Assembly: GCA_018829205.1 (NCBI GenBank)
Contig: JAHJUE010000022.1
Location: 310,001-374,000 of the forward strand
DNA length: 64,000 nt
Reading direction: 5' to 3'
Source of the DNA: Bacteroidota bacterium
Lineage (GTDB): Bacteria; Bacteroidota; Ignavibacteria; Ignavibacteriales; Melioribacteraceae
This document shows positions 1 to 64,000 of this stretch, piece after piece. How positions within the stretch are numbered: position 1 is the first letter of the stretch; every line of letters begins with the position of its first letter. Made by a program: the position numbers and the translations under genes. The notes under the pieces are model-generated. The model ran no database searches, was not told where the DNA came from, and was given only the letters and a program-made list of their open reading frames with translations.

Positions 1-2
1 AA

Positions 3-953
3 AATAATATTAAAGACGTACGCGGACAAATAGCTGCTTCAAATCGTTATATAATAAAACAAGCATCTAATTTGGACTTAGGATTTACCGGATCAACTTT
101 ATTAAAAATATATAATGAATTTCTAAAATTAGATTTACCTAAATATGGTATTACAAAACAAGATTCAATTGAATTCATCGCTAATATTATAGGAGATATT
201 AATAAATATAAAAACAAATCAAATCAGGTAATTGATTCCTTATCATTAGTATTTTTTAATATAATTTCTGATCAGGCAAAAGTTTCTAAACTTAAATATT
301 ATTTACACAAAAAAAATACGAATACGGAAAATTTTCTTGATCAAAACAGAGAAATAGAAACCCTTAACCTGGAAAAAGAAAAAATTATAGATGATATATA
401 TAAAAATATAAATACCAGTTTTACTGATACAATGTTTTCAGGTCCGGCTGTTCGAAAATCCGATTTGATTATATCCGGCGATTATAAAACTGCTAAACTT
501 CTTTACCGATATTACAAAAATAATTTGCGATATAGAAAAGCTCTTGATCCGGCCGAAAATCTCGGAATTTTCCGCGTCAGGTATATCCCTTTTCCTATAA
601 CAAGAAAGCCTGGTGGAAGTAAGGTAGAAATGTATGTGCCGGCGCAGAAAAATTCAAACGCCATATTCGAAATTGGCTTGTCTTTTGGAGATAATGTTGT
701 ATCTGGGGATAATACCTTTAACCCCGGCTTATCTTTAAGCAGACTGGGAGTTGCAATTGTTATTTCGGAAAAACTTTTTGGAGAATCCGCCGAAATACTT
801 GGACTTGCACTTACATATGATTTTAACTCATATGCAAGTATTGGACTCGGCAGAAATTTAGCGCAGGGAGAAAGTTATCCTTATTACAGCTTCGGAATTA
901 ATAAGAAAGCATTTGAAGAATTAATTAAAGGCATTGCCGGTATTTTTAAATAA
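3..953 (+). CDS. 5'-truncated protein of unknown function
   Basis: The reading frame is open from the window edge: codons from base 3 run without a stop into the part beginning at the TTG at 72, so the real start lies upstream and the TTG is probably internal. About 317 residues are visible. The N-terminal two thirds is polar, Lys/Asn-rich and probably helical. The last 110 residues alternate hydrophobic and polar residues with many Gly and aromatics, which suggests beta structure such as a surface or outer-membrane domain. I recognise no family. It ends about 85 bp before the convergent pdxH, with no clear terminator between them. Confidence 0.6.
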   Translation, partial: NNIKDVRGQIAASNRYIIKQASNLDLGFTGSTLLKIYNEFLKLDLPKYGITKQDSIEFIANIIGDINKYKNKSNQVIDSLSLVFFNIISDQAKVSKLKYYLHKKNTNTENFLDQNREIETLNLEKEKIIDDIYKNINTSFTDTMFSGPAVRKSDLIISGDYKTAKLLYRYYKNNLRYRKALDPAENLGIFRVRYIPFPITRKPGGSKVEMYVPAQKNSNAIFEIGLSFGDNVVSGDNTFNPGLSLSRLGVAIVISEKLFGESAEILGLALTYDFNSYASIGLGRNLAQGESYPYYSFGINKKAFEELIKGIAGIFK

Positions 954-1037
954 ATCCAAAAAATTTAGCTAAATAAATAATCACTTTAAAAAACTCTGCA
1001 TAATTTTTTTTATAAGTTTCAGTTATCATATTAAAAA

Positions 1038-1676
1038 CTAAGGTGCCAGTCTATTTATTATCCATTTACCTTCTTCATCTTTAATATATTGGAACCGATC
1101 GTGCAGACGGTTAGGTCTTCCCTGCCAAAACTCAAATGTTTTCGGTACTATCCTGTAACCTCCCCAGAAACCGGGCAGAGGAATTTCTTTGTCTAAGAAT
1201 TTTCTTTTAATTTCATCCAGTTTCATTTCGAGCAATTTGCGTGAGGTAATCACTGAACTTTGCTGTGAAATCCAAGCTCCCAATTGACTTCCGCGCGGCC
1301 TTGTCGAAAAATATTTCAAAGATTCGGCGGTTGAAACCTTTGATGCGGTACCTGTTATTATCACCTGTCTTTCCAAAACGAGCCATGGAAAAACTACAGC
1401 CACATTTTTTGTTTCGTTTATTTGTTTAGCCTTTACGCTTTCATAATTTGTAAAAAAGACAAATCCTTTTTCGTCAAATAATTTTAGCAATACTGTTCTT
1501 ATTGTTACATTATAATCTATAGAAACAGTTGCTAAGCTCATGGCGTTTGGTTCTTCAATCTGCGAACTGCATGCCTGATCGAACCATAACTCAAATTGTT
1601 TGTATGGATTACTGTTAAGATTTTCTTCGTTTAGTTCCGCTTTGGTATAATTCTTCCTTAGTTCGCCGATATCCAC
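1038..1676 (-). CDS. pdxH: Pyridoxamine/pyridoxine 5'-phosphate oxidase
   Basis: FMN-dependent enzyme that oxidises PNP or PMP to pyridoxal 5'-phosphate, the last step of vitamin B6 synthesis and salvage, in the cytosol. The 212-residue length is normal. Family motifs are present: NAMSLATVS and RTVLLK in the FMN-binding barrel, the STRPRGSQLGAWISQQS block, and the C-terminal FWQGRPNRLHDR...W.I.RLAP signature that contacts PLP and FMN. The start is a GTG (1674-1676) supported by a strong Shine-Dalgarno GAGGG (1681-1685 read on the minus strand). It stands alone, transcribed divergently from recQ. The PLP it makes could serve the class IV aminotransferase at 4154-4981, but they are not in one operon. 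Confidence 0.95.
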   Translation of the reverse strand: MDIGELRKNYTKAELNEENLNSNPYKQFELWFDQACSSQIEEPNAMSLATVSIDYNVTIRTVLLKLFDEKGFVFFTNYESVKAKQINETKNVAVVFPWLVLERQVIITGTASKVSTAESLKYFSTRPRGSQLGAWISQQSSVITSRKLLEMKLDEIKRKFLDKEIPLPGFWGGYRIVPKTFEFWQGRPNRLHDRFQYIKDEEGKWIINRLAP

Positions 1677-1974
1677 TTTTCCCTCATTTATCAGATTTTA
1701 AACAACATTAAAACAATAAAATTATACATTAGATTACTAAGTATGAAAGCTAAATATATTTATTAAATTAACAAAACAATGAAAGCTGATTAATAATAAT
1801 CACAAATAAATTTTTTTGAACTGTTAGGCGGCGATTAAGTTATTTTAAAAATAGAGATATAAAATTTTTAATTTTCGTTTAGCATTATATTTTGAAATAA
1901 TTTTATAATTTAAATTTGATTTACGTTACGGCCGGAAGTATATTAAGCTCTATTTTTTACAAACAATCCTTCAG
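1677..1974. other. Divergent intergenic region pdxH / recQ
   Basis: This 298-bp AT-rich stretch holds no ORF I would believe and no RNA gene. It must contain the promoters of both divergent genes. One candidate for recQ is TAAATTTG at 1911-1918, which fits the Bacteroidota -7 pattern TAnnTTTG, with TTTG at 1891-1894 upstream; the 16-bp spacing is shorter than usual, so it is weak. No convincing operator or hairpin was seen. Confidence 0.25.
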
Positions 1975-4134
1975 ATGATAAACAAAGCAAACAGTATACT
2001 AAACAAAATATTCGGGTATAAAAGTTTTCGTCCTTTGCAGGAAGAAATTATAAAATGCACGCTTGATAAAAAAGACGCTTTGGTAATAATGCCCACCGGC
2101 GGCGGCAAATCCTTATGTTATCAAATTCCGGCTCTTATTTTTGAAGGACTTACAGTCGTAATCTCACCATTAATTTCATTAATGAAGGACCAGGTAGAAC
2201 AGCTTCAAGAATTAGGTGTAAGTGCGCTTTACTTGAATAGTTCTCTGTCAAAAGATCAATACTTGGAAAATATTAATCTTTTATCTGAAGGAAGCGTTAA
2301 GCTGCTTTATGTGGCGCCAGAAACATTATTTCAGGAAAGAACTATTAATTTATTATTATCGTTAAAAGTTGATTGTATTACAGTTGATGAAGCTCATTGC
2401 ATTTCGGAATGGGGTCATGACTTTAGACCTGAATACAGAAAAATTATAGAAATTAGAAACCGTTTCCCGAAAGCGGTTTGTGTTGCTTACACCGCAACCG
2501 CCACTCCAAGAGTTCAGAAAGATATTAACGAAACATTAAAACTTTCCAGCAGAAATAATTTTATTGCAAGTTTTAACCGTGATAATCTTTACCTGGAAAT
2601 TATTCCTAAAACCAACGGTGTTGAGCAAACAATGAAATTTTTACGCCGTTACCCAAATCAATCGGGAATCATTTATTGTTTTTCAAGAAAACAGGTAGAT
2701 TCACTTTCACTTGACTTGCAGGAGGCCGGCTATTCAGTGCGTCCTTACCATGCAGGCTTATCCGATAAGGAAAGGCAGAAAAACCAGGAACTATTCATAA
2801 AAGATGATGTGCAGATAATTGTTGCAACTATTGCATTCGGAATGGGAATAAATAAATCAAACGTTAGATTTGTAATTCATTTTGATCTTCCAAAAAATAT
2901 TGAATCATATTATCAGGAAATTGGACGGTCGGGGCGGGACGGACTTAGGGCACATTGTCTTCTTCTTTTCAGTTACGGCGATATTCAGAAACTAAGATAT
3001 TTTATTGATCAGAAGGAACCGAAAGAAAGACAGATTGCCGAAAGGCATTTAAACTCGCTTTTAGATTTTGCCGAAACGGGAATTTGCAGAAGAATTCCGC
3101 TGCTCTCTTATTTTGGTGAAAAGCATCAGATTAAAAAATGCGGCATGTGCGATAATTGCAATTCAAGCGATAAAGATCTTGTTGATGTTACAATACCGGC
3201 TCAAAAATTTTTTTCATGTATTAAAAGGACTAATGAAATATTCGGAGCTTCATATATAATTGATGTGCTGCGCGGTTCTGAATCGATAAAAATTACAAGC
3301 AACGGACATGATAAACTTTCAACTTATTCCATAGGGCGAGAGTATACAAAAAAACAATGGTTGTTCCTGGCACACCAGTTTATTCAGCAGCATTTAATTA
3401 ATACTGATAATGATTTCGGAAGCTTAAAGCTTACTGAAAAAGCAATTGACGTATTAAAGGGAAATTTAAGCGTTACAGGAAAAATAAAAGAAGATTTTGA
3501 AGTACAGGAAGAAAAACAAGCCTCTGAAAATTATGATCATCTTTTATTCGCAACCTTAAGAATTAAACGAAAAGAAATTGCCGATAAATTGAAACTGCCC
3601 CCGTATGTTATATTTTCAGATAAATCACTTACGGAAATGGCTACTTATTTCCCCGTAACAAAAAAAGAAATGATCCGTATTCACGGTTTGGGTGAAATAA
3701 AATTTGAGAAATACGGTAATATTTTTATGAATGAAATAATCGATTACTGCGAAAAGAATAATATAAAACCAAACGGGAATATTATTAAGCCGAACAGTAA
3801 AATTATTACATCAGATAAAAAGAAAAGTCATAATTCAACCGGAGAAAAATTTAATTCCGGCATGTCTATTATGGATATAATTCAGGAAACAAAGTTTAAG
3901 AGAAGTACAATATTAAAACACCTTTTAGATTTTGTTGAGGAAAATAAACTGCAAAATCCTGATCTGCTTTTAGAAGATTCCAGATTATCGGAAAAAGAGA
4001 TTGAAAAGGTTATTGGTATATTTAATAAAATCGGTTCAGAAAGACTTACTCCGGTATATGAAGCATTAAAAGAAAAAATTGATTATGACGAACTTCACCT
4101 GCTTAGAATCTATTACCTGGCAAAGAACAAATAA
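1975..4134 (+). CDS. recQ: ATP-dependent DNA helicase RecQ (HRDC + HTH_40 type)
   Basis: 3'-5' superfamily 2 DNA helicase acting in recombination and replication-fork repair. In order: motif I TGGGKS at residues 41-46, the DEAH box at 138-141 (VDEAHCISEWGHDF), motif VI YYQEIGRSGRDG near 320, a four-cysteine zinc module at about 371-397 (C...CGMCDNC), a winged-helix RQC region to about 520, an HRDC domain near 525-600, and a C-terminal helical block (about 630-719) resembling the HTH_40 domain often fused to RecQ. At 719 residues it is longer than E. coli RecQ because of that last domain. A second RecQ with a different layout lies at 34464-37043. It is convergent with the aminotransferase gene, 19 bp away. 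Confidence 0.93.
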   Translation: MINKANSILNKIFGYKSFRPLQEEIIKCTLDKKDALVIMPTGGGKSLCYQIPALIFEGLTVVISPLISLMKDQVEQLQELGVSALYLNSSLSKDQYLENINLLSEGSVKLLYVAPETLFQERTINLLLSLKVDCITVDEAHCISEWGHDFRPEYRKIIEIRNRFPKAVCVAYTATATPRVQKDINETLKLSSRNNFIASFNRDNLYLEIIPKTNGVEQTMKFLRRYPNQSGIIYCFSRKQVDSLSLDLQEAGYSVRPYHAGLSDKERQKNQELFIKDDVQIIVATIAFGMGINKSNVRFVIHFDLPKNIESYYQEIGRSGRDGLRAHCLLLFSYGDIQKLRYFIDQKEPKERQIAERHLNSLLDFAETGICRRIPLLSYFGEKHQIKKCGMCDNCNSSDKDLVDVTIPAQKFFSCIKRTNEIFGASYIIDVLRGSESIKITSNGHDKLSTYSIGREYTKKQWLFLAHQFIQQHLINTDNDFGSLKLTEKAIDVLKGNLSVTGKIKEDFEVQEEKQASENYDHLLFATLRIKRKEIADKLKLPPYVIFSDKSLTEMATYFPVTKKEMIRIHGLGEIKFEKYGNIFMNEIIDYCEKNNIKPNGNIIKPNSKIITSDKKKSHNSTGEKFNSGMSIMDIIQETKFKRSTILKHLLDFVEENKLQNPDLLLEDSRLSEKEIEKVIGIFNKIGSERLTPVYEALKEKIDYDELHLLRIYYLAKNK

Positions 4135-4153
4135 AATTTCACCCTTAGAACCG

Positions 4154-4981
4154 CTAGCTATTCTTTTTGATATAATCATTAAATAATTGCATCAGTTTAT
4201 TAGTCCGCTTACCTACCCTGCCGTCACCAATATTTTTTTTATCTACTGACGTAACCGGTATAATATTTTTTGTAGTAGAAGTTATAAATGCCTCATGCGC
4301 TGAATTTAACTCAGCCAAGCTGATTACCCTTTCTTCAATCTGCCAGTATTTATAAGCCAAATCAAGAATAATTTTTCTAGTAACACCTTTAAGAATAAAA
4401 TCTTTCGGAGTGACTAAAATGTCATTTATAAATATAAAAAAATTACTGCGGGGGCATTCGGTTATTGAATCATGTAATTGATATAAAACATCAAACACAT
4501 TATTTTTTTTACGCAGATCGTTTAAACGAATATCATTCAAATAATTTACTGATTTTATCATCGGCAATTCCCGCTGATATTCAAAGGATATTAATCCTGC
4601 GCCTCTTGTATATAAATCATTATGATATGTAGGTGTTTCTTCCGGTATTATTAATATATTCGGCTCAAAAACTAAGGATGATGAGTTTGAATACCCACCT
4701 GTAACAATTATTCTAATTGCGGGATCATTAAATTTACACAACTCTACTAATTTAAGTGCTGATTCGGTTAATTCAGCATCACTATATTTAATATTAAGAT
4801 TAAGCGCGCTCGAGGAGTTTCTAAGTCTTTTAAGGTGGTCGTCAAAATGAAAAAGCTTTTTATTAAATGTCCGCGCATAATCGAAAACCGCGTAACCGCG
4901 CTGAAGACCAAGGTCTCTAATGCCAATTACACTTTCGCCTTCACTTACTATATCGCCGTTTATAAAATTATAATTATCCAT
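4154..4981 (-). CDS. Class IV PLP-dependent aminotransferase (BCAT / D-amino acid transaminase / ADC lyase fold)
   Basis: Fold-type IV PLP enzyme of 275 residues. Visible features are the N-terminal FINGDIV...D.GLQRGY.VFDYARTF block, Lys143 in the IKSVNYL motif as Schiff-base lysine, and Glu175 in TECPRSNFF contacting the PLP pyridine nitrogen, followed by GVTRKIIL and the ITSTTKNIIPV motif near the phosphate. The length fits D-alanine transaminase or aminodeoxychorismate lyase better than full BCAT (about 300 or more). The motifs at hand do not separate these substrates. The start is ATG at 4979-4981. It follows the mscS-like gene on the same strand with a 57-bp gap, so read-through is possible but no functional link is evident. 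Confidence 0.85.
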   Translation of the reverse strand: MDNYNFINGDIVSEGESVIGIRDLGLQRGYAVFDYARTFNKKLFHFDDHLKRLRNSSSALNLNIKYSDAELTESALKLVELCKFNDPAIRIIVTGGYSNSSSLVFEPNILIIPEETPTYHNDLYTRGAGLISFEYQRELPMIKSVNYLNDIRLNDLRKKNNVFDVLYQLHDSITECPRSNFFIFINDILVTPKDFILKGVTRKIILDLAYKYWQIEERVISLAELNSAHEAFITSTTKNIIPVTSVDKKNIGDGRVGKRTNKLMQLFNDYIKKNS

Positions 4982-5038
4982 TTAGCAATTATTAAATTGA
5001 ATAAAGAAGAATAACTTTGTATTAAATATACTTTGAAA

Positions 5039-6991
5039 TTATTCTCCTGATTTTTTATTGCTACCGAAAAGATTTACGCCGAATAATTTAAATGAAGGCG
5101 CTTCATATGTTTTAGGAATAAATTCAGACGGAATAGCTACCTGATTTCCGTCTCTCATTGCACTGTAATGAGGCGACATGATTTCGACTCCGGCTTCATT
5201 AAATTTATCCTGTATTTTAGAATGCAGCTGAGAATAAATGGAAGCCATTTTGCCGGGTTCGTTTGTGTATATATTCAGCTCATATGATACGTAAAAATCA
5301 TCAAGACTTGTCTGAAGCACAAATGGTTTCGGATCCGCTAATGTATAATCAGTTTCGCCTGCGGCTGATACTAAAAGCGCATGAACTTTATCCCAAGGCA
5401 CGTCATATCCGATTGTAACGGTAGTATGAAGTATAAGTCCCTTATCGCTAGCCGAAGAGCTGAAATTAATAATATGACTTCCCAATACCATAGCGTTGGG
5501 AATTGTGATATCTACATTTTTAGGTGTCCGGATTCTTGTAACAAGAAGTGTTTTTTCGATTACGTCACCCATTGTTTCGGCTATTTTAACTCTGTCACCT
5601 ATTTTAAAGGGGCGCATATAAGTTAGTACAATTCCCGATACCATATTTGCAATAGCGGAAGAGGAACCAAGAGAAAATAAAATCCCCAGGAAAACTGAAA
5701 TGCCTTGAAAAAAAGGAGAGTCGGAACCAGGTAAATAAGGGAAAATAATTATTGCCGCTAATACTAATATCAAAAACCTTATAATTTTAAATGTAGGGAT
5801 TGCCCAATCACGGTGAAATCCAGGAAGTTCAAGCGTACCTTTGTCAATTTCAATAAATATAAATTTTACGAATTTGATTATATAATTAAATACAAAGCTT
5901 AATACAATTATAAAAAACAAGTTAGGAAGAAATTTTAGAAATGAAGTAATAACCGATTTTAAAGGCGTTAGTATATAACTTAAAAGAGTCGCCGCCCATG
6001 TTTCACTAAAAGTAAACAGACTAAACGCGATAGTTATATAGATATAAAAAAGTATTGCTAAAATACCGAAACGGGAGACTTTAGTAATAAAAGTAAGTGT
6101 CTCAATTGTTCTATCGGCCGAGAGAATTTCAACTGATTTTATTTTTACCGATTTGATTTTTGTTTCTTTCCATGATCTGTATTTAACCGCCATTAAACGG
6201 GTAAGCGCGTTTATTCCTTTAGCTATTGTAAAAAAAAGCGCTGTATAAAAAATGAAAAACGATATGCTTTTAAGATACGGCTGAATTTCCCACTTACTTG
6301 TATAAGGCCAAAGCTGAATTGTATTAACTATAAATAAATATATCGCATAAAGTGAAAACGCGAATCTGAATCCTTTAAGAAGAATTAGCAAAGAATTTAC
6401 TATAGTAGCCGATTTGAATATTTCTTTACCTTTTAGCGCCACATCTTTTATTTTAGTTTTATCGAGCCGCCGTATTATTTTATAAAACCAGGGGAATGCA
6501 TAAGTAGCTCCCCAAAAGAATAATATCAACCCGGCTAAATAAACAGCCGATAAAACGCCTTTAATAATAAGAGATCTTTCGCTATAAATTTCTCTCATTT
6601 CCGTTACTTTTTTAACAATAATTTTTCGGTAAATTTCCGCTAAATCTTCAGCAGTGGTATCTGCATATTCGGCATCGGCAATTGTAACAGCCATTATTAT
6701 TTCATTTTGCGCATCAAGCGAAAAGTAACCTTCCCTGTCTGTAATTTTAATTGAGTCCAATATTAAACTATTATTTTCAGAAACGGATTTAAGTTTTAAA
6801 CCAATTTCTTCTGCTCTTCTTTCAGCCGAGAAAATTCCAATTCCCGTATGCAAAAAGAATAAAGTATCAGAATCCAGAACAACAGGGTATTTGTTTATTT
6901 CATTGCCGTTACTTTGGGCCTGACTATTAGTGCAAATTAAACACAAAGAGAATATTAACAGAATTATTAAAAAGTTTTTTCCTGTTTTCAT
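5039..6991 (-). CDS. MscS-family mechanosensitive ion channel
   Basis: Membrane channel of the small-conductance mechanosensitive (MscS) family that releases solutes on hypo-osmotic shock. From the ATG at 6989-6991 the protein starts with a clean signal peptide ending near SQAQ, then a periplasmic region of about 125 residues, several membrane helices, the Gly/Ala-rich pore helix (LGSSSAIANMVSGI), the PFKIGDRVKI and NVDITIPNAMV beta-domain motifs, and the C-terminal alpha/beta vestibule. The frame is open to an ATG at 7054, but that start would overlap the cupin gene by 11 bp and bury the signal peptide. The 6991 start has a GGATG Shine-Dalgarno just upstream, so I prefer it (about 650 residues). 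Confidence 0.9.
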   Translation of the reverse strand: MKTGKNFLIILLIFSLCLICTNSQAQSNGNEINKYPVVLDSDTLFFLHTGIGIFSAERRAEEIGLKLKSVSENNSLILDSIKITDREGYFSLDAQNEIIMAVTIADAEYADTTAEDLAEIYRKIIVKKVTEMREIYSERSLIIKGVLSAVYLAGLILFFWGATYAFPWFYKIIRRLDKTKIKDVALKGKEIFKSATIVNSLLILLKGFRFAFSLYAIYLFIVNTIQLWPYTSKWEIQPYLKSISFFIFYTALFFTIAKGINALTRLMAVKYRSWKETKIKSVKIKSVEILSADRTIETLTFITKVSRFGILAILFYIYITIAFSLFTFSETWAATLLSYILTPLKSVITSFLKFLPNLFFIIVLSFVFNYIIKFVKFIFIEIDKGTLELPGFHRDWAIPTFKIIRFLILVLAAIIIFPYLPGSDSPFFQGISVFLGILFSLGSSSAIANMVSGIVLTYMRPFKIGDRVKIAETMGDVIEKTLLVTRIRTPKNVDITIPNAMVLGSHIINFSSSASDKGLILHTTVTIGYDVPWDKVHALLVSAAGETDYTLADPKPFVLQTSLDDFYVSYELNIYTNEPGKMASIYSQLHSKIQDKFNEAGVEIMSPHYSAMRDGNQVAIPSEFIPKTYEAPSFKLFGVNLFGSNKKSGE

Positions 6992-7043
6992 AAAACATCC
7001 GTAAATGTTATTATTAAAATTAATACGAAAAATTAGTTTGTTA

Positions 7044-7373
7044 TCAGTCGACAATAAATAATTTCGCGCCGGTTCTTGTAGCTGATCTGTGCTTTTCCGA
7101 GTTATCCGCGACCTGGTAACTCATGCCCGGTTTAAGTAAAAAAGTACGGCCGTCATCTAATTCGGTATTAAGTTCTCCCTCAAGGCACAAAAGGATATGC
7201 CCTTTTGAACACCAGTGATCGGCAAAATAACCCGGAGTATACTCTACTATTCTAACTCTTATTGCTCCGAAATTCTGACTCTTCCAGAATGCTTTTCCTG
7301 TTATTCCTTTATGTTCGGTAACTTCTATTAAAGACCAGTCCGTAATACCGAAAGGAATATTTGTTATCTCCAT
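7044..7373 (-). CDS. Small cupin-fold protein (DHCW-type)
   Basis: A 109-residue single-domain beta-barrel of the RmlC-like cupin superfamily. The core ADHWCSKGH, followed by LEGEL and a later GMSYQVADN...KH segment, matches the small DHCW-motif cupin group, whose His and Cys residues are placed to bind metal. The biochemical function of this group is not established. The start ATG (7371-7373) has a GGAAG ribosome site. It lies 52 bp upstream of the preferred mscS-like start on the same strand and may share its transcript. I cannot assign a substrate. Confidence 0.75.
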   Translation of the reverse strand: MEITNIPFGITDWSLIEVTEHKGITGKAFWKSQNFGAIRVRIVEYTPGYFADHWCSKGHILLCLEGELNTELDDGRTFLLKPGMSYQVADNSEKHRSATRTGAKLFIVD

Positions 7374-7562
7374 TTTTCTTCCTATAAGTTCTTGGTAAAT
7401 TTAATATTTTCAGCCTACTATATTTGTCATAAATTGCAGAACAAGGTTAAATGTTATGATAAAATTTTTAATTAACAGAACAGTTTTATATAAATTCAAT
7501 AATCTTATATTTCTAATTGTGAAATGTAATACTTTTAATGCTATTTATTAGATAAAAGATAT

Positions 7563-8069
7563 ATGAAAGAAACAGAAATTTTAATAAGGCAATGGGATAA
7601 AAGTGATTTTAATCAAATTATATATATTTTGAAAGAATCATGGGACAAAGCTTATTCTTCATTTATTCCGGAAGAAGATCTGGTTTTTTATTTAGACAAG
7701 ACTTATAACATTAAAGAACTGGAAAAACTCTATAATGACGAAAATATAATTTGTTATTCGGCAGTCGTTGATAACCAAACAGTTGGCTGGCTGAAGTTAA
7801 CTATTAATAGAAAAGAAAACAGGTTTTATCTTTCATCAATTTATGTGCTGCCCGAGTATCAAAACTTAAAAATCGGGAAACGTTTTATCGACACAGCATT
7901 TTCTAAGGCGAAGAAAAAGGGATTTTCAGAAATATGGATTGGTGTAATGGAAAATAACTCAAATGTATTAAGGTGGTATGAAAATTTAGGATTTATATTT
8001 ACTGAATCTCTCCCATTTACAATGGGCAAAACAACGGTTGCTCACAAAATCGGAGTTAGAGAATTATAA
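7563..8069 (+). CDS. GNAT-family N-acetyltransferase
   Basis: A 168-residue acetyl-CoA-dependent N-acyltransferase. The central FYLSSIYVLPEYQNLKIGKRFIDT region is the GNAT motif A strand and the Q/RxxGxG/A-type acetyl-CoA pyrophosphate loop, here QNLKIG. EIWIGVMENNSNVLRWYENLGF is the typical motif B. Resemblance to RimI-like and spermidine/aminoglycoside-type relatives is too general to name the acceptor. It is a lone plus-strand gene between two minus-strand genes, with a 189-bp upstream region and no strong Shine-Dalgarno before its ATG. Confidence 0.85.
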   Translation: MKETEILIRQWDKSDFNQIIYILKESWDKAYSSFIPEEDLVFYLDKTYNIKELEKLYNDENIICYSAVVDNQTVGWLKLTINRKENRFYLSSIYVLPEYQNLKIGKRFIDTAFSKAKKKGFSEIWIGVMENNSNVLRWYENLGFIFTESLPFTMGKTTVAHKIGVREL

Positions 8070-8118
8070 TGTTTTAATAAATTTCCAATGTACAATTTGT
8101 TTACAGGTTTATATGCTA

Positions 8119-9915
8119 TTATTTCGACAAATCTTTTAAAAGACTAATTAAATATTGTCCCGGTTTTATTTCTTGTCTGTTTCCCGCCGTTAAAGGGGTT
8201 AAATTTTCTCCATCAATAATAAATAAAGGTATTATTTGATTATCACCATAATTCTTCTTTAAATCGTTATAGTTATATTGTTCGGTAATACGGGATAATT
8301 TAATTGAATAATCATCTTTAATTAGATCATCCAAATAGTAGAAGTTACATTCATCGCCGAATAATATTTTCCCTCTTAGTTCGCTGGACACTTCATTTTT
8401 AATCTCTTTCTTTTTATTATTTGAAGGAAGCTGGTAAACTTGATTTGAGCCGAATATTTTTGAGAAGTTTAACGCCGCCAATGAATTCACTTCATCATTA
8501 GGTGTAAGACTTAACAATTTACCAAGTCCGTAATAATCAATCTCATCTATTATATAATCAGACATTACACTTCCATGATAAGTATTCAGTTTTTCTAAAT
8601 TGGCCTGTACAATACTGTGTCTATTAGTATCAACCATCACTACTTTAAAATTTCTTTCCTGCAGTACCTTACCTAAAGCTTTGGCAAATGGAGAGGCGCC
8701 GATAATCAAGCAGCCTTGCGCATTTGGTTTTGCAAGTTTCAGATATTTGGCAAGCGGAGCTGCGCTGAATCCGTAAACCGATATGGTTGCTACTATCATT
8801 AAGAAAGTTATAGGCACTAATACGGACGCTCCTTCAATATTGGCGTCTTGAAGTCCAATCGCAAACAATGCCGAAACTGCAGCCGCTACTATTCCACGAG
8901 GTGCCATTGATGAAACAAATATTTTTTCTTTAATGCTCAGATCAGATTTGATTGTTGATAAAAAGACCGCTACGGGACGAATTACTAAAATCAATATTAC
9001 CGCGAAAATAATACTCCCCCAGCCCAGCGACTCAAATGTTTCTATATTTAACCTTGCGGCTAGAATTATAAATAACACTGAAATCAACAGCAGCCTTAAA
9101 TTTTCTTTAAACTCGATAATATGGCTTACTTTAACTTTTTTCTGGTTTGCTATAATAATTCCCATAATAGTTACCGCAATCAAACCGCTTTCTTTTTGAA
9201 AAAGATTGCTTACAACAAACACAAGAACCGCTAATGTCAGCGATACACTATTTTGAAGGAATTCAGGAACCAAATCATGTTTTAATAAAACTATAAATAT
9301 AACTGCGCCGACCACTCCAAGAAGCGAACTTAGGAATAACGTTTTTATTAATCCCAATATAGTAATTATTGTTGCCTCTTGAAACCCTGCGGAAAGTATC
9401 GCTTCGAAAACCAAAATGGCTATTAGGGCGCCGATAGGATCATTGACGATTCCTTCCCACTTCAAAATTGAGTTTATCCTGCTGCTTGGTTTCACATGGC
9501 GGAGTATAGGGAGTATTACCGTTGGTCCGGTTACGACAAGAATTGATCCGAATAAAAGTGATATTGGAAACGTAAATTCCAAAATTGTATATGCAAAAAA
9601 AGTAGAAAGAAATAGTGTAACCGGAATGCCAAATAATATCAGTCTCAATACAACAGGGCCGACTTCTTTTAATTCCTTAAATTTAAGACTTAATCCCCCC
9701 TCGAATAGAATTACAGCTACGGAAAGTGATACAATTGGGAAAAGAAGGTCATTTAATAACGTATCCGGATCAAGCATTCCAGTAATAGGGCCGATTATAA
9801 ATCCGAATATCAGAAGTAATAAAATGGAAGGAAGCCCAAGTTTCCAGGAAAGCCATTGCGCCAAAATACCGGCAAATAAAATAGATGCTAATCCAATTAC
9901 AATATGCTCACTCAT
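8119..9915 (-). CDS. CPA-family Na+(K+)/H+ antiporter with C-terminal TrkA-N domain
   Basis: Secondary transporter exchanging protons for Na+ or K+, with roles in pH and salt homeostasis. About 12 hydrophobic segments span residues 1-385. The Asn158-Asp159 pair in GIVNDPIGAL is the ion-binding motif of electrogenic-type CPA antiporters, preceded by the VTGPTVILP unwound-helix motif. From about 395 a Rossmann RCK/TrkA-N domain starts (CLIIGASPFAKAL, then VVMVDTN), which binds a nucleotide and gates transport in relatives; a short tail follows. The 598-residue length suits the NhaP/CvrA-like group. The ATG at 9913-9915 has an AAAGG site upstream. Ion preference cannot be read from sequence alone. 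Confidence 0.9.
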   Translation of the reverse strand: MSEHIVIGLASILFAGILAQWLSWKLGLPSILLLLIFGFIIGPITGMLDPDTLLNDLLFPIVSLSVAVILFEGGLSLKFKELKEVGPVVLRLILFGIPVTLFLSTFFAYTILEFTFPISLLFGSILVVTGPTVILPILRHVKPSSRINSILKWEGIVNDPIGALIAILVFEAILSAGFQEATIITILGLIKTLFLSSLLGVVGAVIFIVLLKHDLVPEFLQNSVSLTLAVLVFVVSNLFQKESGLIAVTIMGIIIANQKKVKVSHIIEFKENLRLLLISVLFIILAARLNIETFESLGWGSIIFAVILILVIRPVAVFLSTIKSDLSIKEKIFVSSMAPRGIVAAAVSALFAIGLQDANIEGASVLVPITFLMIVATISVYGFSAAPLAKYLKLAKPNAQGCLIIGASPFAKALGKVLQERNFKVVMVDTNRHSIVQANLEKLNTYHGSVMSDYIIDEIDYYGLGKLLSLTPNDEVNSLAALNFSKIFGSNQVYQLPSNNKKKEIKNEVSSELRGKILFGDECNFYYLDDLIKDDYSIKLSRITEQYNYNDLKKNYGDNQIIPLFIIDGENLTPLTAGNRQEIKPGQYLISLLKDLSK

Positions 9916-10046
9916 ATACGCCTTTAATAAAATTTATTTTAGTATATGCAAAAAATTATTTTATAAATTATAAAATTATATCACTTACACAAAATATTCT
10001 CTTTAATACAAATGCAATTTGAGAAGAATATTATAATTTTTTCTTA

Positions 10047-10967
10047 TTAAGCTTTGATTATGTTTTTTATTTCATTCAACATTTTTTCAACACATATTTT
10101 GCCTTCATTAATTGCTTCGGCCGCGCGGTAAAATTCTAAAAGTCCAATATGTGATAACTTTGGAGTAAGAATTATATCAGGCGGATTTTCTGAAAGTCTA
10201 TGTCTTGTAATTCTATCCTGAGCGATATTAACAGATCCCGCAATCGCGTCGAACAATCCCGGAGGATTTTCTTCATCTTTTGAATTTTGAAATAATGCGT
10301 CAGTATAATCCTTTACAAAACTTGTGATCTTATTACCGACTCCATTCTTATTATTAGATTTCTTATCGCCGCGTACAAAATGTTTACCTACAATATCGCC
10401 GTTTAAATTTACCGCTATTACTATATCTGCGCCCAATTCTCTGCATAGTGTTACGGGAACAGGATTTACCAGACCTCCGTCGACCAGCCATTTATTATTA
10501 TTTCTAACAGCCGGGAAAAGTCCGGGCAGAGAGATTGCGGCCCAAACAGCGTCAATTACGTTACCTTCAGTAAACCATATTTCATTTCCGGTTTCCAAAT
10601 CAGTGGCTACCGCGCCGTATTTTCTTTTTATATTTTCGATTAATAAATCATCTTCAACAACATTTTGGTTTAAGAAGCTGTGCATTCTTTTAGTATTTAC
10701 GAATCCGTTTAAGGAAGTATTAATTTCAAAAAATTTGGCGGTTTCAATTTTAGTTAAAGAAAGCGACCACTTTTCCAATTTCTGAAGGTTACCTGCCGCA
10801 TAAGATGCGCCAACCAAAGCTCCGATAGACGTGCCGCATACAATATCCGGGATAATCCCGTTTTCATTCAACGCATTAATAATACCGATATGCGAACATC
10901 CGCGCGCTGCTCCGCTTCCAAGAGCTAAACCAATTTTTAATTTTGCTTTATTATTCTTCTTATTCAT
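10047..10967 (-). CDS. Patatin-like phospholipase (RssA type)
   Basis: Serine acyl hydrolase of the patatin family, close in layout to bacterial RssA/NTE-like proteins. It shows the glycine-rich oxyanion loop GSGAARGCSHIG, the GTSIG nucleophile elbow (Ser47 from this start) and the DGG motif near residue 164 that completes the Ser-Asp dyad. No signal peptide is visible, so it probably acts on inner-leaflet or cytosolic lipids. The frame extends three codons further to a TTG at 10976, but that has no ribosome site; the ATG at 10965-10967 is the more likely start. The substrate is unknown. Confidence 0.88.
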   Translation of the reverse strand: MNKKNNKAKLKIGLALGSGAARGCSHIGIINALNENGIIPDIVCGTSIGALVGASYAAGNLQKLEKWSLSLTKIETAKFFEINTSLNGFVNTKRMHSFLNQNVVEDDLLIENIKRKYGAVATDLETGNEIWFTEGNVIDAVWAAISLPGLFPAVRNNNKWLVDGGLVNPVPVTLCRELGADIVIAVNLNGDIVGKHFVRGDKKSNNKNGVGNKITSFVKDYTDALFQNSKDEENPPGLFDAIAGSVNIAQDRITRHRLSENPPDIILTPKLSHIGLLEFYRAAEAINEGKICVEKMLNEIKNIIKA

Positions 10968-11247
10968 CTTATTCAATTCGAAAAATGATTTTTATATATG
11001 ATACTTAAGTGAATTAAAATATTATTATCAGTAAAACATTTTTCTTAATTATAAATTTATTTAATTATTTGCCCTGAATGTAATTTTAACTTGATAATAG
11101 ATTTAACGAAACATATATATTTATAAATACCGATAATTATTTGCGTAAATAGGGATATTATGTTTGCGTCTATTTACTTATATAAATAATGAAATCCGAG
11201 ACAAATCTTTTATTTAACTTTATTAGATCTAGTATTAATAATTATAC
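10968..11247. other. AT-rich intergenic region with a repeated TTTGCGT motif
   Basis: No gene was found in this 280-bp region between two minus-strand genes. It holds two direct copies of TTTGCGT (11140-11146 and 11163-11169) spaced 23 bp start to start, and an inverted pair GTAAATA (11145-11151) / TATTTAC (11171-11177). This could be an operator-like arrangement for the patatin gene, which starts about 170 bp away on the minus strand, but it could be chance in AT-rich DNA. Confidence 0.25.
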
Positions 11248-11622
11248 TTAGCTTAAAACCCAACGAACGGCCGCCTCAAGAGTATAGAACGGATGTGAAT
11301 AATAACCGTTATCTTTTGATTCAACTAATACGGGGATTGCTACATCTTTGGCAGATTGAGTTAGAATGGCAATTTTATGATTCCCGAATATTTCCAAATG
11401 ATCTTTATAGTAGTCTGCAATTTTAATATGATCGCTTAATTTCATGTCAAATGTAGCTTTAGTGTAATCGAGAATAAATCCTTTTTTATTTTTGGGAATT
11501 AGATTGTTTTTAATCGCCTCATCCCATGAAGTATGTATATCCTTAATAGTAATAGCACCATAATAATACTTGTAAAATATTCCGGTTCGTTCATCGTAGA
11601 TATATTTGTATTTTTCTTTCAT
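11248..11622 (-). CDS. SpoIIAA/STAS-like small protein
   Basis: A 124-residue protein whose strand-helix pattern (KYIYDERTGIFYKYYYG.ITIKDI, GFILDYTKA, HKIAILTQ, HPFYTLEAAVRWV) fits the SpoIIAA-like/STAS fold found as many small uncharacterised proteins in Bacteroidota-related bacteria. It has no signal peptide or membrane helix. The anti-sigma-antagonist phosphoserine is not obvious, so a partner-switching role is not shown. It sits between the patatin gene and the sensor-kinase gene on the same strand but is separated from each by more than 120 bp. The family call is by pattern, not by a strong motif. Confidence 0.55.
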   Translation of the reverse strand: MKEKYKYIYDERTGIFYKYYYGAITIKDIHTSWDEAIKNNLIPKNKKGFILDYTKATFDMKLSDHIKIADYYKDHLEIFGNHKIAILTQSAKDVAIPVLVESKDNGYYSHPFYTLEAAVRWVLS

Positions 11623-11747
11623 TCGTTATAAACTTAAGTACTAATTAAAATGGGATGAAAAATATATAACAAAAATAATATTTGCAGTGATATAAAATAT
11701 ATTAACTATTGTAAAGCTGAATAAAAGAATAATAATAAATTCTAAAT

Positions 11748-14072
11748 TTATAAAGGAACTGTAAACTTGAAACAGCTCCCTTTCTTAATTTCCCCTTCAG
11801 CCCAAATTTTGCCGTTTAATTTTTCTACAAATTCTCTGCAAAGGATTAAGCCAAGACCTGTGCCTTTGTTCTTTGAAGTACCAATAGAATTAATATTAAC
11901 ATCAATACGGAATAGTTTTTCAAGATCGGATTTGTTTAGCCCAATACCGGTATCTGAAACTGAGAACTCAATGTTTTTCTCACCCATTAATACTTTAATA
12001 GTTACTCTACCTCCGCTTTCAGTATATTTAACAGCATTGCTGACAAGATTTCTTAAAATTGTCGAAAGCATAAATTTATCTGATTTAATAATCAAATTTT
12101 CAGGCACATCGGCCGATAAATTAATTTGTTTACTTTCAGCAGCCGCAGCAGCTAGGTTGATAGTGTCTTTTACTATTATTCCAATATCGATGCTTTCATT
12201 GTTTACTTGTAGAATACCTGTCTGCGAACGCGCCCAATTAAGAAGGTCTTCTAAAAGATTGTATGAATGATGAGCGGTATCTCCGATCAAAGAAACATAT
12301 TTTAATTTTTCCTCGTTAGGAATTTCTTCAAAATCTTCTATAAGCATTTCACTATAGCCGAGAATTACCGAAAACGGATTTTTTAAATCATGCGCAATAA
12401 TTGAAAAGAATTTATCCTTTGTAGCATTAAGCTCACGCATTTTCTGTTCAGAATCTCTTAATGCCTCTTCAGCTGTTTTACGCGGTGTCACATCAATGCT
12501 GTACTCAATCATCTTCACCACATTTCCTTTTTTATCGAAAATAGGATAGCCTTGAATTTCGAAATATGAATTTTCCCCATTTTCATTTACAAATTTATGT
12601 TCTGCGGTAAAAGGCGATTTTGAAGAAACGACTTTATCGATAAGCCAATTCTTCTCATTTATATCCTTTGAAATTAATTCATGCATATTCAAACTTTTAT
12701 ATTTTCTATTAGATACAAATTCGCCCGAAGCTGCCTTTGTATTAGCAAGTTCAATTGCCATGTTGTCGGTACGAATAACATAAAATGGGTGTGTAAGAGA
12801 ATTTATAACCGTGCGCAGGAATTTCGCTATATGCTTATAATTTCTATAAAGTATATAAATGATAAGTGAAGCAAAAGCAATTATAACTGCAATTGTAAGA
12901 TATAAGTTAATTTCCTTCTGCTGCTCTAGAAGTTTTAACGCTTGAATTTCAATAAGTTTTTCTTTTTTTTCAGTTTCATAAATTGTTTGCACTTCAGTAA
13001 ACTGACGGCTTTTATCTAAACTGAATAATGAATCTTTTAATTCGCTGTACATAATAAAATATTTAAGCGCGTCCCCTTCTTTTCCCAAAGATTGAAATAA
13101 CCTAGAACGCAAAAGATTATTTTCAACAACAAGTAATTTAAATGTACCTTTAACAGCATAAGAAAGAGCTTTGTTAAGATTACCTTCTGCAATATTGTAA
13201 TTTTTATTAACAATATTAATTTCAGCCATTGAATGAAGATTTTCAGCTATGCCTTTTGAATCATTTAAATTTTCGTATATAATGAGTGAAGTACTTAAAT
13301 AATCATAAGCTTTTTCATATTCTTTTTGTTTGAGATACAATCTTCCAAGGTTATACATTACAAACGCTTTCCCGGATTTTAACCCGGAAGACTCCGAAAT
13401 CATCAAAGCTTCATTATAAAGTTCTAATGCTTTAACCGGCTCATTTTTATGTTTGTCGTAAATCAAAGCCAGCCAGCTTAAGCCGCTAATAATTTTTTCA
13501 TTGTGTTTAATTGATTTAGCAATGTCATATGAAGCTGAAAAATTTTCCAGAGCTTTATCATAATTTCCCGTCGAGTAATAAACCTGTCCGATAAGAGAAA
13601 GCATTTCCGAAATTTCATGTCCGTTGCCGAGATTTTGTGAAATATTTATTGCCTTCAAAGAATAATCCAAAGCTTTGTCGAAGGCGGCAAGACTCAAATA
13701 AATTTCCGCAATACTTTTTAGGCAGAATGCCGCTTCAAAATGGGAATTAAGATTTATATAAAAACCGTAAGCGGCTTTGTAATAATCAATAGCATCGGAA
13801 TATTTATAAATAGTTCTGTAAGCATTCGCGGTATTCAAACAGGCAAGAGCTTCGCCTTCTATATAATTTATTTCCTGCGCGGCTTCAATGGCGTACTTGG
13901 AATAAATTAAAGATTTTTCCGTAGAATCTCTTGAAAGCAGGTAGGCGGCATCATTGAGAAAATCAATTCTTTTTTTCCCGTTCACACTATTAATTTCAAT
14001 ATCAAGACTATCAAACTTATCTTGAGCAAACAAACTTAATACTGTGATGAAAAACGCAAATATTATTTTCAT
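11748..14072 (-). CDS. TPR-PAS sensor histidine kinase
   Basis: Membrane sensor kinase of 774 residues. An N-terminal signal sequence is followed by about nine TPR-like repeats (roughly 30-350) predicted outside the cytoplasm, a coiled linker, one membrane helix near 391-413, a PAS domain (about 418-545), then HisKA with phospho-accepting His near 561 in SIIAHDLKNPF, and HATPase with N box RNLVSNAVKYT, G1 DTGIGL and G2 GTGLGL. No receiver domain or response-regulator gene is adjacent, so it is an orphan kinase. Its ATG overlaps the stop of the upstream GH13 gene as ATGA (14069-14072), implying translational coupling and a possible role in sensing sugar or polysaccharide state. Confidence 0.92.
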   Translation of the reverse strand: MKIIFAFFITVLSLFAQDKFDSLDIEINSVNGKKRIDFLNDAAYLLSRDSTEKSLIYSKYAIEAAQEINYIEGEALACLNTANAYRTIYKYSDAIDYYKAAYGFYINLNSHFEAAFCLKSIAEIYLSLAAFDKALDYSLKAINISQNLGNGHEISEMLSLIGQVYYSTGNYDKALENFSASYDIAKSIKHNEKIISGLSWLALIYDKHKNEPVKALELYNEALMISESSGLKSGKAFVMYNLGRLYLKQKEYEKAYDYLSTSLIIYENLNDSKGIAENLHSMAEINIVNKNYNIAEGNLNKALSYAVKGTFKLLVVENNLLRSRLFQSLGKEGDALKYFIMYSELKDSLFSLDKSRQFTEVQTIYETEKKEKLIEIQALKLLEQQKEINLYLTIAVIIAFASLIIYILYRNYKHIAKFLRTVINSLTHPFYVIRTDNMAIELANTKAASGEFVSNRKYKSLNMHELISKDINEKNWLIDKVVSSKSPFTAEHKFVNENGENSYFEIQGYPIFDKKGNVVKMIEYSIDVTPRKTAEEALRDSEQKMRELNATKDKFFSIIAHDLKNPFSVILGYSEMLIEDFEEIPNEEKLKYVSLIGDTAHHSYNLLEDLLNWARSQTGILQVNNESIDIGIIVKDTINLAAAAAESKQINLSADVPENLIIKSDKFMLSTILRNLVSNAVKYTESGGRVTIKVLMGEKNIEFSVSDTGIGLNKSDLEKLFRIDVNINSIGTSKNKGTGLGLILCREFVEKLNGKIWAEGEIKKGSCFKFTVPL

Positions 14073-17000
14073 TCTTTTTCCGGCATACTTCCGTTTGTAA
14101 TACCTTTAACTTCAATTTCGTCGCTAGGCATGGTTATTACTTTATTCACCGATTTTTCCGAATTATCCAGAATATCTTTTAATATTTCCAATTGATATCC
14201 GCTTTTTACAGCTTCATTTTTAATAAAATCAGAATATTCCAACATAGATATTATATTTTCAAAATATGTTTTTTTATCCTCTTCAGAATCAGCCGAAGCT
14301 GAAATATTAACCACAGCAAATGTAAATAACCAGTTTATAAACTCTTCAAAATTCTCTTTACTGAAATAAAGAATATTTTCATAAAGATTTACTCCAATAT
14401 ATGTCTGAACAAAATTATTCTCCAAAAGTTCAACAATTTTATTCTTCGGTTTTACCTCGGGAATATCTGCTAAATCCATTAAGCCATCTTTAACTTTAAT
14501 AAATTTATCAAGAAAAATATTTTCGTGGTTAAGCAAAATATTAAAAAGAGTAAGTTTCCTGAATCTGCTTTCTTCCCCTTTGCCGTGCCGTTTTAGAATT
14601 TTTATTACAGGTATATCGATTAATAATTTTTCAATAAAGCTTTCGCCGTTTATATCGTCTGATTTTTGAAAAATTTTATTAAGGAAAAATATTGTTTCAT
14701 AAATCAAATAGAACGTAAAATTTTCTTTATAATTATTGTCGGTGCCAAGTTTAAACGTTTGTTTTACATGGCTATTTAAAACAGTTTTTAACATTGGATA
14801 ATCGCTAATAAAAAATTTATTAGCTTTAAAAACTTTTAGAATATTATTTTCGAACTGTTCAGCGGAATCTTCAATTTTATATTTAATTTTAAAATGATCC
14901 TTAACTGTTTTTAGGAAATTTTCAAAATTCAGTTTAACATGTTCAGTTTCGGGAAATTTTATTTCCTCTTGCTCGAATAATTTTTCATCAACTATTTTTT
15001 CAAGAACAGCGGCATTAAATATTTCAGTATAAGAATTATGAACAGGTTCCAATTTCATTTCTTTAAGAGTCCGGTTAATTTCATTAACGCCTCTCCCTTT
15101 TAAATATTTCTCAAGATCTGAATAATCTCCTGTCGTATCCATTATCTCTGTGAAATTGAAAAATACTTTGTATTCAAATCCCGACAATTCAATTTCAAAA
15201 CCGTTTTTAAAAAACTCTTTCCCGTTTTTAATGAATTCAAATCCCGACACATGTTCTTTGTAAATGTAGAAATATCTTTTATCGTCTTTAATATTCAATG
15301 CTTGGGCTAATGATTTACTAACAAGTTTTTTTTCTTCTTTTTCTGCTGAAACAAGTTTCGGAGTAGAGTTATAAATTTTGCCTTTAGTGTTCTCGAATTT
15401 ATTATTAAAAAATACTAGCGCCGATTCGCCAAATTGGCTGTTGGTATAAGCATAAACATTCTCATTAATATTTCCCCATTCGCTTATAAAATCGAAAAGC
15501 CAGAAATTGGTAACCTGTGAAAACAAATATCTTTTACGGACGAGAGGAAAAATTTCTTTTTCGTGCCTTTGAACAAGCCATTGCTTCGGTACTTCGTTGT
15601 AATAGGCGCGTTTATATTCCATACCGTATTTTTCCGTATAACCTTCTACCTGGCCGTGACCGAACATCGGAAGTCCCGGTAATGTAACCATTAATGCAGC
15701 GACTCCGAAATATTTATTATCGGTGCCGAATTGATGAATGGCAGTTTCTTCATCGGGGTTGCTCATAAAATTCACATAACGTTTAAGTATTTCAGGCTCA
15801 AATTCAAGTGTGTTTGTAATAAGATCCCGGTACTTTTCATTTTCTTCTTTCATCATCATATGCATAAAAGCGCTGTTGTAAACACGGTGCATTCCTAAAG
15901 TGCGTACAAAATATCCTTCCATAAGCCAGAACGCTTCGGCTAAAAGAAGAGTTTCGGGCAATTCTTTATTCATTCTATCAACTACTTCCCGCCAGAATTC
16001 TTCAGGGAATAAATCATCGAACTGTGCGCGTGTCATCGCATAATCGGTACGTGAAGGAATATCGCCCCCCATTCCGGGCTGAGGATACCATAATCGCGAA
16101 AAATGTTTTTTAGTAAGCGTCATTGCTGCATCGAAACGGATGATTGAAAACTTACGCGCAACGTCAAATATTTTCTGGATAACTGCTTCACGAACTTCTT
16201 TCTTAATAAGATTAAGCTGAGCTGTATCGTTCCAAGGCATATTTGTACCGTCGTTGCCGTGATAAATATAAGTAATTTTACCGGTGCTGTTTTCAATTCT
16301 CTGAAACACAACCGCCGCGTCTTTATGCTGCCAATATCCGTCTTCTATTCTTATCTGCACCTTAGGATTGTCAGAAAGATTTTCCCCGCTGAATCTATAA
16401 TTTGGAAAAGGCGGAAAATCGGATTGGATAAAATACTCTGGATGATTTATTACCCAATCTGAAAATATTCCGGTATGATTAGGAACCATATCACTTGCCA
16501 ATCTTATTCCTCTTGCTTTGGCTCTTGCATTTAAATTTCCGTACGCTTCTTCACCTCCCAGATCTGAAGCGATTTGATAATCGTATAATGAATACGCCGA
16601 AGCGACGGCGTCAATATTCCCCATTATATGTTTAATTTTTTTTGAAGCGCCGCTTCTTTCCCATAATCCTATTAACCAAAGTCCGTTAATATTCCAATTT
16701 GCCAGTTTGTCTAATTCTTCGTCGGGAATCTGGTCAAGTCTGTGAATATGTCTATGATATTTTTTAGAAAGTTGGTCCAGCCATACATAAGCGTTCTTAG
16801 CCAATAAAACAACGCGCGGCATCCAGTCAATATCCGCTGTAAACTGTTCCGGCTCGTCATATTCAAGATGAATATCTTTCCCGTATTTGTACATCGATTT
16901 ACCGATAACGAGCATATCGGCATTATCGACAGATCCTTTATATTTAGGGACGACTGTAGGGGGAGCAGAAAATCCCCCCGCGGTATTTCCGCCTCCGAAG

Positions 17001-17887
17001 CTTTCAAACTTAACATCTTCCGCCATTAAGTCTTTTCCGGTAAGAATTCGGGTAGCAAATTTTTCGGTGATAATTACTTTCCATTTTTCGCGTACAAATT
17101 CAAGCTGGTCGTATAAATTTTCAGGATGATTTATTAATGGCGTCTTTAAAAGTGAAAATACGTCCTGATCATCGGGACCGAATGTTTTTTCATTCTTAAA
17201 AAATTCTTCTAAACTGCTTAATAAGTTAGCGTAGATTCTTTTATGCGCGAAATAATTTTCGTCGAATAGTTCTTTTAACTTAAGCGCCGCTTTGTTAAAG
17301 TTCGCGAAATATAAAAGAATAATTTCTTCCAGTACGATCTCGCGATTTGGTTTATTACCTGTGTAAGAATTCAGGTAATCAAATACGCTTATCTTTCCTT
17401 TATAAACATCGAAAGGAGGAAATATTTCCGCGAATTCAAAAAGTATTTTATTTAACTCATTATCGCCTAAGTTTTTATTTAAATATTCAATAGCACGGAA
17501 AAATACGCCGGGATTTTCGTTTAATTCATATTCTCTTAAAATGAAATGATAAATCTCATCTAAAAGACCAACTGCATTTACTTCTCCGATTCTTACATGA
17601 TCTGATATATCTCTTTTCGAATTTAGATTTTGGACAAAAATTCTAACCGCGTTATTGTTGGTGAAAATTACATTTCCGGTTATATTAAAAAGTTCATCGC
17701 TTACGCCGTATTTTTTCCGGATATCTTTAGCAATATGAAATTCAAATTTTGGCAAATCTACAAATGATTTTTTGACGATTAAGTTATTTCTTGATATTTC
17801 AAAAACCGAATAATCAGTTTCCAGCATTATAAATTCCCCGGGGTTTTGTCTAATATTGTGAAGTATCTTTTGAACTAAAATATACAT
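14069..17887 (-). CDS. Very large GH13 alpha-amylase-family protein
   Basis: The glycoside hydrolase family 13 barrel covers roughly residues 355-800 of 1272. Region I is DMVPNH (near 470), region II RFDAAMTL carries the nucleophile Asp (about 585), region III LLAEAFW the acid/base Glu (about 647), and region IV reads NPDEET near 711, so the third Asp is kept but the usual His before it is Pro. A beta domain follows to about 930. The first 350 and last 340 residues match nothing I recognise. There is no signal peptide, so it is probably cytosolic and acts on alpha-glucans or glycogen-type substrates. A start at M21 (17827) has a GGGGA ribosome site, whereas the outer ATG has none, so residues 1-20 are doubtful. 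Confidence 0.85.
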   Translation of the reverse strand: MYILVQKILHNIRQNPGEFIMLETDYSVFEISRNNLIVKKSFVDLPKFEFHIAKDIRKKYGVSDELFNITGNVIFTNNNAVRIFVQNLNSKRDISDHVRIGEVNAVGLLDEIYHFILREYELNENPGVFFRAIEYLNKNLGDNELNKILFEFAEIFPPFDVYKGKISVFDYLNSYTGNKPNREIVLEEIILLYFANFNKAALKLKELFDENYFAHKRIYANLLSSLEEFFKNEKTFGPDDQDVFSLLKTPLINHPENLYDQLEFVREKWKVIITEKFATRILTGKDLMAEDVKFESFGGGNTAGGFSAPPTVVPKYKGSVDNADMLVIGKSMYKYGKDIHLEYDEPEQFTADIDWMPRVVLLAKNAYVWLDQLSKKYHRHIHRLDQIPDEELDKLANWNINGLWLIGLWERSGASKKIKHIMGNIDAVASAYSLYDYQIASDLGGEEAYGNLNARAKARGIRLASDMVPNHTGIFSDWVINHPEYFIQSDFPPFPNYRFSGENLSDNPKVQIRIEDGYWQHKDAAVVFQRIENSTGKITYIYHGNDGTNMPWNDTAQLNLIKKEVREAVIQKIFDVARKFSIIRFDAAMTLTKKHFSRLWYPQPGMGGDIPSRTDYAMTRAQFDDLFPEEFWREVVDRMNKELPETLLLAEAFWLMEGYFVRTLGMHRVYNSAFMHMMMKEENEKYRDLITNTLEFEPEILKRYVNFMSNPDEETAIHQFGTDNKYFGVAALMVTLPGLPMFGHGQVEGYTEKYGMEYKRAYYNEVPKQWLVQRHEKEIFPLVRKRYLFSQVTNFWLFDFISEWGNINENVYAYTNSQFGESALVFFNNKFENTKGKIYNSTPKLVSAEKEEKKLVSKSLAQALNIKDDKRYFYIYKEHVSGFEFIKNGKEFFKNGFEIELSGFEYKVFFNFTEIMDTTGDYSDLEKYLKGRGVNEINRTLKEMKLEPVHNSYTEIFNAAVLEKIVDEKLFEQEEIKFPETEHVKLNFENFLKTVKDHFKIKYKIEDSAEQFENNILKVFKANKFFISDYPMLKTVLNSHVKQTFKLGTDNNYKENFTFYLIYETIFFLNKIFQKSDDINGESFIEKLLIDIPVIKILKRHGKGEESRFRKLTLFNILLNHENIFLDKFIKVKDGLMDLADIPEVKPKNKIVELLENNFVQTYIGVNLYENILYFSKENFEEFINWLFTFAVVNISASADSEEDKKTYFENIISMLEYSDFIKNEAVKSGYQLEILKDILDNSEKSVNKVITMPSDEIEVKGITNGSMPEKE

Positions 17888-17963
17888 AATTGTAAAGACT
17901 TATGTGATAAAGAATTAAAAATCATAAAAAATATTCTTTTATGCATTCTGTTTGCCTAATAAA

Positions 17964-17992
17964 TTGAATTTATAAGGCTATTAAGGTATATT
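17964..17992 (+). promoter_or_regulatory. Candidate sigma70-type promoter of mutS
   Basis: TTGAAT (17964-17969) and TATATT (17987-17992) are separated by exactly 17 bp and lie 25 bp before the mutS ATG, giving a short leader of about 20 nt. The -10 matches the consensus in five of six positions and the -35 in four. It is predicted by eye only, in AT-rich DNA. Confidence 0.4.
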
Positions 17993-18017
17993 TTGTTTTT
18001 AAAATTTTAGAAGAGTT

Positions 18018-20630
18018 ATGATAGACACAACGCCGTTAATGCGTCAATATTTTAAGATAAAGGAAGAAAATCCGGATACTATTCTTCTGTTCAGAGTCGG
18101 GGATTTTTTCGAAACTTTTGCCGACGACGCTAAACTTGCATCGAAGGTGCTGGGTATTACTCTTACTAAAAGAGCGAACGGTAAAGCCGCTTTTGTGCCT
18201 TTGGCAGGATTTCCTCATCATGCCATCGATACCTACCTTCCTAAACTTGTTAGAGCCGGATATAGGGTTGCGATATGCGAACAGGTTGAAGATCCGAAAT
18301 TAGCTAAAGGAATTGTAAAACGCGAAGTGGTGGAAGTTGTTACTCCGGGAGTTGCCGTCTCAGACAAACTGCTGGATCATAAAAAGAATAATTACCTGGC
18401 AGCAATATTTATTAAAGATGACATTGCGGGGTTATCATTCAGCGATATCTCAACAGGCGAATTTTTTGCTTATGAGGTAAATGAAAAAGAATTAAAGTCG
18501 CAGATCGGATTAATAAATCCTTCCGAAATAATAATCGCGAAAAATCAGAAAAGTATATTGGAACCGTTGATCCAAAAATTAAATCCAACCCTTAGAATTT
18601 CGAAAATTGACGAATGGATATTTAATTTTGACTTCGCGAACGATCTTCTTCTAAATCATTTTAATACTAGGACTTTAAAAGGGTTCGGGATTGAATATCT
18701 TAACGCGGGATTAATTTCAGCCGGCGCTGTATTAAATTACCTAAAGGAAACGCAGAAAGGAAATCTTGCTCACCTAAATAGAATTTCACTTTATAATCCT
18801 TCGGATTATATGCTTCTTGATTATTCAACAAAAAAAAATCTTGAAATAACATTCTCAATTCAGGAAGGCGGACGCGAAGGAACGCTTCTTTCGATTCTTG
18901 ATAATACCGATACTGCTATGGGCGGAAGAATGCTTAAGAAATGGGTCTCCGCCCCGTTGAGAAAATTGGAACCGATTAAACAAAGACAGGAATCAGTTGA
19001 AGATTTGGTAACTGCAAAGACTCTGCGTAAAAACCTAAAGAATGAATTAAAAGAAATCGGCGACCTCGAAAGATTAATTTCCAAGGTTTGTATGGGTAGA
19101 GCAAACCCGAGAGAATTGGTCAATTTAAAAACATCACTTAAAAAATTACCTGTTATTAAACAGCTGTTGGACAACTCTACTTCGCCGACATTAAAAAAAA
19201 TAAATCAGAACTTAAAAGATCTTGAAAATATAGTCGAAAAAATTGAGACATCAATTACCGACGACCCTCCGTTAAGTATAACAGACGGAGGAGTTATACG
19301 CCCTGGTTTTAGCGTTGAATTAGATGAACTTCGTGATCTTTCAGGCAACGCCAAAAACTGGATTGCCAATCTGCAGAAGACTGAAAGAGAACGCGCGAAT
19401 ATTTCATCATTAAAGGTAAGTTACAACAGAGTGTTCGGCTATTATATTGAAATCAGTAATACTCACAGAGATAAAATTCCAGAAAATTATATACGCAAAC
19501 AAACACTTGTAAACAGTGAACGATATATTACTCCCGAATTAAAAGAATATGAAGACAAAATTCTTAACGCGGAAGAAAATATTGTTGCACTTGAATCGCA
19601 ATTATACAATGATATTAGATCATTTGTCGCTACTGAAGCAGAAGCGGTTCAGGAAAACGCAAAACTTATTGCGATGCTTGATTGTCTTAGCTCATTTGCA
19701 GAATGCGCGGAAGCTTATAATTACTGCAAACCTGAAATTGACGAATCGGATGAAATTGATATTATCGACGGTCGTCATCCGGTGGTTGAAAGAATACTTC
19801 CACCCGGAGAAAAATATACTTCAAATAATTATAAAGCGAGCAACAAGGATGGTCAGATAATAATTTTAACCGGGCCTAACATGGCAGGCAAATCAGTTTA
19901 CCTGCGTCAAATAGGATTGATTGTTCTGCTTGCTCAAATCGGCTCATTTGTGCCTGCCAAAAAAGCGAGAATCGGTCTAGTTGATAAAATTTATACGCGT
20001 GTCGGAGCAAGCGATAATATATCTGCCGGCGAAAGCACATTCCTAGTTGAAATGCAGGAAGCGGCTAACATTCTAAATAACGCAACTTCTAAAAGTCTTG
20101 TGCTGCTTGATGAAATCGGCAGAGGCACCAGTACATTCGACGGAATTTCAATCGCATGGGCTATCACAGAATACCTGCATGAAAATCCCTTGGTTGCTGC
20201 AAAAACTTTATTCGCTACGCATTATCATGAATTAAACGAAATGGCAACAATATTTCCGAGAATTAAAAATTACAAAGTAGAAGTAAGAGAATACGAGGAC
20301 AAAGTAATTTTTCTTCATAAAGTAACAGCCGGCGGAGCTGATCATAGCTACGGAATTCAAGTTGGCCAGATGGCCGGCCTCCCGGTTTTTGTTACAAACA
20401 GGGCTAAGGAGATACTGCAGAATCTCGAAAGCAAAGAATTAACCCCTTACGAAATTAAAAAAGCAAAACTGGCAAAATTCAGAAATGAGGACGAACTTCA
20501 GATAAGCATGTTTGAATTTAAAGATGACGAAATTAGACAGGAAATTTCGGATATTGCCATTGATAATTTAACGCCTATTGAAGCTCTGAATAAATTAAAC
20601 GAATTAAGAAAAAAAGTTAAAGACAGCTGA
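18018..20630 (+). CDS. mutS: DNA mismatch repair protein MutS
   Basis: ATPase that recognises base mismatches and small loops and starts methyl-independent or MutL-directed repair. The mismatch-binding Phe30-x-Glu32 motif (GDFFETF) is intact, so this is MutS1 and not MutS2. Connector, lever and clamp domains fill residues 120-570, and the ATPase has Walker A GPNMAGKS near 619, Walker B LVLLDEIGRGT, and the ATHYHEL switch. The C-terminal SMFEFKDDEI tail resembles the beta-clamp/tetramerisation tail. The 870-residue length is normal. The stop is followed after one base by the DUF1684 lipoprotein start, so both are probably transcribed together. Confidence 0.97.
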   Translation: MIDTTPLMRQYFKIKEENPDTILLFRVGDFFETFADDAKLASKVLGITLTKRANGKAAFVPLAGFPHHAIDTYLPKLVRAGYRVAICEQVEDPKLAKGIVKREVVEVVTPGVAVSDKLLDHKKNNYLAAIFIKDDIAGLSFSDISTGEFFAYEVNEKELKSQIGLINPSEIIIAKNQKSILEPLIQKLNPTLRISKIDEWIFNFDFANDLLLNHFNTRTLKGFGIEYLNAGLISAGAVLNYLKETQKGNLAHLNRISLYNPSDYMLLDYSTKKNLEITFSIQEGGREGTLLSILDNTDTAMGGRMLKKWVSAPLRKLEPIKQRQESVEDLVTAKTLRKNLKNELKEIGDLERLISKVCMGRANPRELVNLKTSLKKLPVIKQLLDNSTSPTLKKINQNLKDLENIVEKIETSITDDPPLSITDGGVIRPGFSVELDELRDLSGNAKNWIANLQKTERERANISSLKVSYNRVFGYYIEISNTHRDKIPENYIRKQTLVNSERYITPELKEYEDKILNAEENIVALESQLYNDIRSFVATEAEAVQENAKLIAMLDCLSSFAECAEAYNYCKPEIDESDEIDIIDGRHPVVERILPPGEKYTSNNYKASNKDGQIIILTGPNMAGKSVYLRQIGLIVLLAQIGSFVPAKKARIGLVDKIYTRVGASDNISAGESTFLVEMQEAANILNNATSKSLVLLDEIGRGTSTFDGISIAWAITEYLHENPLVAAKTLFATHYHELNEMATIFPRIKNYKVEVREYEDKVIFLHKVTAGGADHSYGIQVGQMAGLPVFVTNRAKEILQNLESKELTPYEIKKAKLAKFRNEDELQISMFEFKDDEIRQEISDIAIDNLTPIEALNKLNELRKKVKDS

Positions 20631-20631
20631 T

Positions 20632-21249
20632 ATGAATTCTAAAAATATTTTAGTATTTCTTTTACCGATTCTTTTTTTATCGGCTTGCGGAAAAGATTAT
20701 ACTCCGGATGAAAAATTATATATATCAAAAATTCAAAAAGAAAGAGTTGAAACCGATAAATGGTATAAAGAAAACGACAATTCACCTTTTAACAAAAAAG
20801 GAAAGGTTGAATTCCATCCGTTAAAATATTTTGATGCCGATCCGTCTTTTGTATATAAAAGCAAACTTAATGAATTTGATAAGAAAGATACTGTTGTTGT
20901 TTACGGTACAAAGGGTGAACCCAGAAATACGGTTAGATACGGTTATGTTAGTATAAAAAGAAACGGAATTGATTATAAAATTAATGTATATGAAAGCAGC
21001 GGAAAAGAAGGCGAAAAATATTACAGTATTTGGTTTACCGATAAAACAACAAACGAAACGACTTACGGAGTAGGCCGCTACCTTAATTTTGAAAAAACAG
21101 ATGACCCGGAATATTTATATACAATAGATTTTAACATGGCATATAATCCTTATTGTGCATACTCGTCAAATTATTCATGCGCAATTCCTACAAAAGACGA
21201 TTACATCGATCTTGCGATTGAAGCAGGCGAGAAAAAATTTCATGAATAA
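20632..21249 (+). CDS. DUF1684-family lipoprotein
   Basis: A 205-residue predicted lipoprotein. The first 18 residues form a signal peptide with lipobox LSAC, Cys19 being the lipidation site. The mature part has the DUF1684 marks: an FHPLKYF...DPSF start, GVGRYLNF in the middle, and the conserved C-terminal block TIDFNMAYNPYCAYS followed by CAIP. The family is widespread but has no established biochemical role. It begins one base after the mutS stop and ends 15 bp before aroF, so it lies inside the mutS-aroF transcription unit, though nothing ties it to repair or aromatic synthesis. Confidence 0.8.
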   Translation: MNSKNILVFLLPILFLSACGKDYTPDEKLYISKIQKERVETDKWYKENDNSPFNKKGKVEFHPLKYFDADPSFVYKSKLNEFDKKDTVVVYGTKGEPRNTVRYGYVSIKRNGIDYKINVYESSGKEGEKYYSIWFTDKTTNETTYGVGRYLNFEKTDDPEYLYTIDFNMAYNPYCAYSSNYSCAIPTKDDYIDLAIEAGEKKFHE

Positions 21250-21264
21250 TTTACGGAGAATAAA

Positions 21265-22281
21265 GTGGTTGTAGTTCTTGAAAATAATATTAGCGAAGAA
21301 CAAATAAACGAGATAGTAAAACAGCTTGAAGATTTCGGATTTCAGATTCATAAATCAACCGGCGTTCAGAAAACGATTCTTGGGGCAATAGGAGTAAAAC
21401 CTAATTTTGATACAAGAAAAGTAAAAATATTAAAAGGTGTCGCGGACGTATACCGCGTGACTGCGCCGTATAAACTGGCCAGCAGAAGTTTCCATGAACA
21501 TGATTCTATTATAAAAATTAAAGATGTTGAAATAGGCGGAAATAATATTGCATTAATGATTGGCCCATGTTCTGTTGAAAGCGAAGAGCAGATTTTTACA
21601 TTAGCCGAGATTGTTGCCGACAGCGGTGCAAAAATTTTAAGAGGCGGAGCTTTTAAACCCAGAAGTTCACCTTATTCTTTCCAGGGAATGGGTGAAGAGG
21701 GTCTAAAAATTATGAGACAAGCTGCTGATAAATACGGTCTTCTTGTAATAACAGAAGTAATGGAAAATTCTCAAATTGATTTAATTTCAAAATACACAGA
21801 TATTTTTCAAGTTGGCGCCAGAAATATGCAGAACTTTTCACTAATCAAAGAACTTGGCAATTCTCAAATTCCGGTTATGCTTAAAAGAGGTCTATCGGCT
21901 ACTATTGAAGAATGGTTAATGTCGGCTGAGTATATTCTGGCGAACGGAAATAAAAATGTAATGCTCTGTGAAAGAGGAATCAGAACTTTCGAAACATATA
22001 CAAGAAATACATTCGATTTATCCGCTATCCCTGTAATTCATAAGAAAAGTCATTTACCGGTTGTTGCCGATCCATCGCATGCAACAGGATTAAGAGATCA
22101 AGTTGCGCCAATGGCAAGAGCTGCCGTTGCGGCAGGTGCAGATGCTTTAATGATTGAAATACATAATGATCCTGCAAACGCATTATCTGACGGACCGCAG
22201 GCCTTGCTTCCGTCAGATTATTTGACTCTTGTGGGTGAATTAAAATTAATTGCTCAGGCAATAGGGAGAACAATAAATTAA
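21265..22281 (+). CDS. aroF: 3-deoxy-7-phosphoheptulonate (DAHP) synthase, type I-beta
   Basis: First enzyme of the shikimate pathway, joining phosphoenolpyruvate and erythrose 4-phosphate. Residues 1-70 form the ferredoxin-like regulatory domain of the Thermotoga-type I-beta enzymes, and the TIM barrel covers about 95-335 with MIGPCSVES, RGGAFKPRSSPYSFQG, VMLKRG, LCERGIRTFE and VVADPSHATG motifs. Feedback control through the N-terminal domain is known in relatives and inferred here. The start is a GTG preceded by GGAG nine bases upstream. tyrA follows after 139 bp on the same strand, giving a small aromatic amino-acid cluster. Confidence 0.96.
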   Translation: MVVVLENNISEEQINEIVKQLEDFGFQIHKSTGVQKTILGAIGVKPNFDTRKVKILKGVADVYRVTAPYKLASRSFHEHDSIIKIKDVEIGGNNIALMIGPCSVESEEQIFTLAEIVADSGAKILRGGAFKPRSSPYSFQGMGEEGLKIMRQAADKYGLLVITEVMENSQIDLISKYTDIFQVGARNMQNFSLIKELGNSQIPVMLKRGLSATIEEWLMSAEYILANGNKNVMLCERGIRTFETYTRNTFDLSAIPVIHKKSHLPVVADPSHATGLRDQVAPMARAAVAAGADALMIEIHNDPANALSDGPQALLPSDYLTLVGELKLIAQAIGRTIN

Positions 22282-22324
22282 TCATCATCCTTATTAGTTT
22301 ATTTTCTATAATGTTCTGTTTTTT

Positions 22325-22357
22325 TTCTCCATATCAAATTCATGATTTAATGGAGAA
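22325..22357 (+). other. Inverted repeat / hairpin between aroF and tyrA
   Basis: Arms TTCTCCAT (22325-22332) and ATGGAGAA (22350-22357) are perfect 8-bp complements, and an inner pair ATCA/TGAT (22333-22336, 22343-22346) lengthens the stem around a 6-base loop with a 3-base bulge. No T-run follows the 3' arm on either strand, so it is not a standard terminator. It sits about 64 bp before tyrA and could be an operator, an RNA stability element or a regulatory leader hairpin. Confidence 0.4.
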
Positions 22358-22420
22358 TTTCCGTAATAATTACTGTCATTATTTTTTAATAAAACCTTTG
22401 TAACGTAAGACTAGAATAAA

Positions 22421-23500
22421 TTGGAAATTAAAAGAATATCCATACTTGGTTTGGGTTTAATAGGAGGCTCAATAGCTAAAGCGCTGAAAAATTCCGCTTT
22501 AGAATTGGAAATTTATGCTTACGATAAAGATGATATTTTAAACTCGGCATTTCAAGAAAAAAATATAGATAAAAAACTTAATAATATTTACGAGTCACTG
22601 GATTGCGATTTAATTTTTATATGTCTTCCAGTTAACGCTTCTATAAAAACATTTAAAGAACTTGTTCCGAAATTAAATAAAGCCACAATTCTTACTGACG
22701 TTTGCGGTGTTAAATATCCATTCCAAAAAATATGGGACGAATCTGCAAGCGAGGGTATTTACATTGGCGGTCACCCTATGGCAGGCAAAGAAAAAGGCGG
22801 TTATAAAAACTCCGATCCCCTTCTCCTCGAAAACTCAGTTTATATTGTTACTCAGGATTTAAGCGGCAACAATGAATTATCTGAATTCAGAAAAATAATT
22901 GAAGCTCTTGGCGCTAAAATACTGCATGTCCCTGCAAAACAGCACGATATAATTGCAGCGAGCGTAAGCCATCTGCCTCAGCTCGTTTCTGTTGCCTTGG
23001 TAAACACGGCATCTTTAAAAACCGATAATTATAATTTTTTAGATCTTGCCGCCGGCGGATTCAGGGATATGACCCGTATTGCATCAAGTGATTTTGAAAT
23101 TTGGGAACCGATACTTTCGGAAAACAAAAATGAAATTCTTACCGCTATTGACAAATTTATTTATGAGCTTGAAAGGTTAAAAAGTAATTTAAAGAATGAT
23201 AATCTGAATGAAATTAATGATTCTTTCAAACAAGCTAGAAAGAGCAGGGATGAAATACCCCAGAATACAAAAGGTTTCTTATCTCCCCTGCACGATATTT
23301 TTATTTTTGTTAGTGATGAACCCGGAGTGTTAAGTAAAATTACAACTGAATTATTCAAACTTAACATCAACATAAAAGACATAGAGCTTTTAAAAATTCG
23401 AGAAGGATCGGGGGGAACTTTCAGACTTTCATTCGACTCCGGAAAGGACGCAGAAAAAGCGAACCAAATTCTTACTTCCCAAGGTTTCAGAATAAAATAA
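22421..23500 (+). CDS. tyrA: Prephenate dehydrogenase with C-terminal ACT domain
   Basis: NAD(P)-dependent enzyme converting prephenate to 4-hydroxyphenylpyruvate in tyrosine synthesis. The Rossmann motif GLGLIGGS is at residues 10-17. GGHPMAGKEKGG holds the conserved catalytic-region His, and the helical dimer domain follows with VSHLPQL and FRDMTRIASS. From about 290 an ACT domain begins (FVSDEPGVLSKI), which normally binds tyrosine for feedback control. The 359-residue length is typical of TyrA with ACT. The start is a TTG with no better ATG nearby. It is 10 bp upstream of the sensor-kinase gene. Confidence 0.93.
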   Translation: MEIKRISILGLGLIGGSIAKALKNSALELEIYAYDKDDILNSAFQEKNIDKKLNNIYESLDCDLIFICLPVNASIKTFKELVPKLNKATILTDVCGVKYPFQKIWDESASEGIYIGGHPMAGKEKGGYKNSDPLLLENSVYIVTQDLSGNNELSEFRKIIEALGAKILHVPAKQHDIIAASVSHLPQLVSVALVNTASLKTDNYNFLDLAAGGFRDMTRIASSDFEIWEPILSENKNEILTAIDKFIYELERLKSNLKNDNLNEINDSFKQARKSRDEIPQNTKGFLSPLHDIFIFVSDEPGVLSKITTELFKLNINIKDIELLKIREGSGGTFRLSFDSGKDAEKANQILTSQGFRIK

Positions 23501-23510
23501 TTTTATAAAT

Positions 23511-25400
23511 ATGATATTAAATTTAATATTTACATATACAATTTTGATCTTATTTAACGGTCTAATTATTTTTTCTCCGGCTGAAACTGATTCGTTAGAA
23601 ACCCGGATACAAAATACTTCGGGTATTGAAAAACTATACCTTCTTGAGAAAGCGGCTGAAGAGTTAATGCATGTTTCACCGAATAAAAGTCTGATTTATG
23701 CAAAAGAAGGTCTTTCATTAGCAGAGTATTATAACATCTCAGACAAAAAAATTAAATTTTTATCTGTTATCGGATTAGGATATAGACTAAAAGGCGATTA
23801 TAACCAGTCGCTTGAATATTATCTTAAAACACTTCCACTGGTCGAAGAACAAAACAATCCGCTTGAAATCGCAAATATTAAAAATGAGATAGGAAATGTT
23901 TATAATTACATTGGGATACTTGACAAGGCATTGGAATATTACAAAGAATCGATGCTAATCAGAGAAAACGAAAAAGATACTTTATATATAGCAAAATCAT
24001 TAAACAATATCGGTAATATTTATAAGAACAAAGGTGAACTGCAGCTAGCCCTTAATACTTTATTCAAATCACTTAGTCTTAAAATAAAAATGGGTGATAA
24101 AAACGGAGTTGTTACTACACAAAAAAATATTGGCAGTGTGTATACAAAATTAGGTGAGATTGATTCTGCATTAATATATTTTGAAAAAGCGCTGGACGCA
24201 GAATCGACAATTGGAGACAGTCTCGGTGTTATCAACTCCCTGATATTAATGGGAACTGCATATTATGAAAATAATGAATTTGAAAAAGCTGAAGCAATAG
24301 CTTTAAAAGCTTTGGGAATGGCAAAAATCTCGGAAACAAATTATTTTATTTTTAACTGCAACTATTTGCTTTATCAGATATATGAAAAAAAAGGAAACTT
24401 CGGCAAAGCACTTTCATTTCTTAAAGATTATCTAAAAATAAGAAATGAAATGTTTAACGAGGAAAGACACAAAGCCTCGTTGGAAGTCGAAGCCGCATAT
24501 CAGCTTCGCGAAAAAGAAAAACAGGTTCATGAATTGGAACTTAATAAAAAAGATCTTCAATCGAACATACTAATAATTATTTCTATTGTAGCTGTCGGGT
24601 CCGTTATTATATTTATTTTTATTTATAAAGATAAGATTAAGAACTCGTCTGTAATTCGAGGGAAAAATGAAGAGCTGCAAAAAGCGATTCAGCATTCCGA
24701 AAGAGCAAATCAAATGAAGTCTGATTTTCTTGCTCAAATGTCGCATGAAATCAGAACGCCCATTAATACTATATTAAATTACACTTCCCTTCTTAAAATG
24801 GAATTTGAAAATGATCTGCCTGAAGATTTAGAAGGTAGTTTTAATTCAATACAAAACGCCGCGACAAGATTATTAAGGACAATTGACTTAGTATTAAACA
24901 TGTCGGATATAGAATCGGGCACTTACGAAATAATACCTCAGAAAATGAATATTTTAAACGATATTGTTGAGCCGATTTACCTTGAGTTTTATAACAGCGT
25001 GAAAGCAAAAGGGCTGGAATTTAAAATTATTAAAGAAATAAATCCTGATACAGAAGTAGAAATCGATGCATATACTATTTTACAGGTAATGGCTAATCTT
25101 GTCGACAATTCAATTAAATATACTGCTTCAGGCAGAATTGAAATCAGGTCGTATCTTATCAATAACAAACCGGCTATTGATATCACCGATACAGGTATTG
25201 GTATTTCTGAAAAGTATATTCCGCAGTTATTCACAAAATTTTCACAGGAAGATCAGGGATATACAAGAAAGTTTGAAGGTACAGGCTTGGGTTTGTCGCT
25301 TGTAAAAAAATATTGTGAAATTAACAACTGTGATATCTCCGTAAAAAGCAGAAAAGGAGAAGGGACTACATTTACACTAATTTTTAATAATTTTGTTTAA
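23511..25400 (+). CDS. TPR sensor histidine kinase
   Basis: A 629-residue orphan sensor kinase. An N-terminal hydrophobic signal/anchor is followed by about six TPR repeats (roughly 35-320) likely exposed outside the cytoplasm, a coiled coil, one membrane helix near 347-367, a second short coil, then HisKA with the phospho-His near 412 in MSHEIRTPINT and an HATPase with NLVDNSIKYT, DTGIGIS and GTGLGLSLVKKYCE. Unlike the kinase at 11748-14072 it has no PAS domain. No response regulator is adjacent. The gene starts 10 bp after tyrA and its 3' end overlaps the convergent FAD oxidoreductase by 17 bp. Confidence 0.9.
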   Translation: MILNLIFTYTILILFNGLIIFSPAETDSLETRIQNTSGIEKLYLLEKAAEELMHVSPNKSLIYAKEGLSLAEYYNISDKKIKFLSVIGLGYRLKGDYNQSLEYYLKTLPLVEEQNNPLEIANIKNEIGNVYNYIGILDKALEYYKESMLIRENEKDTLYIAKSLNNIGNIYKNKGELQLALNTLFKSLSLKIKMGDKNGVVTTQKNIGSVYTKLGEIDSALIYFEKALDAESTIGDSLGVINSLILMGTAYYENNEFEKAEAIALKALGMAKISETNYFIFNCNYLLYQIYEKKGNFGKALSFLKDYLKIRNEMFNEERHKASLEVEAAYQLREKEKQVHELELNKKDLQSNILIIISIVAVGSVIIFIFIYKDKIKNSSVIRGKNEELQKAIQHSERANQMKSDFLAQMSHEIRTPINTILNYTSLLKMEFENDLPEDLEGSFNSIQNAATRLLRTIDLVLNMSDIESGTYEIIPQKMNILNDIVEPIYLEFYNSVKAKGLEFKIIKEINPDTEVEIDAYTILQVMANLVDNSIKYTASGRIEIRSYLINNKPAIDITDTGIGISEKYIPQLFTKFSQEDQGYTRKFEGTGLGLSLVKKYCEINNCDISVKSRKGEGTTFTLIFNNFV

Positions 25401-26943
25401 TATACCTTACTGCCGCGTCCGCGCAATTTTCGCCGTCAATAGCCGCGGACATAATTCCCCCTGCGTACCCGGCACCTTCACCGCAAGGAAATAGGCCTTT
25501 AATTTCAACATGCATTAATGTTTCAGAATCACGCGGAATTCTTATGGGAGAACTTGTGCGTGTTTCAGATGCAAGAATTTGCGCTTCTTCTGTTAAGTAG
25601 CCCTTCATTTTTTGACTAAATATCAATAAACTTTTCTTTAATCTGTAAGAAATATTTTTCGGCAGCAGTTCGTGAATTGGGGAACTTACTGTTCCGGGAA
25701 TATAGGATGTTTGCGGAAGTGATGATGAAATTTTACCCTTTATAAAATCAGTTAAACGCTGAGCAGGAGCTGTCTGGTTTTCTCCTCCGGCATTAAATGT
25801 TGCTTGTTCAACAAAACGCTGATACATTAATCCTGCAAAAACGCCGTGTTCATTGAATTGTTTCCAATCCCTTTCGTCTATTGAAACTACCAAACCTGAA
25901 TTCGCAAATGGGGAATCCCTTCTTGAAACCGACATTCCGTTTAACACCAATTCACCCGGGGAAGTTGATGCGGGAATAATTATTCCGCCGGGACACATAC
26001 AGAAGGAATAAACTCCTTTTTCATCTACCTGACAATTTAAAGCATAACTTGAGGCAGGTAAATTTTTGTGCCTATTTTTTGTATGATACTGAATTGTATC
26101 AATAAGCTGCTGGGGATGCTCAACTCTAACGCCCATTGCGAAAGGCTTAGCTTCTATTTTTATCTTATGTTTATCGAGCAGATAATATATATCTCTTGCG
26201 GAATGACCGGTTGCCAATATTACTGCGTTCCCAGTAAGCTCTATATTATCATTAATAATTATTCCTTCTATCTTTTCATTATTAACTATAAGATCTGTAA
26301 CACGTGAATCAAATAAATATTCACCGCCATTATTAATTATAGTGTTTCTAATTTCTTCAACAACTTTAGGAAGTTTGTTTGAACCGATATGCGGATGGGC
26401 ATCAATCAAAATCTCATTCTGTGCGCCGTGCTGCACCAGAAGATTTAAAATTCTTTTAACATTTCCGCGTTTAATTGACCGAGTATAAAGTTTGCCGTCA
26501 CTATATGTGCCTGCGCCCCCTTCCCCAAAACAATAGTTTGAATCCGGATTTACAATATGATCTCTTTGAATAGCTTTTAAATCACGGCGTCTCGACCGCA
26601 CATTTTTACCGCGTTCTATAACCACCGGTTTTATTCCGAGTTCAATTAATCTTAAAGCGGCAAACATTCCAGCTGGCCCGCCTCCGACTATCAAAACCTT
26701 TTTCTTCGAGTTGACCCGGTTAAATTTTATTTCTTCAAAAATTTCTTTTGGTTTTTCATTAATATAAACGAGTGTTCTTAATTTAAATACTGGAGATTTT
26801 CGCGCGTCAATTGAACGTCGAATTACTTTTACTGCCGAAATATCTTCAGTATTAATTCGTAAGTTTTTAGCGGCTTGTTTTTTTTGATATTCGTAATCAA
26901 ATACAAAATCCGGGTGAACCGAAAGTTCGATTTCTTTTATCAT
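25384..26943 (-). CDS. NAD(P)/FAD-dependent oxidoreductase (COG2509 type)
   Basis: Flavoprotein of 519 residues. A 75-residue N-terminal alpha/beta domain precedes the FAD-binding GGGPAGM motif at 87-92. Further markers are ERG at the end of the second strand, CFGEGGAGTYSDGKL, ILATGHSARD, AMGVRVEHPQ, CMCPGGIIIPA and the C-terminal GEGAGYAGGIMSAAIDG FAD block. This is the uncharacterised FAD-dependent dehydrogenase family distantly like glutathione/thioredoxin reductase folds, without a redox CxxxxC pair. The reaction is unknown. The ATG has a GGGGA ribosome site. It is convergent with, and overlaps by 17 bp, the upstream kinase gene. Confidence 0.88.
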   Translation of the reverse strand: MIKEIELSVHPDFVFDYEYQKKQAAKNLRINTEDISAVKVIRRSIDARKSPVFKLRTLVYINEKPKEIFEEIKFNRVNSKKKVLIVGGGPAGMFAALRLIELGIKPVVIERGKNVRSRRRDLKAIQRDHIVNPDSNYCFGEGGAGTYSDGKLYTRSIKRGNVKRILNLLVQHGAQNEILIDAHPHIGSNKLPKVVEEIRNTIINNGGEYLFDSRVTDLIVNNEKIEGIIINDNIELTGNAVILATGHSARDIYYLLDKHKIKIEAKPFAMGVRVEHPQQLIDTIQYHTKNRHKNLPASSYALNCQVDEKGVYSFCMCPGGIIIPASTSPGELVLNGMSVSRRDSPFANSGLVVSIDERDWKQFNEHGVFAGLMYQRFVEQATFNAGGENQTAPAQRLTDFIKGKISSSLPQTSYIPGTVSSPIHELLPKNISYRLKKSLLIFSQKMKGYLTEEAQILASETRTSSPIRIPRDSETLMHVEIKGLFPCGEGAGYAGGIMSAAIDGENCADAAVRYIKQNY

Positions 26944-27027
26944 TTTTTTGTCCCCTATTTATGAGGAAATTATTTAGTTAAAAGTTTGTATAGTTGGAAA
27001 GTTTAAAAAGTGATTTTAATAATTCTA

Positions 27028-27819
27028 TTAATATGTTGATTTTATTATTCCGCCGTCAATTTGAGTAGTTGTTCCCGTAATATATCCGGCCTGCTCGCTC
27101 GCGAGATAAACAATATAGGCGCCGAGTTCATCCGGGCGTGCAAGTCTTTTCATTGGTACATTGTTCGCCATTTGCGCAAGCACATGCTCATGCGATTCGC
27201 CGCTTTCTTTTGCGCGGCTTACTGCCAGTTCATACAATCTCGCGGTTAATGTATATCCCGGAGCGACATTATTAAAAGTAATATTATATTTGCCGTATTC
27301 ATTGCTTAATGTTTTAGACATTGCAGTAACTGCGCTGCGTAATGAATTTGATAATATCAAATTTTCTACCGGCTGTTTAACTGAAAGTGAAGTAACATTA
27401 ATAACTCTGCCCCAATGTTTTTCTTTCATTCCTGGAAGCACCAGTCTTGTAAATCTTACCGCGCTCATTAATACCTGATTAAATGCATATTCCCATTCAT
27501 CATCGCTTAAATTTTCAAAATAGCCTGGAGTCGGCCCGCCGCAGTTATTAACTAAGATATCTATATTGCCTATTTTTTCTTCTACAAGTTTAACTGTCTT
27601 TTCAATATCCGACGGTTTATTTATATCACACACCGTCCAAAAAGGTTCAATATTTAATTGAGTTTTAATTTCTTCAACAGCTTTTAATAAATTGTCTTTA
27701 CTGCTGGAGCAAATTGCAACATTGCATCCTTCTTTTATGAACTCATCAACAGCTGCTCTTCCGATTCCCATACTGGATGCCGTAACTAATACTGTTTTTC
27801 CTTTTATTCCTAAATTCAT
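27028..27819 (-). CDS. SDR-family oxidoreductase without the YxxxK motif
   Basis: A 263-residue short-chain dehydrogenase/reductase fold protein. The cofactor loop reads TASSMGIG (13-20) instead of TGxxxGIG; NNCGGPTPG is the NNAG-equivalent strand, and INVTSLS supplies the usual active-site Ser region. Where YxxxK is expected the sequence reads ILSNSLRSAV, so the catalytic Tyr and Lys are absent. This matches a known FabG-like SDR subgroup with an LxLSNxxR block, whose reaction is not clear. The C-terminal YITGTTTQIDGG is normal. The start has a GGTGG ribosome site. It lies downstream of the ackA terminator and is probably its own unit. Confidence 0.85.
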   Translation of the reverse strand: MNLGIKGKTVLVTASSMGIGRAAVDEFIKEGCNVAICSSSKDNLLKAVEEIKTQLNIEPFWTVCDINKPSDIEKTVKLVEEKIGNIDILVNNCGGPTPGYFENLSDDEWEYAFNQVLMSAVRFTRLVLPGMKEKHWGRVINVTSLSVKQPVENLILSNSLRSAVTAMSKTLSNEYGKYNITFNNVAPGYTLTARLYELAVSRAKESGESHEHVLAQMANNVPMKRLARPDELGAYIVYLASEQAGYITGTTTQIDGGIIKSTY

Positions 27820-28020
27820 TTTGCCACCTTTCTTTTAACACCGCACTCAAAAAAAACAAATGGATTAACGGTTTTAATAAATTTAATTTACTGTTATATC
27901 ACTATTTGGTTTACGCCGCGGGATATTAATATAACAATATAAATCGGGACAAGTTAATTTCAAGTTTTAAAATAATAATAATATTTTTAACAAGTTCAAT
28001 TTGCATGGGTTATATTAATA

Positions 28021-28046
28021 AAAAAATCCCGCAGTAAGTCGCGGGA
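28021..28046 (-). terminator. Rho-independent terminator of hbd-ackA
   Basis: Read on the minus strand, the arms TCCCGC and GCGGGA (28041-28046 and 28027-28032) form a GC-rich stem around an 8-base loop, followed directly by a run of six T (28021-28026). It begins 38 bp past the ackA stop, which is the classic intrinsic terminator position, and separates ackA from the SDR gene. Confidence 0.85.
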
Positions 28047-28083
28047 CTTTTAACAAATTTATTTTTAAGATTAGTTTTTGTAA

Positions 28084-29298
28084 TTATTTTTGTTTTGCCA
28101 ATTCTTCATTTACAATTTGTTCAGTATCAAGAGCGATAACAAGTTCTTCGTTAGTTGGGATTCTCAATATCTTTACTTTTGAATCCGGAGTCGCCAGATC
28201 CATTTCGTCCTTTGCGTTTTCATTTAATTCCAAATCCAAATTAATTCCTAGAAAACTCATGTTTTCGCAGACAGCTTTTCTGACCATTGGAGAATTTTCT
28301 CCTATTCCTCCAGTAAACACCAAAGCATCTAATCCGCCCATTGCTGCAGTATAAGCGCCTACATATTTTTTAATTCTATAGTTAAAAACATTAAATGCGT
28401 TTATTGCTTTTTTATTTCCGGCCATAAACGCTTCTTCTACTTCACGCATATCGCTGCTTTCACCGCTTATTCCAATCAAACCGCTGTGTTTATTCATTAA
28501 TGTATTGGCTTCCATTAAGGATAATTCTTCTTTACCCATAATATAAAGAATTACAGAAGGGTCCATATCTCCGCATCTTGTTCCCATAAGCAAACCTTCA
28601 AGAGGAGTGAATCCCATTGTAGTATCAATAGAAATTCCGCCATTAACTGCGGCCATACTTCCGCCGTTTCCCAAATGCGCTGTAATTATTTTTAATTCTT
28701 CAATAGGTTTATTGAGCATTGCCGCCGCTCTTTCACTGACAAATCTGTGTGATGTTCCGTGAAAGCCATATCTTCTTATTTTATACTTCTTATAAAGCTG
28801 ATAAGGGATTCCGTATAAATAAGCATGCGCCGGCATATGAGAGTGAAATGAAGTATCGAAGACACCGCATTGAGGAGTATCTTTTAAAAGAGCCTTTGCA
28901 GCCTGAATACCTTTGATATTTGGCGGATTATGAAGCGGGGCGAGTTCAATATTTTCGTTAAGCGCCTTCATTACATGATCAGTAATTAAAACAGATCCAG
29001 AAAAGGTTTCGCCGCCATGCACAACCCTATGCCCAACTGCATCAATTTCGCTTTTATCCTTTATCACGCCGTGATTAGGGCTTAACAATACCGCTACAAC
29101 ATATTCTATCGCGATTGTATGATCTAATATTTCGCCGACAATTCTTATTGTTTCGCCGTTATGCGGAGTATGCTTTAATACCGCGCTTGCCATCCCAATT
29201 CTTTCAACCTGACCTTTAGCCATTAAAAGTTTTTTGTCGGTATCAATAAACTGATATTTAATTGAAGAACTTCCGCAATTTAGAACTAATATTTTCAT
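28084..29298 (-). CDS. ackA: Acetate kinase
   Basis: Reversible phosphotransfer between acetyl phosphate and ADP, giving ATP and acetate in fermentation or activating acetate. The 404-residue length is standard. ASKHA-fold motifs are complete: VLNCGSSSIK with Asn7, GHRVVHGG, FDTSFH with the catalytic Asp, RRYGFHGTSH, AHLGNGGS, GTRCGDMDPS with the catalytic Arg, and the closing RIPTNEELVIA. The ATG has a GAGGA ribosome site. It lies 17 bp after hbd on the same strand and before a strong terminator, so hbd-ackA is a two-gene operon. No phosphotransacetylase gene is in the window. Confidence 0.96.
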   Translation of the reverse strand: MKILVLNCGSSSIKYQFIDTDKKLLMAKGQVERIGMASAVLKHTPHNGETIRIVGEILDHTIAIEYVVAVLLSPNHGVIKDKSEIDAVGHRVVHGGETFSGSVLITDHVMKALNENIELAPLHNPPNIKGIQAAKALLKDTPQCGVFDTSFHSHMPAHAYLYGIPYQLYKKYKIRRYGFHGTSHRFVSERAAAMLNKPIEELKIITAHLGNGGSMAAVNGGISIDTTMGFTPLEGLLMGTRCGDMDPSVILYIMGKEELSLMEANTLMNKHSGLIGISGESSDMREVEEAFMAGNKKAINAFNVFNYRIKKYVGAYTAAMGGLDALVFTGGIGENSPMVRKAVCENMSFLGINLDLELNENAKDEMDLATPDSKVKILRIPTNEELVIALDTEQIVNEELAKQK

Positions 29299-29315
29299 TT
29301 TTTCCTCAGGAACTT

Positions 29316-30254
29316 TTAATTTTTTATTTTTCCGTTTTCATCATATTTATAAAATCCTTCGCCGGTTTTTTTGCCTAGTTTACGTTCGCGGACAAGTTTT
29401 CTTAAAATTGGACAAGGTCTGTATCTGGGTTCCCCGAGTGTTCCCCAGAGCTGTTCCATCCAGGCAAGAACTTCATCAAGACCCATTGAATCGGCCATTT
29501 CAAGCGGTCCGTTTTTAAAATCATACCCTAGTTTCATTGCGGTATCAATATCTTTAGCAGAAGCAACGCCTTCAAGCAGGATATGCATAGCTTCGTTTAG
29601 AAGCGGAACAATAGCGCGGGTAGTAACAAATCCCGGATATTCATAAACTTCAACTGCTGTTTTTCCAATTTTTTCCGCAAAACCTTTTATAATATTTACG
29701 GTTTCGTCGGAAGTATCAAGCGCTTTAACAAGTTCAACAACAGGCACTTTGGGAACCGGATTTAGAAAGTGCATTCCTATAATTTTATCTTTTCTATTTG
29801 TAATATCCGCAATTTTCGTTAAGCTCAATGTAGATGTGTTTGAAACAAGTATTGTTTCAGGTTTTGCAATTTCATCAAGTTTTTTAAATATCATTCTTTT
29901 TAATTGGAAATTTTCCTCAACCGCTTCAATTATCAAATCGCTTTTAGCCATTTCTTCGATATTAAGCGTCCATTTAATCCTGCTCATAATTGATTTCATT
30001 TCACTTGAAGTCATAGCCCAGCGTTCAATATCTCTTTTCATTGTTTCTTCAAGATTTTTTTTAGCCAACTCTAAATGTTTTTCATCCTTTTCAACAATTA
30101 ATACATCCATTCCAGCAGAACTAATTGTTTGAGCTATTCCCTGTCCCATTACCCCGGCGCCAATTATAGCAACATTGTCAATTCTGTCTTTCTCACTTTT
30201 CTGAGGCGAGTCACCAAGCAGGTCATGCAGTTCCAATTTCCCTTCGTCTGTCAT
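29316..30254 (-). CDS. hbd: 3-hydroxybutyryl-CoA (3-hydroxyacyl-CoA) dehydrogenase
   Basis: NAD-dependent dehydrogenase interconverting 3-hydroxyacyl-CoA and acetoacyl-CoA in beta-oxidation or butyrate-type metabolism. After a polar 25-residue leader, the Rossmann motif IGAGVMGQGIAQ appears, then IEAVEENFQLK, SNTSTLSLT, the MHFLNPVPKVPVVELV block with the catalytic-region His, and the C-terminal dimer domain with NEAMHIL, YDFKNGPLEMAD and GKKTGEGFYKY. It is a stand-alone, non-fused form. The ATG has an AAAGGA site. Co-transcription with ackA suggests acyl-CoA turnover linked to acetate formation, but other pathway genes are not nearby. Confidence 0.92.
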   Translation of the reverse strand: MTDEGKLELHDLLGDSPQKSEKDRIDNVAIIGAGVMGQGIAQTISSAGMDVLIVEKDEKHLELAKKNLEETMKRDIERWAMTSSEMKSIMSRIKWTLNIEEMAKSDLIIEAVEENFQLKRMIFKKLDEIAKPETILVSNTSTLSLTKIADITNRKDKIIGMHFLNPVPKVPVVELVKALDTSDETVNIIKGFAEKIGKTAVEVYEYPGFVTTRAIVPLLNEAMHILLEGVASAKDIDTAMKLGYDFKNGPLEMADSMGLDEVLAWMEQLWGTLGEPRYRPCPILRKLVRERKLGKKTGEGFYKYDENGKIKN

Positions 30255-30379
30255 TTTATTTCCTTTATTAATAATTATTATTCTACACAGTAAGCCGAAA
30301 ATTTTAAAGTACTCCGAAACCGATAACTCTCAATTTCTGTACCAATTAAAATTTAATATAAAGGCCTAATTAATGCTAA

Positions 30380-31201
30380 TTAATAGTCTTTTTTATTAAA
30401 AATAGTAATACTTAGTGCAAGAGTGAGAATCATAAACAGAAATGAAGAAATAATTGGCTGGTATTCATCAATCCCTAAACCTTGAGCGATATTAATGTTA
30501 ATATTACTTAATTCAGCGGTTTTGGGAATAATATAATAAAGTCCGTCGAGAAGATATTCTACCACGACATTATCTATAAGAATGGATATTTTATCCCTTA
30601 ATAAAAGTACAGGTGACAAAATAAAAAATATAATATAAGTAAGCATCATTGCAAGGATTGAACTTCGCGTGAGGATTCCGACTAAAATAATTAGCGAATA
30701 AAGTACGGCAAATGTAAAACTGATCATTACAATTGAAAGCAATATTGAAGTGTCCCATACATTAAATTTAACTCCAATCAGCAGCCAAAGTCCGACTACT
30801 AGATAAGCGATATTAAGCAGTACAATTGCAAATCCGCCAAAAAATTTACCTAATATTATCTGCGCCCTGGATACAGGTTTTGAAAGCAATAAATCTATAC
30901 TCCCTTTTTCGAGCATGTTCGGGATAAAACTTGAAGCAGAGAAAATTGAAAGAAAAAGACCGCCGACAAAAAGCGGAGCGATTATTGCAATTTTCATCAC
31001 TTCAACAATTTTGGAAATAAAATCAAATGCTTCATTCCCGTTTACTGAAATCATTGACGCCATTTCTTCTATACTAACCGAAACAAAAAGAATTACAAAA
31101 AGGATAAGCACAAAACTTGACACCGCAAAAAAGGTTAAAAATATTTTCCTGGCCATTGCTTCACGGAATGTATACTGCGATAAAGTTAAAATATTTTTCA
31201 T
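30380..31201 (-). CDS. ABC-2 type transporter permease (NosY-like)
   Basis: Integral membrane protein of 273 residues with about six predicted helices, including an opening LTLSQYTFREAMARKIF segment and a cytoplasmic LLSKPVSRAQIILGKF loop typical of ABC-2/NosY-type permeases, where the loop contacts the ATPase. It follows the ATPase gene at 31204-32139 with only 2 bp between, so the two should form an exporter, probably as a dimer of each. It is last in a four-gene minus-strand array. The substrate cannot be told from sequence. Confidence 0.88.
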   Translation of the reverse strand: MKNILTLSQYTFREAMARKIFLTFFAVSSFVLILFVILFVSVSIEEMASMISVNGNEAFDFISKIVEVMKIAIIAPLFVGGLFLSIFSASSFIPNMLEKGSIDLLLSKPVSRAQIILGKFFGGFAIVLLNIAYLVVGLWLLIGVKFNVWDTSILLSIVMISFTFAVLYSLIILVGILTRSSILAMMLTYIIFFILSPVLLLRDKISILIDNVVVEYLLDGLYYIIPKTAELSNININIAQGLGIDEYQPIISSFLFMILTLALSITIFNKKDY

Positions 31202-31203
31202 AA

Positions 31204-32139
31204 TTATATTTTCTTTTCTGTTTCATTAATTAGTGAAATAAACATGTCTTCAAGTGTATTCTTCTGATTTTCGACCGATAAAATAGAAAAATTATTTTTT
31301 CTGAGACTGTCAATTACTTTATCTATTTCATCACTGCTGTCAAGTTTTACATATACAATATTCTTTTCTAATTTAGAGATTAAAAAGTCCTGCAGCGCCG
31401 ATTTTATATTATCTTCGTCCGGTTCGCCTTTAATTGTTATCTTAAATAATTCTTTGGAAATTGTCAGTTCTTTAACATCCCCTTCGCGAAGCATTATTCC
31501 TTTATTTAAAATTGCGACTCTGTCGGTAATAAGCTCAACTTCGGATAATAAATGACTATTTAAGAAAATTGTTTTACCCTGATTCTTCACGTCAACAAGA
31601 ATATCCCTTATCTCTTTTCTGCCTATTGGATCAACACCGTCTGTCGGCTCATCAAGAAAAATTAATTCAGGGTCGTTAATCATTGCCTGCGCAAGACCAA
31701 GTCTCTGCATCATACCTTTACTGTATTTTTTAATTTTCATTTTCTTCCATTGATCCATTTTAACCAATGCAAGCATTTCGTCTATTCTTATATTAAGATT
31801 CGGGTTTTCATAACCGCTAAGTTTCGAAAAGTATGTAAGCACTTCGGGACCGGTTAAGTAATTTGGGAATTTATGATTCTCCGGAAGATAACCGATTTTT
31901 TTTCTTACATTATAATTTGAAATATCTTCCCCTAATATAGATGCGCTTCCCTTTGTAGGAAAAGTTATTCCGAGCAGAATTTTTATTAATGTTGTTTTGC
32001 CGGCGCCGTTGGGTCCAAGCAGACCGAAAATACTTCCGCTTTCAACATTTAGATTAAAATCTTTTAATGCAGTGACGGCATTTTTTTTAAAACGGGAATC
32101 ATATACCTTTGTTAAATTATTTACTTCAATACTGTTCAT
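31204..32139 (-). CDS. ABC transporter ATP-binding protein
   Basis: Cytosolic ATPase subunit of 311 residues. Walker A is GPNGAGKTT near 40, the Q-loop lies in the LPENHKFP region, the signature reads YSKGMMQRLG in place of the standard LSGGQ, Walker B is LIFLDEPTDGVDP and the switch His is in LNSHLLSEVE. An extra C-terminal domain of about 90 residues is common in exporter ATPases of the DrrA/CcmA type. It pairs with the permease 2 bp downstream and lies 4 bp after the larger permease gene. Confidence 0.92.
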   Translation of the reverse strand: MNSIEVNNLTKVYDSRFKKNAVTALKDFNLNVESGSIFGLLGPNGAGKTTLIKILLGITFPTKGSASILGEDISNYNVRKKIGYLPENHKFPNYLTGPEVLTYFSKLSGYENPNLNIRIDEMLALVKMDQWKKMKIKKYSKGMMQRLGLAQAMINDPELIFLDEPTDGVDPIGRKEIRDILVDVKNQGKTIFLNSHLLSEVELITDRVAILNKGIMLREGDVKELTISKELFKITIKGEPDEDNIKSALQDFLISKLEKNIVYVKLDSSDEIDKVIDSLRKNNFSILSVENQKNTLEDMFISLINETEKKI

Positions 32140-32143
32140 ATTT

Positions 32144-33460
32144 TTACCTAAAAACTTTCCCTTTACGAAAACGTAATAACGAATAAAAATTAATTATAAA
32201 TGCTATTGATAATAAAACAAGCACATTCAAAGCAATCGCGGAAAAATCAGCGCTGCGCCATAAAACCTGAATATATGCTTCCACCGCCCAGAAAGTTAAT
32301 GTGCCTCTGGCTAATGACTGCATCCAATCGGGCAATAAAAATATAGGAAACCAAGCTCCGCCTATTGCCGACATAACCAAAATTAAAAGTGTGCTTAAGC
32401 CGCTTGCCTGATTTATATTTTTCGCAAATGAAGTTATAATCATTCCGAATGATACGGCGGCAGCTGCGGAAGCGATAATAACAATAATCAAATTTATAAA
32501 ATTAGAAAATATATCCAGATCAAATATAAGCCATGCGGAAGTAAATAATACAAGCAGCTGAAAAATTCCAAGCAGCAATGAATAAATATATTTGCTCCAT
32601 AAAATATGCGAACGTTTAACAGGCATGCATAAAAGTCGGTTAAGCGTACCCTCGCTTTTTTCTTCGAACATACTGTTTGCCGCAGCGGTTAAAGTAAACA
32701 GCATAAACATCATAGCAATTCCGCCTATTGACCTTGTTAAACCGGGACTTTTTACATCAGCGCCCACAAGCTGTTCGCTATCAAACTTTACCAAATTTCC
32801 AATAACATTAGAACTGTTGTTATTATTTAAATTCATCGCCCGTTTTTCAAAGTCCCCGCCCAAAAACTGAAGTGAATCGACGTTTACTCCAAAATTCGCA
32901 CTTACTGTTTTTTTCAGATCATCGCTGAAATTTAAAAATTTATTTTCACCAATTTGTTTTTTCGCCTGTCTCATCATTAAAACCGGCATGATTCCGCCAA
33001 CCTGCGACATAATTGTCTGCTGTACCGAACCTTGAATCATAGCTGATTCAATTTCATTTTTAGGGTCGTAATAAAACTTAAATAATAATGATGATGAAGT
33101 ATCAGTAAAAAAATTCTCCGGTAAAATTAATGCTGAGGATATTTTACCTTTTTTGATATGTTCTTTTGCAATTTCTTCCGTATAGGGAAATTTAATTTCG
33201 GAAAACTCTTCGGAATAGTTTTTTATTAAACGCAATGTTTCAGTTGAATCTAGTTTTTGCTCAATAAATTTTGCTATTTCGGAGTTACTATTATTTATCA
33301 AAATTAAATTTGCTTTACCGCGAGAACTTCCGTGTCCGCCGAAAATATTACCGAATATAACCATTAAAATTATCGGAACAATAAACGTAAGCATCATCGA
33401 TGTTTTATCGTTAAGAAATCTTATAATTTCCTTTTTAATAAGTTTATAGATTATATTCAA
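32144..33460 (-). CDS. ABC-2 type transporter permease (large-loop type)
   Basis: A 438-residue permease with one N-terminal membrane helix (after KKEIIRFLNDKTSM), a large loop of about 200 residues predicted outside the membrane, and about five C-terminal helices; FEEKSEGTLNRLLCMPVKR is the cytoplasmic elbow motif of ABC-2/DrrB/YhgE-like permeases. It is an exporter subunit. Its start overlaps the stop of the ATPase at 33457-34377 by 4 bp (ATGA), which implies a matched pair. The cargo is unknown; known relatives move lipids, drugs or polysaccharides. Confidence 0.9.
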   Translation of the reverse strand: MNIIYKLIKKEIIRFLNDKTSMMLTFIVPIILMVIFGNIFGGHGSSRGKANLILINNSNSEIAKFIEQKLDSTETLRLIKNYSEEFSEIKFPYTEEIAKEHIKKGKISSALILPENFFTDTSSSLLFKFYYDPKNEIESAMIQGSVQQTIMSQVGGIMPVLMMRQAKKQIGENKFLNFSDDLKKTVSANFGVNVDSLQFLGGDFEKRAMNLNNNNSSNVIGNLVKFDSEQLVGADVKSPGLTRSIGGIAMMFMLFTLTAAANSMFEEKSEGTLNRLLCMPVKRSHILWSKYIYSLLLGIFQLLVLFTSAWLIFDLDIFSNFINLIIVIIASAAAAVSFGMIITSFAKNINQASGLSTLLILVMSAIGGAWFPIFLLPDWMQSLARGTLTFWAVEAYIQVLWRSADFSAIALNVLVLLSIAFIINFYSLLRFRKGKVFR

Positions 33461-34377
33461 TCTCTTAGACTCCTGCCGGTTAAGCTAAGAAAGACATCTT
33501 CAAGTGAAGCGCGGCTGAGATTAATTATATCAGCCGGAATTCCTAATTCTTCCAAATAATAAAATAATTTTGAGTTCAATTCAAAATATTCGTTTGGAAT
33601 TATTTCATAATGTCCGTCTAATTCCAATAATTTACCAATCTGTGAAAGTTCATTTGTCTTTTCAATAGTAATAGACGTTTTAAGAACCTTTAATGTTACC
33701 TGTCTTTCCAGCATTTTTTTTAATTCAGTTAATGTTCCTTCGGCAATAATCTGGCCGTAATCTATAATAGCTAGTCGGGGACACATTCTTTCGGCTTCTT
33801 CCATATAATGCGTAGTATAAATAATTGTTTTGCCTTCTCTATTCAGTTTCATCAGCATATCAAAAATAGCGTTTCTCGATTGGGGATCTACTCCAACGGT
33901 CGGTTCGTCGCATAAAATTAATTCAGGATCATGAAGAATGCTTGCGGCAATATTTAATCTTCTTTTCATTCCGCCCGAAAAATTTTTTACGGCGTCTTTT
34001 TTTCTATCCTCAAGCTGAACTAATTTAAGCACCTCCGTAATTTTTTCTTCCAAGACTTTTCCTGGGATATTATAAAATCCCCCGAATATTTTTAAGTTCT
34101 GATACGCGGATAATTCCAGGTAAAGAGAAATTTCCTGCGGAACAAATCCTATTTTGCGCCTGAAGTTTACATTATCATAAACAACCAGTTCATTGCCCAT
34201 AATAACATGACCATTATCAGGTTTTAAATATCCAACAATTATTTTCATCAACGTAGATTTCCCCGCGCCATTTGGACCGAGAAGGCCGAAGAATTCACCT
34301 TTTTGAACTTTCAGGTTTATACCTTTAAGAGCTTCGATGTTTCCGAATTTTATCGATACATTTTCAATTTGCAGCAT
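33457..34377 (-). CDS. ABC transporter ATP-binding protein (DrrA/CcmA-like)
   Basis: First gene of the four-gene exporter array. The 306-residue ATPase has Walker A GPNGAGKST near residue 35, Q-loop VPQEISLYLELSA, signature FSGGMKRRLN, Walker B LILCDEPTVGVDP and switch His in YTTHYMEEAE. A C-terminal region of about 80 residues follows. It couples with the overlapping permease gene downstream (4-bp overlap). The 86-bp region between it and the divergent recQ at 34464 should hold promoters for both, but I saw no clear consensus. Confidence 0.93.
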   Translation of the reverse strand: MLQIENVSIKFGNIEALKGINLKVQKGEFFGLLGPNGAGKSTLMKIIVGYLKPDNGHVIMGNELVVYDNVNFRRKIGFVPQEISLYLELSAYQNLKIFGGFYNIPGKVLEEKITEVLKLVQLEDRKKDAVKNFSGGMKRRLNIAASILHDPELILCDEPTVGVDPQSRNAIFDMLMKLNREGKTIIYTTHYMEEAERMCPRLAIIDYGQIIAEGTLTELKKMLERQVTLKVLKTSITIEKTNELSQIGKLLELDGHYEIIPNEYFELNSKLFYYLEELGIPADIINLSRASLEDVFLSLTGRSLRD

Positions 34378-34463
34378 GTTTTAATTCTATTTAATTATAT
34401 TTGAATACGTTAAAATAATATTATGACGCGCCAGAACAAAAATATATTCATTAAATTTTTATT

Positions 34464-37043
34464 ATGCCTCAAATTACAGAAATACTTCAAAAATACTTTG
34501 GTTACAATTCATTCCGAAAAGGACAGGAAGAAATTATTAATTCCATAATTTCGGGGAATAATGTATTAGCCGTATTGCCTACTGGCGGGGGCAAATCTAT
34601 TTGTTATCAGGTACCGGCTATTTTAGGGGAAAAATTTTCAATTGTCATTTCACCATTAATCGCATTAATGAAGGATCAGGCAGATTCATTAAATCAAAAA
34701 GAAAAAATTGCCGGAGTAATAAACAGTTCAATAAGCTATGGTGAAACCGAGGAAATTTTTAGAGAAATAATATCGGGTAAAATAAAAATCATTTATGTTT
34801 CCCCCGAAAAACTGGAAAATTCCGAGTTTGCTAAAAAGATAAAAGCATTATCTCCCGAATATTTATTTATTGATGAAGCTCATTGTATTAGTCAATGGGG
34901 ACATAATTTCAGGCCGAGCTACACAAAAATTATACAATTCGCCGAATTTATAGGAGTCAAAAAGATAAGTTCTTTTACGGCAACCGCAACGCCGTTAGTC
35001 CGTGAAGATATTATAAGGCAGCTTAAGCTGGAAAATCCTAAAATTTTTATACAAGGTTTTGAAAGAGAAAATTTATCGATTAATGTTTTTGTTACAAAAT
35101 TTAAGAAAGAAAAGACTTCAGAAATTTTAACAAATAACAGAACTCCGGCAATCATATATACTGCAACAAGAAAAAACGCCGAAGAGCTAGTGGAATTTTT
35201 ACGGCATAAAAATATACAGTCGCAGTTTTATCACGCTGGTATGGCACCGGAATTAAGAAGAATTATCCAGGATGATTTTATTTCCGGCAGAATAAAAATA
35301 ATTGTAGCCACAAATGCATTCGGAATGGGAATTGATAAAAGCGACATCCGTACAATCGTTCATTATAATATGCCTGGCTCAATTGAAAGTTATTATCAGG
35401 AAATAGGAAGAGCCGGCAGGGACGGAAATGAAAGCAGGGTATTTTTATTATATGATTTGAAAGACACGGAAATACAGAATTTTTTCGTTGAAAATTCGTA
35501 CCCACGAAAAGATGAAATTGAATATATATATGATTTAATTCATGATCACGGGAAAGTAGCGGTGGGCTCACGGCCCGATAAGGTAATCCGATTTGACGAG
35601 AACACCGAAGCCAGGATTAACCTTAAAAGAATATCGGCTTCAAAGCTGAATGCTATTACCAGAGTTTTGGAGGAATCCGGTTATATAAAAATGGATTCAA
35701 ATTTTCACAAAAATCATTTTGTTCGTTTTATACTTTCACAATCTGATCTAAAAGAATATTTAAAGAAAATTTCAAATGATTTTAACAAAGAAATATTAGT
35801 TACGATACTCCGGGAGTATGGGAATACTTTATTCGATTCAAAAACAATTATTGATTTGGAAAAAATCAGCAGGAGTACTCAATCAAACGAAAAACAGATA
35901 ATTTCAATTTTAGAAAACCTGCATAGAATAGGGATACTGGAATATGATAAACCATCAAATTTCAGTTCGGTAAAAATTCTTGAACCGAGAGTGCTGCTTA
36001 AAAACCTTAAAATCAATTACTCCACTTTAACAGAGATGATGAAGTTTGAAAAAGAAAAACTTCAGTCAATGGTTGATTTTGTTTTTACAACAGAGTGCAG
36101 ATTCAACTATATACTCAATTATTTTGGAGAGCAATTAAATAATTTTAAGTGCGGAAAGTGCGATGTCTGTTCCGGAGCATCGATAAACGAAAATATTACC
36201 AACGAATATATTGAAGAAATAATACTGCAGGCAATAATAAATGCCCGTCATCCTTATAAAGAAAAATCATTGCTGAAAATTTTAATGGGTAATTCAAAGT
36301 CCCCTCAGATTAGAAGCAACTCATTTTTCGGTAAATGCGCAAACTATAAAAAAGATGAAGTTGAAAGCTCAATAAATTCTCTTATTAGCAAGGGGGAAAT
36401 TCAAAAATCAATAGATACGTTAGTTTTGTCAGAAAACAGAATTGAGAAATTTCTGGAAATTGAAGATCCGGGTCCTGTTATAATAAACGATAATGATTAT
36501 GAAAAAACACTAATCCTTTTTAATAAACTGAGAGAGGCAAGAAAAAACGCGGCTGTTAAATACTCTCAAAACGCGAACTTGATTTGCCGCGATGAACTGC
36601 TGAGATTAATAGCAAGAGAAAGACCCGTTACACCTAGTGCGTTTTTGGAAATTGAAGGAACAAACCAGCGGTTGTTTAATAAAATCGGGGAAGAATTTAT
36701 AGAAATAATTAAAGAAGAAAGTGATAAAACAAAGATTGGGGAAAAACATGTTCCGGATAATATTGTTAAAACACTTGAACTTATTAATAAAAAATATTCG
36801 CTTTCTGATATTTGTTCGCTTACAAAACTTCCGGAAGCAGTATTATCAATGCAGATTGAAACAATTCTTGAATATTATCCCGACACAAATATTTTGTCTT
36901 TAATTCCAAAAAATGAATTAGAATTAATAAAATCAGAAATTAATAACGGAATAACTGATTTGAAAGAATTAAAAAATATGCTGCCTAATTCGATAAGCTA
37001 CGGTAAAATTAGAATTGTTCTTGCTAAACAGAGGGTCAAATAG
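34464..37043 (+). CDS. Second RecQ-family helicase, with extended architecture
   Basis: A DEAH-box 3'-5' DNA helicase of 859 residues. Motif I TGGGKS is at 40-45, DEAH at 137-140, motif VI YYQEIGRAGRDG near 315. Between the helicase core and the zinc cysteines (about 545 and 562-569, CGKCDVC) lies an insert of about 200 residues with predicted winged-helix character, which the first RecQ lacks. An HRDC-like domain follows (about 690-760) and then a 95-residue helical tail. It is therefore a different RecQ subfamily, not a recent duplicate. It overlaps the convergent lipoprotein gene by 8 bp. The cellular role relative to the first RecQ is unknown. Confidence 0.92.
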   Translation: MPQITEILQKYFGYNSFRKGQEEIINSIISGNNVLAVLPTGGGKSICYQVPAILGEKFSIVISPLIALMKDQADSLNQKEKIAGVINSSISYGETEEIFREIISGKIKIIYVSPEKLENSEFAKKIKALSPEYLFIDEAHCISQWGHNFRPSYTKIIQFAEFIGVKKISSFTATATPLVREDIIRQLKLENPKIFIQGFERENLSINVFVTKFKKEKTSEILTNNRTPAIIYTATRKNAEELVEFLRHKNIQSQFYHAGMAPELRRIIQDDFISGRIKIIVATNAFGMGIDKSDIRTIVHYNMPGSIESYYQEIGRAGRDGNESRVFLLYDLKDTEIQNFFVENSYPRKDEIEYIYDLIHDHGKVAVGSRPDKVIRFDENTEARINLKRISASKLNAITRVLEESGYIKMDSNFHKNHFVRFILSQSDLKEYLKKISNDFNKEILVTILREYGNTLFDSKTIIDLEKISRSTQSNEKQIISILENLHRIGILEYDKPSNFSSVKILEPRVLLKNLKINYSTLTEMMKFEKEKLQSMVDFVFTTECRFNYILNYFGEQLNNFKCGKCDVCSGASINENITNEYIEEIILQAIINARHPYKEKSLLKILMGNSKSPQIRSNSFFGKCANYKKDEVESSINSLISKGEIQKSIDTLVLSENRIEKFLEIEDPGPVIINDNDYEKTLILFNKLREARKNAAVKYSQNANLICRDELLRLIARERPVTPSAFLEIEGTNQRLFNKIGEEFIEIIKEESDKTKIGEKHVPDNIVKTLELINKKYSLSDICSLTKLPEAVLSMQIETILEYYPDTNILSLIPKNELELIKSEINNGITDLKELKNMLPNSISYGKIRIVLAKQRVK

Positions 37044-37347
37044 ATTTATCCTTCGATTTTAAACTATCCAGGTATTCCCTGGATTTCGTAAAAAACTCAT
37101 CCCATTTTTTTTGATCCGCTTCGTATTTTTTAAGCGTTGAGTAATAATCTTCGCTTGAAATGTTATACTTATTAAATATACTGTCAGATACCGATAATAA
37201 TGAATCAGAACCGCCCGGGAAAGATTCTTTTGCAATTAATAAATCCACATAGGTTTTAGACATAACTTCCGGGTCAACATCCTTGAAAGAACATGCGTAA
37301 ATAAATAGAAAAATTAATGTAAAAAAAATAATTTTTATTCTAATCAC
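37036..37347 (-). CDS. DUF4296-like small lipoprotein
   Basis: About 103 residues. A hydrophobic N-terminus ends in YAC, a lipobox-like site, so it is probably a lipoprotein. The rest is helical, with VDLLIAKESF and IFNKYNISSEDYYSTLKKYEADQKKWDEF-type segments that match the general pattern of DUF4296 proteins in Bacteroidota; the function is unknown. The frame is open to a TTG at 37362, but the GTG at 37345-37347 gives a smaller overlap (8 bp) with the rhomboid stop and keeps the signal peptide. Neither start has a clear ribosome site, so coupling to rhomboid translation is likely. It overlaps recQ at the 3' ends. Confidence 0.65.
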   Translation of the reverse strand: MIRIKIIFFTLIFLFIYACSFKDVDPEVMSKTYVDLLIAKESFPGGSDSLLSVSDSIFNKYNISSEDYYSTLKKYEADQKKWDEFFTKSREYLDSLKSKDKSI

Positions 37348-38260
37348 GTTTGCTGGCTTCAAATAATATTCGTTTTTCTCTTTCGGTCAGATTTTGATAA
37401 CCGCTTTGACTAATTTTATCAAGTATTTTATCAATTTCTTCCTGAGTTATTTTATTATCGTCTTCGCTGTTAATATCATAAAAATCCGCCTCTTCAACAT
37501 TGGAGCTTTTCTTTCCGAATCCCATTGGTTTCCTAAATTTTGTTGAAGACGAAGAGGAAAAAGAATTCGACGTTTTCTTAAATTGATTAACAACTTTATT
37601 CAAATCAAAAGAGCTTCTTCTTTCCAATAAAATATAAACTAATGCTGTTAAAGCTCCGCCTATGTGCGCAAGATGCGCGACAAGACTCATATCGCCGACC
37701 GACATAAATTCAAATACCATTAAAATCGCAATTAAATATTTCGCTTTTACGGGGAGTAGAAAATATATATAAATATATCTATCCGGGAAAAACATAGCGA
37801 ATGCCACCATTACACCATAAACAGCTCCTGAAGCCCCAATTGTCGGTCCGACCGAGCCGAACATTGGCGCAATCAATAATTGAAACAAGCCAGCTCCAAC
37901 TCCGCATAACAAATAAAAAATAAGGAATTTTTTTGAACCCCATAAATTTTCGATCTCCATACCGAACATCCACAGCATAAACATATTAAAAAGGACATGA
38001 GTAAAACTGCCGTGTAAAAATTGATATGTAATTAATTGCCATGGCAAAAATGTCGCGTCTTGAAAACCGAGCGGAATAAGACCGAACCACAATACAAGCC
38101 AATCATCCAATAAAATATTGCCGATAACAATATTTTTCGCAATTAATGAAAGGAAAAATACTGCACCATTAATAATTAATAATTGTTTTATAACCGGCGG
38201 CAAAAAACTGAATCCGCCGAATCCGGAAGGTCTGTAATAATCGCGATCACCTAAGCCCAT
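37340..38260 (-). CDS. Rhomboid-family intramembrane serine protease
   Basis: A six-helix membrane protease that cuts transmembrane substrates. The catalytic Ser144 is in GASGAVYG, and His199 in AHIGG on the last core helix completes the dyad; HGSFTHVLFNMFMLW is the HxxxN-type oxyanion helix. After the membrane domain comes a 100-residue cytoplasmic tail, Ser-rich and then acidic, ending with a helical TEREKRILFEASKR segment that resembles tails of Bacteroidota rhomboids. The ATG has a GGGAA site. The stop overlaps the lipoprotein gene. Substrate unknown. Confidence 0.93.
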   Translation of the reverse strand: MGLGDRDYYRPSGFGGFSFLPPVIKQLLIINGAVFFLSLIAKNIVIGNILLDDWLVLWFGLIPLGFQDATFLPWQLITYQFLHGSFTHVLFNMFMLWMFGMEIENLWGSKKFLIFYLLCGVGAGLFQLLIAPMFGSVGPTIGASGAVYGVMVAFAMFFPDRYIYIYFLLPVKAKYLIAILMVFEFMSVGDMSLVAHLAHIGGALTALVYILLERRSSFDLNKVVNQFKKTSNSFSSSSSTKFRKPMGFGKKSSNVEEADFYDINSEDDNKITQEEIDKILDKISQSGYQNLTEREKRILFEASKRD

Positions 38261-38320
38261 TTATATTCCCAAATTTTTCAAAGTCATAATTAAATTAAAT
38301 TATTTTTATATAAATAAAAA

Positions 38321-38349
38321 GAAGCAATCTAAATTGGTTAGACTGCTTC
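38321..38349 (-). terminator. Intrinsic terminator of pgk
   Basis: On the minus strand the 12-bp arms (38338-38349 and 38321-38332) pair with a single G-U wobble around a 5-base loop and are followed by TTTTTATTTA. It lies 30 bp after the pgk stop and isolates pgk from the rhomboid gene. Confidence 0.8.
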
Positions 38350-38378
38350 TTTTGCAAATTTGTTCTCAAAAATTAATT

Positions 38379-39578
38379 TTATTCTGCGTCGGTTAAAGCA
38401 ATTACTCCAGGCAGCTGTTTCCCTTCAAGAAACTCAAGAGAAGCGCCTCCGCCTGTAGAAACATGTGAAACTTTATCGGCAAGTCCCGCTTTTTTTATTG
38501 CCGCAGCCGAATCACCGCCTCCGATTATTGTAACAGCTCCTTTTTCGGTAGCTTCCACCAAAGCTTTTGCGACTGCATTTGTACCGGCCGCGAAATTATC
38601 AAATTCAAATACGCCCATGGGCCCGTTCCAAATAATTGTTTTAGAATTCAAAATTTCTTCAACAAAAATTCCAGTGGTTTTTTTACCGATATCCATTCCC
38701 ATTTTGTCCGAAGGAATCATATCAATATCAACAGTTTGTTTAGGCGAATCATTACTGAATTCGTCGGCAATTACAACATCGGTTGGAAGCAAAAATTTTA
38801 CGGCTGAATTTTCCGCTTTTTCAAGAATATTTTTAGCCATATTAATTCTATCTTCTTCAAGAAGAGATTTACCAATATCATAATCCATTGCTTTGATAAA
38901 GGTATATGCCATTCCTCCCCCGATAATTAATGTATCAACTTTTGGAAGCAAATTTTCAATAACATCAATTTTCCCGGAAATTTTAGCGCCGCCCAATATT
39001 GCTGTAAACGGTCTTTCCGGATTAGCAATTGCTTTACCTAAAAACTCTAATTCCTTCTGCATTAAATATCCCGAAGCGCAAATATCAATATATTTAGTAA
39101 CTCCTTCAGTTGATGCATGCGCACGGTGAGCGCTGCCGAAAGCATCATTAACGTAAATATCGCCAAGTTCGGCTAATTGTTTTGAAAATTCCGGATCATT
39201 TTTTGTTTCTGCATTGTGGAATCTTAAATTTTCAAGAAGAAGAACATCGCCGTTTTTTAATCCGCTTACAATTGCTTTAACTTCATCGCCTACACAGTCC
39301 GGCGCAAAACGTACATCTTTATCTAACAGTTCGCTTAATCTTAATGCCGCGGGTTTTAAACTGAATTCAGTTTTCTTTTCACCTTTTGGTCTGCCCAAAT
39401 GACTCATTAAAATTGCTTTTCCGCCTTCATCAATAATTTTTTTAATTGTAGGAAGAGCCGAGACAATTCTGATATCATCGGTAATTTTTAGATTTTCGTC
39501 CAATGGGACATTAAAATCAACTCTTACTAAAACTTTTTTCCCTTTTAATTCAAGGTCTTCAATCGATAATTTATTCAT
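38379..39578 (-). CDS. pgk: Phosphoglycerate kinase
   Basis: Glycolytic ATP-forming enzyme (1,3-bisphosphoglycerate + ADP to 3-phosphoglycerate + ATP), 399 residues, normal length. VRVDFNVPLD, SHLGRPKG, RFAPDC, LLENLRFH and NDAFGSAHRAHAST mark the N-terminal substrate domain; AILGGAKISGKI, IIGGGMAYTF, WNGPMGVFE and IIGGGDSAAA mark the nucleotide domain. The ATG has a strong GGAGGAG ribosome site. It lies downstream of gap on the same strand, separated by a hairpin terminator, so it is transcribed separately or by read-through. Confidence 0.98.
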   Translation of the reverse strand: MNKLSIEDLELKGKKVLVRVDFNVPLDENLKITDDIRIVSALPTIKKIIDEGGKAILMSHLGRPKGEKKTEFSLKPAALRLSELLDKDVRFAPDCVGDEVKAIVSGLKNGDVLLLENLRFHNAETKNDPEFSKQLAELGDIYVNDAFGSAHRAHASTEGVTKYIDICASGYLMQKELEFLGKAIANPERPFTAILGGAKISGKIDVIENLLPKVDTLIIGGGMAYTFIKAMDYDIGKSLLEEDRINMAKNILEKAENSAVKFLLPTDVVIADEFSNDSPKQTVDIDMIPSDKMGMDIGKKTTGIFVEEILNSKTIIWNGPMGVFEFDNFAAGTNAVAKALVEATEKGAVTIIGGGDSAAAIKKAGLADKVSHVSTGGGASLEFLEGKQLPGVIALTDAE

Positions 39579-39623
39579 TTCTCCTCCGAGCTAAATAATA
39601 CTAATCAAGTAACAGATATTAAA

Positions 39624-39655
39624 AAGACGCAGTCCACTAAGGGAACATGCGTCTT
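39624..39655 (-). terminator. Intrinsic terminator of gap
   Basis: On the minus strand arms AAGACGCA and TGCGTCTT (39648-39655 and 39624-39631) form a perfect 8-bp stem with a 16-base loop, followed by TTTTTAATA. It starts 26 bp after the gap stop and 46 bp before the pgk ATG, so it partly uncouples the two glycolytic genes. Confidence 0.75.
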
Positions 39656-39680
39656 CAAAAAAACAAACAACAAATTAATT

Positions 39681-40790
<1,110 letters not shown>

Positions 40791-40853
40791 ACTTAAATAT
40801 ACTTTTTTATTTAGGAATTATCAATTATTTACCTATATTAAATTTGTGTAAAT

Positions 40854-40863
40854 TTGTCGACAA
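40854..40863. promoter_or_regulatory. Palindrome TTGTCGACAA in the gap / Crp-Fnr divergent region
   Basis: A perfect 10-bp palindrome between the gap promoter and the regulator gene. The flanking bases do not extend the symmetry. It could be an operator used by the divergent genes; its small size leaves chance as a real alternative. Confidence 0.25.
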
Positions 40864-40875
40864 TATGATATTTTA

Positions 40876-40891
40876 TTGCAATTATATGCAA
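40876..40891. promoter_or_regulatory. CRP-geometry palindrome TTGCA-N6-TGCAA
   Basis: TTGCA (40876-40880) and TGCAA (40887-40891) are perfect inverted 5-bp arms around a 6-bp spacer, the same spacing as Crp/Fnr-family sites. A further ATGCAAA half-site copy lies at 40894-40900. It ends 50 bp before the preferred start of the Crp/Fnr regulator, so autoregulation, possibly with gap control, is a reasonable inference. Confidence 0.4.
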
Positions 40892-40941
40892 AAATGCAAA
40901 TAAATTTTTAATTTTTAAGAAACAATATTATGGAGAGCTTA

Positions 40942-41625
40942 ATGTCTTCATTATCAGATTTTTTAGCATATGTGCCTATTTTTTCCGAATTGCCGAAAGA
41001 AACAATCGATAAAATTGCACTGGCAGGAAGCAGAAAAACCTATAAAAAAGACAGTGTAATTTTGATGGAAGAAGAAGCCGGTTCTGCTTTATTTGTTATT
41101 ATTTCCGGAAAAGTAAAAATTTCAAGAACCAGCAACGACGGCAGAGAAGTAATTTTAAGTATCTTAAATGAGTCCGATTTTTTTGGTGAAATGGCAATAC
41201 TTGACGGACTTGCAAGATCAGCAACTGTTGTAGCTATTGAAGATTCGGAACTTTTTATTGTACAAAGGAATGATTTTTTAGAAATGCTGAAACAGTTCCC
41301 CGAAATTTCAATTGCTTTGCTTACCGAGCTTACCGGGCGGTTAAGAATTGCAGATATGAAAATTAAAGCTCTGTCTCTTAAAGACGCCGAAGGAAAGGTT
41401 GCAACAGTTATTTTGCAGCTGGCAGACGATATGGGAAAAATTAAACAAGGAATAGTTGAAATCGAAAAACTCCCTCTTCAGCAGGATCTTGCGAATATGG
41501 CCGGGACATCAAGAGAAACAATATCAAGAACTCTACACACTTTCGCAAAAAAAGGTCTTGTTGAATTGGACGGATCTAAATTAAGAATATTAAACTACGA
41601 AAAATTTAAAGAGACATACGTTTAG
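40942..41625 (+). CDS. Crp/Fnr-family transcriptional regulator
   Basis: DNA-binding regulator with an N-terminal cyclic-nucleotide-binding-type beta barrel (GSALFVIISGKVKI, GEMAILDG, RSATVVA), a long dimer helix and a C-terminal winged helix (LANMAGTSRETISRTLHTF). It contains no cysteine, so it is not an Fe-S FNR. The effector pocket keeps FGEMA but I cannot say whether it binds cAMP. The frame opens at an ATG at 40930, but the ATG at 40942 has a well-placed GGAG (40932-40935), so I start there (227 residues). It lies 5 bp before the PHP-domain gene and is divergent from gap. Confidence 0.92.
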   Translation: MSSLSDFLAYVPIFSELPKETIDKIALAGSRKTYKKDSVILMEEEAGSALFVIISGKVKISRTSNDGREVILSILNESDFFGEMAILDGLARSATVVAIEDSELFIVQRNDFLEMLKQFPEISIALLTELTGRLRIADMKIKALSLKDAEGKVATVILQLADDMGKIKQGIVEIEKLPLQQDLANMAGTSRETISRTLHTFAKKGLVELDGSKLRILNYEKFKETYV

Positions 41626-41630
41626 AATTC

Positions 41631-42461
41631 ATGCTGAAAAAATGCGATTTACATATGCACACTTCCCACTCAGATGGTGCTTATTCCACAAACGAACTAA
41701 TTCAAAAAGTTGCGGATGCAGGACTCAGTTTAATTAGTATTACCGATCACGACAGCATTAACGGTATTGAAGAAGCAATTGAATGCGGCAAAGATTTAGG
41801 TGTTGAAGTTATTCCCGGCGTGGAAATTAGCACAGATGTTAACGATAAAGAAATACACCTTCTCGGATATTTTATTGACATTAAAAGTGAAGAGCTTCTT
41901 AAATACCTAAGTTTTTTTAGGGATGAAAGATTCCATAGAGCATGCAGAATTGTAAAGAAACTTCAGAAACTTGGCTTTAATATTACAATTGATGATGTTA
42001 TGGACCAAGCCCGGAATTCTTCGGTGGGAAGACCTCACATAGCTTTCGCAATGGTTGAACTTGGAATTATCAGTAATTATTACGAAGCTTTCGAAAAATT
42101 TATAGGCGACCGAGGACCGGCTTACGAAAGGAAAATCCATGTTTCCCCTCAAAGCGCTTTAAAATTAATAAACGATTCAGGCGGACTTTCATTTATTGCT
42201 CATCCCGGATTTATGGATGAAGTCACTCTTCTGCATTTAATAAAATCTGGCATTGACGGAATCGAAGTAATTCACCCTTCGCATAAACCTTTTCAAGTAA
42301 AATTTTACAAAGGAATAGTTAATCAATATTGCCTTTTAGAAAGCGGGGGTTCTGATTTTCACGGAGGAAAAAAAGGTGACCATGATAATCTGGGCAATTA
42401 TTATATTTCACAGCTTCAGGTTGAAGCAATGAAAAAAATGATTGTTCAAAATCCCGATTAA
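41631..42461 (+). CDS. PHP-domain phosphoesterase (RNase AM / YciV-like)
   Basis: A 276-residue metal-dependent phosphoesterase of the polymerase-and-histidinol-phosphatase family. DLHMHTSHSDG carries the first metal His pair, ITDHDS the next, EVIPGVEIS and HLLGYF follow, then FIAHPG and the C-terminal SGGSDFHG. The order and length match the YciV/TrpH group, whose E. coli member is a 5'-3' exonuclease (RNase AM) acting on short RNA and 3',5'-bisphosphates. It is cytosolic. It follows the Crp/Fnr gene by 5 bp and is probably in the same operon. Confidence 0.88.
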   Translation: MLKKCDLHMHTSHSDGAYSTNELIQKVADAGLSLISITDHDSINGIEEAIECGKDLGVEVIPGVEISTDVNDKEIHLLGYFIDIKSEELLKYLSFFRDERFHRACRIVKKLQKLGFNITIDDVMDQARNSSVGRPHIAFAMVELGIISNYYEAFEKFIGDRGPAYERKIHVSPQSALKLINDSGGLSFIAHPGFMDEVTLLHLIKSGIDGIEVIHPSHKPFQVKFYKGIVNQYCLLESGGSDFHGGKKGDHDNLGNYYISQLQVEAMKKMIVQNPD

Positions 42462-42606
42462 TTACGTATAAATCTATTTGTTGTGTAAATTTTTATCCTT
42501 TTCCTGTTTTCTAAAAAGTATTACATTTACAACCATTAAATCATAAAATTCTAAACTGCTTATTTAAAAACTTCTACTTCCTTTTCAAACAAAAAACGAG
42601 TTATAA

Positions 42607-44838
42607 ATGAAATCATTTTGTTTTATTGTGGTGATGTTTGTTGCGGCATCAAAAATATTTCCGCAGGAAATAGGCATCTGGAAAAATTATACGGATATGA
42701 AAAACGTACGTGAAATTTCATTAAATGAAAATAATCTTTGGGCGGCAACTGAAGGCGGAATATTTGGTTATAAAATTGACGAAGGAATATTTGAAACATT
42801 CACAAAATCGGAAGGTTTCAGCAGTCAAAATATAACATGCTTGGATATTGATAATAAAGGCAGAATATGGATCGGTTCCGAGGAAGGATTTATTAACGTT
42901 TATGATCCTTCGGATAAATCTATTAAAAAAATATTGGACATTTATTCTACCGATAAAACCCAGAAAAGAATTAATGATATAAAAATTGATGCAAATTATG
43001 TTTATGTTAGTACGGATTTCGGACTCTCTTTAATAGATACTCAAACACTAACATTTAGTGAAACAATCTTAAAATTTGGAAATTTTATTAGCGAGTCCAA
43101 AGTTTACAGCATCAGTTTAGGCAATACTATTTACGTTACAACCGAAGACGGAATTGCATTGCTTAAAGCTGGGTCATCAAATTTATCCGCGCCTGAATCA
43201 TGGAATACTTATTCAATTAAATCTGATATACCGGCGGATACAGTGTTTGAAGCGGCCGAATTTCAAGGGTATTTAATAGCGTCAACTGATAAAGGAATTT
43301 TCCGTTTGGAGAATAATGTATGGAGTTCTTATTTGTTCGCCTCGCAGAAAATAAAAGATATTTCTGTTAACGGGAATCTGTTGTACGTTCTATTAAAAAA
43401 CAGCCTATACAAAATTACAGGTTTCGGCGACGAACAAATTTACAGTTCGTCGGAAACATCATTAAATTCCCTATTTATACAGGACGAACAGAATATATTT
43501 ATAGCTTCTTTAAATGGTGTGAAATTTATATCGAATCAAAATGCAGAAGATATAATACCGAACGGACCCGGGTCAAACTTTTTTCAAAGTATAACGATTG
43601 ATTCCGAATCAAATTTATGGGCTGGAAGCGGTAACGACAGATTCGGTGTAGGAATTTTTAAGTTCGACGGAAATTCATGGGAAACTTTTAATACAAAATC
43701 AAATCCCGAATTATCTTCCAATTCTTATCACAAAGCTTATGCAGCGCCTAACGGAAAAGTATATTTTTCCAATTGGGGAAAAGGTTTTACCGAATATAAT
43801 GATGGAATTTTTAATAATTATAACGCCGCTAACACAGAGATACAGGGAATTTCAATTGATCCTAACTTTGTTGTAATTAGTGAAGTACAAAACGACGCCG
43901 CTAACAATACATGGCTGCTTAATTTCTGGTCCAATAACGCAAAACCGCTAAGTGTCAAAACGGTTGACAACAAATGGTATCATTACTCATTCCCTAATCC
44001 TTTAATAACCAATATTGAAGAGTGTGTTCTCCTTGCTATTGACAGAAACAACACTAAATGGTTTTCAGTACAGCAGGGACAATTTGGGGGTACCTTAGGA
44101 CTTTATTATTATAATGAAAACTCGACTTTTGAAACTGTTTCTGATGACGCGTACGGATATTTAAATGAAGGCAGCGGTTTAAATTCAAGCGATATCCGTT
44201 CAATAGTAGTTGATAAAAGAGGCGAAGTTTGGGTCGGGACTAGCATAGGAATTAATATAATTCCTAATCCCTCAGCTCCAAACTCCGGAATCAGAAATGT
44301 TCTTCCGGTTAGATTTGAAACAATAAGCACAATCGCCGTTGACCCGATAAATCAAAAATGGGTAGGAACTCAAAACGGAATATTTGTCCTTTCTTCCGAC
44401 GGTGTAAAGGTTGTTGCCGAGTATTCAACTGCAAATTCTCCCCTTCCTACAAATTCTATAAGATCGATAGCGTTTGACGATAAAAAAGGCATTGCATATA
44501 TCGGAACTGATTTCGGACTGTCAAAACTAACTACGGCCTCCATTGAACCGAAAGAACAGTTTGAGGAATTGTTTATTTACCCTAACCCATTTATTATTGA
44601 CGGGTCATCCGATAAACAAATTACAATAGACGGACTTGTAAAAGATTCTCAAATAAAAATTATTTCAATATCGGGAAAACTTATAAAAGAATTTATTTCA
44701 CCTGGCGGACGCGTCGCTTTTTGGGACGGTAAAGATGAGAACGGAGATCTGGTCTCTACAGGTGTTTATATTATAGTCGCATTCGATAATGAAGCAAGCA
44801 ATATAGCCAAATCAAAAGTAGCGGTGATAAGGAAATAG
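42607..44838 (+). CDS. PorZ-like double beta-propeller protein with T9SS-type C-terminal domain
   Basis: Exported 743-residue protein: signal peptide (about 1-20), then repeated propeller blades (NNLWAATEGGIFGY, GRIWIGSEEGFINVYD, YVYVSTDFGLSLID, EVWVGTSIGINI, QKWVGTQNGIFVLSSDG, AYIGTDFGLSKL) that form two propellers, and a C-terminal beta-sandwich beginning YPNPFIIDG. This order and length match PorZ, a surface component of the type IX secretion system in Porphyromonas that cooperates with the sortase PorU. Two-component regulator propeller repeats are the broader family. No other T9SS gene is adjacent. It may be a PorZ orthologue or only a related surface propeller. Confidence 0.7.
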   Translation: MKSFCFIVVMFVAASKIFPQEIGIWKNYTDMKNVREISLNENNLWAATEGGIFGYKIDEGIFETFTKSEGFSSQNITCLDIDNKGRIWIGSEEGFINVYDPSDKSIKKILDIYSTDKTQKRINDIKIDANYVYVSTDFGLSLIDTQTLTFSETILKFGNFISESKVYSISLGNTIYVTTEDGIALLKAGSSNLSAPESWNTYSIKSDIPADTVFEAAEFQGYLIASTDKGIFRLENNVWSSYLFASQKIKDISVNGNLLYVLLKNSLYKITGFGDEQIYSSSETSLNSLFIQDEQNIFIASLNGVKFISNQNAEDIIPNGPGSNFFQSITIDSESNLWAGSGNDRFGVGIFKFDGNSWETFNTKSNPELSSNSYHKAYAAPNGKVYFSNWGKGFTEYNDGIFNNYNAANTEIQGISIDPNFVVISEVQNDAANNTWLLNFWSNNAKPLSVKTVDNKWYHYSFPNPLITNIEECVLLAIDRNNTKWFSVQQGQFGGTLGLYYYNENSTFETVSDDAYGYLNEGSGLNSSDIRSIVVDKRGEVWVGTSIGINIIPNPSAPNSGIRNVLPVRFETISTIAVDPINQKWVGTQNGIFVLSSDGVKVVAEYSTANSPLPTNSIRSIAFDDKKGIAYIGTDFGLSKLTTASIEPKEQFEELFIYPNPFIIDGSSDKQITIDGLVKDSQIKIISISGKLIKEFISPGGRVAFWDGKDENGDLVSTGVYIIVAFDNEASNIAKSKVAVIRK

Positions 44839-44853
44839 GAATAGTATTTTTAT

Positions 44854-46794
44854 ATGATTGATATTACGAATTTATCGATACAATTTACCGGCAAGTATCT
44901 GTTTGAAGATACAACGTTTAGAATTAATAGCACCGACAAGGTAGCGCTTGTTGGCGCAAACGGAACGGGCAAATCAACATTGCTTAAATTAGTTGCGGGA
45001 CAGGAGCAGCCGGAAGCCGGAAATATTACCTCGCAAAGAGGTATTAAAATTGGATACCTCCCCCAGGAATTTACTTCGCAAAGTACAAACTCTTTATTTG
45101 AAGAAGTAAAACATTCATTCGACTATATCATCGAATTGGATAAAGAAGAAAAAATTATAAACGAAAAGTTGCACCGTACTGATATCTCTGATGAACAAAA
45201 AGAAGATTTGATAAACAGACTTGGTGAAATCCATCATAAAAAAGATGATGTAAATTATTACGAAATAGACTCAAAAATTGAAAAAGTTCTTATGGGTCTC
45301 GGCTTCTCGGAAAATGATATGATAAAAAGGGCAAAAGATTTTTCCGGCGGCTGGCAGATGCGCATTGAATTAGCAAAAATTTTATTAGGCGGAAATGATT
45401 TGATTCTATTGGACGAACCGACAAATCATCTCGATCTTGATTCTCTTCAATGGCTTATTGAATTTTTAATGAGCTTTAAAGGCGCTCTTATGATTGTTTC
45501 ACACGATAAATATTTTATTAATAAAGTAACAAATAAAACGCTCGAAATATTTAACAGAAAAATTTCTTATTACTCGGGTAATTATGATTCATATATAAAG
45601 TTTAAAGAAGAAAGAGATGAACAGATAATTGCCGGTTATAAAAACCAGCAGAGAAAAATCAAACAAACCGAAAGATTTATTGAGCGATTCCGCTATAAAA
45701 GTACGAAATCAAGACAGGTTCAAAGCAGAATAAAACAGCTTGAAAAAATTGAAATAATTGAGCTCCCCGATACCGAAAACGAAATTGAACTGCGTTTCCC
45801 TTCTCCTCCCAGAAGCGGAGTTGTGCCGATTGAAATAAAAGGAATATCAAAATCATTCGGCGCTAACAATGTTCTTGTAAATCTCGACCTTCAGATTGAA
45901 CGTGGAGACAAGATTGCATTTGTGGGTCCGAACGGAGCGGGTAAAACAACATTATCCAAAATTATTGCACAAAAACTAAATCACGATACCGGGGATATTG
46001 TTTACGGACATAATACTTTTATTTCCTATTACGCGCAGGAAGTTGCCAATGATTTGGATCTTGATAAAGACTTAATTGAAACCTTACAGGAAATTTCAAA
46101 GGAACATTCACCGCTGCAGCTTCGTTCACTGCTCGGTAATTTTTTGTTTTCGGATGATGATGTTTTCAAAAAGGTTAAAGTTCTTTCCGGAGGCGAAAAG
46201 AGCCGAGTAGCGCTTGCTAAAATTCTGCTGACAAAGGCAAATTTGATTGTTTTGGATGAACCTACAAACCATCTTGATATTAAATCCAAACAAATACTTC
46301 AGAATGCTTTAATGGAATTTGAAGGAACACTTATTTTAGTCTCACATGATATTGATTTTATGACACCAATTGTGAACAAGGTACTTGAGCTGCGTCCCGG
46401 CACTCAAAAAATGTTCCCAGGCGGTATTGAATATTATTTATTAAAACGCGTAGAACAATCGGAAGCTCCTAAATCGGAAAAACTTCAAACAGATAAATCT
46501 AACAGAAAAGATCAGAAAAGAATTGAAGCCGAAACTAGAAAAAAGAAATCGGACGCTACAAAAGATTTAAGAAAAGAAGTTGAAACTCTTGAATCGGCGA
46601 TTGAAAGTCTTGAAGATCAGAAATTAAAAATCGAAAAAGAACTTGCCGATGAAAAGATATATTCAAATCCCGAACTTGCAAAAACCAAGAACAATGAATA
46701 CGAAAAGATTAAATCGAATCTAGAAGAAACATTTTTAAAATGGACGGATAAAAGCCATGTTCTTGAAGAAATTGAAAAACAATTTGATATCTAA
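44854..46794 (+). CDS. ABC-F family ATPase (Uup/YkpA-like)
   Basis: Soluble ABC protein with two ATPase domains and no membrane part; ABC-F proteins act on ribosomes. Domain 1 has GANGTGKST and FSGGWQMRIE with LILLDEPTNHLD; domain 2 has GPNGAGKTT, LSGGEKSRVA and LIVLDEPTNHLD. The P-site-type linker with QQRKIKQTERFIERFRYKSTK-like basic residues lies at about 250-320, and a C-terminal coiled coil covers about 560-646, as in Uup and Bacteroidota relatives. Its stop overlaps the convergent ROK gene by 4 bp. The subgroup (Uup, EttA-like or YbiT-like) is not certain. Confidence 0.93.
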   Translation: MIDITNLSIQFTGKYLFEDTTFRINSTDKVALVGANGTGKSTLLKLVAGQEQPEAGNITSQRGIKIGYLPQEFTSQSTNSLFEEVKHSFDYIIELDKEEKIINEKLHRTDISDEQKEDLINRLGEIHHKKDDVNYYEIDSKIEKVLMGLGFSENDMIKRAKDFSGGWQMRIELAKILLGGNDLILLDEPTNHLDLDSLQWLIEFLMSFKGALMIVSHDKYFINKVTNKTLEIFNRKISYYSGNYDSYIKFKEERDEQIIAGYKNQQRKIKQTERFIERFRYKSTKSRQVQSRIKQLEKIEIIELPDTENEIELRFPSPPRSGVVPIEIKGISKSFGANNVLVNLDLQIERGDKIAFVGPNGAGKTTLSKIIAQKLNHDTGDIVYGHNTFISYYAQEVANDLDLDKDLIETLQEISKEHSPLQLRSLLGNFLFSDDDVFKKVKVLSGGEKSRVALAKILLTKANLIVLDEPTNHLDIKSKQILQNALMEFEGTLILVSHDIDFMTPIVNKVLELRPGTQKMFPGGIEYYLLKRVEQSEAPKSEKLQTDKSNRKDQKRIEAETRKKKSDATKDLRKEVETLESAIESLEDQKLKIEKELADEKIYSNPELAKTKNNEYEKIKSNLEETFLKWTDKSHVLEEIEKQFDI

Positions 46795-47756
46795 TTTTTA
46801 AGAAATTCCTCAGCCATTCCCAATCCCCCGTAAAGAGCGGCATCATCGCCAAGTTTTGTTTCGACAATTTTAACAATTTTACCCGGTCCTTCAAGCACAG
46901 CGCTTTTAAAGGCTTTTATTATTCTGGGCATCATGTAGTCGTTCATAGCTTCTATAACTCCGCCGCCTAATACGATAGTATCCACATTTAGCAGTGTACT
47001 TATACTCCCTAAAACCGTTCCTATAATCCGGCATGAATTATCAATATGTTTTACTACGACTTTGTCACCGGAATTAAGTGCATTTAGCAGAGCTTTGCTT
47101 TTTATTCTTTTCCCTTCTTCAATTAAAGGACTTAAAACGCTTTTCTTCCCTTTTTTAATATCGCTGATTATAGCGTTAACGATTGCAGTGCGGCTTGCTA
47201 TCTGCTCAAATGAAAGCGATTTAGATTTAGTATTAAATCTCCCTTTATTATCAACGAGCATATGCCCGATTTCTCCCGCGAAAAATGATGAGCCTCTATA
47301 TAATTTACCGTCAAATATTAGCCCTCCTCCAATGCCGGTGCCTATAAAAACTACAAGCATATTATTCACTTGATCTTTAAATTCATATTTTTTAATACCC
47401 AACGAGGCAAGATTAACATCATTTTCAATTAAAACAGGTATGGTAAAATATTTCTGAAGCGCGTCTTTTATGTTGAAATTTTTCATCCCTATATTAGGGG
47501 CGTTTTCCACAATTCCCGTGTACGGATTTACCGTACCGGGAACTCCCAGGCATACTGCCTTAATATTCTCGGCTTTTAATTTATTCTGCTTTAATACTTC
47601 ATCTATCGAATGCGCAATTACGGAAACAAGTTTTTCGGGCCCTTTGCTCGAATCGGTCGGTAATTTAACTCTTCCAATTATTTCATTTTTATCGTTTAGT
47701 AATGCCGATAAAATTTTAGTTCCCCCGAAGTCGACTGTAATTAAATTCTTTTTCAA
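46791..47756 (-). CDS. ROK-family sugar kinase lacking the zinc motif
   Basis: A 321-residue ASKHA-fold kinase. The phosphate loop DFGGTK is at 9-14, the catalytic base Asp113 is in ENDVNLA, and FIGTGIGGGLIFDG and GEIGHM (161-166) are the ROK signatures. The usual CxCGxxGCxE zinc cluster after GEIGH is replaced by a segment with no cysteine (about 166-190), so zinc is not bound there. Glucokinase is the most likely activity, but ROK proteins also use ManNAc, fructose or allose. The start is a TTG with GGGAA six bases upstream. No sugar regulon is adjacent. Confidence 0.87.
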   Translation of the reverse strand: MKKNLITVDFGGTKILSALLNDKNEIIGRVKLPTDSSKGPEKLVSVIAHSIDEVLKQNKLKAENIKAVCLGVPGTVNPYTGIVENAPNIGMKNFNIKDALQKYFTIPVLIENDVNLASLGIKKYEFKDQVNNMLVVFIGTGIGGGLIFDGKLYRGSSFFAGEIGHMLVDNKGRFNTKSKSLSFEQIASRTAIVNAIISDIKKGKKSVLSPLIEEGKRIKSKALLNALNSGDKVVVKHIDNSCRIIGTVLGSISTLLNVDTIVLGGGVIEAMNDYMMPRIIKAFKSAVLEGPGKIVKIVETKLGDDAALYGGLGMAEEFLKN

Positions 47757-47871
47757 AATATTTCCCTTAAAATTGTTTTTTATTTTCTTTCCTGTTATTC
47801 TGCATATAAAGATAATTACTATTAATTATGATTAAAACATTATTTTAATTTATAAAATTTTCTGTGATTTT

Positions 47872-48657
47872 ATGATTCTTCACAAACCATTAAAAAAATA
47901 CGGCCAGAATTATTTAGTAGATAATAATATTATTGATAAAATTATTAATGAGTTTGATATAATCGAAAACGATACGGTACTTGAGATTGGTCCGGGCGAA
48001 GGAGCATTAACCGGCAGACTTACCTTACTTACCTCCCGTTTTACAATAATTGAAATTGATAAAAGAAAAATAGAATTCCTAAAAGAAAAATATCCGTACG
48101 CAAAAATTATTAATGATGATTTTTTAAAGATAGATTTAAGTAAAATTTACGGAGAAGAGAAGGTAAATATTATTGGCAATATTCCGTATAATATTACATC
48201 TCCTATATTCTATAAACTGGTTGAGAACAGGAAAAATATTAAACAAGCGCTGCTTATGGTGCAGTATGAAGTGGCGAAAAAAATTACAGCCGAAAAAGAT
48301 ACAAAAGATTACGGGATATTAAATGTAATTCTTAATTATTTTTGTGGAATTAAATACTGTTTTAAAATATCGCCCAATGTTTTTTTTCCAAAACCAAAGG
48401 TTAATTCGGCGATAATAAAATTGGATTTTACAAAAGAGATAAATAATGAAATAGACGATAACTTGTTTATTCAAATAGTAAAAAGTTCTTTCGGCAATAG
48501 AAGAAAAAATTTAAAAAATTCCCTAACTAATAGTATATTTGGAAATTATGATTTTACTTCGGTGGAACATTTATTAAAATTAAGAGCAGAACAGCTCGGC
48601 TTAAATGATTTTATAACGTTAACCCGCATAGCTCAAGAGAATTATGGCAGAAAATAA
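47872..48657 (+). CDS. rsmA: 16S rRNA (A1518/A1519-N6) dimethyltransferase RsmA/KsgA
   Basis: SAM-dependent enzyme dimethylating two adjacent adenines near the 3' end of 16S rRNA during 30S maturation. It has GQNYLVD at the N-terminus, motif I VLEIGPGEGALT, the acidic IEIDK strand end, and the catalytic NIPYNIT motif, followed by VQYEVAKK and the C-terminal helical domain with the NRRKNLKN segment. The 261-residue length is normal. Its last 14 bp overlap the start of mgtE, so translation is probably coupled. Confidence 0.96.
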   Translation: MILHKPLKKYGQNYLVDNNIIDKIINEFDIIENDTVLEIGPGEGALTGRLTLLTSRFTIIEIDKRKIEFLKEKYPYAKIINDDFLKIDLSKIYGEEKVNIIGNIPYNITSPIFYKLVENRKNIKQALLMVQYEVAKKITAEKDTKDYGILNVILNYFCGIKYCFKISPNVFFPKPKVNSAIIKLDFTKEINNEIDDNLFIQIVKSSFGNRRKNLKNSLTNSIFGNYDFTSVEHLLKLRAEQLGLNDFITLTRIAQENYGRK

Positions 48658-50029
48658 AGAAATAACGCAGGCACGGGACTTAATTAAAGTAGATAACGAA
48701 CTTTTAGAGAACATTTCGGTTCTTATTGAATCAAAGGATGCTAAAAGTCTGCTTACTATTTTTTCAGATATCCATACCGCCGATATAGCCGAAATAATAA
48801 ACCACCTTGATGTTGATGAAGCTACCTACGTTTTTGAACTTCTGCCTACCGAAACAGCAGGCGAAGTTATCACTGAAATTGATGAAAACCTGCGCGAAAA
48901 AATTCTTAAAGAAATTGATACTAAAAAAATCGCGCATATTGTTGATGAACTTGAAACCGATGACGCTACAGACATTGTAAGCGACCTGCCGGATAATATT
49001 GCCGAACAGGTTTTAAGGCATATTGATAAAGAATATTCAGAAGATGTAAAAGAACTTCTTAAATACGAAGAGGATACCGCCGGCGGTATTATGACCACCG
49101 ATTTCGTATACGTTAACGAGAATGCGACGGTTCAGGATGCCATTGATGAAGTAAGAAAAAACGCCGAAGAGTTTGAACATATTTATCATATATACGTTTT
49201 AAAAGAAACAGATGAGCTTGTTGGATATGTTCTTTTAAAATCTCTGCTTTTAAATCCCTTATCTACAAAAATTTTATCAATTATTGAGGAAGATTTATTC
49301 TACGTATCGCCCGATACAGATCAGGAAGAAGTCGCCAATACAATGGAGAAATACGACCTGGTTGTTATTCCCGTTGTGGATGAAAAGAAAAGAATGCTGG
49401 GAAGAATTACCATTGACGACGTTGTTGACGTTATACATGAAGAAGCTTCCGAAGATATACAGAAATTAGCAGGTCTTTCCGAAGAGCAGGAATCTTCCGA
49501 TTCGGTTTTCAGAATATCAAGAATTAGGCTTCCCTGGCTTATTATTGCTATGCTGCTCGAACTTTTTAACGCGATTGTTCTTTCTAATCACGAGGATTTG
49601 TTTCAAAGACTTGTTCTCGCGACTTTCTTTATTCCTGTGGTAATGGCCGTCGGCGGAAATTCGGGAACTCAAGCGGCAATTGTTATGGTGCGCGGACTTG
49701 GAACTGGAGATATATGGTTGAATGAAACATTAAAAAAAATAGGCAAGGAATTTTTTGTATCTATTTTAAACGGATTTGTATGCAGCGCCGTGCTTTTAAT
49801 TGCCTCGTTAATATTTTTCAGCGATGTAACATTTAAATTCGCTTTGATAATTTCAATAGCATTATTTTCAATTATTATTTTCGCTACGGTTGTAGGAGCT
49901 TCAATACCGGTATTGCTAAAAAAACTTAAAATCGACCCGGCTATTGCTACCGGACCGTTTGTAACTACATCTAATGATATTGTCGGAATGATTATCTATT
50001 TATCAATTATTTCTTACTTCTTCCTCTAA
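48644..50029 (+). CDS. mgtE: Magnesium transporter MgtE
   Basis: Mg2+ channel of the inner membrane, 461 residues. The cytoplasmic N domain (about 1-130) has superhelical repeats, a CBS pair covers about 135-260 (TTDFVYVNENATVQDAIDEV, PVVDEKKRMLGRITIDDVVDV), the plug helix follows, and five membrane helices make the pore, with MAVGGNSGTQAA and GPFVTTSNDIVG as the conserved pore signatures. Mg2+ bound between N and CBS domains closes the channel in known structures. It begins inside rsmA with an AAGAGA ribosome site and its stop shares a base with the next ATG (TAATG). Confidence 0.95.
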   Translation: MAENKEITQARDLIKVDNELLENISVLIESKDAKSLLTIFSDIHTADIAEIINHLDVDEATYVFELLPTETAGEVITEIDENLREKILKEIDTKKIAHIVDELETDDATDIVSDLPDNIAEQVLRHIDKEYSEDVKELLKYEEDTAGGIMTTDFVYVNENATVQDAIDEVRKNAEEFEHIYHIYVLKETDELVGYVLLKSLLLNPLSTKILSIIEEDLFYVSPDTDQEEVANTMEKYDLVVIPVVDEKKRMLGRITIDDVVDVIHEEASEDIQKLAGLSEEQESSDSVFRISRIRLPWLIIAMLLELFNAIVLSNHEDLFQRLVLATFFIPVVMAVGGNSGTQAAIVMVRGLGTGDIWLNETLKKIGKEFFVSILNGFVCSAVLLIASLIFFSDVTFKFALIISIALFSIIIFATVVGASIPVLLKKLKIDPAIATGPFVTTSNDIVGMIIYLSIISYFFL

Positions 50030-50976
50030 TGAAATATTATAACTCTTTAATAAAGATTCTTCGTCCCACAGATATACTTGTAATAGTTTTCTATTCTATT
50101 CTTACAATTATTAATATTGTATTCTGGAATAAAATTGACAACGCTTTAACTCATATTCTGTTGAATGTTCTGCTTATACTTTCAATAATAACTTTGGCTT
50201 GGTTTGTAAACAAAACAAAAATTATTGTTCTTCAGCAGATTCATTTCTGGTATATAGTCCCCCTTATATTCGCGACCTTCAAAGAACTGCATTTTATGGT
50301 TGAACCGATGCGCGGAGTTATATACGACGATATATTAATAAAAGCGGATAGACTAATATTCGGTTTTGACCCTACAGTTGAGCTTTTTAAAATTGCTAAT
50401 CCCTTTTTAACCGAACTGCTTCAAATAGTATACGCGACTTTTTTCTTTCTGCCGATAATACTCGGCGTTGATTTAATGATACGAAACAAGGACAGGCAAT
50501 TCTGCTACATGACATTTATTATAGTTTTAGGATTTTTTCTTTCGTATATCGGGTATATAATTTTTCCGGCAATTGGACCCAGGTTTACGCTGCATGATTT
50601 TGATTTAACAAATATTGAACTTCCCGGAATTTTTTTGACAAATTATTTGCGGGAAATAGTTAACGCGGGAGAATCAATACCCGCCGGCACATTAAATCCG
50701 GCTCAAGTAGTGCAGCGCGACGCCTTCCCCAGCGGACATACGCAGATGACACTGCTTGTTATGTACTTATCGTTTAAGTTTAATTCAGGAACAAAATATT
50801 TCTTTCTGATTAACGGCAGTTTATTAATTTTTGCCACGGTGTATTTAAGATATCATTACGTTGTCGATTTAATAGGCGGAACCGTATTTATGATAATTAC
50901 GCTTTGGGGCGGATTATTTTTATATAATTTTATAATGAAACTTCAGGGTAAAGAACGGTTTGATTACCCTAAATAA
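50029..50976 (+). CDS. PAP2-superfamily membrane phosphatase
   Basis: Membrane protein of 315 residues with about six helices. The PAP2 active-site motifs are seen as FPSGHTQMT with its catalytic-region His, and RYHYVVDLIGG with the nucleophilic His and its Asp; the first motif (KxxxxxxRP) is degenerate, as in the Aur1/inositol-phosphotransferase-like branch. The reaction is probably on a lipid phosphate such as undecaprenyl pyrophosphate, phosphatidate or phosphoinositol lipid; it cannot be fixed. Its ATG overlaps the mgtE stop, so rsmA-mgtE-PAP2 form a tightly coupled unit. Confidence 0.88.
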   Translation: MKYYNSLIKILRPTDILVIVFYSILTIINIVFWNKIDNALTHILLNVLLILSIITLAWFVNKTKIIVLQQIHFWYIVPLIFATFKELHFMVEPMRGVIYDDILIKADRLIFGFDPTVELFKIANPFLTELLQIVYATFFFLPIILGVDLMIRNKDRQFCYMTFIIVLGFFLSYIGYIIFPAIGPRFTLHDFDLTNIELPGIFLTNYLREIVNAGESIPAGTLNPAQVVQRDAFPSGHTQMTLLVMYLSFKFNSGTKYFFLINGSLLIFATVYLRYHYVVDLIGGTVFMIITLWGGLFLYNFIMKLQGKERFDYPK

Positions 50977-51002
50977 TATTTTATTTCTGCCTCAAAAATT
51001 AT

Positions 51003-51317
51003 TTAGGCAAGATCAACTTTTTTTATTGTATCAACAATTATTGAAAAGTATCTGTCAAGCGAACAATTTGAATCCTCGCGGAGATAACAGTCGCCGTTTT
51101 CTTCAGCCCGGCAGTTTACGCAGATTACTTCTCGCAGTTTTTCTTCATAATCTTTTATATCGTCGCTTTCAATTGAATGAACAACTTCAAGAATTTTCGG
51201 AAAGTACTGCTCAACAGCGCATATTTCTTTTTCTGTTAATGTACATTCCCCGTCTTCCGAGGAATCAACACAAATTGAACATATGTTTTCACGGATTGCT
51301 TTTATATATTTGTTCAT
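51003..51317 (-). CDS. Small protein with two tandem four-cysteine repeats
   Basis: A 104-residue protein without signal peptide or membrane helix. It is an internal duplication: repeat 1 (about 9-49) has Cys13-x2-Cys16-x8-Cys25-x7-Cys33 and repeat 2 (about 62-101) has Cys66-x2-Cys69-x7-Cys77-x7-Cys85. Shared residues are RE..IC..C, EDGEC/ENGDC, and a YF..I helix after the last Cys. Eight cysteines in this regular array strongly suggest metal or Fe-S binding, one site per repeat. I know no named family for it. The ATG has a GGAAA site. It is a minus-strand gene between plus-strand PAP2 and ubiE genes. Confidence 0.75.
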   Translation of the reverse strand: MNKYIKAIRENICSICVDSSEDGECTLTEKEICAVEQYFPKILEVVHSIESDDIKDYEEKLREVICVNCRAEENGDCYLREDSNCSLDRYFSIIVDTIKKVDLA

Positions 51318-51384
51318 ACTATTTCCAAAATTAAGTACAAAAAATTACCAATAACTAGGTCTATTATCAAGAAACAAAAATCAA

Positions 51385-52065
51385 ATGGATAAAAAAATAC
51401 AGGTACAAAGAATTTTCGATTCGATCTCGCACAGATATGATTTTCTAAATCATGTGCTCAGCGCGGGAATTGATGTTTACTGGCGCAATAAAGCTTTAAA
51501 ACTATCGGGGGTTTCACATAACAGCGTACTTCTTGATGTAGCGTGCGGTACGGGCGATTTCGCCATTACAGCCAATAAGTTGGGAGTGAAAAAAATAATC
51601 GGGGCTGATTTATCATTCAATATGCTTTCAATTTTTAATAAGAAAACTAACTGGAGTAAGGGAAAAATTGTACAGACAGTAGCTGAACATATTCCTTTTA
51701 AGAATAATATTTTCTCTCATATTACAGTAGCTTTTGGAGTTAGAAATTTTTACGATATTAAAATGGGGTTCGAATCCTTCCATAGAGTATTAAAACTAAA
51801 CGGCAAAGTAACTGTGTTGGAATTCAGACTCCCGTCAAATTTTATTATTAGGAATTTCTATTTATTTTATTTCAATAAGATATTACCGTTTATCGGAAGA
51901 TTAGTCTCTAAAGATCAGGAAGCCTATACATATCTGCCGGAGTCCGTTGATAAATTTGACAAAGAAGTAAATCTGGTTGATATATTTAAAGAAGTTGGAT
52001 TTTCAAAAGTGGAGAAATACTCGCTTACATTTGGGATTGTGCAGATTGTTATTGCGGAAAAATGA
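51385..52065 (+). CDS. ubiE: Demethylmenaquinone methyltransferase (MenG/UbiE)
   Basis: SAM-dependent C-methyltransferase making menaquinone from demethylmenaquinone, the last step of MK synthesis. The protein (226 residues, normal) opens with the RYDFLNHVLSAGIDVYWR motif typical of UbiE/MenG, then motif I LLDVACGTGDFAI, the acidic GADLS loop, FGVRNF, and the C-terminal SLTFGIVQIVIAEK tail. Menaquinone is inferred as the product from the likely lineage. It is convergent with rdgB, 15 bp apart. Confidence 0.95.
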   Translation: MDKKIQVQRIFDSISHRYDFLNHVLSAGIDVYWRNKALKLSGVSHNSVLLDVACGTGDFAITANKLGVKKIIGADLSFNMLSIFNKKTNWSKGKIVQTVAEHIPFKNNIFSHITVAFGVRNFYDIKMGFESFHRVLKLNGKVTVLEFRLPSNFIIRNFYLFYFNKILPFIGRLVSKDQEAYTYLPESVDKFDKEVNLVDIFKEVGFSKVEKYSLTFGIVQIVIAEK

Positions 52066-52080
52066 AATGAAGCATATTTA

Positions 52081-52680
52081 TTATAAGTGTCCGCTTATTA
52101 TTTTCTCTTTCAATTCATTAAACGCTTCCGCCCTATGGCTCATTTTATTCTTTTCTTCAATATTCATTTCGGAAAGAGTCTGTTTAAATCCCTCGGGCAC
52201 AAAAATAGGATCGTAACCGAAACCGTTCTGCCCTCTGAATTCATTTATTATTTTCCCCGGCAGGTAACCGAAACTTACTTCTTTATTCTGTCCGTCGTAA
52301 TAAACTGCGCAGCATACAAATCTGGCTTTATGAGGCTCATGAAATTCTTCAAGCTCACTTATCACTTTTCTGTTATTGTCATCGTATGTGCAATTTTCGC
52401 CGGCATATCGCGCCGCATAAACTCCGGGTCTGCCATCCAGCTGTTCAATCTCCAAACCTGAATCATCAGCAATAACAGGTTTCTTGTGTATATCGTAAAT
52501 TGCCTTCGCTTTTATAAATGAATTCGCTTCGAATGTATTTCCGTCTTCAATTATTTCTGGAACGTCGCCTAGTTCATACAATGAGATAATTTCATATTCG
52601 GTTCCTTCGAATATTTTTTTCACTTCAGCGAGTTTGCCCTTGTTGCCTGTTGCAAAGATTATTTGTTTCGGTTTGGTCAT
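52081..52680 (-). CDS. rdgB: Non-canonical purine NTP pyrophosphatase (RdgB/HAM1)
   Basis: House-cleaning enzyme that hydrolyses ITP, dITP and XTP to monophosphates and keeps them out of DNA and RNA. FATGNKGKLAEV binds the phosphate, DDSGLEIEQLDGRPGVYAARYAG carries the catalytic metal-binding Asp region, and GYDPIFVPEG and MSHRAEAF close the base pocket. The 199-residue length is typical. The ATG is at 52678-52680. Upstream lies a short hairpin repeat (52721-52744) and then the AhpD-like gene on the same strand. Confidence 0.96.
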   Translation of the reverse strand: MTKPKQIIFATGNKGKLAEVKKIFEGTEYEIISLYELGDVPEIIEDGNTFEANSFIKAKAIYDIHKKPVIADDSGLEIEQLDGRPGVYAARYAGENCTYDDNNRKVISELEEFHEPHKARFVCCAVYYDGQNKEVSFGYLPGKIINEFRGQNGFGYDPIFVPEGFKQTLSEMNIEEKNKMSHRAEAFNELKEKIISGHL

Positions 52681-52720
52681 AATATTTTTTCTATTTCATA
52701 TTTTCAATTTTGTTATCCGC

Positions 52721-52744
52721 CATACTGAGCGAAGTCGAAGTATG
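52721..52744. repeat. Short hairpin repeat (REP-like, CATACT...AGTATG)
   Basis: Perfect 6-bp arms CATACT (52721-52726) and AGTATG (52739-52744) enclose the 12-base core GAGCGAAGTCGA. This closely resembles the short palindromic repeat (GTCATnCTGAGCG...GTCGAAGnATGAC type) scattered through many Bacteroidota genomes. There is no following T-run, so it is not a simple terminator. It lies between rdgB and the AhpD-like gene. Only one copy was noticed in this window. Confidence 0.6.
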
Positions 52745-52759
52745 ACAATACGCATTTCA

Positions 52760-53119
52760 CTACACATTTTTTGATTCTTCAGGCAAAAGCTCATCAAGTT
52801 TTTCCATTGCAAATCTTAAATGAGGAATTACAATTGAACCGCCGACAATCAATGCAATGTTGAATGATTCATACAACTCCTGTCTGTTTGCGCCTTCAGC
52901 AACACTTCTGTCAATATGATATAAAATGCAGTCGTTGCATCTTAATACCATCGAAGCTACTAGTCCCAGAAGTTCCTTATTTTTTGAAGACAGCGCACCG
53001 TTTACATAGGCTTTATTATCAAGCGCGAAGAATTTTTTGAAGTCGGTAAAACCTGAATTTAATATTTTATCGTTCATTTCTGAACGGTAGGCATGGAATT
53101 CTGTGACTGTTGTTTTCAT
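52760..53119 (-). CDS. Carboxymuconolactone decarboxylase / AhpD-like protein
   Basis: A 119-residue all-helical protein of the CMD/AhpD superfamily. Cys61-x2-Cys64-x3-His68 (CNDCILYH) is the AhpD-type redox motif that in relatives supports peroxidase or disulfide-reduction chemistry, so a thiol-oxidoreductase role fits better than decarboxylation. The ATG has a GGATA ribosome site. It is flanked by a REP-like hairpin downstream (52721-52744) and by an inverted/tandem repeat cluster upstream (53136-53210). The physiological substrate is unknown. Confidence 0.88.
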   Translation of the reverse strand: MKTTVTEFHAYRSEMNDKILNSGFTDFKKFFALDNKAYVNGALSSKNKELLGLVASMVLRCNDCILYHIDRSVAEGANRQELYESFNIALIVGGSIVIPHLRFAMEKLDELLPEESKNV

Positions 53120-53135
53120 TTTATATCCTTGTTTA

Positions 53136-53210
53136 ATTTCAAATTACAAGATTACAGGATTACAGGATTACAGGATTACAAGATAAAATTTGGAATTTGT
53201 AATCTGAAAT
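53136..53210. repeat. Inverted repeat enclosing a five-copy 8-bp tandem repeat
   Basis: The tandem array at 53143-53182 holds five copies of an 8-bp unit, ATTACAGG in the three middle copies and ATTACAAG in the two outer ones. The flanks ATTTCAAATTACAA (53136-53149) and TTGTAATCTGAAAT (53197-53210) are inverted repeats matching at 13 of 14 positions, so the whole region could fold into a hairpin. It lies between the uvrA stop and the AhpD-like ATG. It may be a small repetitive element or the product of slippage. Confidence 0.7.
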
Positions 53211-53224
53211 CTGCAATTCTTTAA

Positions 53225-56053
53225 TTACCTTTTTAATTCAACTTTTAGAAACTGCCCGGTTAAACTGTTTTTCTTTTTTGCTATTTCTTCAGGCGTTCCT
53301 TCGGCTATAATTTTGCCTCCGTGTTCGCCGCCGCCGGGACCCATATCAATTATATAATCGGCTACTTTTATTACATCAAGATTATGTTCAACCACTACAA
53401 CCGTATTTCCTTTATCAACAAGTTTATTTAATACTTTTAATAAAATCCTAACATCTTCAAAATGAAGTCCCGTAGTAGGCTCATCAAGAATATACAAGGT
53501 TTTGCCGGTGCTTACCTTGCTTAATTCCGTGGCTAGTTTAACTCTCTGCGCTTCTCCACCCGATAAGGTAGTGGCCTGCTGGCCGAGTCTGATATAACCT
53601 AGCCCAACATCATTTAACGATTTTACCTTTCTTTGAATACGCGGAAGATCTTCGAAAAAAACTAAAGCTTCTTCAATTCTCATTTCAAGTATATCGGAAA
53701 TAGATTTTGTTTTATATAATATTTCAAGAGTTTCCCTGTTATATCTTTTGCCGTGACAAGTCTCGCAAAGCACGTAAACATCGGGAAGGAAATTCATTTC
53801 AATTTTTTTAAGTCCGTCTCCCTGACAATCTTCGCATCTCCCCCCTTGAACATTAAAACTGAATCGTCCCGGCGCGTAGCCTCTTATTTTAGATTCAGGC
53901 AGCTGCGCGAATAGATCGCGTATAAATGTAAACAATCCTGTATAAGTAGCGGGATTGGAACGAGGAGTTCTGCCGATCGGAGATTGATCTATTTCAATAA
54001 TTTTATCAATATGTTCAAGTCCCGTTACATCTTTAAACGGAAGGGGGACAACCTTCGACTGATAAATTTTCTTCATTAATATTTTTACTAAGGTTTCGTT
54101 CACTAAAGTAGATTTTCCCGAACCGCTTACGCCTGTAACGGCAGTAAAAACTCCGAGCGGAATTTTAAGATTAGCTTTTTTAAGATTATTTCCTTCCGCG
54201 CCTGTAACTTCAATAAAATTACCGTTGCCGGTTCTTCTTTCTTCAGGCACTTCAATTGTTTTTCTATTAAGAAGATAATCCATTGTTAAGGAGGCAAGTC
54301 CGTTTTGGGAATTAAATATATCTGCGGCGTTCCCCGCTACGCAAACCTCTCCCCCGTGTTCTCCGGCGCGCGGACCAAGATCAATAATATAATCGGCGCT
54401 CTCAATTGTTTCACGGTCGTGCTCAACAACAATAACCGTATTTCCCAAATCTCTTAGTTCTTTAAGAGAATTAATAAGCTTAATATTGTCTCTTTGATGC
54501 AGACCAATACTAGGTTCATCAAGCACATAAAGAACGCCTGCAAGCTGCGCGCCTATCTGAGTGGCTAATCTAATTCTCTGCGACTCACCCCCTGATAAAG
54601 ATCTTGCAGAACGGTTGAGACTTAGATAATCCAATCCTACATTTAAAAGAAAGGTTAAACGTGTTCTAATTTCTTTTAGAATTTGACGCGCGATTAATTC
54701 TTCTCTTTCTGTAAGCTTTACATCTTCAAAAAATGTTTTCGATTTTTCAATTGAAAGGGATGTAACTTCGCTTATGTTTTTGCCGCCGAAAGTTACCGAT
54801 AATGATTCAGGCTTTAATCTCCCTCCTCCGCAGGTTGTGCATGTCTGCGTATTCATAAATGACTCTGCCCAATCGCGTATTTTATTGGAGGATGTATTGT
54901 CGAAATAATGCTTTATATAATTAACAACTCCCGAAAATTTGTGCATATACTGAGTAGTTTTCCCGTTGCCGAACTTATATGTAAACGGGATTTTTTCCTT
55001 GCTGCCGTATAATAAAATCTGGCGTTGTTCGTCATTTAAATCAATTAATTTTGTATCGTAACTGAAAGCGAATTTACCGGCAACGGCTTCAAGCTGATTA
55101 AAAAACCATATCTTTCTAGGTTTTCCTAAAGGAGCGATTCCTTCTTCATTTATTGATTTCTGCCAATCGGGTATTACAAGATTTATATCAAATTCTTTTT
55201 TCTCGCCAAGTCCGTCGCAATCCGGGCACGATCCGAAAGGAGAGTTAAATGAGAATGAATTGGGCGCCAATTCCTGGTAACTTATTCCGCAATGTCCGCA
55301 TGCTAAATTCCGGCTGAATACTTTATCTTCCCCGCCGTCATTTATTATTACGGTGCCGTTTCCGAAATTAAGAGCTACATCAATAGATTCGCTTAATCTG
55401 AATCTTGATTTCGAGTCTATTTTTATTCTGTCAATTACAATTTCTATATTATGGATTTTATAGCGGTCGACTTTAAAACCGCTTTCAAGTTCATGCACTT
55501 CGCCGTCAACGCGCGCGCGTAAAAATCCGTCCTTCATCATTTGATCAAATAATTCTCTGTAATGTCCTTTTCTGCCTCGAATAACGGGAGCTAAAATTAT
55601 TAACCTTTTCCCGATAAAGTTATCAAGTAGATTATCAATAATCTGCCCCGAGGATTGTTTATCCAATTCTCTTCCGCAGTTTGAGCAGTGAGGTTTTCCT
55701 ACCCTTGCGTAAAGCAGGCGCAGATAATCATAAATTTCTGTCACCGTTCCTACCGTGGAACGAGGATTTCCGGTTGTGGATTTCTGTTCAATTGAAATTG
55801 CCGGACTTAAACCTTCAATCAAATCAACATCAGGTTTTTCAAGCATATCTAAAAATTGACGTGCATAAGCAGAAAGCGATTCGATGTAACGCCTTTGTCC
55901 TTCGGCGTAAATTGTATCGAATGCGAGAGAAGATTTGCCCGAACCGGATAATCCTGTTATAACAGTGAAAGAATCGCGGGGAATTTCTACATCTATATTT
56001 TTAAGGTTATGCTCGCGGGCGCCTTTAATTATAATTTTATTTTGATAGTCCAT
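53225..56053 (-). CDS. uvrA: Excinuclease ABC subunit A (UvrA)
   Basis: DNA-damage recognition ATPase of nucleotide excision repair, partner of UvrB. The 942-residue length is standard. It has two ABC domains: the first Walker [15 protein letters not shown] near residue 30 and signature [12 protein letters not shown], the second Walker [11 protein letters not shown] with [12 protein letters not shown] and [12 protein letters not shown]. Zinc modules are seen in CSNCGREL and CGHCGISY...CPDCDG in the first half and CEDCQGDG...CETCHG in the second. It is divergent from the YigZ gene. uvrB and uvrC are not in the window. Confidence 0.98.
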
Positions 56054-56141
56054 TTAGTAAAATTTTGCGTAAATTTAAAACTTTAGTTTAGCTAATGACT
56101 TAGAGAAATGCAATTTTAATTTATTTAAATATTTTACCTTC

Positions 56142-56768
56142 ATGTCAAAACCTCAAACAATACAAACAATAAGAGAATACAACGAGTTCAGATTTAAGGA
56201 AAAAGGGTCATTATTTATTGGTCAGGCCTTCCCGGTGGAAAACGAAGAAGAATTTAATGAGAGATTAAATCTTATTAAAAAGGAGTTTTACGACGCCACA
56301 CATCATTGTTACGCTTACAAACTGCTTGACGAAAAATTCAAATATTCCGACGACGGCGAACCGAACGGAACGGCAGGAATTAGGATTTATAACGCTATTC
56401 AGCATTTCGATCTTAAAAATACAGGCGTTGTTTCAATAAGATATTACGGCGGCACAAAATTAGGTGTGGGACCACTTGGAAAAGCCTATTATCAATCGGC
56501 ATTTACCGTATTAGAAAATTCTTCAATTTACAAAAAAGAAAAATATTCTTATTTGAAAATTATATTCAGATTTGATCAGACAAATCTTGTTCATCATCTA
56601 ATATCAAGTTTTAACGGCAGGATATCGGACAATTTATTTGAGAATAATTCCCCCGCTATTACATGTTTTGTGAAAAACAAAGCAGAAGAAAAATTTATAA
56701 ATGAATTAAAGAACAGTTCAAACGGAAGTATAGAATTAATAAAAATAAATGAGTCGTATCTGGAATAA
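56142..56768 (+). CDS. YigZ/IMPACT-family protein
   Basis: A 208-residue protein of the UPF0029/IMPACT family. The KEKGSLFIGQAFPVENEEEF start and the ATHHCYAYKL...DDGEPNGTAG...YYGGTKLGVGPLGKAY core are the family hallmark; the C-terminal half is the less conserved DUF1949-like domain. The family binds nucleic acid or ribosomes in related proteins, and IMPACT in eukaryotes regulates GCN2; the bacterial role is not settled. It is divergent from uvrA. A 16-bp palindrome lies 14 bp after its stop. Confidence 0.88.
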   Translation: MSKPQTIQTIREYNEFRFKEKGSLFIGQAFPVENEEEFNERLNLIKKEFYDATHHCYAYKLLDEKFKYSDDGEPNGTAGIRIYNAIQHFDLKNTGVVSIRYYGGTKLGVGPLGKAYYQSAFTVLENSSIYKKEKYSYLKIIFRFDQTNLVHHLISSFNGRISDNLFENNSPAITCFVKNKAEEKFINELKNSSNGSIELIKINESYLE

Positions 56769-56781
56769 TTTTAAAATCTAT

Positions 56782-56797
56782 ATAAAGATATCTTTAT
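56782..56797. promoter_or_regulatory. Perfect 16-bp palindrome, candidate distal operator
   Basis: ATAAAGATATCTTTAT is fully self-complementary and contains AAGATATCTT, the same 10-mer found at the Rrf2 promoter. The extended AAGATATCTTT form agrees with the E. coli NsrR half-site AAGATGCYTTT at nine of eleven positions. It may be a second binding site for the Rrf2 protein that allows looping. Confidence 0.4.
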
Positions 56798-56954
56798 GAT
56801 AAGAAAAATATAATCCCAAAATCTTCCCGGAATAAAAACGGAATTAAACTTAAAGATTATAAATGATAATAAATTCTTCTAAAGTAATAATAAATGGAAA
56901 TGTTAAAACGATATTAGGTTTTGTTTAATCCTTAATTTTATCAGATAAAAGGGG

Positions 56955-56964
56955 AAGATATCTT
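56955..56964. promoter_or_regulatory. Palindrome AAGATATCTT, candidate proximal operator
   Basis: This perfect 10-bp palindrome overlaps the first two bases of the TTGACA -35 element of the predicted Rrf2 promoter, a place where bound protein would block RNA polymerase. It matches the core of the 16-bp palindrome at 56782-56797. Confidence 0.45.
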
Positions 56965-56991
56965 GACAAAAAGATTTCATTTACTTATTTT
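56963..56991 (+). promoter_or_regulatory. Candidate promoter of the Rrf2 regulator
   Basis: TTGACA, a perfect consensus -35, lies at 56963-56968, and TATTTT at 56986-56991 is a moderate -10 after 17 bp. Transcription would start near 56998, leaving a leader of about 70 nt before the ATG at 57069. Confidence 0.45.
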
Positions 56992-57068
56992 TATTTTCAG
57001 ACATAGAACTCTTAAAGCGACTTTTTAATAGTATCCAAATTAACTAATTTTCATGGGGATTACGAAGA

Positions 57069-57497
57069 ATGATTTATACTAAAACCGGCGAATACGCAAT
57101 ACGTGCGATTTTGTTTTTAGCACGGCAATCAAAAGAGACATTAATTATGTCTTCCGAAATTGCGAAAAGTGAAGAAATTCCTGCACATTATCTGGCCAAA
57201 ATTCTGCAAAGAATGGCAAAATACGGATATGTCGACTCTTTTAAAGGAAGAGGCGGCGGATTTAAAATTACCGAACTAGCGAAAAAAAGCTCTATTCTTG
57301 AAATTGTTGAAAGAGTTGAAGGTCCGGTAATCAATTTAAAATGCGTAACCGGTCTTAAAGAATGTTCAGATGAAACCCCTTGTCCGCTTCATGAAGAATG
57401 GGCTGAATTAAGAAACAGGATTTATAATCTTATATCCAGTAAATCAGTTCAGGAAGTTGCGGAAAAATATACAGAGACATTAAGAAAACCCAGCTAG
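57069..57497 (+). CDS. Rrf2-family transcriptional regulator, probably Fe-S
   Basis: A 142-residue winged-helix repressor of the Rrf2 family (IscR, NsrR, CymR, RsrR). It starts with the family pattern YTKTGEYAIRAILFLA, the recognition helix is in EIPAHYLAKILQRMA, and the wing follows in GYVDSFKGRGGGFKI. Three cysteines, Cys92, Cys99 and Cys105, are spaced C-x6-C-x5-C, close to the C-x5-C-x5-C of E. coli IscR, so it probably binds a [2Fe-2S] or [4Fe-4S] cluster and senses iron-sulfur status, NO or redox. No isc/suf or NO-detoxification gene is adjacent. Autoregulation through the upstream palindromes is inferred. Confidence 0.93.
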   Translation: MIYTKTGEYAIRAILFLARQSKETLIMSSEIAKSEEIPAHYLAKILQRMAKYGYVDSFKGRGGGFKITELAKKSSILEIVERVEGPVINLKCVTGLKECSDETPCPLHEEWAELRNRIYNLISSKSVQEVAEKYTETLRKPS

Positions 57498-57507
57498 AAT
57501 TTAATAT

Positions 57508-57536
57508 AAAAACCCGCATATATAATGCGGGTTTTT
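57508..57536. terminator. Bidirectional intrinsic terminator
   Basis: Arms AAAAACCCGCAT (57508-57519) and ATGCGGGTTTTT (57525-57536) are perfect 12-bp complements with a 5-base loop. The T-run on the plus strand serves the Rrf2 gene, and the A-run at the 5' side reads as T on the minus strand, serving the O-methyltransferase gene that ends at 57557. Confidence 0.85.
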
Positions 57537-57556
57537 ATTTGAAATTAAATAAGATA

Positions 57557-58201
57557 TTAATCTTTTTTAATGCCTATTCCTATACCGTCCCCTACAGGGA
57601 GAATTGTTGTGGTTAACGAATGCTGACCTACAAACAGCTTATTAAACTCTCTAATTTTAGAAGCTGAAATTTTATATTTTGCAGGGACAGTTTTAGCCGC
57701 TGCGTAACCGTGCCATAATAAATTATCAACAAATAATACTCCCCCTTTTTTTAAGAGCATTAATGAATAATAAAATAAACGTTCGTAATCTTCTTTGTCG
57801 GCATCCAAAAAAATAAAATTATATTTAGTATTTAAAGCGGGCATTATCTGAAGCGCGTCCCCCTTTATTATATTTATTTTGTTTTCATAACCTGAACGGT
57901 TTATATATTCTTCAGCAGATTTAATTTTATCGGGATCTTTTTCAATCGTATCAATCATTGCTTTCTTTTTCAGATTTTTAGCTACTCTAATTGTCGAATA
58001 TGCTATAGCAGTTCCAATTTCTAGAACTCTTTTCGGTTTATATAAAACTATTAAACTCTCAAGCAGCTCGGCGGAATTCCAGTCCAATATAGGAACATTG
58101 TTATCTTCGGCGAATTGCTCCATTTCAAGAATTAATTCGTCTTTTTCATTCCTTAAACTACTTAGATATTTTTCCTGCGGCGCGTATAAAATTTTTGACA
58201 T
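57557..58201 (-). CDS. Class I SAM O-methyltransferase (YrrM/TrmR-like)
   Basis: A 214-residue methyltransferase of the COG4122 O-methyltransferase family. Motif I is VLEIGTAIAYSTI, IEKDP ends the second strand, IIKGDALQIMP and IFLDADKEDYE bind SAM and the metal, and VDNLLWHG is the conserved metal-site segment. Relatives methylate catechols or, in the YrrM/TrmR branch, the wobble uridine of tRNA; I cannot choose, but short bacterial forms next to housekeeping genes are often tRNA enzymes. It is 14 bp downstream of the protease gene and is the last gene of a minus-strand run ended by the 57508-57536 terminator. Confidence 0.87.
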   Translation of the reverse strand: MSKILYAPQEKYLSSLRNEKDELILEMEQFAEDNNVPILDWNSAELLESLIVLYKPKRVLEIGTAIAYSTIRVAKNLKKKAMIDTIEKDPDKIKSAEEYINRSGYENKINIIKGDALQIMPALNTKYNFIFLDADKEDYERLFYYSLMLLKKGGVLFVDNLLWHGYAAAKTVPAKYKISASKIREFNKLFVGQHSLTTTILPVGDGIGIGIKKD

Positions 58202-58215
58202 ATGTTTATTTTCGA

Positions 58216-60210
58216 TTATTTCAGATAAATCATTTTTTTAACATCTGAAAAGCTGCCTGCTGTTATTCTGTAAAAATAAGCCCCGGCAGAAACTTTATGG
58301 CCATAATTATTTGTTCCGTTCCAGACAGCAGAATAATTCCCTGCATTTAATTCGGCATTTACCAGAGAATTAATTTCCTGCCCGAGCATATCAAATATCT
58401 TAAGCGATACATGTGATTTTTCGGGAAGATAATATTTTATAATTGTAGACGGATTAAAAGGATTGGGATAATTTTGAGACAAATTGAATTCAGTAGGGAT
58501 TACAATATTATCCTCAATTCCCACCGTTTTAATAGATAGGTTTTCCACATTCAAAACATAATTTTCATTTGCTGGAGTTTTAACTTCCGTGCTGCCGTTA
58601 TTAAAAGTAAAATAAAATTCTATAGAATCTCCTTCTCCAATTGAAGTTAATGAGTAAGAATATTTTAATGATCCGTCGTATATAATATTGTCGGTTGAAT
58701 AAGTACCGCCGTTTATTGAATAATGTAACTTTACAGAGCCGGGGTCAGGAATTGTTTCTTTAATAAATGTTTTGTTTAATGTGTACACACCGTTTTCAAA
58801 TTTAATGTTAGGATAATTTAACGCGCGTACCGCCGATAAAAGTCCGTATCCAATATCATTATTAGGTGATTCTTTATTATCGCCCGTAGCCAAAACTATC
58901 TCACGTACTTGTTTATTATTTAGGTGAGGATATGCTGATTTAAGCAGACCTAAAATCCCAGCTATAATTGGAGCAGAATACGAAGTGCCTTGCCCGGTTT
59001 TAAAATTTCCGTTTGATGCGTCAGCTCCCCAATTTGCTTGTCCTTGAGCTACAATTTCGGGTTTAATTCTTCCGTCTGATGTAGGACCGAAACTGCTGAA
59101 ATAAGCTATTTGATTATCATTATTTACAGCTCCCACGGTTATTACGTTAAATGCATCGCCGGGAGAGGATATATAACCCCATGAACCGCCTCTTTCATTT
59201 CCGGCGGAGGTTACTGTAATTATCCCTCTTTCAAAAGCGAGATTAGAAGCCTTTGTTACAATGGTTGTTTCACCGTTCATATCAGCATAAGTATATGATG
59301 ATTCCCCGGAATCAAATTCGCTGTATCCCAATGAAGAAGTAGCTATATCAATTCCTATCGAATCCATCCACTGCAGCGCCGCGGCGTAATTATCTTCTTC
59401 GGCGTGCGTTTCGCTATAAATATATTCGGTTTTCGCCAGCACAAAACTTGCGTTAAACGCAGCGCCGATTAAATTGCCTTCAGAAAACCCTCCTATTAAT
59501 GACATCACATAAGTACCGTGATTGTGCTGAGAACTTCCTCCGTCGTTGCTTTCATTTGCGGTATTATCATCATTAAAAATAAAATCATATTCCGCTATTA
59601 CTTTAGAGTTTGAAAGAGCCGGATGATCTTTCCATTTAAATCCGGAATCCATAATTCCAATTATCACATCGTTTCCGCTTATCCCCAAATCATGTACAGC
59701 CGGAATATCTGACAATTCGTATTGCGGGAGTGAACTTCCGTAATTATGGATATAATTTGTTTTTGGAAGTCTTAATAAAGATTCATCCTTGCTTTCCTGC
59801 TTTATTTCAGGTTCAATGCGTTTAAGCTTTCTTACTTTTTCAATTTTATCGACAAATGGTAAAATTATAATTTGAGTAATTTGTTCATCGCTTAAATAAC
59901 AGGAAACCGCGTTAAACCATTTTAATTCCCTGTGAATCTGAACACCGAAATTTTTGATTACTTTAACATATTCTGAACTAATGGGAAGGTCTTCAAAAGT
60001 AATATAATTTTCACCCATTACTTTTTTTCTTCTTTCAATCGCTTTTTTACTTAAGCCGGCTTCTGCTTCTTTATATTCGGCCGAACTTTTATTCAGAATA
60101 TTATGCTGATTTGAACCTTTATCCTTAAAATAAACCAGATACCTGTCCTGCGCCAGAAGGCTGCCGAAAGAGAGGAATATAGTTATAATTAAGATTTTTG
60201 ATTTAAGCAT
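58216..60210 (-). CDS. Secreted S8 subtilisin-like protease with T9SS sorting domain
   Basis: A 664-residue exported serine protease. Signal peptide (1-20), I9-like propeptide (about 22-110), then the S8 domain with Asp near 187 (GIMDSGFKWKDH), His near 231 (HNHGTYVMS) and Ser near 408 (GTSYSAPIIAG), a beta domain, and a C-terminal type IX secretion sorting domain from about residue 580 with NYPNPFNPSTII, LKIFDMLGQEI and GAYFYRITAG. It should cross the inner membrane by Sec, then the outer membrane by T9SS, and be attached to the surface or released. It is 60 bp after the second signal-peptidase gene. The ATG has an AGGAA site. Confidence 0.95.
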   Translation of the reverse strand: MLKSKILIITIFLSFGSLLAQDRYLVYFKDKGSNQHNILNKSSAEYKEAEAGLSKKAIERRKKVMGENYITFEDLPISSEYVKVIKNFGVQIHRELKWFNAVSCYLSDEQITQIIILPFVDKIEKVRKLKRIEPEIKQESKDESLLRLPKTNYIHNYGSSLPQYELSDIPAVHDLGISGNDVIIGIMDSGFKWKDHPALSNSKVIAEYDFIFNDDNTANESNDGGSSQHNHGTYVMSLIGGFSEGNLIGAAFNASFVLAKTEYIYSETHAEEDNYAAALQWMDSIGIDIATSSLGYSEFDSGESSYTYADMNGETTIVTKASNLAFERGIITVTSAGNERGGSWGYISSPGDAFNVITVGAVNNDNQIAYFSSFGPTSDGRIKPEIVAQGQANWGADASNGNFKTGQGTSYSAPIIAGILGLLKSAYPHLNNKQVREIVLATGDNKESPNNDIGYGLLSAVRALNYPNIKFENGVYTLNKTFIKETIPDPGSVKLHYSINGGTYSTDNIIYDGSLKYSYSLTSIGEGDSIEFYFTFNNGSTEVKTPANENYVLNVENLSIKTVGIEDNIVIPTEFNLSQNYPNPFNPSTIIKYYLPEKSHVSLKIFDMLGQEINSLVNAELNAGNYSAVWNGTNNYGHKVSAGAYFYRITAGSFSDVKKMIYLK

Positions 60211-60270
60211 ATAGTTCCTTAATTGTTATTTGGAAGGTAACAATATCAATACACATTATAAATGAATTAA

Positions 60271-61179
60271 TTAATGTACTAATTTAGCAATTCTTTCAAA
60301 TCTGGTCGACGCCAAAAGTCTGAAAAAATCTGAAAAAGGTATTTCCGGATTCCATGACCAGTAAATAAAAAAAGCATTACCGATAATAAGATCGCGCGGT
60401 ACCACACCCCAGTAACGGCTGTCGGCGCTGTTGTCGCGGTTATCCCCCATCATGAAATAATAATCTTTCTGAATGGTGTAATGATCAGTCTCAATTCCGT
60501 TAATGTAAATTTTGCCGCCGCGTATATTAACGGCTTCAGAAGCGAATTCCCTGTTTATTATTGTCCGCCATTTTTCAACATTATCAAGGGTTAAATTTAC
60601 TTCGTCCCCTTTTCGCGGTATTCTGAACGGACCGTAATTATCCGCATTCCATCCGCTGCCTTTCGGGAATATATCAGGTACAGGCAGTCCTTCGGGTAAA
60701 ATTCCGTTTTTACGGTATTGTATATTCGGAGGAATAGGGAGCTGTTCATTATTAACAAATACAACTTTATTACGGACTTCAATAATATCGCCTGGCGTAC
60801 CAACGCATCTTTTAACATAATTTGAAATTTCAACCGGTTTAAGTTCGTCTCTGTTGCCCGGATATTCAAAAACAACTATATCTCCTCTTTTCGGATCCCG
60901 AATTTCGGGCAGCTGGAAATAAGGAAGTTCAATATTAGTAAAAGGAATATTTCTGGGAGATGAGGAACCGTAAATAAATTTATTAACAAATAAAAAATCG
61001 CCTACCAATATTGTATTTTCCATTGAAGGCGTAGGAACGCGGGATGTTTCAATTAAAAATGATTTAATCAAAAATGCCGCCACTGCCGCAAAAAGAAGAT
61101 TCTTCCAGAAATCTATAAATTTTTCTTTCGGTGTTTTCGCGGCTGCTTTTTTATTTTCGTTTGTTTTTTTTCTGAACAA
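60271..61179 (-). CDS. lepB: Signal peptidase I (second copy)
   Basis: Membrane serine protease that removes signal peptides from exported proteins. One N-terminal membrane helix precedes the catalytic Ser52 in TPSMENT; Lys123 in YVKRCVGTPGD completes the Ser/Lys dyad, and the MGDNRDNSADSRYWGVVP box E is intact. At 302 residues with a long insert it resembles Bacteroidota enzymes. The start is a TTG with GAGGC eight bases upstream; no ATG is near. It lies 16 bp after a second, divergent lepB on the same strand. Both copies keep all catalytic residues. Confidence 0.95.
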   Translation of the reverse strand: MFRKKTNENKKAAAKTPKEKFIDFWKNLLFAAVAAFLIKSFLIETSRVPTPSMENTILVGDFLFVNKFIYGSSSPRNIPFTNIELPYFQLPEIRDPKRGDIVVFEYPGNRDELKPVEISNYVKRCVGTPGDIIEVRNKVVFVNNEQLPIPPNIQYRKNGILPEGLPVPDIFPKGSGWNADNYGPFRIPRKGDEVNLTLDNVEKWRTIINREFASEAVNIRGGKIYINGIETDHYTIQKDYYFMMGDNRDNSADSRYWGVVPRDLIIGNAFFIYWSWNPEIPFSDFFRLLASTRFERIAKLVH

Positions 61180-61195
61180 AATTTTGCCTCAATTA

Positions 61196-62074
61196 TCAAT
61201 TAATAAACTGAAATATTCTTCCAAAGCGGAGCGGACTTAAAAAATTTGATATTCCGCTTACTTCAATTGAAGGGTCCCAAGACCAGTAAATCAATATTGC
61301 TTCCCCGATTATATTATCGCGCGGTACAAAACCCCAAAACCTGCTGTCGAAACTGTCATCCCTGTTATCTCCCATTACAAAAAAATAATCATTCTTAAAC
61401 GTATAATATTTTTCGGGATTGTTGTTTATATAAACCTGGTTGCCATTTACACTTACTACAGTATCGCCGTATTCCCTGTTTATTATTTCTTCCCATTGAC
61501 TGATATTTTTAACCGTTAATCTTACTGTTGAATCTTTACCCGGAATAAAAATAGGTCCGTAATTATCCTCGTTCCATCCGCTGCCTTTGGGGAATATTTT
61601 CTGATTATAAAATCCTTTCGGCGTTACTTCCGAATAATCAACAATGCCGTTTTCAGGGAATGGGAAAAGTTTATTATTAACAAAAACTCTTTTATTAATA
61701 ATTTTTAATGTATCGCCGGGTATCGCAATGCATCGTTTAATATAATTCGCGCTTTCACCGGATTCCATTTCATTAGATTTACCCGGGAACTCAAAAATAA
61801 TTATATCATTATTTTCCGGTTCAACCAACGAAGGCAAAGTAAAAAAAGGAATGCGAGTATTAGTAAACGGGAAATACTTAGGCGACGACGCGCCGTAAAC
61901 AAATTTATCTACTAATAGAAAATCCCCTGAAAGAAGAGTGTTTTCCATTGATCCGGTAGGAATTCTGAATGCCTCTATAACAAAAGTTTTAATAAAAAGC
62001 GCGGACATAACTGCCAGAAAAGCAATCTCAATAAATCTTATAAAACTTCCGTTAAGTATTTTGTTTTTTTTCAT
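61196..62074 (-). CDS. lepB: Signal peptidase I (first copy)
   Basis: Paralogue of the next gene with Ser42 in TGSMENT, Lys113 in YIKRCIAIPGD, and box E MGDNRDDSFDSRFWGFVP; all catalytic parts are kept. Residues differ at many positions throughout, so the duplication is old and both are probably active. 292 residues, one membrane anchor. It lies 103 bp after lepA, an order seen in other bacteria where lepA and lepB are paired. The two enzymes may divide labour, for example between lipid-anchored and T9SS-bound exported proteins, but the sequence does not show this. Confidence 0.95.
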   Translation of the reverse strand: MKKNKILNGSFIRFIEIAFLAVMSALFIKTFVIEAFRIPTGSMENTLLSGDFLLVDKFVYGASSPKYFPFTNTRIPFFTLPSLVEPENNDIIIFEFPGKSNEMESGESANYIKRCIAIPGDTLKIINKRVFVNNKLFPFPENGIVDYSEVTPKGFYNQKIFPKGSGWNEDNYGPIFIPGKDSTVRLTVKNISQWEEIINREYGDTVVSVNGNQVYINNNPEKYYTFKNDYFFVMGDNRDDSFDSRFWGFVPRDNIIGEAILIYWSWDPSIEVSGISNFLSPLRFGRIFQFIN

Positions 62075-62177
62075 CTAATATCATTTTTAATATGCAGTTC
62101 GTTACCAGCATTAGATATTCTAATTGAATAATTATAACATTCCTTTTTCATTTGCGAGATACGGACTGCCGACTAAT

Positions 62178-63971
62178 TTAATCATCAAGCTGCAGCACTG
62201 CTAAAAAGGCTTCCTGAGGTATTTCAACATTACCAACCTGTTTCATCCTTTTTTTGCCTTCTTTCTGTTTTTCAAGAAGTTTTCTTTTTCTTGTTATATC
62301 ACCGCCGTAACATTTTGCGAGCACGTTTTTGCGCATAGCTTTTACGGTAGTTCTTGAAATAACCTTATTTCCGATTGCTGCTTGAATGGCTATTTCAAAC
62401 ATCTGTCTTGGTATTAGGTCTTTTAATTTTGTGCAGACCTTTCTTCCGTAATCAAAAGCCTTGCTTTTGTGAACAATAATTGAAAGCGCGTCAACTGTAT
62501 CTCCGTTAAACATAATATCAAGCTTAACTAATTCACTTTCGCGGTATCCGATATATTCATAATCAAGAGAAGCGTAGCCGCGTGAAATTGATTTTAACTT
62601 ATCGAAAAAATCGAAAATAATTTCCGACAGCGGGAATTCAAATTCGGCATCGGCTTTGGTCGGATCAATGTAGGTGGTGTTTTTGTAAACTCCTCTTTTC
62701 TCCATTGCCAGTTTCATTATACTGCCTACATATTCGCTAGGAGTAACTATCTGCGCTTTAACATAAGGCTCTTCTATTCTATCAATTGCTCCTACATCCG
62801 GCAAATCGGCCGGGTTATCAATAGTTAATTTTTCACCGTTCTTTTTATAAACTTCATATTCAACGTTAGGAAGGGTTGTAACAATTGATAGATTAAATTC
62901 ACGCTCAAGTCTTTCCTGCACAATTTCCATATGCAGCATTCCTAAAAACCCGCATCTAAAACCAAAACCTAAAGCGGCGGAAGTTTCAGGAGTAAAAATC
63001 AATGCCGAATCATTTAGAATAAATTTATCCAGCGCGTCGCGTAAATCTTCATAATCATCTGAACTGCTTGGGTAAAGTCCAGAATACACCATAGGTTTAA
63101 TTTCTTTGTAGCCCGGCAGCGGTTTTAACGCTCCGTTTCTTACATGGGTGATTGTATCACCGACCTTTGTATCATGAACGTCCTTGATACCGGAAATCAA
63201 ATATCCTACATCCCCGGTTTCAAGGATTTTTGTTTTTATTTTTTTTAATCCGAGTACGCCTATTTCTTCGGCCATATATTCATTACCGTGAACGAAAAAT
63301 TTTATTTGATCTCTTTCTCTTAATACACCGTTAAAAACTCTTACATAAGCGATAGCGCCTCGGTACGCGTCAAAAACAGAATCAAAAATTAATGCTTGAA
63401 GAGGGGCTTCCGGATCTCCTTTAGGGGCAGGAACTAATTTAACAATTGCTTCAAGAAGTTCGGATATGCCTTTTCTTTCTTTCGCGCTTGCTAATATTAT
63501 TGAATCGGCTTCGCATCCTATTAAATCAATTATCTGGTTCTTAACCACATCAACCATCGCGCTGGGCAGATCAATTTTATTTATAACGGGAATTATTTCA
63601 AGTCCCGCGTCAATTGCAAGATACAGATTACTAATTGTCTGAGCTTCAACTCCCTGCGCGGCGTCAACAATTAAAATTGCTCCTTCGCAAGCTGCAAGCG
63701 AACGGGAAACTTCATATGAAAAATCGACGTGACCCGGAGTATCGATCAAATTAAGTATATATTCCTGTTTATCGGAAGCAATATATTTCATTTTAATCGC
63801 GTGGGATTTGATTGTAATCCCTCTTTCGCGCTCAAGATCCATATCGTCAAGAAGCTGAGATTTTAATTCTCTCTGTGTTACGGTATGCGTCATTTCGAGC
63901 AAACCGTCGGCAATGGTAGACTTACCGTGATCTATGTGTGCAATTATGCAGAAATTTCTAATGTTTTTCAT
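62178..63971 (-). CDS. lepA: Elongation factor 4 (LepA)
   Basis: Ribosome-bound translational GTPase of 597 residues, thought to help stalled or back-translocated ribosomes and 30S assembly. G motifs: [40 protein letters not shown]. Domains II-IV resemble EF-G, and the LepA-specific C-terminal domain (about 485-597) ends in basic residues [17 protein letters not shown] and a conserved [10 protein letters not shown]. It opens the minus-strand lepA-lepB-lepB-protease-methyltransferase run. The window ends 29 bp upstream of its ATG, so the promoter is mostly outside. Confidence 0.98.
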
Positions 63972-64000
63972 TTATATCAAATTTTTTAAGCAGGAAATAT

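Follow-up and report, generated by a model that had tools for sequence, protein, structure and literature searches.

Closest described Rrf2 systems

The Rrf2 regulator of Desulfovibrio vulgaris and the hmc electron-transport operon are reportedly the subject of work by Keon et al. in 1997. Among the characterized members of the family, D. vulgaris Rrf2 is given as the repressor of hmc in the available text of PMC1274295. The regulator considered here, rrf2-A, is encoded in a 64,000-nucleotide window (the whole stretch of DNA that was analysed) of a Melioribacteraceae genome of 4.59 Mb in 39 contigs. It belongs to the same family and is predicted to act on an HmcB/HmcC-like module together with large multihaem cytochromes. 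In a sister family of the lineage, rrf2 also adjoins a cytochrome gene, as in the D. vulgaris pairing. The two systems differ in phylum and gene order, and the subunits encoded by the rrf2-A targets fall below the Hmc equivalog cut-offs. By analogy, the predicted pairing of rrf2-A with multihaem genes would be of the same kind as that of D. vulgaris Rrf2 with hmc.

NsrR has in common with rrf2-A its fold family, three cysteines and a dyad operator with A/T-rich ends, as far as the accessible part of PMC9338935 describes it. In the NsrR-DNA complex, the wings sit on the A/T-rich ends and no direct base contacts are described in the central 7 bp (same excerpts of PMC9338935), an arrangement that fits the A/T arms, core and N8 center of the operator proposed below. 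In contrast, the NsrR motif in the available text of PMC1274295, gATGyAT-N5-ATrCATc, differs from RGA-N8-TCY, and the rrf2-A protein scores 40.9 bits against the NsrR equivalog where the cut-off is 182. The best equivalog-type NCBIfam match is to IscR (78.6 bits, short of the 207.55 cut-off), with which rrf2-A shares three cysteines and a histidine. The cysteine spacing is X6/X5 in rrf2-A compared to X5/X5 in IscR, and unlike IscR, rrf2-A has no isc or suf genes beside it.

Within the lineage itself, the BadM/Rrf2 protein Mros1101 of Melioribacter roseus was suggested as regulator of the nos operon (PMC3534657, in part). While of the same lineage and family, Mros1101 corresponds by context to a paralogue in the present genome that precedes cytochrome c and nosZ genes. 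It is a nitrogen-oxide paralogue and not rrf2-A, which goes unmentioned in the available portion of PMC3534657. A description of the regulon proposed here was not found in the open-access literature searched.

Against this background, and with a probability of roughly 0.7, rrf2-A may be considered an autoregulated Rrf2 repressor, probably Fe-S-sensing, that controls a quinol-to-multihaem-cytochrome chain in Melioribacteraceae.

The rrf2-A gene and protein

The gene has the following position:

57069..57497, plus strand: rrf2-A, a 142-residue Rrf2-family regulator with C92, C99, C105 and H108 (PF02082, TIGR00738)

It is preceded by a YigZ-family gene that ends at 56768 and followed by a convergent O-methyltransferase gene. 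Further along the window (60271-62074, minus strand), two tandem signal peptidase I-like paralogues of 302 and 292 residues were recognized by eye.

An earlier note on the window had placed an Rrf2 protein with Cys92, Cys99 and Cys105 behind the promoter, and this is borne out. The rrf2-A product matches PF02082 at 107 bits (cut-off 30) and TIGR00738 at 114 bits (cut-off 73.3), placing it in the Rrf2 family, and all three cysteines are present. In an alignment of 35 Rrf2 proteins, C92 and C105 are invariant while C99 and H108 occur in at least 90% of the sequences. The protein has the three-cysteine sensor loop of Fe-S-binding Rrf2 sensors. Since the three cysteines are conserved, Fe-S sensing by rrf2-A is plausible, and the conservation of C92, C99, C105 and H108 suggests a bound cluster.

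Orthologues were sought in 58 related genomes, which make up family f1 (34 genomes), its sister family f2 (5) and family f3 (19). They were identified at 75-96% identity in 37 of the 58, comprising 32 of the f1 genomes, all five f2 genomes and none from f3. The orthologue records of at least 74% identity that carry a name belong to Melioribacteraceae, Melioribacter, Stygiobacter and other Ignavibacteria, and the remainder are labelled just Bacteroidetes, Chlorobiota or bacterium. Rrf2 paralogues resemble rrf2-A at only about 30-40%. Maintained over 37 genomes and two families, the identity of rrf2-A points to an unusually strong constraint for a regulator.

A conserved dyad over the predicted transcription start

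The upstream regions of 101 rrf2 orthologue loci were collapsed by their last 100 bp into 70 distinct regions, with one locus short of upstream DNA (L204) counted as a miss. From these regions and an alignment of 37 orthologue promoters, three features were assigned in the window:

56963..56968, plus strand: -35 element TTGACA, found exactly within 150 bp of the start in 62 of the 70 distinct regions and in the 37-promoter alignment
56986..56992, plus strand: -10 element TATTTTT, of the form TAnnTTT, 17 bases past TTGACA in the promoter alignment
56992..57019, no strand: proposed operator with the core AGA-N8-TCT at 56999-57012, overlapping the predicted transcription start

The promoter is the one read earlier as TTGACA-17-TATTTT, with TATTTT at 56986-56991. 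In the 37 orthologue promoters, TTGACA is followed after about 17 bases by TAnnTTT and then by an RGA element. The leading T of the -10 element is present in 36 of 37 promoters, the A in all 37 and the positions of the TTT in 29-36. The RGA element begins 32-37 bases (mostly 35-36) past the start of TTGACA and commonly takes the form RGAYA-N5-HTC. Read as a dyad, the conserved element is RGA-N8-TCY with A/T-rich arms. Its core in the window is AGACATAGAACTCT, and the arms TTTCAGA and TCTTAAA are complementary at six of seven positions, making an imperfect dyad. The promoter and dyad (RGA-N8-TC) together were matched in 51 of the 70 regions, a count that is descriptive more than a test since the expression was built on 37 of those promoters. 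When the sequence after the promoter was shuffled, dyad matches averaged 1.7 and reached at most 8 of 70 regions.

A dimer of rrf2-A would bind this (A/T-rich)-RGA-N8-TCY-(A/T-rich) dyad over the start of transcription from the TTGACA-17-TAnnTTT promoter. Because the dyad overlaps the start, the bound protein should block initiation, which suggests repression; rrf2-A may instead be an activator. The autoregulated switch of the earlier note is therefore retained in part: rrf2-A probably does regulate its own gene, but through this dyad at the start point and not through the repeated 10-mer AAGATATCTT on which that switch had been built.

Recurrence of the site before multihaem genes

The pattern TTGACA-N16-18-TAnnTTT-N5-9-RGAYA-N5-HTC was searched in the 58 genomes and gave 23 matches compared to one for the reversed pattern. 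Eleven of the matches stand before rrf2. The 12 others stand before multihaem cytochromes c (five), before an HmcB/NrfC-like Fe-S gene that is followed by an NrfD-like gene (three; NrfD assigned by eye), before a REC-GcvH gene (one), before a cytochrome c gene with a NosZ-like gene behind it (one, in f3; by eye), inside an open reading frame (one) or at an unassigned position (one). Family matches were run for five of the proteins next to these non-rrf2 matches.

A sequence-only model, R1, was then trained on 19 promoters, 12 from rrf2 and seven from other genes. R1 matches the rrf2-A promoter at 56961-57015 with 34.6 bits. In the genome of the window, it identified only two confident sites, one on contig C38 (E = 7e-11) and that of rrf2 (E = 4e-7), with the next match at E = 0.02. 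In 45 further genomes of the family (G058-G102), many of them congeneric with training genomes, all matches listed at E ≤ 1e-4 came to 42 in 28 genomes. The next gene was rrf2 in 24 cases, an HmcB-like Fe-S gene in 10 and a multihaem cytochrome c in six; the remaining two matches were cut by a contig end, one of them in a gene whose beginning is that of a multihaem gene. Genes of any other type were absent behind the 42 matches. The out-of-sample target sites number 17, of which 13 are distinct, and two of the 13 are identical to a training site.

A third search used a matrix made from rrf2 promoters alone. Its 34 sites came from the 37 orthologues with the core placed by eye (L034, L052 and L053 were left out), and it was run at p ≤ 0.05 on the 350 bp before homologues of the target genes. 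The sample consisted of all 27 Fe-S matches and one locus each from 30 of the 37 genomes with a multihaem match. In f1, a site was found before 8 of 19 Fe-S genes and 7 of 14 multihaem genes, as opposed to 1 of 8 and 0 of 12 in f3, which has no close rrf2-A. Combined, the rates are 15 of 33 and 1 of 20 (Fisher p = 0.0015), and unrelated upstream regions gave 7 of 150. The absolute rate is biased, as the gene families were picked because some of their members had matches; this affects the f1-f3 contrast less, both families having been searched with one and the same pattern. For 18 of the 33 f1 homologues, no site was found directly upstream.

In all five f2 genomes, the next gene after rrf2, 13-24 bp on and on the same strand, encodes a cytochrome whose fetched part has 15-16 CXXCH motifs. 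None of the four f2 cytochrome genes tested with the matrix has a site directly upstream, perhaps because the site sits before rrf2, from where it would control both genes. The tandem is absent from the 32 f1 loci, one of which lacks a downstream open reading frame. From the f2 tandem and the shared sites, an Rrf2 gene lies beside, or is predicted to control, a multihaem cytochrome or NrfD-type complex.

Further targets in the genome of the window were also sought with the operator alone. The rrf2 site itself ranked eighth (E = 1.8), six of 16 matches lay within open reading frames, and the extra targets were rejected. One of its weak sites precedes a ferredoxin-NADP-reductase-like gene (C15:305742, E = 1.4; named by eye). 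Another operator-like site (C1:8113-8137, locus L318, E = 0.18) lies between a peroxiredoxin-like gene, also recognized by eye, and a divergent gene, and could be a second type of target or chance.

The multihaem cluster on contig C38

The C38 site (C38:126300) is located between two divergent gene sets of a multihaem system. The first set encodes a NapC/NirT-type cytochrome (six CXXCH motifs) along with a GcvH-like, an HmcB-like Fe-S and an HmcC/NrfD-like membrane protein; beyond these lie genes for a protein that by eye is kinase-like and for a response regulator of the sigma-54 type. The second set encodes a cytochrome with 19 CXXCH motifs, a cytochrome b, a protein of 869 residues, a c554-like cytochrome, a protein of 425 residues that resembles an outer-membrane barrel (no confident family), and cytochromes with 14 and 10 CXXCH motifs. 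The target subunits are related to those of Hmc, with scores below the equivalog cut-offs for HmcB (243 bits of 420), HmcC (333 of 550) and HmcA (37 of 400). The cluster fits a quinol-to-periplasm chain, the last step of which is possibly extracellular. The 869-residue chain (L122:12282-14891) presents 18 CXXCH motifs and a C-terminal membrane domain of the cytochrome b561 type. In relatives, contig C37 of genome G012 (loci L062 and L123) encodes a protein in which a GcvH domain is fused to a response-regulator receiver domain, and such receiver-GcvH-like genes directly precede a multihaem cytochrome gene in L123 and L126.

For M. roseus, a route from an NrfCD module through multihaem cytochromes to a hypothetical Fe(III) reductase was proposed, and no regulator is named alongside it in the available part of that paper (PMC3534657). 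A term search of the accessible text of a later multi-omics paper (PMC5492636), whose section 18 concerns oxygen reductases, found neither Rrf2 nor multiheme/multihaem.

With the site at its own start recurring before the genes of the multihaem chain, rrf2-A probably controls both itself and that system. Its targets would be its own gene and a single respiratory system, made up of large multihaem cytochromes c and an Fe-S plus NrfD module resembling HmcB/HmcC; a cytochrome b and a porin-like protein go with them in the genome of the window. DNA binding would probably be set by a cluster on Cys92, Cys99, Cys105 and perhaps His108, and oxidant or Fe-S status would thereby switch the multihaem chain. 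Melioribacteraceae have large multihaem cytochrome clusters, and the proposed regulator, operator and target set would offer a direct handle on the switch of such a chain, putting a testable regulon in the place of a chance motif.

A broader proposal is put forward tentatively and may well be wrong. Rrf2 control of quinol-to-multihaem-cytochrome conduits could be an old module common to several phyla, with the founding member of the family, Desulfovibrio Rrf2, repressing hmc and the Melioribacteraceae Rrf2 gating an Hmc-like, porin-linked and possibly extracellular chain via a newly recognized operator, AWWNRGA-N8-TCYNWWT. If true, an Fe-S redox sensor would decide when an Fe(III)- or electrode-directed chain is built.

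Rrf2 paralogues and a second predicted operator class

The genome of the window has six Rrf2 genes, two of which are clustered on contig C24 with genes for NrfA, NrfH, NosZ and RIC, all above NCBIfam cut-offs. The intergenic gaps of this cluster carry AATCAGA-N8-TCTGATT dyads or variants; in locus L248 (C24:8000-27900), dyad sites occur at 4698, 4851, 8990, 9570 and 17850. The nrfHA, cytochrome c-nosZ and RIC cluster is predicted to be a nitrogen-oxide Rrf2 regulon. R1 also matched dyads of this paralogue class before a nirK gene and, in genomes of all three families, at the starts of Rrf2 paralogues. In the paralogue class, the base that flanks the core is C/G; at the target sites of the rrf2-A class (class A), A or T predominates.

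The nitric oxide reading of the earlier note is better placed here. The nrfHA, nosZ and RIC genes carry the other operator class and stand beside two Rrf2 paralogues, and none of the 42 out-of-sample class A matches precedes a nitrogen-oxide or NO-stress gene, the type of target that NsrR regulates. From sequence, the NO-type regulon appears to belong to the paralogues of rrf2-A. One genome would thereby set apart two Rrf2 operator classes, one for multihaem respiration and the other for nitrogen oxides.

The paralogues also supply the strongest competing explanation, namely that one of the other five Rrf2 proteins, or a different redox regulator, binds the dyad and that rrf2-A is no more than one of its targets. 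There are candidates enough among the six Rrf2 genes, the paralogue-class dyads share the core, and the left half-site of the window is itself CAGA, as in the paralogue class. The RGA-N8-TCY dyad is found at the own start of several Rrf2 genes of the lineage, which supports Rrf2 proteins in general as the binders. However, the target sites track rrf2-A in particular, being found in f1 and nearly absent from f3, which has Rrf2 paralogues; the f2 tandem of rrf2 with a cytochrome gene points to rrf2-A as well, and the bases that flank the core separate the two classes. Binding by another regulator is accordingly unlikely, and rrf2-A remains the preferred candidate.

Covariation of the dyad arms

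Covariation was analysed in a set of 28 sites, consisting of 17 target sites of class A and 11 sites of the paralogue class. The bases adjacent to the core pair in 22 of the 28 sites, where 9.6 would be expected if they were dealt at random. At the second arm position, 20 pair (12.3 expected), and one further out, 19 (13.1 expected). In the 13 distinct out-of-sample target sites, the first position pairs in 11 compared to 7.3 expected (p = 0.035) and the second in 9 compared to 5.5 (p = 0.041). The 34 sites of rrf2 itself are imperfect dyads with no covariation outside the core, an argument against rrf2 itself having a clean palindrome.

These data bear on the suggestion that the conserved element, instead of being an operator, is a promoter or 5' leader signature of the lineage. 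The promoter itself indeed accounts for some of the conservation, and the element lies at the expected start point. A general signature should not be confined as this one is, with two own-genome matches of the composite below E = 0.02 and out-of-sample matches that fall only on rrf2 and electron-transfer genes, and the covariation of its arms resembles that of a dyad bound by protein. The suggestion is thus improbable, and an operator for rrf2-A is favored. When the promoter part was searched by itself in the genome of the window with two mismatches allowed, 11 matches were obtained, of which only that of rrf2 was exact, and a reversed control gave eight; a general promoter signature was rejected.

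The repeated palindromes

Two further features had been proposed as the switch of rrf2-A and are judged to lie outside it:

56782..56797, no strand: perfect 16-bp palindrome, whose AAGATATCTT is present in 1 of 70 regions; the window has 5 such palindromes compared to 3.2 by chance
56955..56964, no strand: second copy of AAGATATCTT, not conserved

As a description, the proposal was accurate. A scan of the window located AAGATATCTT at 56785-56794, enclosed by the 16-bp palindrome, and at 56955-56964, sharing two bases with TTGACA, and nowhere else. The E. coli NsrR half-site, as quoted in that proposal, agrees with the first palindrome at 9 of 11 bases.

As an operator, AAGATATCTT fails on both its frequency and its conservation, the two grounds that the earlier note had itself named for a refutation. 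There are 18 sites in 4.59 Mb, compared to 12 for a reversed control and about 19 expected when the figure for the shuffled window is scaled up, and the 16 sites beyond the window all fall within open reading frames of at least 100 codons. Upstream of rrf2 orthologues, the 10-mer is present in one of the 70 distinct regions, which is that of the window, and in six when up to one mismatch is allowed. A loop between the two copies bound by an NsrR-like NO/Fe-S sensor, despite the presence of both 10-mers, one touching the promoter, and of three conserved cysteines in the protein, can be set aside as very improbable given this lack of enrichment and conservation, the NsrR score and the lack of nitrogen-oxide genes among the 42 matches.

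Within the window, two copies of AAGATATCTT were seen where 0.27 were expected, and two or more occurred in 3 of 100 shuffles. The 16-bp palindrome was ruled out as a special structure from the count of perfect palindromes of at least 16 bp given above, for which the chance figure comes from shuffles. Repeated 10-bp palindromes at most 200 bp apart number three in the window, whereas 40 shuffles averaged 0.3 and never gave more than 2, so that close pairs are slightly unusual, though this is not the only one in the window. It is by coincidence, in an AT-rich genome, that the palindromes match.
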